The translations under genes were made by a program, and so were the position numbers. This document shows, in pieces, positions 1-64,000 of a DNA stretch of 64,000 nucleotides. The notes beneath the pieces are model-generated. The model made no database searches, was not told the origin of the DNA, and was given only the letters and a program-made list of their open reading frames with translations. Position 1 is the stretch's first letter. Each line of letters opens with the position of its first letter. The DNA comes from Rhizophagus irregularis (taxonomy: Eukaryota > Glomeromycota > Glomeromycetes > Glomerales > Glomeraceae), in contig NC_089435.1 in the NCBI RefSeq assembly GCF_026210795.1, positions 2,480,001 through 2,544,000 of the forward strand, read 5' to 3'.

Positions 1-2275
1 TTTTTTATTCCCTTTTTTTCTTTTTTTTATTTTTTTTTATTTCTCTTGTTCACTTGATAACCAACTCAAGCAAATAACATCCTACTTCGTTATTGATAAA
101 GTCTGCTAATTCTAAAGGAGGAATTGGCTATGACTTCTTTACCATTAAATAAAAATTTAGCACACTATTAATAATTTTTTCATTCTTATAATAGGTAAAT
201 GCAGAGATTTATAATCACTGGTAAAATGAAGAAATTTCCTAGAGGAATTCTTGAAAAAGAGTACATATCAAGTATTAAAAATGTGAAAAATTTTTACTTT
301 ATATTTGTTATCTGATTTCTTATTATTGAATTGTATTCAATTATTTATCAATTACAGCAATTTTGTATTGAAATACTGGATAACAGATGAAAATTCTTTG
401 AATGGAGCATTACTGATTTTCTAGATGAGTGTAAATGGCTTATTAAGAGACTTTAAAAGAGGTGTGTATTTTTTTATTTGCAAAGTGGGTAACTTCCTAA
501 GCTAAAATTAGAACGGATAACTCATTGGAGTCGGGGAGTTCACAAATTTTACTTAGGAGGGTACTGGATTTATTTGTTTGGGTTGGGTAAGGGTGAGCAA
601 AGTAGGTAATTCCTATGAAATTACCTGCTTTTTTATTTTATTTTATTTTATTTTTATTTTTATTTTTTTATTCCCTTTTTTTCTTTTTTTCTTTTATTTT
701 TTTTTATTTCTCTTGTTCACTTGATAACCAACTCAAGCAAATAACATCCTACTTTGTTATTGATAAAGTCTGCTAATTCTAAAGGAGGAATTGGCTATGT
801 CTTCTTTACCATTAAATAAAAATTTAGCACACTATTAATAATTTTTTCATTCTTATAATAGGTAAATGCAGAGATTTACAATCACTGGTAAAATGAAGAA
901 ATTTCCTAGAGGAATTCTTGAAAAAGAGTACATATCAAGTATTAAAAATGTGAAAATTTTTTACTTTATATTTGTTATCTGATTTCTTATTATTGAATTG
1001 TATTCAATTATTTATCAATTACAGCAATTTTGTATTGAAATACTGGACAACAGATGAAAATTCTTTGAATGGAGCATTACTGATTTTCTAGATGAGTGTA
1101 AATGGCTTATTAAGAGACTTTAAAAGAGGTGTGTATTTTTTTATTTGCAAAGTGGGTAACTTTCTAAGCTAAAATTAGAACGGATAACTCATTGAGTCGG
1201 GGAGTTCACAAATTTTACTTAGGAGGGTACTGGATTTATTTGTTTGGGTTGGGTAAGGGTGAGCAAAGTAGGTAATTCCTATGAAATTACCTGCTTTTTT
1301 ATTTTATTTTATTTTATTTTTATTTTTATTTTTTTATTCCCTTTTTTTCTTTTTTTCTTTTATTTTTTTTATTTCTATTGTTCACTTGATAACCAACTCA
1401 AGCAAATAACATCCTACTTTGTTATTGATAAAGTCTGCTAATTCTAAAGGAGGAATTGGCTATGTCTTCTTTACCATTAAATAAAAATTTAGCACACTAT
1501 TAATAATTTTTTCATTCTTATAATAGGTAAATGTAGAGATTTACAATCACTGGTAAAATGAGAAATTTCCTAAAGGAATTCTTGAAAAAGAGTGCATATC
1601 AAGTATTAAAAATGTGAAAAATTTTTACTTTATATTTGTTATCTGATTTCTTATTATTGAATTGTATTCAATTATTTATCAATTACAGCAATTTTGTATT
1701 GAAATACTGGACAACAGATGAAAATTCTTTGAATGGAGCATTACTGATTTTCTAGATGAGTGTAAATGGCTTATTAAGAGACTTTAAAAGAGGTGTGTAT
1801 TTTTTTATTTGCAAAGTGGGTAACTTTCTAAGCTAAAATTAGAACGGATAACTCATTGAGTCGGGGAGTTCACAAATTTTACTTAGGAGGGTACTGGATT
1901 TATTTGTTTGGGTTGGGTAAGGGTGAGCAAAGTAGGTAATTCCTATGAAATTACCTGCTTTTTTATTTTATTTTATTTTATTTTTATTTTTATTTTTTTA
2001 TTCCCTTTTTTTCTTTTTTTCTTTATTTTTTTTTATTTCTATTGTTCACTTGATAACCAACTCAAGCAAATAACATCCTACTTTGTTATTGATAAAGTCT
2101 GCTAATTCTAAAGGAGGAATTGGCTATGTCTTCTTTACCATTAAATAGAAATTTAGCACACTATTAATAATTTTTTCTTTCTCATAATAGGTAAATGCAG
2201 AGATTTACAATCACTGGTAGAATGAAGAAATTTCTTAAAGGAGTTTTTGAAAAAGAGTGTGTATTAAATCTTAAA
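1..2275. repeat. Tandem array of a ~665 bp unit
   Basis: About 3.4 direct copies of one unit; equivalent points lie at 578, 1244 and 1908, giving periods of 666 and 664 bp. The array starts before the window and its last copy breaks down near 2275. Copies differ by a few substitutions and by T-run length. Each unit holds a TTTTA/TTTTTA microsatellite, a conserved block with a 38-codon ATG frame (for example at 199 and 866), and stretches that read like broken exons. The third copy has a one-base change in that frame. No product is recognised; it is most likely local tandem duplication of a gene fragment or a satellite. Confidence 0.9.
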
Positions 2276-2881
2276 AATGTAAAATTTTTTTTTTTTTAAT
2301 GTATACTTTATATTTGTTATCTGACTTCTTATTATTGGATTGTATTTGTTCCTTCTTATGATTGCCAAGGTACACTACTCAAATACATTTGTTAGAAGAA
2401 GATGAACATAAGTTTGGTAAGGAATAAGGCAATAAAAAGAAATATTACATTTAAAATCTTTTTCAAAGTTCATAGCTGTATTTTTTTAGTATAACTGTTT
2501 AAAATATTAATAATATTTAAATATGATTTTTTATTGATTAAATACATTTATTTTATAAATTCAATTTTAGGAGAGTTTGGATTCAATTTTTCCTAGACTT
2601 TTTCTGCATTATAAAGATTAATTTTTTTTTTTGTAACAAATTTTTATTTAAAAATATATATAAATTTTCCATATAATGCAAATGTATTTGTAACTAATAA
2701 GTTTCAAAAAAATATAATAGCGTAATAAAATCACACATATTATTTTTGCGTCATCTGATGCACATCAGCTGTCAGATGACGCAATCACGCAAATCGCTTA
2801 AAAAATTATTTGTAAAACTCTATTTTGCCTTTATTATTTGAGAACATATGTAGTAATGGATAATTTTTAAAAAAATTACAG
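2276..2881. other. Intergenic, AT-rich, contains one perfect hairpin
   Basis: Apart from the inverted repeat at 2747-2783 I see no gene. A short protein-like stretch at about 2345-2425 ends at a possible donor (GTAAGG), but it does not join in frame to the next exon-like segment. Confidence 0.5.
2747..2783. repeat. Perfect 12 bp inverted repeat (hairpin)
   Basis: TGCGTCATCTGA at 2747-2758 is repeated as its exact reverse complement at 2772-2783 with a 13-base spacer. It is GC-richer than its surroundings. Confidence 0.85.
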
Positions 2882-3082
2882 GATTTATTATTATTTACAA
2901 GGAAAATAAAGCAAGCTGAGGATTTGGATCGACAAAAGTATTATTTTTCTGAGACGCAGGAGAAAGTTTTGCAAAAAGTTACCAAAAAGTCTGTATTAGT
3001 ATTTAATGAATATACAGAACATAAAGAAAAAATGGAAACTTTTTTTACCAAAAAAGAAATTCCAAAGAAATATATCACATAG
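2882..3082 (+). pseudogene. Orphan 3' exon of an unrecognised protein
   Basis: An open frame of 66 codons plus TAG follows a good acceptor (TTACAG, ending 2881). The peptide is lysine/glutamate-rich, probably helical, and ends with a basic tail (KKEIPKKYIT). It has no ATG and reads like the last exon of a spliced gene. The donor at about 2425 does not match its phase, so the rest of the gene is either far upstream, in the tandem array, or lost. No family recognised. Confidence 0.4.
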
Positions 3083-3356
3083 ATTATCGTAAATAGCTAA
3101 AATTTGCATTATAATGAAATTTCATGCAATTATATGCAAAGTTATGAAAGAAGAAATTGAAAATCAGAGATGATTTTCCGTTCTATAAAAAAAATCCTCA
3201 ATATATTCTTATATGGGAGTTAATGGAGCTTTTATGAAAAGAAAAATGAAACATAAAAGACTTAAAATAATATCCTTGCGTTAAATCTTTCTCCTTTCTT
3301 TAACATTAATAAAATATCAAAATATTTATAATTATATACGTATAAATACTGATAAA

Positions 3357-4800
3357 ATGACATATCATTTCGAAACTGAAGTAACCAAAGCGCTCGAAAA
3401 ACTGAAACAGATTATAATGTTATCATTTATGCTGGAAAAAAACATGATTCTAAGAAATTTCATGCTCATTCTAATATCTTACAATGTAGATCCAAATATT
3501 TCGATAATATAATTTCTGATAAAAATATTGAGAAAAAAGATGAATAATATGTAATTTATAAACCAAACATTTCTCCTCAAGTTTATGACGTTATTCTTAA
3601 GTAAGTTATTTTAAATAAAATACAATTTTTACAAATATATTTCATTTATTTACAATTTTTTTTTTTTAGATATCTTTATGCTGATTATATTGATATCACA
3701 GACAAAATTGGAACTGAACTTTTAAATATTATAATCGCTTCAGATGAATTAAATTTAGAAAATTTAACTAGGTTTACTAAAGATTATATCGTTGAACATT
3801 GCCAATTAACAAAATGATCCGGTTGGAGCTCTTCAAACTGTTTTTTATTGTGAATCTCTCATTAATTTACGAGATCTTTGTTTGAAAACAATTTGTATTG
3901 AACCAGAAAATTTAATAAATTCACTCAACTATCCGGTCAATTATTGGAAATCATTTTAAAACGTGAAGATTTAAATATAGAAGAAAATGAAAATTTGGGA
4001 AATATGATAGTTAAATGGGATTGGCACAAGAACATAATTTTAGTAGAGATGTATCTCAATGGAATCAAAATGATATTATGACCTTTAAAAGGATTATTTG
4101 CAGGGTTTATTCCTTTAATTAGATTTTATGATATATCTCCTAAGGTTTATATGATCAAAATTAAACCTTATGAAGAAATTTTATCAAAGGAATATAGAAA
4201 TGATCTTTTGAATTATTACATGATCCCTGAATACAAACCAAACCTTAATAATTTAGCATCAAGATATTTAAAAGATATTAATTCCGTGATAATTGATCAA
4301 AGACATGTTACAAATTGGATTGATAGAAATGAGGAAAGAAAATTTAGTCTCTATAAATTTAATCTTTTATATAGAGCTAGTAGAGATGGTAATACGGCCA
4401 CAGAATTTTATAAAAAAAATGTGATAATAGGGGGGCTACTATAATTGTATTAAAAATTAAAAATTCTGAAGGAATAATTGGAGGATATAATCCACTTGAA
4501 TTGAATTCAACAAATGGTTCTTCTAAACGCACGAAAGGTAGTTTTCTATTCTCATTTACAAATAAAAAGAACGTCCAAACGGCAAAAGTAAGTTATAGTA
4601 ATGGTAATAAATACTCTATAGTTTGTTATCCATATTTCGGTCCAATTTGGTTATAATAACTTATATTTACATAATGATGGTACTTAGACAAGTTATCCTG
4701 ATGATAATCCATGTTCTTATCCCAAACTTGATGGTACCCAATAGGAACCTTTGATGTGGATGATTTTGAAGTTTTTCAGGTTATAAAGAAAATTAAAAAA
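3357..4800 (+). pseudogene. BTB-TLDc domain protein, decayed copy
   Basis: The pieces match the order of the large Glomeromycotina BTB-TLDc family: N-terminal BTB fold (from the ATG at 3357, with the FHAHSNIL and CRSKYFDN motifs), a helical middle, then a TLDc domain (NFLLYRASRDG-like core near 4360, IIGGYNP near 4470, FLFSFTN near 4545). A normal intron is kept at 3601-3669 (GTAAGT...TTTAG). The frame is broken near 3405, by TAA at 3545-3547, near 3815, near 4020 and near 4438, and the C-terminus has further stops. In intact relatives BTB recruits cullin-3-type ligases and TLDc is linked to V-ATPase or oxidation resistance. This copy cannot make a full protein. Confidence 0.85.
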
Positions 4801-5403
4801 ATTAAATTTAAAATTAATATTTTGGACGAAAAAAAATATATTAAATTAGGATTTTTTTTTATCGCTACCGATTGATATTATGGTTTCCTGAATGCTCATT
4901 TTACTGAAATCAATTTTCCGATTAGCCATTTCCAGACCGGATCATTTCTTGAAGCTCCAATATCTTGAACTTTACTGGAATAAATGATATATATAAAAAT
5001 TTCCTTTTTTAGAATATATTTAGTTAAATCACAATGACAGAAAAATAAATAATATTTCCCATAATTTTTAGGCTTCTTTTTAACCCATTCCATTTTTTAC
5101 CAAAAGATTATTTGATTACAAAATTTAAAATAAAAATAACTGATAACATTAATTTTCAAACAAATATTTAAATATATGATAAATTGATAATAAAAATAAT
5201 GATACAATATGTAACTATATATACTGTACGTAAACTTTTTTTGCGTAAGTATCATAAAAGAAAAATTCATCTGAACGGTCACAGTACAATTTTAATATTC
5301 TACCGACATGAAATTAACCGACGCCATTTTGCTGACTTCCATTTTACCGACATGTAAAATCACCCGACTTGTCATTTCAACCAAAAATTTAGAATATATA
5401 GAA
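4801..5403. other. Intergenic, no gene seen
   Basis: AT-rich. A short phrase, CCGACATG/ACCGAC, recurs at about 5303-5370, but nothing codes. Small minus-strand frames here have no protein character. Confidence 0.5.
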
Positions 5404-6346
5404 AGTAAGTAACGGAAATTGGCTAAGTAAGTAACGTAAAGTCACATGATTTATTACGTTACTCCCCTTAATATAAGGCACGTAACGTAAAGTGAAATTT
5501 TTTTTATCTTACGTTACGTATCTTATATGGTTCACGTGACAACGTAAGTGATTTTTTGTGGCACATCACGATCAGCCTATTTGTTTGTTTACATTTTACA
5601 TAACTCCCTCGTTTTTTTCTTTTAATGTCAAAATGTCAAACAAAATCTTATAAAAAGATAGAAAGTCAAAGACAATTAAGTTTGAACAATTATTTAGGTA
5701 TAAAATTTGTTTATTAAACTGCCTGTCATATATTAACTGTTTTATTTTTTGGTTATTTTGTATACAAAAAATTTAGAGTATAGTTTTGATATCTTTGTTA
5801 AAGTTAATTGTCTTTTGGAGATAAGTAAAGCTGTTTAATAGGTATGGTACTATTGGATTACTCAAAGATCTATTTTTACTGGGTTTGGCTTTCATATTTG
5901 TGGAGTTGTAATTATTTTCATAATAATATTAGGACGCGTTACGCGTAACGCGTTTATTTACTGTATTTTAATTTATAAATAATAAAGACATTAATTAAAG
6001 CTTATCTGTTATGTTTTTATTTGTTTTATGTTTATTAATAAATTATTAAAATAAATAATTTTTATAATTTTAAAAGTATAAAATCAATTTTCTTTTATAT
6101 TTAAAGGCATAAGAAAATCAACTCTAATAGTATGAAAAATTCTTTTTTAAAATAAATTTTTTACCAAGATAAATATGCAAAAATTGATAATATAAATCAC
6201 GTGGTGCTAGATATGGTGAGACAGGTGAGTAACGTAAGGTAAAAAAATTTTATCTTACGTTCCGTGCCTTAATTAAGGGGAGTAACCTAAATCAACCTAA
6301 ATTAGTAACTTTACGTTACTCACTTAGCCAATTTCCGTTACTTACT
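5404..6346. mobile_element. Non-autonomous DNA element with ~100 bp terminal inverted repeats
   Basis: The left end (AGTAAGTAACGGAAATTGGC, from 5404) recurs inverted at the right end (to 6346). The match continues inward for about 100 bp through the blocks AACGTAAAGT, GTTACTCCCCTTAAT and AAGGCACG. The 943 bp interior has no coding frame. This is MITE-like architecture. A related end fragment occurs near 30215-30300. I could not find a convincing target duplication. Confidence 0.75.
5934..5953. promoter_or_regulatory. 20 bp perfect palindrome of three MluI/MCB cores
   Basis: ACGCGTTACGCGTAACGCGT is its own reverse complement and contains ACGCGT three times, inside the non-autonomous element. 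In ascomycete yeasts ACGCGT is the MluI cell-cycle box bound by the Mbp1/Swi6 factor. Whether it is bound here is inference. Confidence 0.5.
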
Positions 6347-9300
6347 TACTACCTACCGAAAAATTTATTAGCTGCGCCTCACTCCTTACTGCGCCTTAAT
6401 TTTCAAATTATTTCAAGTGCCGAAGTTCAACAAATTGATTAACAAAATGCAAGATTTTAAAAGCACAAATCTAATTATTCCTTTGTAATCTTTCTCTATT
6501 TTTTTTTTCAAATATTACGGTTAGAAATTTTAGAAACAAAAAAATTTATTTCATTGAAAATATTTCTTGCTTAATGCTGTAAGGCAAAATTTCATAATCG
6601 TTGACAAAATAGGGATTCGTTTAAAATGGGTGAATACGCATCTGATCTACTACGCAATAATTATTGCTGGTGCATAAAATTCTTGAAGCAATAATTCCTT
6701 AATCCTTGTTTACAGTTATTATTTTTTTTTTCTGATTCAATCTTGATATAATATAAACGTGACTATTACTACTATTTCAACATTTCTCTTTTAAACAAAT
6801 ACTTATTTCTTCTTATATTAATTAAGTTATTTTACTTTATTAATTTGGGTAAAATGAAATTTATTTCATGTTCAGTACAACTTTAGTACAAATTTTATTT
6901 GTTAATATTATCCTTGTTAAAATTACATACTTTAATTCATTTTTATTGATTTAAATTTTAACATTAATGTATTGAATAATTTGCAATAATAAAAAATATG
7001 CATTTCAGTAGAATAAATTTGCTAAATTATAAGTAATATTTTACATGTATTTATTTAACATAAATAAAATAAGCTATAAATACATTAAATATCTTACTTG
7101 TTGTAAGTTATGAAAAAAATATTATTTCCATTGGTTTCCGAAATGATTATTATTATTGTTGACTTTTTTCCTTTCCCTGAAGTCTCCTTTTCCTAGAGTC
7201 TTCTTTAATTCTATCTTTAAATGATAAAAGAAAATTTTGTTATTAATCCTAATCTCAAAATATGCCAGTTACCTCAACAATGATACGATTAATCAGTCGT
7301 AGAATCATTATTTAGCAAATAATATCACATTAAAAAGCCCAATTTTTGATTTTTAATTGCAAGTTTTGTTTAGTTAAAATTATAATTAACATTAGTTCCA
7401 TGTAAAAGGTTCCCACCTTAAAAATTTATTGATTTATTTATATATGTTCATTATCTTATATTTACTCGATTTATTAATTAAAAAAAAATTCTTAAAACTA
7501 AAAGTTTAGAGCGTAATAAATTTAGCAATTGTAATCATTCCGAATAAGAATGAAAAAAATGATAGTATTAACGCAGAATCTTCAATGAGATAAAATTAAT
7601 ACAATTGAATAAATACAGTAAATACAGTTTAGTTTTACTTCATTGCACAATAATTGCATGATTATGTGACTGAGATAACTGGAATGAAATTTGATGAAAA
7701 TCCAATATAAATCTCTTAAAATTCTTAGTAAGTAAATTGTAAAATCAAATATTCCCTAATATTAATTCAATTAAAAATCATTTTGTTATCTGTAACAGTA
7801 TATAAAAGAATTTCCATTTTTATGTTGGTATAATTAGGAGTTCATTTTTGTTTTGTAACTGAACGAGTCAGTGTCAAATAATTTGTGATATAAAATCATG
7901 TTTATAGTGGGAATATTAGGTCAATTAAAACCAAAAACTAGTTTAAGCTAATCTCACTCTAAATTTTGATCCCGATTAATAAAAAAAAAATTTATTCAAC
8001 TATTTATCAAAACTTAAATATCACATCATAAAATTTTAATTTTATAACTTAAAAAATTATTAATTAACTGTCAATATTTATTGATTGGAATAAATTATTA
8101 TTATTATTTTTTTTTTGTTAGTAACGCGCTTTTCTTTATTATAAATTTAAACTGTAGATAGTACAAAATAAATTCAAGAACAAGCAGCAATTGCTATCTA
8201 CTAACTCCATCAGTGTGCAATGATGGATGCGATGAAAACTCATCACTAAATGCCAAAGGAAAGCTAATCAATAAGACTATCTACTAATAACTAACTACTA
8301 ACGTCTACCTCTACTTTGTGTACCTATAAAATGTCTACCTCTACCTTTATCTTTTCTACGATAGGTTCTCCATTCTCCACTTCGTTTTCATCATTCCCTA
8401 CCTTAATCCTACCACCTTGTTTATATTAATATCTTATATTTAAACTTTTGGGCATGATCTATTGATTTATGTTACATCAATTTCTTTTTTTTCAAAATAC
8501 ATGGGCGAAAATGTAGCAAAATGAAAGAAAGTTAGGGTATTAGACAATTCGTATTAATAAAAGGAATTGAAAATAAAACATAATAATGGTAATAATTATA
8601 AAAAGATATATGACATAAGTAGTTAAGATTTAAAAGATCAAATTTTTATAAATGAAATCCTTGGATGGATTAAAAGAGAAAATACAATTTAATCGTCATT
8701 TATATGTAAAGTAATTGAAGATGATAGTTATTTAACATTTTCATTTTATTTTTTTTATTTACATTATTACTACAAAATGTATAATTAATAAAAAAATGCA
8801 AACAAATGATCCAAAATATGGATAATATAGACAATATTTCCATTTAAGCCGAATTTCCTATTCATAAAAATACGAACGGTAAGCATTTTCTTCTTTCGAA
8901 GTAAATCTATATTCCTTAAAGTCGCAACTGATAAAAAAAACATGAACTTTTATGATGCTAATTCATTATAACTTCTAGTAGTACTCTTAATGGAAAAACT
9001 GCACTACCAATAAAATCTAATCGAAGCTAATATTATGCTTATATTGGATTACGTAAAATTTATAATAATTAATATTTATCGCCTTGAATATAATGCAAGA
9101 TATCAATTATAAATTCTTCCTAATTCAATGGTTTCTATAAAAATATTACATAAAAAGTGTTATTTAAAGAATATCATTTACAGCGGTCTTCGTCCCTAAG
9201 CATAATATATTGTATATTATTGTCTTATAATGTGTAAATTGTAATTTTTGATTCGCAAGTGCGCAAAGTGATATAATGTTATTTATTTAAGAATGTAAAA

Positions 9301-9406
9301 AAAAAATGTACATAATAGAATTTAATATCTTAAATGTTATATATATATATATTCGGTGCGGCGCAAATACAAATAATAAAAGGATAAAGTATAATCAGTT
9401 TTTTGA
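6347..9406. other. 3 kb intergenic AT-rich DNA
   Basis: No supportable gene. At 8296-8385 (minus) a short frame reads as an Arg-Gly-rich peptide (KGRGR, SRGRR, then stop), which could be the tail exon of an RNA-binding protein, but two TGA codons lie just upstream. A short TA-repeat is at about 9340-9352, next to the 3' side of the MYND gene. Confidence 0.4.
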
Positions 9407-10531
9407 TCAAATATCTTCCAAAGGATACGGATTTTTAAAGAGCTCGGCTTTCAATACTTCATCAGGAAGAATGGATTTGACATAATCAAATATTTTTCCT
9501 GCTAAGCAGGCTTCATGTAAATCCCGTGGATCAAATCGAGGAGTTTTAATTAATTTCCTATAAATATGCTTAAGTTGACTTTTCTCATCCTCCGTACTAC
9601 AATTCATAAAGCCATAATCTACATCTACAGAAGGTTGAAGTTCTGCAGATTCACTTAACGCATATTGTTTGAGGTAATAGACACTCTTTGTTGATTGATT
9701 GTATCCACGAATCTCAATCTTGTTTTCTGATAGCCAATTGCAATTGTCACTACTACATTTTCTCTTTAACAAATCAACTATTGATCCAGATAAGTAAGCA
9801 TCATGGAATTCATCGATCTTACAGCCCTTCTGAATAATAAGTTCCTGATACAAATCAGCCAACCGTCTTTCTTTTGACTTTCTTAAGGAATCATTACTAG
9901 ATTTACAAGAGCAAAACCCAAGATCAATCCAATCGATATCTTCAATAATTGGAATACGACCACTGAGAATAGTTATATAGAACGCGTAAACATTACGCTT
10001 TGATTCTGGAATAGACTTAAGGGGAACTTTTACATCATCTAAGGAAAGATAGGGTATAAGCAATTCGAGATACTTTTCTGTTAAAGATTTATCAGATTTT
10101 TCGCCCTCGTATTTACGTAGGCCCTGCAACACATTTTCATTTTTTAAGAACCACTTGTAATAATCACTAGTGTAACCCGCATCATCATAAGCCTTTTTGA
10201 TGTTTTGTGCTAAAGTGTCACTTTTCCACCATGAATGGAGCTGAGAGGCACTGCAACCTATAATCTTTATAAGGCCAATATACAAGCCCATAAGTTTTGA
10301 TTCATCCCCAGAACGCACGCAGTTGCAAAAACCGTATTCATATCGCACCGCCTTTTTCGTGGGAATTAAATCGTCCAAAACATTTTTAATAAGAATGTCT
10401 GCAGACCTTGAAGGACAAACGAGCACATGATTGGAGTAGTCTTTCTTTTGACATGATGTACCACAGTAATACTTGGCTTGACATCTCGAACAACGTTGAT
10501 TTGTAGGTTTTTTACATACACTACATTCCAT
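9407..10531 (-). CDS. MYND zinc-finger protein with three internal repeats (374 aa)
   Basis: Intronless frame from an ATG at 10531. Residues 3-39 form a complete MYND finger: C3, C6, C14, C17, C23, C27, H35, C39 with the usual Y22-C23 pair. MYND fingers bind two zinc ions and usually dock proline-rich partners. The rest is not a SET domain. Instead a motif recurs three times: GFCNC near 67-71, GFCSC near 205-209 and GFMNC near 317-321. Each is followed about 15 residues on by a leucine-rich helix and then an L/F-H-x-A-type segment (98-99, 242-245, 338-341). I do not recognise this repeat family. There is no signal peptide or membrane segment, so it is probably nuclear or cytosolic. The gene stands alone, with more than 1 kb of non-coding DNA on both sides. 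Confidence 0.88.
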   Translation of the reverse strand: MECSVCKKPTNQRCSRCQAKYYCGTSCQKKDYSNHVLVCPSRSADILIKNVLDDLIPTKKAVRYEYGFCNCVRSGDESKLMGLYIGLIKIIGCSASQLHSWWKSDTLAQNIKKAYDDAGYTSDYYKWFLKNENVLQGLRKYEGEKSDKSLTEKYLELLIPYLSLDDVKVPLKSIPESKRNVYAFYITILSGRIPIIEDIDWIDLGFCSCKSSNDSLRKSKERRLADLYQELIIQKGCKIDEFHDAYLSGSIVDLLKRKCSSDNCNWLSENKIEIRGYNQSTKSVYYLKQYALSESAELQPSVDVDYGFMNCSTEDEKSQLKHIYRKLIKTPRFDPRDLHEACLAGKIFDYVKSILPDEVLKAELFKNPYPLEDI

Positions 10532-11616
10532 TTTACAGGATTCAAAACTTGAAAAAAAAGATTGGTAAAATGTTAATATATATGTCGATACAATTGATTT
10601 TCATCTGAAATTGATAATCTAATCCAACCTATCGTTTATCCAAAGCTTGGTAAACGTTATTTCAGACTTTTAGTAGCTCCGAAGTAGATGTAAAAAAAAT
10701 TATGGAAATATTTTTTTTTTTAGGGTCGATACTTTATGTGAAAATTAATCGTCGCACAAGATATCGTACGATACGATACGCAATTATTGCATCATATATT
10801 CCTTAATAAGGATAAATAACATGCTAATTTTCATTGACCGCAGTGAACTAAACCATATCTTTCCGTTAAATGATCCATAAATTCCCATATATCAAGATTT
10901 TTATCAACGTGTTAGTATAAAAAAATACCGGTTACTCGGCACAAATAACCATTAAAAACGAATTATCTTACAATGTTTACTTGAATGATTTCACGTGATT
11001 TTACGTTTCAACAATCTCCTTTTTTTGTTGATTCATCTTTTTTTAAATTGTTTTCAACATCACAATAAACCTCCCATTATTTAATTATTTTACTATGGTA
11101 TTTTGAAGTACTCCGAATTTTAATGAAGAAGAACTTTTCCTTTTACATATAAAAGTCATCAGTTAATGGGTTTCTCAGAAATTTTAGGTTGGTACAGTAC
11201 ATATGACCTCTGCTGTAGAAACGAATTAATTAAATATTTTTATTTTAAAATTTTATTTTTAGTCGATTTATTCTACTTTGATTAATGAAAAAACTAAATA
11301 TTTAACAGGAAATGGCTTTGTATTTAATAAAAAGGGTTTAAAATTTAATAAAATGATTTGGAATTTAACAAAAAATGTTAGCATTTAACAAAAGTGGCTT
11401 AGTGTTTAACAAAAAAAGAAATCTAATATTTAACAAAATGGCTTTAACATATACAGTATAAGATGCAATATCTTTAGTCCAATGATTAATTAATTACAGA
11501 TTTATTTAAGAATACCAGTAGGATGGATAATACTTGCAAATAATTAAATATATAAAGAAAAGGGTTTTGTTTTTTTATCGCACCTACAACATGTCACATG
11601 GGTCACGCCACCAAAT
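10532..11616. other. Intergenic; degenerate TTTAACAAAA repeats
   Basis: At 11300-11450 a loose repeat (TTTAACAAAA plus ATGGCTTA-like spacer) recurs about six times. Otherwise no gene is visible. The first few hundred bases are the 5' side of the MYND gene. Confidence 0.5.
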
Positions 11617-12544
11617 TTTATTGGTGGAAATTTTGTGCCACATTTTGCGTCATAGTCAAAATGATTTTTTTTTTGGCGTTTTTAGTGATAGTTTTTTAGT
11701 TTTTTTTGATTTGAAAGCCCAAATACCTTTTCTTCTTTTTTTTAGAAACATTTGAAGGTTGGTAAGTAGTTTCTTTCTTTAGTTTGTTTTGAGTTTTTAT
11801 TTTTTTTGATTTGGGAACATCACTTATGTTCCTTTTCTTACTTTTTTTATTTAGATATACTTTGTAAGTAGGTATAAGTGCTTTTATGTTTTTATTGATT
11901 TAGGAATGCTACTAACATTTTTTCTTTTTACTTTTTTGTAAAGATAGACCATATCCAAGGACAAAGAACGTGAAAATCAAGAACAAAAAGATAAACACAA
12001 AAATCAATAACAGTATCAAAGGGTAAATTACATTCCAACGTTCAAGAACATGAAAAGCAAGAAAAAATAACACAAATTACTTACCATTCTGAAGTCCAAA
12101 GCCGGAGTTTTGATCCAGAAATATCCCTAAAAAAAGGAAGAAAAAGGAACGTTAGTAGCGTTCCCTAAATTAAAGAACAATACAAAAACGCGAAAAAAGC
12201 CAAATACTCACCCTTCCGAAGTCCAAAGCTGAAGTTTTGATCCGAAAACGTCCTAAAAAAAAGAAGAAAAAGGTACATTAGCAGCGTTCCTAATCAAAAT
12301 AAAAAATAAAAAATAAAATACTCAAATTTCGAAACTTAGAAACGTCCAAGAAAAGGAACGTTAATAGCGTTCCTAACTCTAAGAACAATAAAATAAAAGA
12401 AAATAAAAAAACCACCAAATATGTACCATTCCGATTTCCGAAGTTTAAAGCCGAAAGTTCGTTCCTAAAAAAAAGAATATTAAAAATAGATAAATCGCGT
12501 CACGTTATGCGCCGCAAAACGTGACACAAAATTTCCACCAATAA
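11617..12544. mobile_element. Inverted-repeat element carrying microexon/intron modules
   Basis: The ends TTTTATTGGTGGAAATTTTG (from 11617) and its inverted copy (to 12544) match over about 37 bp with few mismatches. Each arm contains intron-like modules pointing inward. In the right arm, on the minus strand, exon-like segments of 42 nt (12085-12126), 41 nt (12212-12252) and 38 nt (12427-12464) are each preceded by a T-rich tract ending TTTAG and followed by GTAAGT, GTGAGT or GTACAT. The intron between the first two is 85 nt and has a perfect TACTAAC branch site. The exon segments are clearly related to each other (shared TCAAAACT and CTTTGGACTTC). The left arm has weaker plus-strand modules at 11740-11950. 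No ATG frame spans them. Confidence 0.65.
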
Positions 12545-13933
12545 AATCCAAGTGCATTTTTTTTCTTTTTGATCATAACTTAACCATGAAAATTCTTTAA
12601 ATCATTTTCTTTGAAATCCTTTTTTATTAATTTTCGCTTTTGTTTCTCTTTTTTGATATACAAGATTTTGAAATTTTCTTTTTTTTTTAGAACTCTTTTG
12701 AGAATTTTTTTCGTCTGTTTCGTCTATTTCTTCTGAAATAAATTATTTTTATCGCTTTCAGATAAAGATTTATCCTTTTATTTATTTTTACTATTATTTA
12801 CATTTAGCATTAATGGGTTTATAATAACGAAGAAGTATCATTTTTATTTTCGTTAATTTTGATAAAATTGCATGTATAATGATATTGTCGTAGAAAATTA
12901 TTTTTAAAAATAATTTACCTCAAAATTTTTCTCGGCAAAAAAATCCGATTAATGCTAGTGAAAATAGGTTCATACTACCACTAAAATGGTACTAGTCCGA
13001 GCACTATATGTAATAAATGTGGTTGGTGATTCAATCCTTTCCTTTTTTAGCACACAGGTAAAAATGCTGGAATCATACATATGGAATAGGTCGTCCACAT
13101 TATCGTTATTGCCGATCATTTTGCCGATCATTTCAATTATCGATTCGATATTATCTCATAAAAAAAAATACGATTATTGGGCTATTTTTCTTGCAAATTC
13201 CACTATGTATAATAAAACCAAAATTTTTATTTAACCATGTTCATGTAAAATTGATTGAGAAATGAAGTTTTGAAAATTTATTATATTTATTACATAAATT
13301 ATAACAATACAATTGAAGTATTTATTTAATGATAACTTCTCGGTTATTAAAAATTATTCTTGGTTATTTTAGTCATTAATTCTTGAATACCTAAATAATC
13401 ATATTGTAGAAGTATCAAATTTTCGCCCAAAAGCATCTGTGGCTCTTCAAAGTCCGATTAGGAAATGATCGGCGTATATATTATTAATTATTGAAAATTT
13501 CGGCCTAAAGCTAACTTTGAAACCACGTTTTATTTTGCCACAAAATTTTTATACTAAATTAATAATATATTAAACTATTAAATAAAATAATTTAAAATAA
13601 TTTTTTAAAATATTTATGGCCTATAATAAAGTTTCAAAATTAGCGTGATATCACATATATTATGATCGGCAAATGACCGACATGCGATATAAGGTATGTC
13701 CGCCCCGTTACATATGGTTGAAAGGTTGAAATATATTTATGTAAAATAAAGTGATTAAAAATTTTTCATAATAAGAAATCAATTTCCAAAAATGTATCTA
13801 GAATATATCCAAAAGTGACCTCATAGAAAGTTCCAAGATAAAAATCCCCGAATAAAGTTTTATTGCTCCAGAAAAAAATTCATTTCTATATTGCTCCCCT
13901 ACTAAAAAGTATATATATTAATTTTACTGTATA
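12545..13933. other. Intergenic; short inverted repeats around GCCGATCATTT
   Basis: GCCGATCATTTC at 13123-13134 (and again just upstream) recurs inverted at 13463-13474, with a variant near 13661. This hints at a small degraded inverted-repeat element. No gene is supported. The last ~150 bp is the presumed promoter of the channel gene. Confidence 0.4.
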
Positions 13934-16900
13934 ATGAGTCAAGATACGATTATCACAATTGAAGAAGTTCCGCCGCACAATGGAAAGCCGATAACTAAAA
14001 TTGCAATTTCTCCACAGTCAAAATACGTCGTAACATATAGTCAGGAAGATAAATCCTTTGTTGGATGGTGTAGTAAAAATACCCGAAAGGAAGATTCTAC
14101 TGCCAAATTTATTAATATACATTCGCTTATCGGATTGCTTTTTGGTAATAAAGACGACCAAGATCATAAAGATGATGATAATAATGATTATTCGGGACGG
14201 CTTATTGTTGACAATAAAGTCAAACAATATAATTTAGATTTATATGTTTCGGATTATAAGATCTCTGATGATAAGATTATAATTTATGAGGATAATGATG
14301 AATTAGGTCAGTTATTATTATTATTCTTCAAAAATGTATGCCGTAATTTAAGAGTTTTAATTTGTTGATAAGAAAAATTTTTCCTTTTCTGTAGCAATTA
14401 TCTACGATACGAAAAATGAAAAGCAAATTCTTCTCAATTCAAGTTTAAATACTGATTATAAATATAAATTTAACTTCCCATGCTACAAGTTTACAAACTT
14501 TCTTACAAATGGAGATTTAGCTACTTACAATATTATTGAAAGTAAAGGATCTAAGAATCCAACGATAAGCAGAAAACCAGTTCTGTTAATTTATTCTTTG
14601 AATACTAAAGATAATATCTGGGAATGCAAATATACATACGAATTCGACAATATGAATGAAATAGAAATTAGTTGTGGTGGAATAACCAATGACAGGTTAT
14701 GGACGTTATCAAAAAATACCATATTTATATTAGATTTATTAACATTCCAATATCGGAAGATTCCGTTAGAGATAAAAGTATGTATATATTGTGTCACTTT
14801 AATACCAATATTATTATTACTTCAATATAATATTTATTTTTTTAACTTTTTTTATGATTATAGGAAAAAGTAATAGATACTAAAATGATAGAATTGAAAT
14901 TTTTCAAATCTTTAATGGTTATAAGTATTAAAGGCATACATTATATTTATTCTGATAGAATGGATTTTCCAATTAAAATTATCGAGGGATCAAATTTGGA
15001 AAATTCAATCAAATACAATAACTTGATAAAATCTTTTCTTGAAACTAATGATAACCCTAATTTTAGACTTAATGACCAAAATGCTTTCGGAATATTTTAC
15101 GAAAAACCATGGATGGTTAATATGAAAAAGTTCGACTTGGAAGCTTATATAATTAATGACAACTATATTGATTCGGAAGAAATTAGCGATATTAAAGATT
15201 CAATCAATGAAAACATCTTTTACAATATAGGAAAACAATTTACTACAACACAAAATGAAAATGAGTTTATAAAAAAGTACATTATACCAAATTTAGTAAA
15301 CTCAAATGAAAATCAAAATGAATATCATATGAGATTAACAAACAAAAGTGGTGAATTTATTTTAGAAGCTTTTATTAATAATTCATCTCAAAATAGACCT
15401 TTGGCTTCATATAACATTAGGGGCCCTAACTGGAAACATATAGTAGTTAATCGTACTAATATTTTATATAATGATACAGAGTTACATATATACACTTTCA
15501 ACATAGAATTTAAAAAGATCGAATTGAAACTTTGTTATAACCTTGAATTCCTTAAATATGCAATTAAGCTTTATAATAGCAATAAACCAGATGCTTTAGA
15601 AATTGATGAAATCAAAGAAATAGCTCAACCTGCAACTAATGAATTAAAAAAGCAATGGATTCTTTATGCAACAAACCAAAAGTATTTTCTAGCGTATTAT
15701 GGGGAGAACCTCTTAAAATCAGCAATAAAACAACATAATATAGAGTTAATAGAATTGATCTATAACAAAATACTTGAACATTTCAAAGAAAATCCGAATA
15801 ATAATATTCACTTATTATCACTGTTATGTAAGAATATGCCATATTTAAATCAATATTATTCTGGATTTTTATCAAAATATTATAATGAAATGAATTTGTT
15901 TGCAGATTCTTCAAATTCAAGCATGACATATAATAACCTTCAGCATCTTTATTCTTATCATAATGAATTAAAAATATCTAATAATACATTCATATATTAC
16001 TTTCTTCGTAAATTTAGATCATATAACTGGAATTTTCTTTATCCATTACGAATATTTTCAAAATTTTTTAAATCACGAATATATTTACTAGTATTATTTT
16101 TTAGTGTTATAAGGTTCTCTTTCACTTTTACTCATGATACCGATATTAGACTATACTGCACACTAGATGTTATCACTATTATTATTCTATCCTTCATGAA
16201 ATATTGGAAATCACGTCCACTATTAGTACTTCTGTTATATACTGTCATTATAGCACTTTCTTTTCGTAATCATGGAATTATTATAATTTTATTCTTCAGG
16301 AAATATTGGAAATCACAGACACAATTAATTTTCATGATATGTATTGCTTTCATTGTCAATCCCAAATTAGCAAATATTATGATTGTAATGAATATATTCG
16401 CAAGAAAATATCCTAAAGCACCTTTTATATATATTGTCGGCATTCTTGGCTTAATTATATATGTCGCCATTCATAGTTATAATGAAATTTTTACGATTAT
16501 TCCAGTTTTTATATTTGCATACTTCATAAAATATTTTGAATCATTTAAATTTCAATTAGCACTTCTAATATTATTAATTAATGGTTATGCTCTTTATTTA
16601 TTATCATATTTTTCAATTTTAAAGACAAATATTTTATTTGGTTTATTCGAAGTCCCATTTGTATTTGGAATATCAATATCCGTCATACTCTTTATTATTT
16701 GCGCATTTTTTATCAAATTTGTCTTTAATGAACGACAAACTAGACCAAAACTTACATTTTTAGTTCCATTCCCCGGTTATATGACATATCCAAAAGATTA
16801 TAATTTTTTTGAAGAATTATTTATCAAACCTCAATCAAGTCCTTTTACAAAAACACAAAATAATGATCTTTATAAAACTTGGAATGGTGAAGCCATTATT

Positions 16901-18273
16901 AATTTTAAATGGAGAGTATTTGGTAGATATTATTATGCAGGAATCTGGATTTTATTTATAATTTATCTAGCATGTTTTACATTAGCATCAATTCCTTATG
17001 ATATTTTTAATGATGAAAATAGAAAAAAACTTTTCTTTTTATCAATTATTCTTGGATTTATTCACTTATTATTTGAAGTTCGTCAATTTATTTGGAGCCC
17101 AATTAAATGGATATTTGATATATGGAATTTGTTTGGTAATTAAATTTTTTTTAATAATGTTTTTTTTTTTTAAATAACTTATTAATAATTAATTTATATA
17201 TAGATCTTAGTGCATATCTTGTACCTGTTTTAACTTCTATATACTGGATTAATAGTTATATAAATGAAGAAAGCACAGACTATACAAATGCTATTTCAGT
17301 TTCATGCCTTTTGCTTGATATAAAATTTTTACTTTTCTTTAGAGCTTTTGAATCTTTTGGAATTTATTTTGCTATTATAATAGGAGTTGCTAAAAGAATT
17401 ATTTCTTTTCTTTTTATTATACTTATCATTTTATTTGGTTTTGCGCATGCATTTTTTATATTGTTAAAACCAAAATCTGAATATGACCGAGATTTGAATG
17501 ATTTAAATAACCCTTGGTCACTTACAAAAAAATATCATCAAGTAACAGAAGATACCAATATTGATGAAACTGCAATCTTGATTGAAGAACCAAGCAGTAA
17601 CACCAATTTATTTACTAATTACCCTAATTCACTTCTTTCTATGTATTTATTTCTTACAGGTAATGTTTTAAAAAGCAAAATAATTAATTAATCTACTATT
17701 ATTAACAATATTTATAATTTATAATTTAATAATAGGAGACAGAAACTCTTTATCAGCGTGGTCACCAAATGATAATCCATTAATGATATTATTGATGATA
17801 ATATTTTCATTTGTTATTGTTTTGTACCTTATGAATTTATTCATCGGATTATTGAATATGGCTATTGAGGCAGATAATAATCGAGCGTCTTATTTAGCAC
17901 AAAAAGTATTGGTTAGTAATGATTGTAATTAATTTTTTAAGTTTACAATTGATTCTGAAATTTAACTTGGTTTTTTGTAATTTTTTTTTTTTTTATAGAT
18001 TCTTAGAGAAATTGAATTATTTTATTTATTTCCGAATCAAAGACGTTGGAAAACTTGGTTCCCTGATATTATGTAATTATTTTCTTTCTATTTATATTAA
18101 ATATTATTCAAATATATTAAAATTCTTTTTTTTTATTTTGCAGTTATTATTATGCGGACGTTGACAAAGTCGTCAAAGTTAATGAAAAACAAGGACTTTT
18201 TCAAATGAAAGAAATAACTTTTAAGACAACCTTTGGTAAAGATAGATTAGACTTAGAATTGGGGAAAATATGA
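13934..18273 (+). CDS. WD40-like/TRP-type ion-transport protein, 7 exons, 1287 aa
   Basis: Exons by frame and splice signals: 13934-14306, 14395-14777, 14864-17135, 17204-17659, 17736-17911, 17999-18072, 18144-18273. They sum to 3864 nt, exactly 1288 codons. All six introns are GT-AG and 68-88 nt. The N-terminus (ISPQSKYVVTYS, residues ~27-38) looks like WD40 blades and is cytosolic. Membrane helices begin near residue 654; about eight or nine run to ~860. After a soluble loop comes a six-helix-channel-like core: the WNLFDLSAYLVP helix (~1006), a helix-rich stretch, the pore loop MYLFLTGD ending near 1162, and a last helix with MNLFIGLLNMAIE. The LTGD pore tip and IGLLN after it are what TRP/polycystin-type cation channels show. 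Ion selectivity and trigger are unknown. The gene appears intact. A family with this layout is expanded in Rhizophagus. Confidence 0.9.
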
Positions 18274-18746
18274 AACTTTTTATCTCAGAATTTATATATT
18301 AGAATTGATGAATTATAAAAAAAATTTTGTTATTTTATCTCATAAACATAAAAAATTAACACTTGACATGTGTTAATGTGTTAAACTATTAAAAATTTAA
18401 TAAAGTATTTACAAAATGAGACCTACTTGTATATCATCATTATTATTATCAGAAAACAGATTTACTGTATCTTCTTGACTAACTTTAATATACCATATCT
18501 GACCAAATCCTTAGTAGTTAGTACACTCGACAAAAGACTCGTTTTCTCGAGTATTTTCTTCACTGAAAGATCCACTTAGAGATTGGAACCGGAATTAAAA
18601 AATAAATCTGGTTTTAACTTATAATATATCTGGTTCTTTCGAGTCCTTCGAATTTAAATCTGGTTTTATTCGATTTTTTCGGTTATCCAGATATGATAAA
18701 TCCAGTTTCCTTCGTTCCATCTGGATTTATTATATCCTGTTTTCTT

Positions 18747-18803
18747 TCGATATTCAGATTTAAATTCGAATCGAAGGAAACCAGATTTAAATCTGAATAT
18801 CGA
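18747..18803. repeat. 19 bp-arm palindrome in an AATCTGG repeat field
   Basis: TCGATATTCAGATTTAAAT at 18747-18765 matches, inverted and exactly, 18785-18803, with 19 bases between. Confidence 0.8.
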
Positions 18804-19764
18804 ATACCGGATCTACCACCTTCTTGATTATTTTCATTAATATGCCATCCGAAACTATATTATATTTTATTACGCCATATTTATTATTACAGTTATACAG
18901 TATACGAAAACAATCCTTTATCTTTATTATCTACAGAAGCACAGATCGCTGTAGTGATTGTATAATTGTATCTACTCACGCTCTTCACAACCATAATAAA
19001 AGATCGACAATAGAAAATATCTTAAATCTAACAAGTTTACTTATCTTACATGTACTAGTCACATAAAGTTTTACTTGTGTTTTTTTCTTTGCAGCAAAGA
19101 AACATTATTTCGGTAATCCAACATTCATGCAGGAAAGCTTGGGATGGTGTACATAATGTACTCCCGATTTAACTCGCTCCTTATAGTCTAACTATATTAA
19201 AATCTTGTATTACACATACGTCTTAAATTATTTGTACTATCTGGAATAGGTTAAAATAATAATTAAGAACAATTAAAGGATATAAAACAATGATATTTTA
19301 AGATGGTAAAACTTGAGAATGGAGCGTGCACAGTTTTGGAGTCGGCTCACGGTTCCCAGCTCGGTTCGGTTCAAACCGACTTGAATCACTTTGTTTCACG
19401 TGACGTTACACGAATTTCCAAAAAGGAAATTTTGTTCCCTGAAAAATTATGTTGTACTGTATTCCAAAAAAGGAAATTCCCGTGCTGATCATTTAATTCT
19501 GGCTGGAATTAAGAATTTATTAATTTGCTAATTATAGACTTTAGCTAACTCTAGCCGTTCCTTAAATTAATAATAAAATAAATCATAAAATTATTTTAAA
19601 TAATTGCTATTATTATTAATTTGATATTATTATTATTAATTTTATTTATTATTATTTAAGTATTGCGAATTTTGGAAATTGCGCATAGTAAATTATAGTG
19701 GACAATACTGAAGTGGAAACTAACAAATAAGAATGCGAAAAACAAAAAAAACTTACCAAAGTTT

Positions 19765-19865
19765 GAGTCACTTGAGTCGGCTTGAGTCGCTGTAGTTGGT
19801 TTGAGTCGCTTGAGTCGGTTCGAGTCGCTCAAGTCGGTTCGAGTCGGTTTAGACTGAGCCGTTCC
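19765..19865. repeat. GAGTCG minisatellite
   Basis: About nine degenerate copies of CTTGAGTCGG/GTTCGAGTCGG, periods of 9-11 bp. A tRNA T-loop-like GGTTCGAG occurs by chance inside; there is no cloverleaf. Confidence 0.75.
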
Positions 19866-20429
19866 AAGTCAGTTTAACCGCTCTATTGAGCTGGAGCTGA
19901 ACCGATGAGTGGCTTCCCATCTCTAAATATCGATCTCTGGAGCGAGCCGACAAAGTAAAATAAATTCTATTACCGATTCTTCCAGCTCTAGTGAAGGATG
20001 AAGATGACGAAGAGGAAAGGAATAACAAAGTGAATCAAGTAAAGAAAAAAGATAATAAATTTTTAGTTAAAACCTTTTATTTTAAAAATATTACTTAAGA
20101 GTACAAACGTGTTTTGAAAGTCAAGATTCAAGTAAAGTTCATAATACTCTGTGGTACAAGGATGGTTTGTTTATTTACAAGACATGTAATGCCGCATAAC
20201 GGTCTTTTTTTTTACAAGGAGAGAAGTGCCATATATTGATTAAGCCTTTATTTTTTATTTTTATTTTTTTAAGAACACTAAAATTAAAATTGAAAAGCAC
20301 TACAGTCAAATCAGTTCATGCATAACATAACAAATAAATAATTTTATAACATGATTTTACAATAACAGAAATTAATGTACACTCTCACTCGCTTTCATGT
20401 CATTCATGTTGTCAGTTGGCTTCATTTCA

Positions 20430-21906
20430 TCAGTCATCATTAGTTTTCATTCCATCATTTGTTTTCGTGTTGTCAGTTTTTTTCATTTCATCATTCGTCT
20501 TAATGTTATCATTCGTTTTTATTTCATCACTCATTTTCATTTCATCATTCATTTTCATTTCATCACTCGTTTTCATGTCATTAGTCATTTTTCTTTCATC
20601 ACTCGTTTTTATTTTGTCATTCATTTTAATGTCATCATTCATTTTAATGTCATCGTTCGTTTTAATGTCATCGTTCGTTTTTATGTCATCAATCGTTTTA
20701 GTATCATCACTAGTTGCAGCCGATATACCCATATTCAAGTCATCACTAGTTTGTCCATATGGATGATCATCAGCAGTAGCTTGAATTCTCGTCACCAAGT
20801 CATCACTAGTTTGTCCGTATGGATGGTCATCAACAGTAACTGGTACGCTCGTCATCAAATCATCACTAGTTTGTCCGTATGGATGATCATCAACAGTGAT
20901 TGGATTAGTTTGTCTATATGAACTACTATCAGCAGCTGTCGATACATTCGTAATTGTAGTTTGCCCGTATGGATAATTATTAGCAGTAACCGGTGCTACA
21001 TTCGTCATGACAACGCTGTATGGATGATTACTAGCAGTAGCCGGTACTACATTCGTCATGCCCACAACGTATGGATGATATACAACAGGCTGTCTGTATG
21101 GAGCAGCAGCAGCAGCAGCATCTTCTTTACTTTTTCTTCTCTGTGCATAAGTGTAAACTACTATAGCAAAGTAAATCTGCGTTTACATTAAATAAAATAA
21201 TAATTATTAATATTTCTTAATTTGAATAGAATAATTTACCAAAAAAAAAAAAAAAAATAGACATATATATTATTTTTAATATGTACCGATAAAAGGGATG
21301 CAAAAATGGAAATAGCAATGGATACTGGCAGAAAATCACATTTGTAAAAAAGACATGATGAATCAGATACTTCAATGATAGTAACTATGAAATTACTTAA
21401 AATATCATGAAGTGTAGAGAGAATAACTATGCCAGAATATATTCTCAAATTTTTATAAGTATTCTAAAATAAAATTTAAATAGAATTAATAGAATATTTA
21501 ATTTATCGAATAACATTAATATTTTTACTTATTTCATTACATACTGCACAAGTCAATACGTATAGTCCAAACGCTGCTCCAAGTGTTGTTAATGCATAAA
21601 GAACAATCTGTATCACTATTTTGTTAAAAAAAAAAAAAAAAAAAAATCATTTAATACCTTTTATTTTTTTTTATAAAAAATAAAGGGATGATACTTTTAA
21701 AAAGAGATTTACCTGTTCTAATTAAAATTGCACATGAATAAATTCCATAACACTTTATTTTTGAAAATATTTTGTTAAAGACGTTCACATACTTTATTAA
21801 ACCTTGAAAGAATTTAAAAACATACAAGCCATAATAATGTTATAATCAGAACTCCAGCTTTTAGTGGAATACAACAGCAACAATTATTCAGTCTTGCTAT
21901 AAACAT
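20430..21906 (-). CDS. Four-TM membrane protein with repeat-rich C-tail, 5 exons, 371 aa
   Basis: Exons (minus): 21906-21826, 21752-21713, 21615-21545, 21463-21287, 21176-20430, total 1116 nt with consistent phases. Translation starts MFIARLNNCCCC, so a cysteine cluster that could be palmitoylated precedes the first helix. Four hydrophobic helices follow: about residues 16-39, 42-63, 72-95 and 108-132. This resembles MARVEL/tetraspan topology. The cytosolic tail begins with a basic RRKSKE and six alanines, then a block of HPYGQTSDD units (three close copies, two weaker), then about sixteen copies of a 5-6 residue unit of the K-T/M-N-D-D/E type, strongly charged. The tail repeats are nucleotide minisatellites (20440-20700 and 20740-20900). 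I do not recognise the family. It may be a plasma-membrane or vesicle protein; function unknown. Confidence 0.75.
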
Positions 21907-24150
21907 CCTAATTATTTTGTGAAAAAATGATTTTAAAGGACAAACAAACAACCCAACTTACATTATTTATAAGAATGGAGAATTGGCTTGTAGATCTTGC
22001 GGAGTTTCCAGAAGTGCAAAATTGCAAATACATATGCGATAAGCCAAATTTAAATGAACGTCAAGTTTAATGAGTATAATAAAATTGTGTATAAAAAATC
22101 AGAGCTTTTGTTTCCAGTTGTTTTTGAACGTAAGATCAGCATATTCCAATTTTAAGTAATTAGCTTGGAGAAAAAAGTAGAAAAAAGTAGAAAAAAGTCC
22201 GTACAATATCTAACTTTAATTGTGGTATTATCTTAATTAATTTGATAAACATACTAACCAAGAAAGCTGTACAATTTATACTAAGTCAGCTTCTTTATTT
22301 GAACGTAATAGTCACAATATAAATGTAGATCATAATCAAATATGATAATGAAAATAAATTAGAATAATGATTAATTTAGTAAATTTAGTTAAGTATAATA
22401 TGTTACGTAATAACTATCATTTGACTTTTTTTTCTTATTTTATTTATTTATTATTTTGTTATTTAATTAAAATAAAGGATGCACATATACCATTGGTTTT
22501 TTTTTATTAATTATAGTTACTAATATTTTTCTTTTTAAGGCTTATTAAAATAAAACAATAATTTCGGAATAATTACAGTATTAATTAGTACTTATTAATA
22601 AATTGATTTTAAAAATAAATCCATAAAATTAGAAATAGGAATAATAAGGCGACACAAAAAAAAATTGGTTCTCATATCACGGACGGGTCACCTGAGTGGA
22701 AAAATTCATCAACCAATAAAAATGCTCCACAACATATCAGATCTTTGTGACAGATTATTTGGCGCGGTAATTTTAAAAAATCACAAAATCTACCTTTCCT
22801 TTTAATTTAAAATTTTTAAACTTGCATTTTGGGTATATTTTCGCCTGCTCTGAGTTTACTTAGAGTTTTGATGACAATTTTATAAATATCGTCTTTGTCG
22901 ATTGTTTAAAAAAAAAAAGGTTTGTTAAATTACTTTTTTTGATTAAATGTGATAAAGAACATACAATTCATGTCATAATTATTAGTAAATATATATAAAA
23001 AATAAATAAAGTAATATAATGTATAAGAATTTTAAAAAATATTGCATTATATAATTGTTAGATAAAATTTATAAAAAATACATAATATTATCTAATCTAT
23101 ATATCAAATAAAATTTATATTTAAACTATTATGAAATTTATTAAATAAAAAAATGATTATCTTTATAAAAGTTTTCAATGTTGTATACAAATAAAAAATA
23201 CTTTAAAAAAAAGATCATACGTAAATTTTTTTTTTTTAGTTTAAAAAAAAATCAAGGAGAAATCACTTTCACCCTAACAAATTCAGCAATAGTAAGTTCA
23301 ATGCTGCACTTATCCTGTAACGTAACCCATAAAATTGAATTGATGATCATCTTTCGTAGATCACCTGCGTTTATTATCTAATTATTTAAATAAATGAAAG
23401 AATATTATTATTTAAAAAATAAATAAATTTTTATTTTAAACAATTGATTAAAAGTTTATGAATTATTTCCAAAATATTATCATGAGGAGGTTCCTTTGAT
23501 AAGAGTAAATTGTCCTATAAATCTAAATACTGAAATACATCACCAGACGTAAAATCTAAAATCCATTTTGGAACCGAAGGATTTCCTCTTTTATGATAAA
23601 ATTATTGCTGTCTCGTTCAATAGAATGAATTACACAATACAAATTAGGGTGAATTTTGCTAGTATGGTACTCATTAAAAAGCTCTGTATTTTTTTTTTAA
23701 TAGATTTTTTATTTAATTTATGGCGCAGTTAATCGTATACAAATTTTACATTTTTTTTTAAATTCTAAATATTTTGATGCAATAATATCATTTATATAAC
23801 AATTTTTATATGATATTTAGTAATTTTTATTATCAATCAATTATTAATAAATAATTACTACCGTCAAATTTTTTTTTTAATTGCCGAACCGCATGTGATG
23901 GGATGAAAATTGTTATAATCGGTGCGGGCTACGAATAATATTTTATTTTAGTGATGCAAAAAACACACTTTGTATCTGGTAACCTTATGGCTACAGGTGA
24001 CCTGGACGCTTCAAAAAACATTATATTATAATTCAAAAATTTTTATTATCTTATTTGCTGTTTAGCAATACAGTATATGCAATATACGTATATAAAATAT
24101 AAGATAGTTAAGCAAGAGTTAAAATCGAAAATTAAAATGAGATGTCCCAT
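21907..24150. other. 2.2 kb intergenic AT-rich DNA
   Basis: Promoter side of the four-TM gene, then poly-A/T-rich DNA. GGCGCGGTAA at about 22761 is the only GC-rich phrase. No coding frame of substance on either strand. Confidence 0.45.
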
Positions 24151-24164
24151 TTGCTTCAAAGCTC

Positions 24165-24735
24165 ACTGCTTAAATGAATACAAAAAGAAAACAATAAAAA
24201 GGAATAAAAGAGCAATGTTAAGAACATTTCTCGTTGAATAAATAGAATGAATAAAAAAACCCTTACTCATGTAAGTCCGGTGCATCTCAGCCGACATTCC
24301 TATAAATAAAAATAAATATAACGCTTCTAATCAAACAAACATCATGAAAATTTCGTAAGTCCGAACCATTTTGGCTGGAATTTTTACAAAATAGAAGTAG
24401 CAAATAGAAATGTTAGGAACGCTCTCCATTAAATAAACATAAAAAAAAATCTCTTCCTCTTTCTCTTCTCATTACTTGTAAGTCCTTCGTCTTGGCCTGC
24501 ATTTCCTACAAAATAAAAGTAAACAGAAACGTTAGAAATGTTTCTTATCAAATAAACCTATCCTTTCCTTACCAATTACGGCATGACCCGTAAGTCCGTC
24601 CAGTCTTAAAAACAATTCGAAGTAGTGTCCATAATGTTTCAATTAAAAAAAGTTACAGTATAAATGAAATTAGAAAAAGTACGTTAGCAACGTTCTCAAA
24701 GCCTAAAAGAATCAGAAACAAAAAATAGAACATAC
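24165..24735 (-). other. Microexon/intron module array
   Basis: Four modules, ~110-130 nt apart, read on the minus strand. Each has a (C)TAAC-type branch site, a T-rich tract ending AG, a ~30 nt exon-like segment ending in or near GGACTTAC, and a GTAA-type donor. Clear examples: the segment ending the tract TTTTATTTTGTAG near 24512 (30 nt), and the one after TTATTTATAG near 24303 (33 nt). The segments resemble one another (GGACTTAC shared by all four). Frames across them are not conserved, and no initiator is obvious. This is the same kind of array as at 11.7-12.5, 39.9-40.4 and 52.1-53.65 kb. Confidence 0.55.
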
Positions 24736-24739
24736 CCAA

Positions 24740-26179
24740 AATATCATTATACGTACTCTTAGTAATAGATGTATCACGTTTAATGAAGTCATTAAATTAT
24801 GATCTACATAGTGCCGCTTCATGTAATCACATGATGATCACTATATCCCGAGATTTTCATCTTTTTTGCTTTACATGACGGTAAATAATGGTAAAAAAAT
24901 CAAGATTAATTATTATTTTTAGGAAAAAATATTATGTATTATTTTCAAAATAATTGATTTAACTCAGATGACTTTTTTAAAAGAAAAAGAAAACAATATC
25001 CTATAGTAAAAAAGAAAACAATATTCAATTGATCATCAATTATTATGTTTATCATTTTTACCATTTTATTACGTACCCAGTCGTACCATGTCCATCATTT
25101 TCACGTCCATGGGAAAAACTGAATGCATAAAGCTTGAAGCTTGAAACTTGAAGCTTGAAACATATTAAACATATTCTAAACTTAAAAAATAAACGTAAGC
25201 TTAGGTTTGAGCATAAGCTTAAGCATATATAATGTTATAAAAATGCAAGAAAATAACTGTGAAATTCAAATGATTTGCTGTTAATTTGACTTCATAGTCA
25301 AATCCTTCGTAATACTGTCAAACAGTTTAACTTTACAGTCAAACTCTTTACAAACAGTTTGACGAAATTAAAGTAATTCTAATAAAAGAAATTCTGTTTT
25401 TTTGGAATTCCCAAAAAGGAGGTATATTCCTTTTTAGGAAAATTATTTTTAAAATTCAAGATTTGCATTTAGATAAACACTTTGCTTTTACTGCCAAATT
25501 CTTTGCAATTTATACAAAATAGTTTATATTTAACGCCAAATACTTTTGTACTTCAAATTCAAATCAGCCCCAATAAGAAAAGTCTAAACCATATATAGGC
25601 ATCACAATAACCATATGTTTGAATTTCATGATCGTCAAATTAAGGTTATTGCACAAACTTTTCGCCATTCTTTTTTTTCTTCAAGCTAAATAGATCAAAA
25701 ATGACATTCAAAACCGTCTTTATTACTTTAAGTAAACTTGTAGAGCAGCCAAAATTACGTCTACTACACAATTTTTGAAATCCATATGTTAAGAATGTTA
25801 ATGAAAAAAATTATTTTTTTTTTGATACATTTGTTGCGCTATACAACATATAACCTGTCACAGATTCCAGAGAGGGTTTGCCATACACTACATACTTTGT
25901 TTCCAAAAAAAACATGAGTACATGTTATTATCAGATAATCAGATTCCCGAAAAGGTTTACTATACACTTGATTCATCGTTCCCATATACTACATGTTAAT
26001 GTATCACCTTTCTGAGTAGAAAAGACTGTTTTGTCATAAGATTCGAACACTCCACTTTTTGGGGGAAGTGAAAAGTTCACAATCTTATCTTTTTTAAGAT
26101 TTCATTCGCACTTATTCATATAACCATTTATGATAAAAATAATTATGTGATGTGGAAGTGGCGATGAAACTCTGAAATT
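24740..26179. other. Intergenic with short HindIII-core and GTCAAAC repeats
   Basis: At 25129-25160, AAGCTTGAA/AAACTTGAA recurs four times, followed by further AAGCTTA phrases to ~25232. At 25285-25365, GTCAAA(C) and GTTTGAC recur six times in both orientations. The end of the region is the promoter of the next gene. Confidence 0.5.
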
Positions 26180-26186
26180 CTATAAA
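26180..26186 (+). promoter_or_regulatory. TATA box of the 26.2 kb gene
   Basis: TATAAAA lies ~55 bp before the ATG at 26240, with a CT-rich stretch between them, a typical arrangement for a short 5' leader. Confidence 0.5.
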
Positions 26187-26239
26187 ATGTCGACCTTTTC
26201 TTTCTGTCAAAGTCTTCATCGAAAATCAATTAATTCATT

Positions 26240-27412
26240 ATGGGAAAAATCTTTGGTCAATTCATCGGCGGGGTCATTATTGCCTTGCAATTATTAATGA
26301 TAGTTTACTTGGTCATCATTATAGATAAATCTTCATTGCCAGAGCGCGGGCAAGAAATTTCAAATCTTACTAACTTACCAATATGGATTAATGTTCCCTG
26401 TCCAAGCCTGCAACCTGAGGTCAAAAGGACTTGGTTGGAATATGTCTCAGCTTTTTTCACCGGCGTGGCAAGCTTGGCATGTATACAACGTATAAGAAAA
26501 GTAAATAAAAAGAATAGAACAAATATACCCACATGGGACACTGTCGTCGACGCCGTCAATAGATCTATCACCTCTAGCAAACCTATCGACCGGTCTATGT
26601 TCGACATTATTATTACCGTTTACGTCACCATCACATTTTTTGCTCTGGCTGTAGGATTGGTCTTTAGTGTAGGAAAATTGTGGGCAATTTTCGGAATATT
26701 TCATAATGTTATGGAAGTTTTCATCGTATCCGCGTTATTGCGTATGACAAGAGTCAATTACGTTATCTTGATCACATTGATTTATTCAGTGGTTTCCACA
26801 GGGGCCTTTAGTCAGTTGCCCTGGTATTGGGATGCGATGTTTTTCAAATTTCAAGGCAAGTTCTTTTTTTTATACCTTTCAACCACTCATATCTCTAACA
26901 ATCAATCTTATTTCTTGTAACAGGTTTGATTCTGGATTTTATGATACCAGTCCTCTTCTCCATTGTGGCATATCAAAATCATGTTCAATCAGACGAAGAG
27001 AGCCAGCCACTTATTGATACGAACTCGACTAACTCCCGTCTAAAGGGCCTAGGATACTTGGTCTTTGCCGCTTTTGTTCATCTCATTGGAAATATATCTG
27101 ATGTAGTTGGCAATGATTCCAGTATATCGTATGTATTTTTTGCGAGAGTGATTTATTTTATTTCTTGCCTAAAATTTTTTAAATTTTTCTTTTATAACAT
27201 CCTTTAGGATTACTGTTTTTAATTTGTCATATTTTGTCGCCTTTCCGATATACGCCTATTACGTGTATAAAGATAAAACAGATAAAGATAATTCTGTGAA
27301 ACCCATTCAAGCTAATATAACTGTTTTTGACTTTGTCCTGTTATTCTTGTGGGGTACTACTGCTAGTGGCATTAGCACTTTGATTGGAATAAAAGAGCTT
27401 AGGTGTACATAA
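26240..27412 (+). CDS. Polytopic membrane protein, 3 exons, 341 aa
   Basis: Exons 26240-26855, 26924-27128 and 27208-27412, totalling 1026 nt. The first intron uses a GC donor (CAAG|GCAAGT, ending CAG at 26923); only this joins the two open frames (phase 1). The second intron is GT-AG (27129-27207). The protein starts with a membrane helix (residues ~7-29). It then has about eight more hydrophobic segments: near 68-85, 122-147, 150-170, 173-193, 207-222, 242-260, 277-296 and 315-335. A hydrophilic loop at ~87-118 carries RIRKVNKKNR, and another near 225-240 carries QSDEESQPL. This is receptor- or transporter-like topology, but I recognise no signature. Codon use is richer in G/C than the surroundings, which supports a conserved host gene. 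Confidence 0.8.
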
Positions 27413-28699
27413 ATTGTAATACTCGAATCTTATAACGAAATTTATCCCAGTTGATCGCGTGATTACCATTAATGTAAAGTAAATATCTGCATATTGCGTA
27501 TGAAGCATATGTATTAAAGTATATAGTGTCCATGTAATTTGTACAGTGGCTTAGTTCACGTTGAATATAAAAATAAAAATAAAAATAAAATCATATAACG
27601 ATTATATAAATTATTTATATAAATAAAGAACACAAGAAACCAAGTGAAAGTTTAAAAAGTAAAAATACAGTTTTCAAGTGTCATTTTTTTTAAAAATTTC
27701 ATCTGATTCAGATGTATAGAGCGGTGACGTTAAGAGGCAGTACGCTATTTGAATTTAGATAGTTTTACATTGTTTCTTTATTTTTATTCTTAATCTAAAC
27801 CTTCTGCTCACCGACCCATAAATACATTTAATTTAAAAATTAAACTAGTAACCAAAGAACTGTTACTAAAAAAGATCACTTTTTCATGCGGGTGGAGGTG
27901 CATCGGATGATAAAAGTTTTTCCTGGAATCATTAGTGTTTTCTCTAAGCGTTGAAGGAAGGTGTGACTGACTGCTCATCGAATCATATTGTTGCACAATC
28001 CCCGACACATCACCCGGCACATTCTAATCACGAGGTGATCCGCAAATTTTGCTGATATCTTCGAATATTTGAATACGTATTCCACACATCATTATAAAAT
28101 TATAAAAAAACACTTAATGTGTATGTTGCTAAATTAGTATTCACAGCTCATTTAATCATTTTCCATATAAGCGAATATTTCACTCGGTACGCAATTTTAT
28201 AAAAAATAATCTAATGATTAGAGTGATCAGAAAGTTCGAACGCTTATAAATGAACGAAAAATTCGGCCTAAGGGTGGATAGCATCTTCTGGTAAGAAGTT
28301 GCGGATACGATTAACCAACAATTTTTATCGCTTTTTAGTGGGAATAGTGAGGATTTACTATGTAAGTATAGGGATGGCGTAATCAAAATATATTTTGTTT
28401 TATTTACAGACAACCTATGCTTATCTTAATGGAACCGGACGAAAAAAAGTTTTAGTAGGGAAGATATACTGTATTATGAAGAATTCTCCGAATTTTGTAA
28501 AAGGCCAGGTAATATGCTACAAACTGCCAGTACCATTAAAATTTTTCAAAAGAATATGATGGTATGGCAGAAAAAAAGCAACCCACTTTCTCGTATATGG
28601 TGCTTTTTGTATGATCAAAAAAGAGGAATACGGTGGGATTTTTTTTATTGCTACTAATCCCTATGAAAAAAAATCATCCAATTTTTGTACAATATTTGT
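27413..28699. other. Intergenic; one doubtful minus-strand exon
   Basis: At 27880-28021 (minus), a frame reads as a plausible hydrophilic peptide rich in Ser/Asn/His (HPMHLHPHEK), but it begins after TAG without an ATG and runs into low-complexity DNA. CTAATCACGAGGTGA at about 28023-28037 recurs at about 63113-63127, and AATTCGGCCTAA near 28259 recurs near 63105, suggesting ends of a shared degraded repeat. Confidence 0.4.
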
Positions 28700-28779
28700 T
28701 CAAGTCCGTGTGGAAATTGTACAATTATTGCAGATTTTTGGATAAAAATAGTTATGAAGTTTTTCAAAGCATATTAAAA

Positions 28780-28960
28780 GTATGCAATTTTTGTACAACT
28801 TAAATTTAGGATATAGAAAATGTTCAATTTTTGTGTGATTTTTATACAACTTAAATTTAGGATACAGAAAACATTCAATTTTTGTACAATAAAAATTGTG
28901 ATTATTGTACAACTTGAAAATAGACTTAAATTTAGGATACAGAAAGCAATTTTTGGGTAA
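28780..28960. repeat. Imperfect ~60 bp tandem repeat
   Basis: About three copies of a unit combining CAATTTTTGTACAA with ACTTAAATTTAGGATA. No coding meaning. Confidence 0.75.
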
Positions 28961-29414
28961 TCCTATTATACTACTTTCCATCTTACCTGTATGGTTACAT
29001 TTGACCACTTTTAGGGTCGAATAGACCACTTTTAACCATTACAAATAGATTTTCCTAAGTAAAGTGATTTATGCAGTAAGGTTACACAAAATTCAACCGC
29101 ATATTTGCTTATAAACGGGCATCTTCTGAAATTTTTGTATCATCTTGTAACTAAAAAAAAGTCAAAAACTTTTTATTAGGTTACACAATTAGTTCTGACC
29201 GGAATTATAATTTGGCCAGAATTATGCGGTAAAAATCAACTCTTAAAATTATATATGTTAGTCACGTGATCTGATCGTCAAAATAAATATGATGACGCGT
29301 AATGTTTTTGTTTGTTTTTTTAACCTTTTAACTTTTCTTCAACTTTCTTTTAAAATATCAGGTAAAAAAAACTTGTGTTCTTTATCTTTTTATTTTCCTA
29401 ACTTTTTACATTTT

Positions 29415-29660
29415 AATGTTACTAACTTGCTTTCTTCACTAACTTCATACTTTTTTTTATTACTAATACTAATAATTTACTTTTTAACACTACTAATTTG
29501 CTTTCTTCACTAACTTCATACTTTTTTATTACTAACACTAATAATTTACTTTTTAACACTACTAATTTGCTTTCTTCACTAACTTCATACTTTTTTATTT
29601 AATACTAATAATTTACTTACACTAATAATTTACTTTCTTCTTTGATACTACTAATTTACT
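29415..29660. repeat. ~66 bp tandem repeat, about 3.5 copies
   Basis: Unit contains TTGCTTTCTTCACTAACTTC followed by a T-run and ACTAATAATTTAC. Copies are nearly identical in the middle and decay at the right. Confidence 0.85.
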
Positions 29661-30855
29661 TTCATGTTATTAACATACTTTATTTTATTTTATTTTCTTA
29701 CAAATTTTTATATTTATGATTATATCAAATTTAGTATTTTATTTATGAAATATTGTGTATATTTTTTATATTTTACGTCAATAAAAAAAATTCATAATTT
29801 CACTTTATAAATTGCCTGTTATTACTGTAAAATTTAACCTATAATTCCTAAAATATGGCCTAAAATTTGGCTCAAAAATCACACAATAATTGTATAAATT
29901 CAGGTCAAAAATAGGATAATTATTGAATAAATTACCATGCAATAATTGTGTGATTTATTGCAATTTTTAGCACAATTATTGTATGGTCAAATATACAGAA
30001 ATCGTAGTGAATTTAATTGAATGATTTTTCAACAAAAATCACACAGACTTTTTTCATAGGGTAAGAGAAAATCTGTATTCTAGTTTTTTTACATGTATTG
30101 AAAAATATCCACTAGATAGACCAAAGGAAGAAACATTGCTGTATATCAATAATAATAGATAAATGCATTTGTATTATAATAAAAAAAAAGCACAAATATA
30201 TTTACAACTGCGCCAGCTAAGTGCTCCCTTAATAAGGCACTGAATTTTTTTACTTTACGTTACTCCCTTATATATGTCTCGTGAGTCGTGATCTGTTTGT
30301 TATCTGTACAACAGAAAATATTGAATAATTACGTAACATTTATTAAAAAAAAAAAATTTCATTTTTTTTTCTTAAGAAATACTTTACAAATCAATTATTT
30401 TATATAAATTATTATTTTATCACATTTAAAAACTAGTGTTTTTACACTTTATTACAATAAAATCAATTTCAATAAGCCTAAAAACAAACATTATTTTTAA
30501 TGAAATGGTTTTAATACGTGTAAAAAAATACTAATTGCTCTAAGGGCTGTAATTTATATATAAAAGTATTAAGATTGTTATGAATATTTAGAGTTGTTTT
30601 AATAAAAATTAATACTTAAGTGGTTCCATACCCATTTCATTCTACAAAAGCACTGAAATCGCGCTGTAAAATTGCATATACCCCATAAACACGTGTGGTA
30701 AAACATGTGATCTTCTTTTGATGCTGCGGTTCAATAAATTTTTATTTAATGAATATATTATTCTTTTCGTAAGTAGATGATTTATTTTCTTTTTTTCCTT
30801 TTAGTATGATCTTAAATTATAATATTTTATTTTTACATTATCTTCAGTAAATCGT
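29661..30855. other. Intergenic; fragment related to the 5.4 kb element
   Basis: CAATAATTGT phrases repeat at 29880-29985 in both orientations. At 30215-30300, the string CTTAATAAGGCAC plus CTTTACGTTACTCCCTTA matches the inverted-repeat ends of the 5404-6346 element, so it is probably a solo or truncated copy. Confidence 0.5.
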
Positions 30856-30863
30856 AGCACAAA

Positions 30864-33619
30864 TAGGGATGCCAACGGTCGGTTCGGTTCGGTTTCAGTT
30901 TTAAAACCGTGGTTTTCAACCAAAACCGAACTGACCGCATAACCGACCGGTAAAACCGAACCGTAAAACCGGTACAAAACCGAATTTTAAATTTTATTGA
31001 TTTATTAATAATTCGTTAATAAACAATATCATTAAACTTATTAAAAGTTTTTTATTAATGATTTTTACAAAAAAAAATAACTAAATAATTGTCAATAAAC
31101 CAATAAAAAAAATACTAATAAATGTTAATAAATGAATAATGCTAATAATGTTTAAATTTAGTAAATTTTTGCTGGAAAATATTGAAACTCCTTATATATA
31201 ATTAATATATTTAAATTCATTATACTAAATTAAAATATTTAAGTTATTCAATTCCTTCAATCATCCAACTTCTTAAACACAAACATGCCCTAGTTGTATC
31301 CTCATCCAACCTATTTCTTTTTTTACTTACCACATTACCAGCCAAAGAAAATAATTGTTCACAGGGTACTGAAGAAGCTTGTACAGATAAATAACTCTGG
31401 GCCATTTTTGATAATATAGGGTATTCTGTTGAATGAGCATGCCACCATGATAATGGTTCTATATCAAAACTTGCATCTGCTGATTCCCAGTATTTTAACA
31501 ATTCATCAGTATTTGAATTTCTTTGTTGACGTACAGATGATAAACGTTGAACAAATATAGATGCATTATTATTAGATGGCAAATTACTTAAAGCTGAATC
31601 TGGAAAATTATTACGAATGGGTTCAAGAATCTCATTGATTTCCAAGTTTTTGTATGCAATTGTTTTGTACCTTGGGTCAAAAAATGCTGGAACATGAGTC
31701 ATTTTATCAATGTGAGCCCAATATTCTTGAATTTTATTACGGATTGCCAAAAGAACTTCACCAAGAGAATAGTTATGACCTCTATTTTCATTAAGATCAA
31801 CAAGTAAACCTAAAAGTACTACTCTTGCATATGCTATTGTTGGATATGTTTGTGTGGAAAGTTCGGCTGTAGCAATATGAAATTGTGATAATAAATTAAC
31901 CAGATGCTAAAATTAAAACTTGTAATTAATAATTAAATATAAAATAATAATTTAATAATTATTATAAAAATTAACACTTACTTCAATTTTTTCCCATTCC
32001 CTTTCATTAAGCCAAATATCCTGAAGTGGTTGATGTCGAGATTTTATTATTAATAAGTCATCCTTAAGAATTAATGCACGTTCAGCCATAAGGAATACAG
32101 AATTCCATCTGGTTTTAACATCCAAAATTGGATGCTTAAATGTATGATTAGCAGCAATTGCTAATCTTTCTAATTCCTCAAGATATAATTGGGTTCTCCT
32201 AACACGTTTTACTATTTTTCTTAACTTCTTAATTAAATTTTCTACATGTTTTAATCCTGCATTTACTGCAAGATTTAATATATGACATATACAATGAGAA
32301 TGAATAAAATCTAATGCAGGTGTTTGAATGTCAAAATCATTTTTTAACAATCTACAAGCCACAACCATATTACTTCCATTATCAGTAGTAATGGATATAA
32401 TTTTTTGTTTGAGATCAAAATCTACTAAAAGTTTATTGAGAATTTCATAAATTGCATTTCCAGTATGAGAACCAGTTATTCGCAAAACTTCAAGTGTAAA
32501 ATGCTTCAACTTCCATTCATTAGTAATAAAATGAATTGTAACTCCAATAAATGCTTCATTTTTAATACTTGACCATATATCAGTTGTAATTGAGCAACGA
32601 CCTGGAATATCTTTAACAAAATCAACAATATGTTCACGCCTAGATTTAAATTCAGACATTATTTCATTTTTTAATGTAGTACGACCTGGACATCTAAATT
32701 TTGGATTTAATTTTTGTATAAATTCATTGAAATAAACACTATCAACAAGAGAAAATGGTAGCATGTCAATTACTATCCATTTAATAAGAAGTTTAACGAA
32801 TTCAGCATTTTTTTCTTTATCATAAAAGGAAGTAATGTTGCCCTTAAATTTAAGAGTTGTTTGGTTGGCTTCTCTATGAATATGTTTGTGATATTTTTTA
32901 ATGTGATTTCGCAATGTTGTTGTAGAACTTTTTGCTGAAAAAAATTTATTACAAATCTTACATTTAGGTTTTTCTGGATCTGTTACTTTATCTATATGCT
33001 CCCATACATCAGATGGCGTTCTATTACTTTGGTTTTCATCATCTTCATTTTCCTCATCATCAAGTTCCTGCTGATTTGTATTATCATCATCTAAAATCAT
33101 ATCATTTCTGTGCATTTCTAAACTATACGCTGAGTGTTGAGAGGAACTCCCAAAAGAATATTCACTCTCATCTTCTGAAGTATAGTTTGAGTCAACATCA
33201 AAATTATCCATTAATTTTAAAATCAATTATTTAGGCAAAAAAAATTAATAAATAGATACTTTGATGATTTGTTAAAAAAAGAATAAAAATATTTTAATAA
33301 ATTTTTTTTTTTTTAAGCGCACTTTACAAAAAAACATTTGCATATGAAAATAAGCCAATAAACTAATTTTAGTAATGGTGCAGTGATTTACAGCTTATAT
33401 AATTTCCGCAGAATAATAAAAACAAGTTATTTAATATCATATGTATCAAATTTGTAATTGATCGTCATTTAATAATCAATTAGCAGTATCGGTTTTTTGA
33501 TCGGTTTTTTTATATATAAAACTGTCGGTTAACCGGTCAGTTTTAGACTGGAACCGAACCATAACCGAACCGGTAAAAACCGGTTATGATCGGTCATAAC
33601 CGAACTTTTGGCATCCCTA
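30864..33619 (-). mobile_element. Intact hAT DNA transposon (2756 bp)
   Basis: Ends TAGGGATGCCAA (30864) and TTGGCATCCCTA (33619) are inverted copies. They are flanked by a perfect 8 bp target duplication AGCACAAA (30856-30863 and 33620-33627), the hAT hallmark. Both sub-terminal regions (30880-30990, 33485-33605) are packed with CCGAAC/AACCGG phrases, the usual transposase-binding repeats of hAT elements. The transposase gene fills the middle on the minus strand and is uninterrupted. Confidence 0.95.
31244..33211 (-). CDS. hAT family transposase, 2 exons, 630 aa
   Basis: Exon 1 is 33211-31982 from ATG (MDNFDVDS); exon 2 is 31906-31244. The 75 nt intron has GTAAGT...TTTTAG and splices in phase 0. 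After an acidic start, a BED zinc finger (about residues 68-115, C-x2-C then H-x4-H) should bind the sub-terminal repeats. The RNase H-like core shows TTDIWSS and ITTDNGSN aspartate motifs. Exon 2 begins with the typical hAT helix (FHIATAELS, YPT), then a PAFFDPRYK block, and ends with the dimerisation region (LSWWHAHSTEYP, SVPCEQLFS). No stops or frameshifts; this copy could be active. Confidence 0.93.
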
Positions 33620-33627
33620 AGCACAAA

Positions 33628-35890
33628 TTAATAATAACTAATTATTTTCAATTTCAAACGTGATCGTAATCTACTTAAATGTTTACCGCGTGATATAAAC
33701 AGTCCAATAGCTAAGTATAAAAACGTTTGACTGCCTAAACGAAGTTCTTTTCCACAATCAATTTGAAAATAGGCTCAAAATAAATACTAAATATCATAAC
33801 AGGCTAAAGATTTCTGAAAATTTTTATATCTAAATATTGGCTAAAAGTAGAAGTTATACTATTAATCATGTCAATGTATGAAATATTACAAAATAAATGT
33901 GACTTACGCACATATGTATTTAATATTGAAATCTATATTACTTTCATACTTGTCGTTAATACATTTAATTTTATTACACTTTACAACAATTTAGATTACT
34001 TAATTATAATAGATAACTAAATTTTAATTGCTTAAATGATCTTACGCCTATACTACAGAAAAAAAAATTGTTTTTGAAATTTGAAACATAACAGTATTTA
34101 AAATTTATTTTGATTGAGTTTGTTTGGATTACAAATATTTTAATAACAAAAAGAAAAAACTTTACTTGATTTGTTTTTCTGATCAATTTAAATTTTTGTA
34201 GCGTCAAGGAAGCCTTTTGTCAATAACATATAATTAAACAAACATAACCTTAACATACATAGTTTAAATCATTTAAAATAGTTTTTGTTTAACATATTGT
34301 ATAAAATATAATATAGTAACAAGTATTTCATCATTAGCACTTTAAATTTCAAATTAAATTATAAATAATTTTAATAATACTTCTTTAATCAGAAACTAGT
34401 CAAAATATAAATAAAATACAATTGGTCGATTTGCATCAGCTGATCGTTGACGTAATGCTAGTAATGCTGGCCGAAACACTTAAGGCATTATAATATTGGA
34501 CAATCAATATCGGGCTGATCGGCGCACAAATTTTGCTAAAGAACCGTTGATTATATTATTTTTCGGGCTCCGATGCATTGATCTGCATTATGATTGTTTA
34601 TGTTCCAAATTGTAATGTTGGACAAGAAATAATAAATCATCCTTTATTTACCAATTATGAATTTTTTGAAACCCTTTTTTCCAAAATTAATTAATTAGAA
34701 TTACGTGGTAGAAAATGAACTGGTATAATTTAGATGAACGATATGAACGATCAAAATTGTTCTGAACTTCAAGTTCTTAATATAAATCTCATATATCTTG
34801 TTTCTTTTCTACAGAAAATCATTAAGAAAACTATTGGAAGTATTTAAAAAATTGGGCGGATTCTATGTACTATAATATATCATTATATAATCCTGGTCAT
34901 TTTATTAAAGTATTTCCTAATCTTACTTAGATATGTTAGAATTATTTTGAAAGATCAATATCTTGACAATCTTGAATTACTTTTAATCAATTGTAAATTA
35001 TTAGAAGGATTGTATATTTATAAAATTCTGCCTTATTTACTGAATACATTAATTAGAGTTGCTCTGATAACTTTATATAATATATTGCAATTTTAAAATA
35101 ACTAAATTGTATTGGTTCTCTAATCATTGGAATTTGGAAGGGTCGAAAACGTTGTATTTGTATTCTAGGATTCTAAATGATATTGTTTATAATTTAAATG
35201 AAATGAAAATTGTGTAAATTAAGGTATAATTAAAAAATTTCAAAATTGTAACTTTAATGAAGGTTTTAAGTGTTAATATTAATTATTTTTGTTAATTTAT
35301 TGCAACTTCTAACGCTTATTTTTTATTTTTTAAAAAATAGATATTAACTCTTCATACATGAATTATTTTTTTTTTAAGTATATAATAGCCATAAAAAGTA
35401 TTTTTTTTTACTATTTATGTATTTTTGATTATAAAGAATTTTATGAATTTACAATAACTTTTACTATTGAACGTAATTATCATATTTTTCAAGGAATAAC
35501 CAGAAATTCCAAAACAAAATATCTAATTACAGTATATCAATTGTACACTTAAATATTCAATTTACACTCATTTGTCAAAATGTTGATAAAAGTGCTATAA
35601 AATGCTTATAATATTAAAACTTTAAATTTGTTTATTTTTGTTTTATATTTATACCTATTTTCTTTTTTATGGAAAAATGATTGACATGGAATTTTTCAAC
35701 GCAGATCAGTGTATCGGAAATAATATGGACCGAAAGAAATTGTGACTTCTACTTTTGGTTAAAATATTCCTTTCTAGTAACTCATTCATTTCATATTGAA
35801 TAATAAAAAAAGCTTTTGTCTAAAAAAAAAAATTGTTTAAAAGAAAATAAAAAATTAATAAAATTTATTTCTAGTAAAATAAATTCTTAA
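33628..35890. other. Intergenic; degenerate leucine-rich coding remnant
   Basis: At about 34810-35180 (plus), short open pieces in shifting frames read as leucine-rich protein (LDNLELLLINCKLLEGL). They could be the wreck of an F-box/LRR gene, a family very abundant in this kind of genome. Stops are too frequent to draw a gene. The rest shows nothing. Confidence 0.35.
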
Positions 35891-37290
35891 ATGGAAACTA
35901 AATTTGAATAATTTAAATACCTCAGACAAAGATACAAATACATTAATCAACAAAAATTGTTTATACTGTAATAAGCCTTCTACTGAAGAATTATTGTGTA
36001 AAGAATGTATTATTTCTCTGGATAAATTAGCAGATAATGGTAATAAAGAAGCAATGTTTGATTTAGCTGATTTCTATTATATTGGAAAAGGAACAGAAAA
36101 GAATTTAGAAAAATCCTTTCATTGGTATCAAAAAGCAGCAGAAAATGATCATGAAGAAGCAATGCTTAATTTATTCATATGTTATGAAAATGGAGAAGGA
36201 ACAGAAAAGGATTCAGAAAAAGCCTTTTATTGGTATAAAAAAGCAGCAGAAAATGGTGATGAAATAGCAATGCTTAATTTATTCATATTTTATAAAAATG
36301 GAGAAGGAACAGAAAAGAATTTAGAAAATCCTTTCATTGGTGTCAAAAAGCAGCAGAAAATGGTGTTAAATATGCAATGCTTAATTTATCCAGTAACTAT
36401 GATAATGGAGAAGGAACAAAAAAGAATTTAGAAAAAGCATTTTATTGGTATCAAAAAGTGGCAGAAAATGGTGAAGAAAAGCAATGAATAATTTAGCCAT
36501 ATGTTATGAAAATGGAGAAGGAACAGAAAAGAATTTAGAAATTATTGGTAGCGGAAAATGGTGATAAAGAGGCAATTAATAATTTAGTAGCCATCTGTTA
36601 TGAAAATGGAGAAGGAACAGAAAAAGATTTAGAAAAAGCCTTCTATTTGTATCAAAAAGCAGCAGAAGATGATCATATTGAAGCAATGATTAATTTAGCC
36701 AATATTTATGAAAATGGAAAAGGAATGGAAAAGGATTTTGAAAAGGCTTTTTATTGGTATCAAAAGGCAGTAGAAAGTAATAAAGTGAATCCTAAAAATG
36801 AAGTCAAATTCTGTAACGAATACAAGAATTTATTGATAAATTTATTCAAAAAGCACAATTAAATGCTAAAAATAGTCATGAAATTTTAGAGTGGATACCT
36901 TATAATAAATCGTCAAATATTAATTATTATGATAAAGGAGGATTTAGTGAAATTTATAAAGCTTTCTGGTCAGATGGGCCTATTTATAGTTGGAATATTG
37001 ACAAAAAACAATGGATAGACAAACATACTATGAGGTTATTCTTAAAAAACTTAATAATTCATCAAACTTAAATAGCAAATTTTTGGATAAGGTATGGTAT
37101 TTATATTTAGTTGTATATTTTATTTCTTTTTCAAAAATTTAATATTTTTTTATTATTTATATAGTGGAAATATCATTATAATTGTCAGAAAAAGTCATTT
37201 TCAAAATTTATTCAATTCTTTGGAATTACCCATGAACTCCCATACAATGATATTTTAATAAGTTCTAACGGAAAGAGTCATATATTACAG
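35891..37290 (+). pseudogene. Sel1-repeat / protein-kinase-like gene, broken
   Basis: A cysteine pair motif (C-x2-C-x9-C-x2-C, CLYCNKP...LLCKEC) precedes six or seven Sel1 units, each with the YENGEGTEK-(D/N)-(L/S)EKAF(Y)WYQKAAENG pattern of about 36 residues. After the repeats, from ~36860, the text turns into the start of a kinase-like domain (EWIPYNK, then a glycine loop YDKGGFSEIYKA). It continues across an intron at 37092-37164 and stops early. The frame is broken near the start (ATG at 35891 is off by one base) and near 36327, 36478, 36540 and 36858. Intact Rhizophagus relatives combine Sel1 repeats and tyrosine-kinase-like domains. This copy is dead and truncated before the kinase active site. 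Confidence 0.85.
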
Positions 37291-38239
37291 TATTATTAAA
37301 AATAATATATTACTGAAATCTGTAAAAGATAGATTAGAACTCTAATCTAAATTATTTATAAGTGTAAATAATTGTATACTTGCAATTCTTCAGTAAATTC
37401 TCTAAGATTACTTCGCTGATTGTTTTGTATAATCACTAATAAAAAAATCCTTTGCCTTCAAACGATGTATTTTTATGTAATAAAAATTCTTACTAAGTAC
37501 ATCAAATAATCCACCACTGGCGTTTACTGGTCGGCTTGCTAGTCGACTTTATTGGTGGTATATAAGAATGCATTTCATATTCAATAGAAGAAAAACTATC
37601 AATTGCTTCCTTATTAATTTAAAAAATTTAAATAAATAAAAAATCAATAAATAAAAACAAATATAATATAATTAATTAATAATTTACCGTTGTTGAATGT
37701 CGAATGTCGATGAATAAGTTTCTTTAAATAATGCTTTGCAATATACAGTATCTTACCACTAAATTTTATTTGTAAATTTCTAAAAATCCAATAGGTAAAT
37801 TCAAAACAATTAATATATTTGATAAAACCCTATTTTTCACATGTTTGCAAATGAATTAGAATTATCTGATAAGTAATCAAAGAGAATTTAATGAAATAAT
37901 GGATAATCTCTTTATAGCAGATATGCATGGCTTTACCATTGTATAATCTAATTAGAATTTTATACTCTTTCTAGAAATAGCATTATATTTTATAAAATTT
38001 ATACTTTTCTAAAATTTAAATAAAATAATAAAGTCTTAATTTGATAAAAATTTGAATTTATTTATAATTCAGGATTGCGGCATCCATGCTGAATCTGAAT
38101 TGACGTAACCGTAATTATTTTTACGGAAACAATGTAATTTGGTGTAATGTATTTTGACAGACATATTCATTACAATAAATGGGATTCAACTGACAGTCCA
38201 TTCCCTTATCCTTATAGTAGCAAAGAAAAATAAACATTA
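37291..38239. other. Intergenic, no gene seen
   Basis: AT-rich; CCACCA at ~37511 and TGGTGG at ~37553 form a weak inverted pair. Nothing else stands out. Confidence 0.45.
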
Positions 38240-39140
38240 TTAATGTTTCTTATTCTTTATTATATTCTTCATTGGACTTAATGTCTTTTCATTATCATTA
38301 TTCACATTCTGAGCCCTTCCTTCTTTAGATTGGACAACAGGTTTATATCCAGTTTGTTCATTTTTCACTTTTTTAGATAGTGATTTAGTTTTTCTATGGA
38401 ATCCTTTGAATATTTTTGGTTATTGATTTTGGTGTAGTAAATATAAATATCTTAGAGTTTTCTGAAGGGGATATTCTGTCACATCCCTTTACATCAGTAA
38501 ACAAAGTATCTACTATTAATATCTTAATTTAGGGCTTTATATGGGTCAGAAAATGAGTATCACTTACTTTATAACCTTAGACTAATTTCCTCCAGTAAGT
38601 TTTTAGTCCTTCACCTTGCCATTCTTTTTCCTACATATTATAAGAAAGTTAGAGAGATGTTAGCATATGCAACTTTTTTTTATTTAGTGATAAAGTAAGG
38701 CATATAGTTAACTCACCAAAACCAAGAGTCCTTTGTGCCTGAATTAAGAACACTTGGAGTGGGCACCAGTATTAAAACCCGGTAATCCTCCTGAGTCAAC
38801 TGGAGTGAACTAGAAGTTCCCTCCCTTTGCAAAATAAAAAAAAGAGTACTTTTATTTTTACTATTGTTTAATATGGCTTCTGCTTCTTTAAGATCAATAT
38901 TTTGAAGTCATATCCTTTCTCCGAAAATAATAAAGGTATAATCATTTCATGGTTGCTTTCTAAGAATCCACAGTACAACTAATTCTTTCAATATATAAGA
39001 AACTATTACTAGAAAGTTTAAAGAAGTTTTCATGTTATAGAACTTACCATCATAACCAACATATGAATTAGAGGTTTCTTCATAAATAATCCTTAGAAAT
39101 ACATTTAAAACTACCTCTGCAAGCAAGGATTCTTATATCG
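38240..39140 (-). pseudogene. Unrecognised multi-exon gene, broken
   Basis: Minus-strand coding text is clear but shifts frame. About 39130-39050 reads as LAEVVLNVFLRIIYEE and then NSYVGYDG before a GTAAGT donor. About 38975-38712 contains FLESNHEMIIPLLFSEKGYD and, one frame over, NIDLKEAEAILNNSKNKS and LTQEDYRVLILVPTPSVLN up to a GTGAGT donor. A short exon at 38632-38575 (KEWQGEGLKTYW) ends in TAA. The tail 38510-38240 (VDTLFTDVKGCD, then a lysine-rich C-terminus ending KNKKH and TAA at 38242-38240) has a further shift near 38405. No family recognised. It abuts the microexon array on the same strand, so it may be the 3' part of that unit. Confidence 0.45.
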
Positions 39141-39317
39141 GATTTATCAATACCCTATAGAATTATTTTTTAAAAAAAATAAATAAAATTTCTTTACTGA
39201 AACTTGCGAAATCGGGACTGTGTAGTAGCTATGTAGCTGCTATATATATTAAAAAAAGTAGTAGGCGTATCGCTATTTTATGTTTAACGTAGGGTATCCA
39301 TATGGAGCGAATATAGT

Positions 39318-39735
39318 TTAAGTGTAACCTATGTAATGCAAAAATGTAGTTTAGTTAATGTAATAATATTGCAAAAATGTAGTTTAAGTGTAGCCTATGT
39401 AATGCAAAAATGTAGTTTAGTTAATGTAATAATATTGCAAAAATGTAGTTTAAATGTAGCTTATGTAATGCAAAAATGTAGTTTAGTTAATGTAATAATA
39501 TTGCAAAAATGTAGTTTAAATGTAGCTTATGTAATGCAAAAATGTAGTTTAGTTAATGTAATAATATTGCAAAAATGTAGTTTAAATGTAGCTTATGTAA
39601 TGCAAAAATGTAGTTTAGTTAATGTAATAATATTGCAAAAATGTAGTTTAAGTGTAGCTTATGTAATGCAAAAATGTAGTTTAGTTAATGTAATAATATT
39701 GCAAAAATATAGTTTATTTAATGCAAAAATATTGT
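39318..39735. repeat. 66 bp satellite, ~6 copies, reading-frame compatible
   Basis: Six nearly identical 66 bp units, each made of two related halves (TGCAAAAATGTAGTTT plus spacer). Because 66 is a multiple of three, one plus-strand frame stays open through the whole array, giving a 22-residue repeat. This is probably not a gene: the open frame follows from the period, and codon content is plain. The array decays to 39830. Confidence 0.9.
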
Positions 39736-39899
39736 TTAGTTAATGTAAAAATATTGCAAAAATGTAGTTTATTTAATGCAAAAATATTGTTTATTTAAAG
39801 TAATATTACAGTTTACTCAAAGTTATAATACAGTTTCATTGTATTAATTATCTAAATCTATATTAAATCTATATTAAATCTATATTAAATATATTTTGT

Positions 39900-40405
39900 A
39901 TCGATATTAATCTATGCTTCTAAAGTTTTGAATTCCTTTTTTCGAAACTATACTTGGATTTTGGTTTCCAAGCTGGAGCCAAAAAAAAAAGGAAAAAAAT
40001 TAAAAAAAAACTTAAGTTTCGAATTCCTTTATTCGAAACTTACCTATCTCACGCGAGCGTCTAACTAAGAGTTGATTTCACCAAGACCCGTGTCTAAGCC
40101 GCCTAAAAAAAGGAAAAAAAAAGAAATTAGCAACCATTTTAAAAGACAAAATAAAGATGGAATAAAACAAAAAAACAATACTCCCACCGAAGTCCTGCGT
40201 CCAAAGAATTAAAAACCGTCTAAAAAGAAAAAAAAATCAGTTAGAAAATGTTTGTCAAAATAAAAATCAAGAAAAAAATGACAAACTTACTGAAATGAGA
40301 GACCATATGAACCGTCTAAAAGAAGAAAAAATCGAAGAAACATTAGTAAATGTTTCTCAAAGAATAGTTCAAAAAATAAACCTCTACCCCTCCGAATTAT
40401 CACGC
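39900..40405 (-). other. Microexon/intron module array (3' part, left of LTR element)
   Basis: On the minus strand, at least three exon-like segments lie behind T-rich tracts ending TTTAG. Two start ACGGTT (26 nt near 40310, 36 nt near 40205); the third starts GCGGCTTAG (59 nt near 40080) and is followed by GTAAGT. Branch-site-like TCTAAC or TACTAAT motifs precede them. Segments starting G/ACGGTT also occur in the array at 53389-53421, on the other side of the retrotransposon, so the two arrays look like halves of one unit. The retrotransposon has inserted at 40405/40406. Confidence 0.55.
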
Positions 40406-41445
40406 TGAGATCCCCCAATTCCCTCTGTCATCAATTTACAGAGTTGCCACATCGAACGGGCATTCTCATGGTCGAACGAACGAATAAACGAACGAACGAT
40501 CAATTAAACGAACAAGCAATTGATCAGCGACATAATTAACAAACAACATAATCAACGAACAACATACAACAATATATAACAACAACATTCTTGGTTTATA
40601 AAATAAATAGCGTTAGTAATATAAAACGTTAAACGATATAAAATAAAATTTAACTTCTCTAAATTTTCCCCAAATTATATCCACTTTTACCTTTAATTTC
40701 AAACTTCGATAGCTCTCGCTACGAATTATTACTTTTCAAAAACATATATTTAATTCATCTTAAAATTTTCATTTGTTTAATTAAAATTAATTAAGCGAAC
40801 ATTAATTAAAGTTTAGGGCGAACCTATTACCTTTAATTAACATTAAACTTCATTAACAAATAATTAAATGAAACTTATATTTTATTTGAGTTCTGTGGAT
40901 GAGAACTAAGGAATTACCTTGAACTCCGTTCTCTATATATACAATTTTTATGCTACTTTCTATTCTATCTATATACTATCTTTTATGTTCTTTTTACATA
41001 TTATCTTTGAACTATCTTTCTAATATACTATCTATATTTTAAATACGCTATCTTTTAATATGCTATCTTTTTATATTATCTTTTACATTATTTTGTGTTC
41101 TTTAATCTTTCTGACATTATTTTATATATTCTTTTAATTCGCTTTATGTGTTTTACTTATAATCTATCTTTTGTGGCTTATAATTATTCTTTCTTATCGT
41201 TCTTATTGTTAAAGATTGCTAAGCCGCAATTGATCGACTCTATTTACCCTATTGGTTCCTTGTCAATCATTCAATAAATATTACATCATGTAGATCATTA
41301 CTCTTCCTAAATGTTTATCCTTTTCGGCTAATTATTTATCCATCTACGCCAATCCACGATTAATTTGTTCGTTCTTAATATTTAATAATTACATTTGGTG
41401 GTTGAATTTTATCATCTTTTCGTGCTTGATATTCGACCGTTTACA
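40406..41445 (-). repeat. 3' LTR
   Basis: 1040 bp, TGAGATCC...CGTTTACA as read on the plus strand. Same length as the other LTR and near-identical to it. Confidence 0.95.
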
Positions 41446-41459
41446 TTATCCCCCTCTTC
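41446..41459 (-). promoter_or_regulatory. Polypurine tract
   Basis: On the minus strand GAAGAGGGGGATAA lies directly against the 3' LTR, the expected primer site for plus-strand DNA synthesis. Confidence 0.75.
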
Positions 41460-41521
41460 GCTATTTGTGACCTCACAAATAACTTTGATAGAATCGAACT
41501 CGTGTCTTATCCATAATAATT

Positions 41522-42748
41522 TCAATCGAATCGAACTCGGGTCTTATCGAATACCTCTTTTCCTTTAATCACTATTTTTGGTGTAAATCTCCCTCGATCA
41601 TAAAATTTCTTTAACCATTCTCCGTTTTGTGGTGTTTTTAGTATTCTTCCGTCCAATTCTTTGAGTTTGTACGCTCCATTTCCAAATTCTTCGTGAATTA
41701 AATATGGTCCTTTCCATTTGTTCTGTAATTTTCCAGACCATTGTTTCTCTCTCCATGCTTCATATAATAATACTTTCTCTCCTATTTCGAATTTAGGTTT
41801 TCTAATTCCTCTTTTATCGTGTTGTTGTTTCTGTTTTTCTTGAGCTTCTTCCACATTTTCTTTTATTTTTCTTCTTATTACTGGTAGCTCCTCAATTAAT
41901 ATCTTTACTCTGTCAGCTAATGTTATTTTATTTTCGTCTTTATTTAATGGTAGTCTCGCTCCCCTTCCGTATGTTGCATAAAAAGGTTTAATTCTTGTTG
42001 ATGATTGCTTCTTCGTCCTATATGCAAATAATACGGATGGTATATGTTTATCCCAATTTTCTTCTCCTAATTTGGCTAATCCTTCGCATAAAGTTTTATT
42101 GAATCTTTCGACTAAACCATTTGTTTGTGGCCTATATGGTGTACTTAATCTATGATTTATCCCACATCTTTCTACTAATTCTTCCATCATTTTATTGTTA
42201 AAGTGAGTCCCTCTATCACTAATTATTTTCTTCGGACACCCATGCCTACAAATTATGTCCCTCCAAATAAATTCTACTACCTCTTTAGCCGTAGCTTCTT
42301 TTAGTGGTGCGGCCTCGGGCCATTTTGTAAAATAATCCATTGCTACTACAATGTACTTATTTCCCTTTTCTGTCTCTTTTAATGGTCCAACTATATCTAT
42401 CCCAATCATCTCGAATGGTTCATTTATCTTTATTGACGTTAATTCGTTCTTTCCTCTTGGTTTTCCTCTCATTTGACAATTCCAACATGTCTTTACATAT
42501 TCTTCTACATCTTCCTTCATATTTTTCCACCAATAATTTTCTTTTATCCTATCTAATGTCGCTTCTATCCCAAAATGTCCTGATAATTCATTATCATGCA
42601 TCATATACATTAATCCTTCGTATTCAAAATCCCTGATTACTCTAAATTTGTTTTGTCCTTTCACTCTATATAAAATTCCCTCTTTCAATTCGTACTTATT
42701 CTCTTTTTCGATATTGTCTATTATACTCTTGTAATTATTCTCTTCCAT
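41522..42748 (-). CDS. Retrotransposon integrase (408 aa frame)
   Basis: Residues ~50-95 carry the HHCC zinc-binding domain (H-N-ELSGHFG, then C-x2-C in CWNCQ). The catalytic core follows with the three acidic residues: IGIDIVGPL (D), IISDRGTHF (D) and the E in NGLVERFNKTL. Near residue 345 a GPY/F-type motif (KWKGPYLI) precedes the end. No chromodomain is visible. The frame is the same as that of the RT-kinase frame upstream (start 42748, r=1). The two are separated by ~60 nt with two TAA codons, across which a coding-looking shifted frame runs (NLEVESIKEI), so the domain was probably part of one Pol polyprotein. It is complete and its catalytic residues are kept. Confidence 0.92.
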   Translation of the reverse strand: MEENNYKSIIDNIEKENKYELKEGILYRVKGQNKFRVIRDFEYEGLMYMMHDNELSGHFGIEATLDRIKENYWWKNMKEDVEEYVKTCWNCQMRGKPRGKNELTSIKINEPFEMIGIDIVGPLKETEKGNKYIVVAMDYFTKWPEAAPLKEATAKEVVEFIWRDIICRHGCPKKIISDRGTHFNNKMMEELVERCGINHRLSTPYRPQTNGLVERFNKTLCEGLAKLGEENWDKHIPSVLFAYRTKKQSSTRIKPFYATYGRGARLPLNKDENKITLADRVKILIEELPVIRRKIKENVEEAQEKQKQQHDKRGIRKPKFEIGEKVLLYEAWREKQWSGKLQNKWKGPYLIHEEFGNGAYKLKELDGRILKTPQNGEWLKKFYDRGRFTPKIVIKGKEVFDKTRVRFD

Positions 42749-42808
42749 AATATTTCTTTAATTGATTCTACCTCTAAATTTGTTATTTTCGTTATGTGTT
42801 CTATATTT

Positions 42809-44924
42809 TTAGTCCTGTGCTCTTCTCCATTTCTCCACCTCTTTAAATACTTTTCTCCAGCTACTATTGTCATTTTTAACTTTTACTCGATTGTATCTTT
42901 TGGTATCTTTATACACACTCTGATTTTCTTCAAACATTTTAACCATGTCCAAATATTCATCCTTCTTTAATGTTGGATATGATGATCTTTCCATTTTCTT
43001 TGTTTCTCTTCCGATGTAATTTTTCCAACATACATCGCTATCTTTTTCTAGAAATATCACTATTGATTTATCTATCGTTTCTTTCAATCTGAATATTTCT
43101 TTTTCCATCTCATGATTTCCATGTGGAGTAATTAATCCTCTGTCGAAACTTTTCGTCTTTTGATAATAATATTCACAATATGGTGATTTGTCTAAAATTA
43201 TTATATCTGTATCTTCATCATATTCTAACATTCTTCTGTTTATTTGTTCTACTACTTCTTTTCTAAATTTCCATTCCGTCTCCATCTTTGATTCATAAAA
43301 TTCATCTTTGTCTTTTCTTCTTCTTTTATAAGTATTGAATCTTACTTTTAATCCTTGTTTTTCCCATTCTTTAATTAGATTTTGCACTATACTTGTTTTT
43401 CCTAATCCGTCTACTCCATCGATTATTACTATTTCTGGTTGGTCCTCTACTATCTTTAATAACCTACTTAATGCGTCGGCGTTCGTATTTTCTTTTCCCG
43501 ACCTATGTATTACTTCAAAATTATATTGCTGTAATTCCATTACCCATCTCGCTCTTTTTCCTTTTGGTATCTTTGCATTCATTAATCCCTTTAATGCACT
43601 GTGATCTGTTATTACTTTAAATTTTCTATCGATTAAATATTTATGGAAATGTTGAATTCCCCAAACTATTCCTAAACATTCCAATTCTGTTATTGGATAA
43701 TTTTCTTCTGCTGGTAATAAACTTCTACTTGCGTATGCTATTACTACTTCTTTTCCTTTTTCATCTTTTTGACTTAATACTGCACCTAATCCTTTTCCTG
43801 ATGCATCTGTTATTAATAAAAATTCTTTCTTCCAATCTGGATGTCGTAATATTGGATATTGTATCAACTTTTCTTTCAATTTTTCAAACGCTTCTTGTTG
43901 TTCTTTTCCCCAAATAAAAGGTATTCCCTTCTTTCTCAAATCACTTATTGGTCTTGCTATCTTTGAAAAATTTTTCACAAATTTTCTGTAATATGAACAA
44001 AGTCCTAAAAATGATCTTATTTCTTTCACTGTTGTTGGTGCCTTCATTTCTTTTATCTTTTCTATCTTTTTATCGTCTGGCCTTAATCCATCATTTCCTA
44101 CTATATGTCCTAAAAATTCTATATTTCTTTCCAAAAATCTACATTTCTTTAGTTTTATTATTAAATTATTCTCCTGTAACTTCTTTAATACTTTTTCCAC
44201 ATGTTCCATATGGTCTTTTAAATTTTCTGAATATATCATAATATCGTCAATATATACTACTACAAAATCGTTTATGTATTCTTCTAATATTTCATCCATT
44301 AATCTTTGAAATGTTGCTGGTGCATTAGTTAAACCGAATGGCATTACATTATACTCAAATAATCCCTTTGAACATACAAATGCTGTTTTTTCTTTGTCTT
44401 CTTCTTTCATTTCTACTTGATTAAATCCTGCCGCTAAATCTATACTTGAAAACCATTTTGCTTTTCTGTATTTGTCTAACAATTCATCCATTCTTGGTAA
44501 AGGAAAACTATCCATTATAGTTATCTTGTTTAACTTTCTGTAATCAATACAGAATCTATATTTTCCCGTTTTCTTTCCTGCTAACGTAACCGGTGAACTC
44601 CATGGACTTTTTGATTTCCTTATCCTTCCTTGTTTTAACAATTTATCCACTTCTTCGCTTATAAATTTTGCCTTTTCATCTGTTTCTTTATATCTTCTTT
44701 GCTTTATTGGTTCTACCCCTCTTTTATTTTTATCTCATGTTGCGCCGCTTTCGTTCTTCCTTCTATCTCTTCGTCATATTCCAAAATATCTTGGTATTCT
44801 AATAGTAATTTTACCATATTTTCCCAAATTGGTTCTTCTACTTTCCCTATACTTAGTTTTTGCATAAATTTTCCACTTGGTTCGAGCATCTTTTCCGTCT
44901 CTCTCTCTTCAGAGCCAAGACTTT
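42809..44924 (-). CDS. Pol: reverse transcriptase - RNase H - nucleotide-kinase-like fusion
   Basis: The frame is open from about 44716 to the TAA at 42809. Numbered from the codon at 44650, RT occupies ~1-190 with YIDD at 143-146, and the connection runs ~200-275. RNase H follows with TDAS (281-284), E332 and TDH (348-350), ending at ADALSR (401-406). After six to eight residues the same frame runs into a P-loop domain (see 42812-43432) to residue 613. Upstream, 44924-44717 encodes a Pol linker (KLSIGKVEEP, HEIKIKEG) in another frame. Joining it to RT needs a -1 step at GAGGGGTAG, where a GGG codon can slip onto GGG, or one lost G. A second -1 step would join it to protease near 44927. These may be decay, sequence error or recoding. 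Confidence 0.93.
42812..43432 (-). CDS. Thymidylate/nucleoside-kinase-like P-loop domain within Pol
   Basis: Residues ~407-613 of the Pol frame. A beta strand EIVIID leads into a Walker A loop GVDGLGKT (412-419), whose D-G-x-G-K-T form is characteristic of dTMP kinases and related deoxynucleoside kinases rather than of helicases. About 70 residues later a hydrophobic strand IIILDKSPYCEYYY (483-496) fits the DR(S/Y)-type substrate-binding motif of that superfamily. A strand IVIFLEKD (540-547) is followed by a basic segment RETKKMERS (558-566) that could be the ATP-covering lid. A length of ~205 residues matches a typical thymidylate kinase. The domain sits between RNase H and integrase, with no stop before it. 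The specific substrate is inferred, not shown. A degenerate host insertion is unlikely because the frame is fully open. Confidence 0.82.
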
Positions 44925-45437
44925 CTATTTAAAATTCTGGTGCATTTTGAATACCTCTCCTTCATCGTTGCTTTCATATTCTTCGTCATCCTCGCTCTCC
45001 TCACTTTCATATATTGCTTCTCTTTCATATCCTACTGGAATCGTTATTATTTCTCCTTGTTCTTCTATTCTTAAGGTATGATCTTCGAAATTTATTTTTG
45101 CATTATACAGCTTCCATATATCATTTCCCAAAATTAGATCCTCTTCTTCTGAATCGATTACCTCAACTTCTTTTAGTATTTCCAATTCATCTTTGTATCT
45201 CAAAGTTATATTTGCCTCTCCTAACGCTGCTATCTTTTGCCCATTTGCTATTGTACATCTAAATTTACTTTTTCCAAATATAGGTATATTCAATCTTCTT
45301 CTTAATTTATCTGTTATCACGCTTACTGCTGCTCCAGTATCTATTATTACATTCACTAATTGATCTTCAACTTCTAATTCTGTTCTCATTGCTGTAGTTC
45401 TCTTTTCCTCATTTTTCATAGTTCCCACCGAGTGTAG
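44925..45437 (-). CDS. Retropepsin-type aspartic protease
   Basis: The frame opens right after an in-frame UGA (45440-45438) followed by CUA. Residues about 30-45 after the first ATG carry VIIDTGAAVSVI, the aspartic protease active site (DTGA). Downstream, EEDLILGNDIW fits the flap/second-half ILG-D motif. The end is acidic (ESEDDEEYES). It has no own ATG at a sensible place (an internal ATG is near 45419), so it is most likely made by read-through from Gag. Confidence 0.88.
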   Translation of the reverse strand, partial: LHSVGTMKNEEKRTTAMRTELEVEDQLVNVIIDTGAAVSVITDKLRRRLNIPIFGKSKFRCTIANGQKIAALGEANITLRYKDELEILKEVEVIDSEEEDLILGNDIWKLYNAKINFEDHTLRIEEQGEIITIPVGYEREAIYESEESEDDEEYESNDEGEVFKMHQNFK

Positions 45438-45740
45438 TCAATTTTTCTCGTTTATGCTTCTTGGTCTATATGTTCCTTCTCTCAATTGTTTATGATACTT
45501 AGTATTCTCATTTATCATTTGTCCAATTGTTATATTCGCTCTACAATTTTTCACGTCTTCCACAATATCGTAAGGTGGTATTCCATCAGTTAATCTCGGT
45601 CCATATTCTCTGGGCTTTCCTGTCCCTGATGGCTTTGTTCTAACCCAATTTCCAAATTCATCTTGCCGCATTCCAGGGTAAAATGCTTTGCCTTCCTTTG
45701 TGAACATCGGTTTATAAAATCTTCCATCTTTTGTCATGGG
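45438..45740 (-). CDS. Gag-protease linker between two in-frame UGA codons
   Basis: About 100 codons in the same frame as gag and protease. They are bounded by the gag stop UGA (45743-45741, followed by CCC) and UGA (45440-45438, followed by CUA). The segment YDIVEDVKNCRANITIGQM is the helix-strand stretch commonly found just ahead of the protease in fungal and plant Ty3/gypsy elements. It could be translated only by read-through or by internal start at the ATG at 45737. Confidence 0.75.
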   Translation of the reverse strand, partial: PMTKDGRFYKPMFTKEGKAFYPGMRQDEFGNWVRTKPSGTGKPREYGPRLTDGIPPYDIVEDVKNCRANITIGQMINENTKYHKQLREGTYRPRSINEKN

Positions 45741-48548
45741 TCACCGACCATAATTATAATCTTCTGGTCCTATTGGACTATCCCAATTTTGACTATCTTT
45801 GTATACATTATTTTGTTCTATCCTTTCGGGCGTATATCTTGGTGTTGTTGTTCCACTTGGTATTTCTCTATCATCCATTCTATTTCCCGCTTCTCTTAAT
45901 TCTTCTTGTAAATTTCCTTCTTCACCATTATTTTTATATCCCATTATTGGATTCGACCTTCTTGTTTGTCTTCTTGTTTTTACTGCGTTATCTTTTGCGT
46001 ATAATTCATTATGGTAATTTAATTCCCTATCTTCATAATCATCGTAATAACCTTGTGTATAATACATTTCACCGTATTGTGGTTCCCCATATTCATATCC
46101 ATCATAATCATATTCTTCTTGGTCATCGTATTCGTCTATCATATTCACTCCTACATTCCTTCTTTTCTCTGGACACTCTCTTGAATAATGACCAGCTCTA
46201 CCACATGTATAGCATGTCGGTACTCTTTTTTGGAATGACTGATTTCTTTGAATTGGTTGATTTCTTTGCATTGGTTGGTTTCTTTGTGGCAATCGCCTAT
46301 AGCTCTGACTCGCTAAATTTCTTAATCTTTCATTCTCATCTTCTAACATCTTAATTTGTAACTTCGCAAAACTGTCTGCTAATTCATCTACACTTACCCC
46401 TTTATTATTCCTTACATTCCCTTGAACAATAGGTTCTTGTCTTCTTTGTTCATCATTAATTCCTTTTGGTTGTACTTTATCTGTTAATGCTTCTAAACCT
46501 CTTTCTACGTTTTTTGCTATCTGAAATGTTGCATTTAGATCTGCTGGATTTCCCATTACTACGTCTTTAGTAAAGTCCGGTTTTAATCCTCTAATAAAAA
46601 TTCTCTTTTGCTGATTTGCTGCTACTGCTGCATCACCTCCCGCTCTCTTTAACATATACTTAAATCTCGTAAGGTATTGAGTTACATTCTCGTCTCCCTG
46701 TCTAATCTTTTCTAATTGTTCTAGCCATCTATCTTTAATTTCATCACTTGCATACTTTCCAATTATTCTTACTCTTAATCTTAAATTATGATCTCCATTA
46801 ACATTCCAATCGACAATATTTACTCCTTCAGTCTTTAACCAATCTGCTGCTCCTCCCATTAATTTCGCTTTTGCTAATCTAAATCTCTGTGCGTCATCAT
46901 TCCCTAAACCATTCGCTGTAAATGTCTCCTCAAATTTATCTGCCCATTCTTCTGGATCTTCTCCACTGGTACCATAAAATACTGGTATTTCCACAATAGC
47001 TCCCCTATTTGCGTTTAAATTTCCTATTGCATTAGTATTCGCTTGAACTTCTCCTTGTAATCCTGTCAATGTTACTGGTGGTAATGCTAAATTGTTCCAA
47101 TCTGCCCCAATATCATGATTATACATAGTATTCATTAATGCTCTTAGATCTGCTCTGAGTTCATCTCTTGATGCTGCCATTGTTATCTTTGGTTTTATTG
47201 GTGGTACTGGTGTTATTGGTATTATAGGTACTTCCTTTGATTTTTTATTTTTCTCTTTACTTTTTGGTTTTTTACTTGAGCCAATTTTGGGTCCTTTTAT
47301 ATCCTCTTCCATTTCATCTTCATCATCCGTTGGATTTTCTTTTTCAATATCTTCTTCACATTCTATGCAGGTTTCTTTTCCAATTTCAAATTCTTTCTTT
47401 AATCTTTCAATTTCACATCTTCCGCATTCTTTTGTGTTTTCAACTCTCCATTGTAATATTTGTTCATCTAATTTTTCATCTTCAAGATTCCATATTGTTA
47501 AATATTTCTTCATAAATTCATATGTTGTTATTATCTTTGCGGTTACTCCAAATTTTCTTATTCTTTCAATTTCCGTTATTTCTACATCATATCCCATTCT
47601 TTTCAAATCCATTCTAATTATTTCTTCGAATACCTTTGTTGTTTCTGTTTCTTCAACATTATTAGATTCAATAGATTCGTCAGATTCCTCATCTGACATT
47701 TCTTCATTTTTACTAATTGGTAAATTTTCTTCCTCCCCATCGTCTGTTTCTGTTATAGTATAACTTCTTGGTGTGTCATCACTATCTGTTTCATCTATAT
47801 TTAATTGCTCAAACCCCCTAATCTTATCGTAAACTTTTTCAATTACTACTTTCGAGATTCCTCCACCACGACCTTTTACGTACATTGTATTCAACATTGA
47901 TCTAATCTTTTGTTTGAACGCTTCTATTTTTTCCGTTGACTCATCTTCTTTTAATTCTGCTTCCTCATACAATATATCTTTGTATTTTCTAATAACGCTA
48001 TCTTTCCATTTTATAAACTCTAATATAGCCACTTTATGCCATTCATAAAATTCCCTAAATCTTATATTCACATCCCAATCTTCCAAAATATAACCATATC
48101 TTATTAATTCTTCATTCCCTATTAATCTGTCTATTGTTTCGTCTTCTTTATCGTTTTCTATACAATCTCTCGCAACCACTATTATTATTATCTTTAGTCC
48201 TTTCTCTCTCAGTATTGGTTGTTTCAAGTATCTTATCGATTCAACTATTATATCTAATGCATCTCTAGTTTTTCCTTTCGTATAATTATTTCTTTCTTCA
48301 CTATCTATACTTAATAAATTTATTAGCGCCCTTATAGTTTCTGCATTATAATCCCTTATTGTATATTCAAATTTTTGTAATATTCTCCAAAATTTCTTAA
48401 AAACTTCTGGTGTATCTCTTATTGGATAACATATTTCACATGTTATATTTTCTCCTCTCAATTCGTCTATATCTACATTTCTGATATTTTCGTCATGTCT
48501 TAATTTGTGGTTCTCGTAATCAACCCTCCAAGTTTCATACCATTCCAT
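45741..48548 (-). CDS. Gag polyprotein with long N-terminal extension (935 aa)
   Basis: Starts at ATG 48548. Residues ~525-690 are a retrotransposon Gag capsid domain (PVFYGTSGEDPEEWADKF, LTRFKYML, FIRGLKPDF). A CCHC nucleic-acid-binding knuckle lies at C779, C782, H787, C792. A tyrosine/aspartate-rich tail follows and the frame ends in UGA. Ordinary Ty3 Gag could start at M457 (MAAS). The ~455 residues before it are extra: an alpha-helical part (1-250), an acidic low-complexity stretch (252-312), a second folded-looking part (315-400) with C375-x2-C378 and C394-x2-C397 (zinc-ribbon spacing), then a lysine/proline linker. I do not recognise the extension. Confidence 0.9.
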   Translation of the reverse strand: MEWYETWRVDYENHKLRHDENIRNVDIDELRGENITCEICYPIRDTPEVFKKFWRILQKFEYTIRDYNAETIRALINLLSIDSEERNNYTKGKTRDALDIIVESIRYLKQPILREKGLKIIIIVVARDCIENDKEDETIDRLIGNEELIRYGYILEDWDVNIRFREFYEWHKVAILEFIKWKDSVIRKYKDILYEEAELKEDESTEKIEAFKQKIRSMLNTMYVKGRGGGISKVVIEKVYDKIRGFEQLNIDETDSDDTPRSYTITETDDGEEENLPISKNEEMSDEESDESIESNNVEETETTKVFEEIIRMDLKRMGYDVEITEIERIRKFGVTAKIITTYEFMKKYLTIWNLEDEKLDEQILQWRVENTKECGRCEIERLKKEFEIGKETCIECEEDIEKENPTDDEDEMEEDIKGPKIGSSKKPKSKEKNKKSKEVPIIPITPVPPIKPKITMAASRDELRADLRALMNTMYNHDIGADWNNLALPPVTLTGLQGEVQANTNAIGNLNANRGAIVEIPVFYGTSGEDPEEWADKFEETFTANGLGNDDAQRFRLAKAKLMGGAADWLKTEGVNIVDWNVNGDHNLRLRVRIIGKYASDEIKDRWLEQLEKIRQGDENVTQYLTRFKYMLKRAGGDAAVAANQQKRIFIRGLKPDFTKDVVMGNPADLNATFQIAKNVERGLEALTDKVQPKGINDEQRRQEPIVQGNVRNNKGVSVDELADSFAKLQIKMLEDENERLRNLASQSYRRLPQRNQPMQRNQPIQRNQSFQKRVPTCYTCGRAGHYSRECPEKRRNVGVNMIDEYDDQEEYDYDGYEYGEPQYGEMYYTQGYYDDYEDRELNYHNELYAKDNAVKTRRQTRRSNPIMGYKNNGEEGNLQEELREAGNRMDDREIPSGTTTPRYTPERIEQNNVYKDSQNWDSPIGPEDYNYGR

Positions 48549-49471
48549 CGTTGTAATCGTTCATCCAGAATCTTAACTAAAATCTCACCTCCTTTTATAT
48601 ATATATTTCACTCTCATCGTTTCTATTTTCAATCTTCTATGTTTCTATTTTCAATCTTCTTTTATCTTTAAATAGATTGCTCCTTTCAATCTTTAAATTC
48701 CATCTTTCAGTTTTATATATTTACTACTCCATATTCTATTATTAATTTTTGCTGCGCCTCAAAATTTCAAAAATTATTCTAAGTCCACGATCTCCTCAGA
48801 CTGCGGAGGTTTTTACTGCGCCACAAAGTTTATCTTTTGTCACCAAGATCCATAATCTCACATATCACATTCTAAATTTTATCTCCTATCACCGTGATTC
48901 ATAATTTCACATATCACATCCTAAAATTCATCTTCCATCACCGAGATTCATAATTTCACATATCACAAACTCCAAAATTTTCATAACTTTTAAAGTTTGC
49001 GAATCTTCAATCTTTCTTATCATCCACATAAATCCTTCTTACTATATATTCTATATTATGTAAATTAATCTATGATACACAAAATGTCGTTCTTTTCAAA
49101 TAAATGTCCTTCTTTTCAAATAAATGTTCTTTTTCAAGTAAATATTCTTCTTTTAAATAAATGTCCTTCTTTTCGGATTTTACTCTATTATTAAATACTG
49201 CACGTAATATCCATTATACGGCTCGTTAATGTGTAAATATCCTTCTATTTCATCTTCTTTTAACGGAACATTGTAATGAGAGCGTGAACTAGGACACTAC
49301 ACCAGGAACCTTCATCTGAAATGTAGCCTAGGACCTGTAACAATATAACGTATCCATTTTTCCTCCTTCGTTGGCCGACTTGTCTCTTAACGGGTGAATC
49401 TAACCTTCCAAAATCCAGTTTTAAAAGTCATCAGCTATCCATAAAACTCATCTAAACCAACTTATCTTTCC
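48549..49471 (-). other. Retrotransposon leader with short repeats
   Basis: Between gag and the leader ORF. Three ~58 bp repeats (CACC(A)AGATTCATAATTTCAC) at 48838-48975, and five ~20 bp repeats (TGTCCTTCTTTTCAAATAAA) at 49084-49175. No open frame. Confidence 0.6.
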
Positions 49472-49788
49472 TCAAATTGGTGGACCTATACTGGGCTTAT
49501 CTCTATCTTTTTCCCATTGGGTAAAAGCATGATAGTTTACAGGTTTGTCCCATTTTATCCATTCAATGTTTCTTGATAGTAGGTGTCTTTACAATTTTCA
49601 TTCCCCGTTCCCAAAGCAATTTGCGCATTATTGAGCTGGGTATCCAGATTTGACGTAACCCATACGTTATAATCTTTAATGTCGAAGAATAAAAATTTTC
49701 CAATTTCGAGCATTTGTCCAAAATTCAAACTCAGAGGTAACCCATACCACACAGATGAACCCCAGATAATACATTGGTGTTCTCCCAT
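49472..49788 (-). CDS. Small unrecognised ORF in the retrotransposon leader (one frameshift)
   Basis: ATG at 49788 opens a 77-codon frame (MGEHQCIIWGSSVWYGLPLS, later KFLFFDIKDYNVWVTSNLDT). Just before its stop, near 49560, the sense moves into the neighbouring frame (EWIKWDKPVNYHAF, WEKDRDKPSIGPPI) and ends with TGA at 49474-49472. Together this is about 105 residues with natural amino-acid composition and several Trp. It lies between the primer-binding site and gag, where Ty3 elements normally have no gene. Family unknown; it could be a captured host exon. Confidence 0.5.
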
Positions 49789-50119
49789 TATTAATCTTTA
49801 TTTCAAAATCCATCTTTCACTTCCACATCTCCTTATGAGATTTCTCAGGTACTTTATTCCCGAAAGAAATATTCTTGTGCTTTCTATCGATTAAATGATT
49901 ACTCGCACAACTTCAAACTCCAATCTTTCACCTTTTCAAGTTTTTAACTCAATCCAATCCTTATTGATTTATTGGTTCTTTTTGAACTCGTCAAAACCTG
50001 AAATCTAAAAATAAATTCTAAAATAAAATATTGATTAATAATACCTATCAGTGACTTACTAACGAAGTCAAATTTTCATATTCATTATTATAATAATCAT
50101 GTGATGATGATCATTTCCT

Positions 50120-50137
50120 TTCTCGGAGCATGCACCA
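50120..50137 (-). promoter_or_regulatory. Candidate primer-binding site
   Basis: On the minus strand, two bases after the 5' LTR, the sequence starts TGGTGCATGCTCCGAG. TGG complements a tRNA 3' CCA end. Which tRNA it is cannot be settled without the host tRNA set. Confidence 0.6.
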
Positions 50138-50139
50138 TA

Positions 50140-51179
50140 TGAGATCCCCCAATTCCCTCTGTCATCAATTTACAGAGTTGCCACATCGAACGGGCATTCT
50201 CATGGTCGAACGAACGAATAAACGAACGAACGATCAATTAAACGAACAAGCAATTAATCAGCGACATAATTAACGAACAACATAATCAACGAACAACATA
50301 CAACAATATATAACAACAACATTCTTGGTTTACAAAATAAATAGCGTTAGTAATATAAAACGTTGAACGATATAAAATAAAATTTAACTTCTCTAAATTT
50401 TCCCCAAATTATATCCACTTTTACCTTTAATTTCAAACTTCGATAGCTCTCGCTACGAATTATTACTTTTCAAAAACATATATTTAATTCATCTTAAAAT
50501 TTTCATTTGTTTAATTAAAATTAATTAAGCGAACATTAATTAAAGTTTAGGGCGAACCTATTACCTTTAATTAACATTAAACTTCATTAACAAATAATTA
50601 AATGAAACTTATATTTTATTTGAGTTCTGTGGATGAGAACTAAGGAATTACCTTGAACTCCGTTCTCTATATATACAATTTTTATGCTACTTTCTATTCT
50701 ATCTATATACTATCTTTTATGTTCTTTTTACATATTATCTTTGAACTATCTTTCTAATATACTATCTATATTTTAAATACGCTATCTTTTAATATGCTAT
50801 CTTTTTATATTATCTTTTACATTATTTTGTGTTCTTTAATCTTTCTGACATTATTTTATATATTCTTTTAATTCGCTTTATGTGTTTTACTTATAATCTA
50901 TCTTTTGTGGCTTATAATTATTCTTTCTTATCGTTCTTATTGTTAAAGATTGCTAAGCCGCAATTGATCGACTCTATTTACCCTATTGGTTCCTTGTCAA
51001 TCATTCAATAAATATTACATCATGTAGATCATTACTCTTCCTAAATGTTTATCCTTTTCGGCTAATTATTTATCCATCTACGCCAATCCACGATTAATTT
51101 GTTCGTTCTTAATATTTAATAATTACATTTGGTGGTTGAATTTTATCATCTTTTCGTGCTTGATATTCGACCGTTTACA
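50140..51179 (-). repeat. 5' LTR
   Basis: 1040 bp; differs from the other LTR at four sites that I can see, all transitions. It should hold the promoter for the minus-strand transcript. Confidence 0.95.
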
Positions 51180-52110
51180 ACGCGTATGTTCCTTGTAGGC
51201 TGGTGTGAGATTGTAAGACTGAAAAAATAAAATAATTAATATAAAGTTACGAAATTAAAATAATAAATTTCTCATTCTTACAAAAATCAAACTACAATTG
51301 CCCAATTTATCACCATCACGTGGTTCAGTTGGCATAAATCTGGTATGATGCCTCTTTTGCAATATAATACTATATATTAAGGGATTAGTAAATTTAGAAA
51401 TTGTAAAATAATAATGGTAACAACATGACGTTAAAAAACTTACAATGTTAGTGTAGGTCCCAAATTTCTGTACACACTAGCAAAGACTTCTTTAAGTGCT
51501 TTTACTTCATAAGTTTTTACATGTTGAAATTGAGTTTCACCAACTCCATCACGATAAAACAAAAATTTTCTCAGTAAAACTTGATTTCTTTGATAAAAAC
51601 ACGAAGTAAATCGATTACTACTCCTTTGAGATCTTCAATAATTTAATTTCGAGGATCCTTATTAACACATAATCTTCCAGCGTATCTAGTAGCTTTTTGA
51701 ATCCAATGAGGCACATACAGCTACAATACTTGGCCTATTATCACCTCTTCCGGAATGGAAAACGTCAGCGCCGAGTATCATTGTCAGTTCTGAAGATACA
51801 AAATCAATTTGATCGTTGGTTAATATTACATTTTGTCCACCTAATTTTGCGTTCACTTTCAAAAAGATGTTTGAACAAATTTGATCGATTCCATTTTTTC
51901 TCACTAATCGTTTGAGTAAAATACATTGAGTTGGAACACCCAATTGCGTGTCCCAATCCTTTTAATTTCTCCATATATTGGACCCATTGATCCCAAAATA
52001 CATATAATGATATGTGGAGGATAATTTTTGTTAAACAAAGATTTGTGACAAGCAATATTCAACGCCGTAGTAATTTCGCTTTGAGGATATGACGTAAGGA
52101 TCATTCGGGA
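51180..52110 (-). pseudogene. Argonaute PIWI-domain remnant
   Basis: Minus-strand text gives consecutive PIWI-domain motifs: PPHIIICILG, GVPTQC, KNGIDQICSNI, VNAKLGGQNVIL, IDFVSSELTMILGADVFH, DNRPSIVAVCAS, YAGRLC, EDLKGVVIDLL, LFYRDGVGETQF, YRNLGPTLT, then after an intron QKRHHTRFMPTEP. The GAD and YRD aspartates of the DDH slicer triad are present. The C-terminal histidine part is missing. Frame breaks occur near 51950, 51690 and 51585, plus an in-frame TAA near 51640, so it is not functional as is. It lies inside a minus-strand microexon unit, with a good acceptor before it (TTTTTTTAG at about 52131-52139). Confidence 0.85.
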
Positions 52111-52595
52111 TGTCTAAAGACTCTGTCTTCTAAAAAAAGAAAAAATAAAAACATTAGTATACGTTAAAGAAATATATAAAAACATAAACATTATCAATTT
52201 CTCACCAAAATCCCACGCGTTTGAAGGGTGAAATGAAGACAAAACCTAAAAAAGAAAGTTTAATAGTTTAGTACCAAAGATGACAAAAAAAACCTATAAA
52301 CAATAAAAAAACCCACCTTAATTTCCACAAAAGAGACATTGAAACATAAAAAGGAAATACCGAACCCTAAAAAAGAAAGATAACACTAAAGGGGTCACCG
52401 AAACCTAAAAAGAAGCCAAATCTACAAAAAAAAAAGAAAATCAAAGTCAATGACGAATACGAAGAAATAAAAAATGAAAAAATGGACGCTCACATCCATT
52501 TTCAAATAGGAATGGCAAAATCTAAAAGAGAAAAATGAACCGTTAAATAGAGTTCATTAAAATAGAGTAATTTATAAAAAAAAATACCCACCAGA
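52111..52595 (-). other. Microexon/intron module array (middle part)
   Basis: Several short exon-like segments on the minus strand sit behind TTTTTAG tracts near 52130, 52248, 52375 and 52525, with CTCACC/ACCCACC (GGTGAG, GGTGGG) donors. Segments are less regular than in the other arrays, and some look decayed. The most downstream segment runs into the Argonaute remnant. Confidence 0.45.
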
Positions 52596-53137
52596 ATCCC
52601 AATGTTAGAAACTGTTCATTGGCAGTGCAGAGCTGATATAGAAGGTGCAGAATTTTAAGATGATATACAGAAACGGAAAGAATTTGGAGAAAGTAAAGGT
52701 AAAGATGATAGCACTGGCTACGGCACCACCAGCTAATCAACCGGTAAACTTTTCTACACCGTAAACACCTTCTGATTGAGGTTAGCAAATATAGCGGCCA
52801 AGAAAAACAAAAACCGAACAACACCAGTTACTGAAGACAAGGTAGTGGATATGAGAGTGGGAGAGGACACAGACTCGGACTCAGATTTGGAAGGTGATAA
52901 GGCAGAAGCCTCGACCAAAACATCTCTGAAACAAGATAACATTGCACAAAAATAAAGTACGTTACTGTACGTACGATACCAAGCGCATCTGAAGGTTTAA
53001 AAAAGGTGAAAGAGAAATTAACCGAATTGGAGGAGATTTTTTCAACAACCTCCGACGATATGGAATGGGAAGTTATCAAAAAGAACAGGTATCAGAACTT
53101 GGACAAGATGTTTTTGGCTTCTTTTTTTTTACATTAA
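52596..53137 (+). pseudogene. Unrecognised ORF remnant inserted in the array
   Basis: Plus-strand coding text broken by stops. About 52608-52738 reads ETVHWQCRADIEGAEF-stop-DDIQKRKEFGESKG. About 52703-52766 reads ATAPPANQPVNFSTP. Then 52789-52956 contains a basic/acidic segment (VTEDKVVDMRVGEDTDSDSD) to TAA, and 52957-53137 contains KKVKEKLTELEEIFSTTSDD. Composition (Pro/Ser-rich, then DSDSD acidic, then coiled coil) suggests the N-terminal ORF of a LINE-like or other retroelement. This is a guess. It lies opposite in strand to the array. Confidence 0.4.
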
Positions 53138-53388
53138 CTTACTTTGTGATGGGAGAGTTCGGATGTGATTGTTCTTTTTTATATATGTTCGTGCAATTGC
53201 ATGGGTACATATTACATTAGTGTTGACCCCTTTGTACTATTTAGATAGAATAATGCTTTGCTGTAGAGTTGCGTAACCTTTCTAATATCTACTCATACAA
53301 AGAATAATAAAAAATGCAGTGCAATTGTTAAAAAAAAAAATTGTGTTTGTTAGAACAAAAATAATTAAAGAAAAAATTGAATACTTAC

Positions 53389-53648
53389 CAAATTCATGTT
53401 TAAGGAGACCGAAAGAACCGCCTACAAAAAAGAAATGTTCAATTAGAACGTTTCTAATGAAAAATACATATCAGATATATAATTTGGGTTAAGCTCACCG
53501 TTTCAAGAGTGTTTCAAGCTCCCAAACTAACTCCCGAACCTACAAAAATAACAAAGGAAATGTTAGTAAACGTTTCCTAAAAAGCAATTTTTTTAAAAAA
53601 AATGACTTTTTAAAAAAGTTTCGAAGTGAATGCTTCGAAACTTACCAT
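53389..53648 (-). other. Microexon array, 5' part, with ATG-only first exon
   Basis: At 53648-53646 an ATG is followed at once by a perfect donor (GTAAGT). Next come a 41 nt segment (53539-53499), after TTTTTGTAG and before GTGAGC, and a 33 nt segment (53421-53389), after TTTTTTGTAG and before GTAAGT. TACTAAC precedes the 41 nt segment on the minus strand (near 53565). Spliced as drawn, the frame meets TAA after about 22 codons, so either splicing differs or the product is non-coding. Confidence 0.5.
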
Positions 53649-53659
53649 TTTGTTTTTCT

Positions 53660-53802
53660 GAAAGAAGGGAAAGGAAAGGGCGGAAGAAAGGGGAAGAAGG
53701 GATAGGAGTAAGGGAGGTGAGGGGATGAAAGAAAAAAAAAATTAAGCTTTGCCAAAAAAAGCTTAATTTTTTTTTTCGGTATACCGCAGCTTCAGCTGCG
53801 GT
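53660..53802. repeat. Purine tract and three nested palindromes upstream of the array
   Basis: 53660-53730 is almost pure A/G on the plus strand. It is followed by a hairpin with arms AAAAAAAAAATTAAGCTTT (53732-53750) and its complement (53758-53776), the palindrome CGGTATACCG (53777-53786), and the hairpin ACCGCAGCT-TC-AGCTGCGGT (53783-53802). It lies just upstream of the minus-strand ATG, in promoter position. Confidence 0.75.
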
Positions 53803-54468
53803 AATTATTAATTTAATATCACATGATGCACGTGATATATATTTTATATAAATATGAGACTTTTCCCAAAAAAATTTTTTTTTTATAAATAATATTTATG
53901 ATTTATATATGGGCAGACCTATAGCAAAAGGTGGGGCTCGGGCAATCACTTGATTTCGAAAAAATTGCACTTTAATATTATTGGTTAATTAATAAATTAT
54001 AATTTATTCCATCATTTTTAAAGATTTTTAAAATTAATTGTTTGCAAACTAGGGTAAAATAGGTAATACAAGACTATAAGTATCAAAATTTGCAATAAAA
54101 ATTAAGATTTGTAATTTAATATTAAGATTTGTAATTATAAATACAATATAAAAAATTAAGATAAAAAAAGTATGAAAATTTAATTAGATATTAGATAAAT
54201 TGAAAATTTCACAATTAAACTTTTTTTTCATTTTAAAAATCATCATATTATTGCCTCTACAGATAGAATCTATAATTTTTTTTGAAAATAATACATATTT
54301 TTAAAATTAAAAAATAATATTGAATTAAGATGATTTCATATTTCCTTCATATAGCAAATGTAAAGTAGTATCATATAATAGTCACATGTAATATCATTAA
54401 AGTTGCTAAATCAGTTTATTAGTATATAAAAGAATGAAACAAACAATTATTATATTACATAAGTATAT
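53803..54468. other. Intergenic, no gene seen
   Basis: AT-rich spacer between the microexon unit and the 3' end of the Tnp2-like gene. A short GC-richer phrase near 53920-53955 has no coding sense. Confidence 0.45.
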
Positions 54469-57400
54469 TTAAATAACTTTAAAAAAGAAATCATTTCTTA
54501 AATAATGCTTATTTTCCAGATTATGATTATCCTTGCATCTTGAATTACAATCATGTACAAAATGCACTTTCTGAACTTTTTCTATGACCGTTAATGGAAA
54601 AATCTTGCAATAAGTATCATCATGCCGAAGAACAAAAATTGGACATTCCAATCTGTTATGATTTTTGCAGATATCCTCAAACCAATCAACATAAATAAAT
54701 GGGTATAGATATCCATCATTACTTTTGTGTTTGAAAATACCTTTTATAACTGCATAACTTTCACCATAATCAGCCACTTGTATTGTTACTACATCATCTA
54801 TACTCAAATGGCATTGAACCTCAGCATTATGCACATCTTGAATGTAAGATGCATATTCATAAAAATTACAAGTTTTGTTAATGAGTGATGAGTTATATCC
54901 AAAACTTTCATATGCAAGAGCTAAGTCAGTTCTGAACGAAACTGTATCAATTCCAATATTTGTATTGCGAACAGACACTGGCTTTCTTAGCATTATATTT
55001 CGAAAATAACTAGATGGTGAACAAACTATTAAAAATATTAGCAAGTAATGACCATTTTAACTATTTATAATAAATATGTCAATTACCTTTAAATTCTTTA
55101 TTATCTGTCTCTGAACTTTCCATAATAAACCAATCTTTAAACAAATGACTAAAGTCTTGAAATAAATTCATGAATTCAACACTATGCTGTAAGTTTCGAG
55201 GATCAATTCCACCATCTGAAAGATGCCGAATGGCTTGCAAAGTTGTATAATATTTTAATAAATCAAATTCAATATTCTTGCAATTAGTATGCGGAACTTT
55301 ATTTTTAAAGATGCGATGGACCATTTCCTTTGTTCCAACTGCAGTATTTACAAGAGTGCCAAAAGTTCTTACATGCCGTGATAAATGATAACTAGCATGA
55401 AGATTTGGGAGGCCTACAAAGTCATCAAATAACTGCATTTGGTATAATTTAGTTATTAGAATGAAATCAAATGTTTTTTAACACAAGAAAAGTTATTTTT
55501 TGGTTCAAAACCTAATACAACTCTTGAGATTTACAACACAGAGTCACTTCTGCAAGTTGCTAATCTCATTTAAAATTCAATAATATCAATATAATTAATA
55601 TAATTAATGTATATATAAACTGAACTTTACCTCAACCAATGCTTCTCGTTCTTTTTTCAAATATCTTTCAAGTTCAATACGATCATCAATTGTTAAAGAA
55701 ATCTTAAATGTTAATTGAGAGCACTTCGCTACAATTGCCCAGCATTTAATAATTGCATTAATCACTTGATTGCGATTTAGTTTTATTCGTCTCTGTAATT
55801 TGTCCATTTCTTGTTGCTTCAAACAATTAATAGTCAGTGATCTATTTAATATAAATGGCATTACCATTCCTAATCGAATACGATCTGACATCATAAAGCT
55901 TTCAAGATGACTAATAGGATTTGGAAGCTTTGACCATTGTTTGGGATATTCAAATGATTTCCATTCTCTAATAAAATTTCGTTCACCTTCTGGAGATAGC
56001 ATAGTGATCATTAATTTAAGTAGTTTTAATGTCTTGCCAGCTATTATATGGTAAATATCCTGTGGTGACTGCAAGTGACGTTCCCATTGAAGCTGATCAA
56101 AAATTGGCAAACTGGTTTGCAAACCATATTCTTTTGCAATATTATTTCGTTCTTCTAAAGTTAAAGCTGTAAAAATATTTTTGAATTGGATGTTAGTAAT
56201 ATGATGATAATGAGAAATACTAGCAATATCCAATGTAATATCTGTTGCATTTTCTTTTGCAAGGCATGTTCTACATCCTCTTATTGCATTATGTCGTTTT
56301 ACACCTGTTAAATCATTGCCTTGGGGTAGGTCTGCAGTTATACATTCAAGTCCAGCTATGATCCAACAATCTCTTCCTTGGATATTCATCAAAATTCCTT
56401 TTTCCAATTGTTTCATATCTTTAATAAAAGGATGAATGAAATCTTTAAAGCAACCGCCAAAAGGAATAAAGCCCAAGACGAAATGATTACGAAGATGTTT
56501 TCTCATTTCAAATGGCATATTCCCTAACTGAATATATACTCCTCCTAATGAATGATAAGTGTTCCTATACGTTCCAAAATCATCATAATAGATATCAATA
56601 AATATCTTTAAAATTCTGAAATTGTTATATGATGATGGTGGTGAACTTAGAGCAGAATACTCGCATGGATGCATATAATCTAATGTTGCATCCCGTAATT
56701 TCCAATGGCCATTGTTTTTGTATAATATTTCTTTAATAAAAAGACTGTTAGTAATAATAGTTGAATCACGAACAATTGTAATATCAACTTTTTTAATGAT
56801 CTTGTAAGTATTTGCAATAATACTACCCTCTTCCAAATGCTGATCTATCAGCCACAATTGTGATTCACTTGTAATGGAGCGAACGTTACTATGAAAATTG
56901 TTTGGCAATTCATAATAAGTACAAATCCGTTGTATTTTTATTTGAAGTTCATCATTAATGGATACTATTGATCGTATTCGTCCAAATCTTCGTTTGCCAT
57001 TTTCTTTATATATAATAAATTCATTTGGATAATAAATTTCTAAGTACAAAGATATATAAGATGAACAACAATGTTAATAACATTAATAATAGCAATAAAT
57101 CAAGTAAATCAAATATACCTCTATTGATAGTTATTTTTTCTTGGCCAAATAATGGTGATTCAGCCCAGAGGTCTCCATGCCAATATTCCTTTTTTTCTTC
57201 AGCTTCTATACCTGGTCCAAAATACAACTTGTCATATAGTAACGGATTATTTAATATATTCTGAATGATATCACGAATCGATAAATAGTAACAAAGCTTT
57301 GTTCCTTTAGAAGTGGATGGTGTTTTCTTCAGATTTATTTAAATAGAGCGTGTTCTTATTGGCATCAATGGTAACCGATTTCTCCATTGCCGAAACCTTC

Positions 57401-58444
57401 TTATATTTTTTACAACATCTTTTACTTCAAACTTTTAATGTTGTAATATTTCTACTAAATCATTATATGCGTTTGTTGCTATATATTGATATAAATCTTT
57501 ATTAGAATAGACCATTAAATGCATTAGTTATAGAAATAAACTTACATATATTGTGTTTCTGCACCCAACAAAATAACAATGCAGAAGTCAAATTTTCAAA
57601 GTAGGGTGCAAAACTTCCATTTATATTCAACATATGGTCACTATCTATTGATGAATCAACTATTTTTTCTTCATACTTTATTACAAATATAAAAGGATCA
57701 ATTTTATTAAAAAAATACTAACAGTATCAGTGACAATAACTAGAGATGAAAGTTTAATGATTCAGTTTGTAAGAATGGAATTGAACTGATTGAGCTTTAC
57801 ATAACTATAAAATCCTAGTACTCAGTTTTCTAAAGAAGTAAGAAATGAATAAATAAATTTAAAGATTACTACTTACATTATCATTATCATCAATGATATT
57901 ATCACCATCATCATCATCATCATCATAATAAACATTTTCATCATTGTAGTCATCTTCTTCACCATAGTTATCATTCTCTTCTTCAATATGGTTATCATCA
58001 GCTTCCTCATCATAGTTATCAACTTCCTCACCATAGTTATCATCATTTTCTTCACTAATGTAATTATCAGCTTCACTATAGTGATCATTATTTTCTTCAA
58101 TGCTAATGTCATCATCATTATTCTTTTCATTGTGGTAATTATCACTTTCAACCTCCATTTCATCTTGCAATTCAGTTTCACTGCCTTCCTTATTATCTGT
58201 ATTTAGTGCTATAAAAACCATTATAAAAACATTAGAATTATAATATTAATTATTAAATTCTGAATAATATCATCAAAATCATAATGTTGGCCAAAATTTG
58301 TTGGCTGTAAATCAGAAATTTAGCCAAATTTGGACACTTACATGAACCAAGATGTCTATGTTTTTGAAGAATATTACGTCCAGAAAAGTTTGTACTTTCA
58401 CGTAAAGAGAATGGCTTAGTTAATGAAAGTCGACTTTTACGCAT
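54469..58444 (-). pseudogene. Tnp2-like (CACTA-type) transposase gene, 7 exons, two stops
   Basis: Exons (minus): 58444-58342, 58208-57877, 57675-57546, 57478-57119, 57039-55631, 55432-55087, 55025-54469; 1079 codons with consistent phases. Only two breaks are seen: in-frame TAA at 57437-57435 and 57341-57339. The start is basic (MRKSRLSLTK), exon 2 is an acidic low-complexity region, and exons 3-4 have YFENLTSALLFCWVQKHNI and EYWHGDLWAESPLF. Exon 5 has DDFGTYRNTYHSLGG, LGFIPFGGCFKDF, DLPQGND and CRTCLA. Exon 6 has LPNLHASYHLSRHVRTFG and NTAVGTKEMVHRIFK. These match my memory of CACTA/Tnp2-type transposases with their DUF4218-like part, and the same layout occurs widely in Rhizophagus. I find no CACTA ends. 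Confidence 0.75.
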
Positions 58445-58676
58445 TTTAATTTTAAAAAAGCATGTAATTATATGAGGTTTTGCTATATATAACTTTAAAT
58501 AGTTAATTCGTGATTCGTGTAACAATCAGAGAAAATCATGTGATTTAATTAGTGTCGATCGGGGATAAGAACATATATCGTTTTATATAATAAACAGAAA
58601 ACTGTTAGAATCTCTCTCGCGTTACCCAATACAACCATGTAAACTTTTTCGCGTTACTTGTTATTACTCTACAAAT
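58445..58676. promoter_or_regulatory. Divergent promoter region
   Basis: The 232 bp between two ATGs pointing away from each other (58444 minus and 58677 plus) contains the left TIR of the plus-strand transposon, a TATATAA near 58489 (read from the minus side) and TATATAA near 58585. Whether one promoter serves both genes is inference. Confidence 0.4.
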
Positions 58677-61600
58677 ATGACAAAAGATAAAAATTATGAT
58701 GTTTCCTTAGTTTCTGTGGGAACTATTGATTCAGAATTACACTTCGGACCTTTTCGTATGAATGGTGGATAGTTTGCAATCAAGAAATGGAATTTCTGGT
58801 TCCTATTCGTCTGCATATGAAAGTAGTAACCCATTTAAGTGGACATGACTTTATTTTAACAGTGGTGAAAGGTAATAGGGAACATTTTGAACAGCCAGGG
58901 TACATTTGCACTTGTGAATCTTTTTATACTACTGAGCCGAGTATTTCTAGTTCCAACGCGATATCTACAGTTTATCAACAAATGTTTCATACTAAAACCA
59001 GATTTTCAGGTCCTATGATAATGGGCTTTGACAAGCCAGATATTTGTAAAAAATTATTAGAAGGAGTTTTATTTCGTCCATATTTTGTTAATCTTGAGCT
59101 GGTACGCATTTTTGTATTTGGGATTGCAAGATCTGAAAATGATCAATGGGGATATGCTGGAGTTGGATTTAAATCAAGTTTTTTGTTTTATTTGGCAAAG
59201 GAGCGTTGTTTATTTCTTCAAGAATTTGAAGAAGATGTATGTAAAGTAACAATAATATACAAAATGGAAGTTGAAAAAATATATTGTGCAAGCACACCTA
59301 ATCTTGTATGGGAAAGAATTTTTAGCGAACAAGGAACAAAAGTTGCCAAATTAAAAACATTTACTGGAAGAATGCTATTTGGAATTGAAAACACTATAAC
59401 ACAACGATTAATTCAGACTCTAAAAATTCCTTCTTGTTCATTGAGCGATTGGAATAATGATGTGCTTATGGAAGAAGTTTATTCTTATCATCTCAAGCGA
59501 CGAACTATTAGTAATGTTGATTGGCGCAAGTTTCTAAACAAGTGGAAGGAGCAGGAAACGATAATTGAATTGCATAGTAATCTAAAACAATTATATCCTT
59601 TAGATCATAAATTTAGCGAACGTGAACTAAATGCATGGAGAATAATGCTTCGCAATATAGGATGTCATGATGTAACACCTTTTTCAAAACAGGATTCAAA
59701 GGTAAATATAAATAATAGTTCATCTGTAAAAAAAAAAAAAATTCTAATTATTGTATATAATTATTATAGTATGAATTTTGGACGAGATCATTGAATCATA
59801 ATATTGAAAAAAATGTATTGAAACAGCTATACGAATTTGGCTTTTTGATGTCACAACCAGTAAACTTTTATGACGTATCCAACACATTTTGGAATTGCTT
59901 TCAAGAAAGCCTAACAACCAATAAAAAAGGAGATGATGGAAAACAAAGGATACTGTCTATTATAGCAAATGATTTCAAATATGAAGAACTTCAAAAGCAA
60001 TTATCGGTATGAATTAATAAAGTAGTTGATTTCTAACCTTATAATTGTTTTTCTAAATTATTCTATATTACTAGGTTTCAAATGATTTGATATCAAAGGC
60101 ACGTATACACTGTCATCTTAATGGGCCTGGTGGTTCTTCAATGAAAAAACCTTCTTTTACGCGTGAAAAGCTACCTAGTGAAAAATTGCAAAAATTTGAA
60201 AAATTTATCAATGACAAAGCACATGTAGTTATGAGTTCATATAAAACAGATAGTAAAACTGGTGCACCAATAAAATACCTTCGTGATACCAAACAAGCCC
60301 TCTGGGAAAAATTTCATGCCGAATTTCCTAACGGAATTCATCGTACAACCTTTATGACAAAATTACAAGGAAATGAATATATATATCAAGAAGATCTAGG
60401 CGGACTTTGTTCAACTTGTAGCCGGTATGGATATGAAATATTTGTTGATATTAGAAAGCTTATTGAAAATAAGTTTATAGACAGCGTAAAAAAGGTACTT
60501 AGCTAATAAAATTCTTGTTTTTAAAGATAATTTGCTTAAACATATCATTTATTTTTTTTTTAGAAAGAATTTCTTGATGAATTGGAACAGTTACAACGAT
60601 TTTTGAAGCGAGATTATGAAAAAAATCTGATTGTTAATAATAAAGGAATAACAGAGCATAATCCTTGTATTAGTTATTGTTTACTATGGGCATTTGGAGT
60701 TTGTACAGAACAACATACACATGCATCTCAAGAATGTGCCAAATTATTTACCTTCTTTAATCGTCTTAAAAATCAGCTATCAACAGATTTACACGAAGAT
60801 CTTGATGAATATTAAAACCATTTGTTATATTATCTTGCACATCAAGTCCGTAAAGTTTATTTGAATGCCCAATTTAATGCTAATCTACTGGATTTGGATG
60901 AGAATGGCGCTGTATTAGTAGTTGATTACAAAATGAAAATACTTCCAAAAAGTGCCAGAGAAACAAAAGCAGAATTTTTTGGAAAGAAAGGTTGGACTTT
61001 ACATACAATTCTTATGTATACAAAAAAGTCCGGACATCAAGAACTTGATATTCATGCTTACGATCATTGGTCAATGGATGCGCGTCAGGACTCTTGGTTT
61101 ACAGCTTCATCCCTCCATGCTGTCATTGAATCACTGGAAAATAAGCCAAAGTGGATCACAATTATTTCAGATAATGGTCCTCATTATCATAATGCTGACC
61201 TAATGATGATTTTGGGAAATTGGTTAGAATGGTATCAAATAAATGTAAAGAAATGGATATTCTTAGAGGCAGGTGAAGCAAAAACGACCATTGACAGTCA
61301 TCATGCACAGGTACTAATAAAATAAAATAAAATAAGTGATCTGCCATTTACCTATATAATAAGTGTCGACATTTTAGATTACCCATGCAATCAAACGTCA
61401 AGTACGTCTTGGATTAGATATAATGGAAGGTGCTGATATTGAAACAGCAATTAGAGATATTTGCGGAACGTCTGTTGCACATTTAGAACCAAATCGAACA
61501 AAAGGTGAGATTAAATCAAACAAAATAATCAAAGAATATTTTATCTTTCTGACTTACTTTAGACCAAAATAAGAGAGCCAAGAATACTCTTCCTGGTAAT

Positions 61601-62909
61601 TCTAATTTATTTGAATGGACTTGGCCGGGAGAAGGATCAATGGCGGGTTATATTCTTGGTCGAGAGATTCCTAATGTTGGAGAATGGACAAATTTTTCAC
61701 CGGCACAGATATCTAATTTGCAGAAAAAAAAAATTGAAATTCCAGAACCTACGTCATCAACTCATACGACTCCCAAAAATGAATGGGTGATTGCTATGCC
61801 AAATATTTCAGGTGCGTTACCTCTTCAGCTTTTGTGAATATTATCTATCCCACATTTTGTCTCCGATTTAGGTATTGATCCTAAAAGATTGACAAGAGAA
61901 CGATTATTATTTGAATTGAAAAAATGAAATATCAATGTCATCAACACCGCTAAAAGAGACGGGTTGGTTAAGGAATTAGAACTTGGCTTGGCTAATGAAA
62001 CAGAAATGATACAAGATGGTAAGAAAAGAATTTATAAAAAAAAAAATATTGAAACAAAATGCTAATTACTATTTGTTTGGAAAAAGATATTTCCGAAAAT
62101 CAAGAAAATCAAAATATTATATGGTAAGTATACTTATTCTGAACACGTATTAGTTATTTGCTAATTAGAGATTTACCGTTCAATAGGAATTCTACTTATG
62201 AGTTTCCCTTGGAGTCTGGATGGGCGTTAAAAAGCAAGCAAAAATATGGTAAAAAAGGAGGTGGAAAACGTATATCTAAAAGAGTATGGAAACTTTTAGA
62301 AGAATATTTTTTGGAAGGGGATGTTGATAAAAGTAAAAGATTTACCGCTACTACTATGCTAGAAAATCTCAGAAATAAAGTTGAAGAAAGAGAGTTGGAT
62401 GAAGAAGAAATACCAAAACTACAAACTATTCAAGGCTGGATATCTCGTTATTCAGCACAACATCGCCAAAAAATGGCAGAAATGTCTTTGGTACGTTAGA
62501 AGGGGACCGAGTTCATAATAAAAATAAATAAATTTATAAAGAAATAATAAAATAACATGAAATAATAATATAAAAAACTGTTTGGTAAAAGAATATATAA
62601 AAATATTATAAAAATTGTAAAATCTAAAATTTGCCATTATTGAAATCGCAAGTTCAAGTTAGCTTGGAATCAGCCTTTCCCTCAAACTAAAGTTGTTAGA
62701 AATATTCATCAAAACATCGATAAAGTAGAAATTAGATAATGTTACGTCATGATGATTATAACAATTAATAAATTGGTTGTGTAACTATGCCTAGTGATCC
62801 TTTAATAAATGCGTCAAAAATGCCAATTTTTCATAAAGACTATTTGATCTACAAAAATTTACCCTGATTTAGCATAGTAATTTTCTCCGGTTGTTACACG
62901 AATCACGAA
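58507..62909 (+). mobile_element. DNA transposon with TTAA-flanked ~33 bp TIRs (4.4 kb)
   Basis: Left end TTCGTGATTCGTGTAACAA continues as TCAGAGAAAAT (58507-58536). The right end is its inverted copy with two mismatches, ending at 62909. TTAA occurs directly outside both ends (58503-58506 and 62910-62913), which fits a TTAA target duplication as in piggyBac-like elements, though the encoded protein is not an obvious piggyBac transposase. One spliced gene fills the interior. Confidence 0.75.
58677..62499 (+). pseudogene. FYR-like / DDE-type transposase gene, broken
   Basis: The likely start ATG at 58677 is one base out of frame with the main text from ~58770. Exons: to 59701, 59770-60006, 60075-60494, 60564-61310, 61378-61504, 61563-61811, 61872-62018, a small one near 62087-62123, and 62169-62499; introns are short GT-AG. 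The N-terminal third has a stretch resembling FYRN/FYRC domains (TRFSGPMIMGFD, GYAGVGFKSSF, then YCASTPNLVWERI). The middle has a cysteine pair GGLCSTCSRYGYE. The fourth exon has acidic motifs of an RNase H-fold transposase: LVVDYKMKI, TIISDNGPHYHN and EAGEAKTTIDSHHAQ. Breaks: the start-region shift, TAA at 60813-60815 (probably from CAA) and TGA near 61925. It ends with a lysine-rich helical domain. I cannot name the superfamily. Confidence 0.7.
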
Positions 62910-63141
62910 TTAATTATGGTTATAATATAGTATATATATTTAGAAAAACTTTTGTTATTTTTGATTCAATAAAGATAAAATATTTGTCTTGATAATTTTT
63001 ACATTTGATAGTAATTTTAAATAAAAAAAAAATTTTTTTTTTTGATTTTATAAAATTATTTCATCGGTAATATTGTAGCGAAACGATCGATCACGTGACC
63101 AAAATTCGGCCTAATCACGAGGTGACGATCAATGTTCGAAA

Positions 63142-63260
63142 TGTTGCATATGTTGCATATATGTAACATATCAAATATATGCAACATATCAAATATGTTC
63201 AACATATCAAATATATGCAACATATCAAATATGTTTAATTTATTTAATATATTTAATATA
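63142..63260. repeat. ~18 bp minisatellite (CAACATATCAAATAT)
   Basis: Four good and two poor copies. The array is partly self-complementary, so both strands show short open frames of N-I-C/F-N type without meaning. Confidence 0.8.
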
Positions 63261-63630
63261 TGCAATATGTTAGATATTTTTAGTCTGGTATTTTTACATA
63301 TATATAGACCTGTAATTAGATCTGTAGTTGAATGAAAAATTGAAGTTCAGTAGAAGAGTTTTCTTAATAAAAATGGTTCTAATGATTATATTGAATAAAC
63401 TGTTGCTTGAATTTAACGAAATATAAATTTGTTATCCTTTATTCGTGTTGGGAGTATATGCCGACGTACAGTGCTATACTACACGTCTGATTGAATTGTT
63501 TATTAAGTGTTTATACAAATAGTTTATTTATTGATTATACCCGCCTACCTATATACCTTCTGTTTACCCTTTTCCATTTGTTTACGTTTGTAAACGCTAA
63601 AGAACTGGCTATAACAATATTTTGGGAGTC

Positions 63631-63685
63631 AGGATCCACGTGAAATCCTTATTTTCCGTAAATAGTAAAGATTCACGTGGATCCT
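63631..63685. repeat. Perfect 14 bp inverted repeat around BamHI/CACGTG cores
   Basis: AGGATCCACGTGAA at 63631-63644 and its exact reverse complement at 63672-63685, with a 27-base AT-rich spacer. Related GGATCTTTGG and GAATCCTTAG phrases follow. Confidence 0.85.
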
Positions 63686-64000
63686 TCCCCACCTCAACGG
63701 ATCTTTGGAATTAAAAAGTTTAAAGAATCCCTAAGGATAGGAAAGAATCCTTAGAGACATTTATTTAATTTTTATTAATAGATTATTTATTGATTTTTAT
63801 TAAAATCTATTTATTAATTTATATATTTAATGTGTATTTATTTATCTCTAATATTATTGTATATATTATGTATTTCTCCAGTTAATAAAAATAAAACAAT
63901 AATTTAATATAAAATACAAAAACAACTAATAAATAAAGTTAAAAAAAAATAATAATTCAAGTTTCACAATGAAACTTATCACTTTTCCTTAATTCTTCTG

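What the first reader, a model, noticed from the sequence alone, without database searches (positions are those of the whole stretch)
42812..43432. A retrotransposon Pol that carries its own nucleotide-kinase-like domain
Seen: after the RNase H end (ADALSR) the Pol frame continues, without stop, into about 205 residues with a GVDGLGKT Walker A loop, an IIILDKSP strand motif and a basic lid-like segment, then the integrase frame. Known: the D-G-x-G-K-T P-loop form and the later DR(S/Y)-like motif are typical of thymidylate and deoxynucleoside kinases, and some retroviruses carry dUTPase, another dNTP-pool enzyme. Inference: this module may supply dTDP/dTTP or other dNDPs for reverse transcription in nutrient-poor hyphae. 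I know of no Ty3/gypsy element with such a fusion.
Basis: partly seen in the sequence, partly recalled or inferred. Interest (0 to 1): 0.93.

Follow-up and report, generated by a model that had tools for sequence, protein, structure and literature searches.

The report
Retrotransposon carrying its own nucleotide kinase
A family of fungal jumping genes carries, between its RNase H and integrase, an extra domain that looks like the kinases that make DNA building blocks; natural selection keeps it, though what it does has not been tested.

Summary
The window has a young Ty3/gypsy element on the minus strand (1,040-bp LTRs, 4 mismatches). Its RT-RNase H frame runs on into a ~209-residue P-loop domain, 42812-43438, predicted (pLDDT 92.5) to have the thymidylate-kinase/deoxynucleoside-kinase fold. 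Of 24 family members scanned, 24 match the PHROG thymidylate kinase profile and 22 Pfam Thymidylate_kin at E<=1e-3 (partly by the P-loop only), 2 Pfam dNK. It is no one-off: 151 matches in this Rhizophagus-type genome, in six or more subfamilies, and relatives in R. clarus, R. diaphanus and Glomus cerebriforme. Of 99 scored RT relatives 97 have it within 2.5 kb downstream; kinase-bearing rows form one RT clade, six other Gypsy loci lack it. dN/dS is 0.06-0.13 within subfamilies, near RT and integrase, against 0.65-2.9 in shifted frames. One subfamily has swapped in another's kinase. Best reading: an active (deoxy)nucleotide kinase serving reverse transcription; activity and substrate are inferred. 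The dNK catalytic Glu aligns with invariant Asn, which speaks against a nucleoside kinase. Nine paper searches listed no precedent; dUTPase-bearing Gypsy elements are the closest known kind.

The parts
40406..41445 (-). 3' LTR of the element (TG...CA ends)
   Evidence: 1036 of 1040 bases identical to the other LTR
50140..51179 (-). 5' LTR
40402..40405 (.). 4-bp target-site duplication ACGC (other copy 51180-51183)
   Evidence: read directly
50122..50137 (-). primer-binding-site-like TGG... just inside the 5' LTR
   Evidence: read directly; tRNA partner not identified
41449..41459 (-). purine-rich tract beside the 3' LTR
   Evidence: read directly
45741..48560 (-). Gag frame (939 aa stop to stop): capsid-like part and CCHC zinc knuckle
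   Evidence: Retrotrans_gag 6.5e-6, zf-CCHC 2.5e-6
44925..45437 (-). aspartic-protease-like frame (IDTGAAVSV)
   Evidence: frame; motif read by eye; sibling protein P0075 lists PF13650/PF13975
44099..44575 (-). reverse transcriptase
   Evidence: RVT_1 6.9e-45
43523..43912 (-). RNase H
   Evidence: RT_RNaseH 2.8e-37 and RT_RNaseH_2 5.6e-37
42812..43438 (-). nucleotide-kinase-like domain (209 aa), same frame as RT-RNase H
43394..43417 (-). Walker A GVDGLGKT
   Evidence: G8, D10, K14 invariant in the 27 rows of A2
43316..43336 (-). basic loop after strand 2 (NTYKRRR), proposed acceptor-phosphate loop
   Evidence: N35, R39, R41 invariant in A2; role inferred
43178..43192 (-). DKSPY motif, equivalent of TMPK DR[YH] / dNK [DE]R[ST]
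   Evidence: D83, K84, Y87 invariant in A2; aligned to host dNK DRT and E. coli Tmk DRH
42971..43027 (-). LID-like segment with invariant W, N, Y, R
   Evidence: W138, N140, Y141, R144 invariant in A2; role inferred from fold
41522..42757 (-). integrase frame (H2C2 zinc domain, rve core), first Met at 42748
   Evidence: Integrase_H2C2 1.3e-21, rve 1.3e-14

Best explanation
The domain is a functional module of one clade of Ty3/gypsy retrotransposons of arbuscular mycorrhizal fungi: a kinase of the thymidylate-kinase/deoxynucleoside-kinase fold, matched most often by thymidylate kinase profiles. Most likely it phosphorylates a (deoxy)nucleoside monophosphate (dTMP first candidate) so that dNDPs and then dNTPs are at hand for reverse transcription in or near the particle. 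Shown here: presence, position, predicted fold, conserved active-site positions, purifying selection, one clade on the RT tree, module exchange. Inferred: catalysis, substrate, packaging with RT, benefit to reverse transcription.
Against: No activity shown. The window's own Pfam score is below cut-off (17.9 against 27), and a genome search with PF02223 listed only one element fragment (C6) besides host genes (4 matches of 107 scored candidates). Several profile matches are the P-loop part only (for P0013 Pfam covers residues 61-88 and TIGR00041 58-88), and FtsY matches 18 of 24 (for P0013 residues 34-88), also top in the PDB profile search. Fold cannot tell TMPK from dNK (Z within about 1). 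hhalign is stronger to the fungus's own dNK (8e-11 over 110 columns; 3.2e-10) than to E. coli Tmk (7.3e-5; 9.1e-5). DR of TMPK is DK here and its RFPxR/REPGG loop (recalled) is NTFKRRR, so dTMP specificity is uncertain.
Confidence: 0.6

Rival explanations
1. It is a deoxynucleoside (not monophosphate) kinase of the dNK family, salvaging deoxynucleosides for the element.
For: hhalign to the fungal dNK 8e-11 over 110 columns; Foldseek rank 1 is Giardia deoxyadenosine kinase; PF01712 matches P0013 over nearly the full profile, E 0.0012.
Against: The dNK glutamate of the E-x-x-x-x-W motif (general base; role recalled) aligns with invariant Asn35, followed by KRRR. PF01712 matches 2 of 24 members at 1e-3 against 22 of 24 for Thymidylate_kin; a genome search with PF01712 listed only the host gene (1 match of 25 candidates).
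Confidence: 0.17
2. The kinase fold has been turned to another substrate or role: 5'-OH kinase on nucleic acid ends (primer or cDNA), or an ATP-binding regulator of particle assembly or integration. The basic KRRR loop and, in other subfamilies, an extra N-terminal beta mini-domain would bind nucleic acid.
For: Invariant basic loop; N-terminal region modelled as three strands and a helix with high confidence; position next to integrase and fusion to it in subfamily F.
Against: The best folds are nearly all nucleotide/nucleoside kinases; P0106 couples the domain to NUDIX.
Confidence: 0.15
3. Counter-defence: the enzyme restores or alters nucleotide pools, or disarms a modified nucleotide, against a host block of reverse transcription.
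For: Logic of viral nucleotide enzymes only; the fungus has its own TMPK and dNK genes, so a pure supply role is not obviously needed.
Against: No direct evidence in any call.
Confidence: 0.06
4. A captured passenger gene without function.
For: None beyond the general habit of retroelements to capture genes.
Against: dN/dS 0.06-0.13 within and 0.14 across seven subfamilies, against 0.65-2.87 and 0.94-1.40 in shifted frames; invariant catalytic positions; 97 of 99.
Confidence: 0.02

Closest known systems
dUTPase-bearing Ty3/gypsy elements of fungi and rotifers, and dUTPase-bearing retroviruses
   Same: Pol with an extra nucleotide-pool enzyme whose place varies; in retroviruses it may lie between RT and integrase, as here (PMC2864245 and PMC5408684, passages read)
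   Different: Different enzyme fold and reaction (dUTP hydrolysis); in the passages the fungal places are Pol N-terminus, C-terminus or PR-RT, the rotifer place PR-RT; fungal dUTPases are said to seem acquired several times, here the rows form one clade
Thymidylate kinase (Pfam PF02223; PHROG_761)
   Same: Predicted fold, P-loop with acidic residue, D-basic-x motif with a following YQ, LID-like segment
   Different: DK instead of DR, NTFKRRR instead of the RFPxR/REPGG loop (recalled), fused to or beside Pol; about 11% identity in structural alignment
Deoxynucleoside kinase (Pfam PF01712), incl. the fungus's own gene L067
   Same: Predicted fold and profile similarity from before the P-loop to DKS/DRT
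   Different: Catalytic Glu replaced by invariant Asn; PF01712 match in 2 of 24 members
Kinase-less Ty3/gypsy loci of the same genome (L061-L066)
   Same: RT, RNase H and an integrase in a separate frame (in L061 after a longer extra stretch)
   Different: No kinase match by tblastn in the 3.0-3.2 kb fetched; outside the kinase clade on RT and IN trees

Membership tests
Ty3/gypsy LTR retrotransposon | LTR pair, TG..CA, target-site duplication, PBS and PPT | tested here: met
   (tRNA for the PBS not identified)
Ty3/gypsy LTR retrotransposon | Gag, RT-RNase H-integrase order | tested here: met
Thymidylate kinase (PF02223) | Score above the curated cut-off | tested here: inconclusive
   window 17.9 against 27; 2 of 7 pass; 22 of 24 match at E<=1e-3; genome search listed one element fragment
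Thymidylate kinase (PF02223) | P-loop Gx[DE]GxGK[ST] (recalled) | tested here: met
   GVDGLGKT; D10 invariant in A2
Thymidylate kinase (PF02223) | DR[YH] motif (recalled) | tested here: not met
   DKS, K84 invariant; conservative change
Thymidylate kinase (PF02223) | Overall fold | tested here: met
Thymidylate kinase (PF02223) | Phosphorylates dTMP with ATP | not testable with these tools
   needs enzyme assay
Deoxynucleoside kinase (PF01712) | Profile match | tested here: inconclusive
   2 of 24 at E<=1e-3; P0013 0.0012
Deoxynucleoside kinase (PF01712) | General-base Glu after strand 2 (recalled) | tested here: not met
   aligned to invariant Asn35
dUTPase-bearing retroelement | dUTPase domain | tested here: not met
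   no dUTPase family among Pfam matches of the Gag, Pol and integrase frames at E<=1 (the protease frame was not scanned)

The most novel reading that the evidence does not exclude
A clade of Gypsy retrotransposons in arbuscular mycorrhizal fungi has, once, made a (deoxy)nucleotide kinase a permanent replication enzyme, made with RT or integrase to supply dNTPs locally; the module is traded between element subfamilies, moves between ORFs, and is fixed enough to mark the clade.
Probability: 0.5. Interest if true: 0.85.

Novelty: new variant of a known kind. Interest (0 to 1): 0.78.

Why it matters
If active, it would add a new enzyme class to LTR retrotransposons, the kinase counterpart of retroviral and fungal-element dUTPases, and would suggest that dNTP supply limits reverse transcription in these fungi. 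Many natural domain sequences without stops exist, so the enzyme question is directly testable. It also accounts for database entries named 'enzymatic polyprotein', 'hypothetical protein' or 'thymidylate kinase' that contain this domain, some of them beside RNase H or integrase.

Tried and rejected
Source of the domain: tblastn against phages with the window domain, P0106 and P0010 gave none, none, and one P-loop-sized match at E 0.3; viral-contig scans with P0106 and A2 and a genome-contig scan with A2 confirmed no relative. These scans need short near-exact peptides, so absence is weak. The host's own thymidylate kinase (L052/L054), a second TMPK-like gene (L051) and dNK (L067) are not close copies: none is among the 150 listed rows. 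Pfam scan of the N-terminal linker alone gave nothing for one piece and DUF220 at E 0.07 for the other; the fold search with the longer module covers mainly the kinase, so the linker's fold is untested. Chance P-loop: rejected by near-full-length PHROG match, fold and selection. Other P-loop kinase: hhalign to E. coli Cmk covers 25 columns around the P-loop.

Literature: nine searches of the held PMC library listed no paper that, by title or start of abstract, describes a nucleotide kinase in a retrotransposon; the lists (15 of 25; 15 of 3,869, none of the 15 holding all three terms) were cut. Read by passages only: PMC8647823, PMC11075540, PMC2864245, PMC5408684, PMC2774666. Most subscription papers and all preprints are not held.

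Full report
What is there. On the minus strand at 40406-51179 lies an LTR element: two 1,040-bp LTRs with 4 mismatches, TG...CA ends, a 4-bp duplication ACGC at the flanks, a TGG... primer site beside the 5' LTR and a purine tract beside the 3' LTR. Gag, protease-like, RT-RNase H and integrase frames follow in Ty3/gypsy order. The host is a Rhizophagus irregularis-type genome: the nearest database proteins (97%) carry that name; the genome itself is unnamed.

The finding. The Pol frame runs through RNase H into a P-loop domain and stops at 42809; two stops later the integrase frame begins in the same register.

What the domain is. The window sequence matches PHROG_761 (thymidylate kinase) over residues 3-204, E 6.8e-14, and Pfam Thymidylate_kin below its cut-off. 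Over the 24 members of A3, at E <= 1e-3, 24 match PHROG_761, 22 Pfam Thymidylate_kin, 22 NCBIfam DTMP_kinase, 2 Pfam dNK. Against this: several of these matches cover only the P-loop part, FtsY matches 18 of 24, and a genome-wide PF02223 search listed one element fragment besides host genes. AlphaFold2 on a 27-row alignment gives pLDDT 92.5; the nearest solved folds are thymidylate kinases and deoxynucleoside kinases, tied, and among viral models deoxynucleoside and thymidylate kinases. Against the fungus's own dNK (L067, PF01712 1.2e-31) hhalign aligns 110 columns from before the P-loop to DKSPY=DRTPL; the dNK glutamate aligns with invariant Asn35. One of two comparisons with E. coli Tmk extends to DKSPYCEYFYQ over DRHDLSTQAYQ, the other covers the P-loop only. 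I read this as a divergent member of the superfamily, more likely acting on a monophosphate; that last step is inference.

How widespread. The genome search reports 151 matches, of which 150 rows are listed; 114 of 150 have no stop, and 17 more, all of subfamily B (85-87%), have one stop that lies at the end of the domain (no stop when matched up to residue 386-387 of P0106). Identities fall in steps (about 97, 86, 75, 66, 61, 56%, lowest full-length 53%), which I treat as subfamilies. Of the 99 RT relatives scored (of 357 candidates), 97 have a listed kinase within 2.5 kb downstream on the same strand; the other two have one 5.4 and 15.9 kb downstream, which would fit later insertions. Named relatives are from R. 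irregularis, R. clarus, R. diaphanus and Glomus cerebriforme; many others come from unnamed metagenomes.

One clade. Six Gypsy loci picked from the RNase H profile search, two of which (L065, L066) are one family, have no kinase by tblastn in the 3.0-3.2 kb fetched. On an RT-RNase H tree of 22 rows the 16 kinase-bearing rows form one clade (SH-aLRT 100) and the six others lie outside; the integrase tree agrees (99). This is a sample, not every Gypsy family of the genome.

Changing ORF membership. In A-E the kinase frame includes RNase H: in A and C with a short join (about eight residues in A), in B, D and E through a linker of 70-80 residues. In F it starts the integrase ORF (...KMGPKIIIICGVDG), and 5 of 7 copies have it out of frame with RT. 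Metagenome proteins of near-constant length, 251-265 aa, starting with Met suggest a stand-alone ORF in other lineages; their N-terminal part, homologous to the linker, is conserved and modelled as three strands and a helix. An old degraded copy in this genome (L069) has RT-RNase H, then cysteine-rich and coiled-coil frames, then such a kinase in pieces.

Module exchange. Subfamily B is close to E in RT (dN 0.115) and integrase (0.098) but close to A in the kinase (0.066; A-E kinase 0.247; A-B RT 0.220, integrase 0.317). L042 has the B backbone with a D/E-type kinase. AU tests reject B grouping with D/E and L042 for the kinase (p 0.0017) and A+B+C for integrase (p 3e-44). The groups were named after seeing trees, so the p values are indicative.

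Selection. Nei-Gojobori dN/dS for the kinase: A 0.060 (31 copies), E 0.084 (4), F 0.128 (5), seven subfamilies one row each 0.140; RT 0.039-0.041; integrase 0.074-0.100; the kinase DNA in shifted frames 0.65-2.87 within and 0.94-1.40 across subfamilies. Rows with stops or partial matches were dropped first: of 50 loci, 37 RT, 47 kinase and 28 integrase rows were kept, and 30 of the 31 A copies are the best matches; this favours intact, young copies for all three domains. Between-subfamily dS is mostly near or above 1, close to saturation.

Mechanism. Proposed: the domain, made with RT-RNase H or with integrase, phosphorylates a dNMP near the site of reverse transcription. The analogy is dUTPase in fungal and rotifer LTR elements and in retroviruses (PMC2864245, PMC5408684; passages). 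The NUDIX-kinase protein P0106 is a further hint of nucleotide metabolism. Nothing here shows turnover.

Novelty. Accessory nucleotide-pool enzymes in LTR elements are known; a kinase is in no paper that my nine searches listed (see Tried and rejected). Hence new variant of a known kind.

Noticed in passing
L031 3631-4000 (+), L069 1546-3245, L061 1682-2569: Further lineage-specific frames lie in the same place between RNase H and integrase (small extra ORF in subfamily B; cysteine-rich and coiled-coil frames elsewhere): this junction looks like a general cargo site of this Gypsy lineage.
   Followed up: partly
P0106 (metagenome protein, 393 aa): NUDIX domain joined to a kinase 46% identical to the window domain, without any retroelement part in the protein.
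   Followed up: partly
L051 1240-2124 (G000:C24:3288271): Second thymidylate-kinase-like gene of the host whose P-loop is degenerate (LEGCEDTNTT), beside the ordinary one at C13.
   Followed up: no
L067 1474-2481 (-): Host deoxynucleoside kinase with a ~125-residue N-terminal extension of unknown role.
   Followed up: no
window 39244-39837: 33-bp-period repeat array (11 overlapping copies listed) next to the element; open as a repeat frame 39288-39743.
   Followed up: no
window 36024-36776: ~108-nt repeats, Sel1-like by eye.
   Followed up: no
window 42758-42811: Integrase is separated from the rest of Pol by stops here and in many other copies, and lies in a separate frame in the kinase-less loci; how it is translated is unclear.
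   Followed up: no
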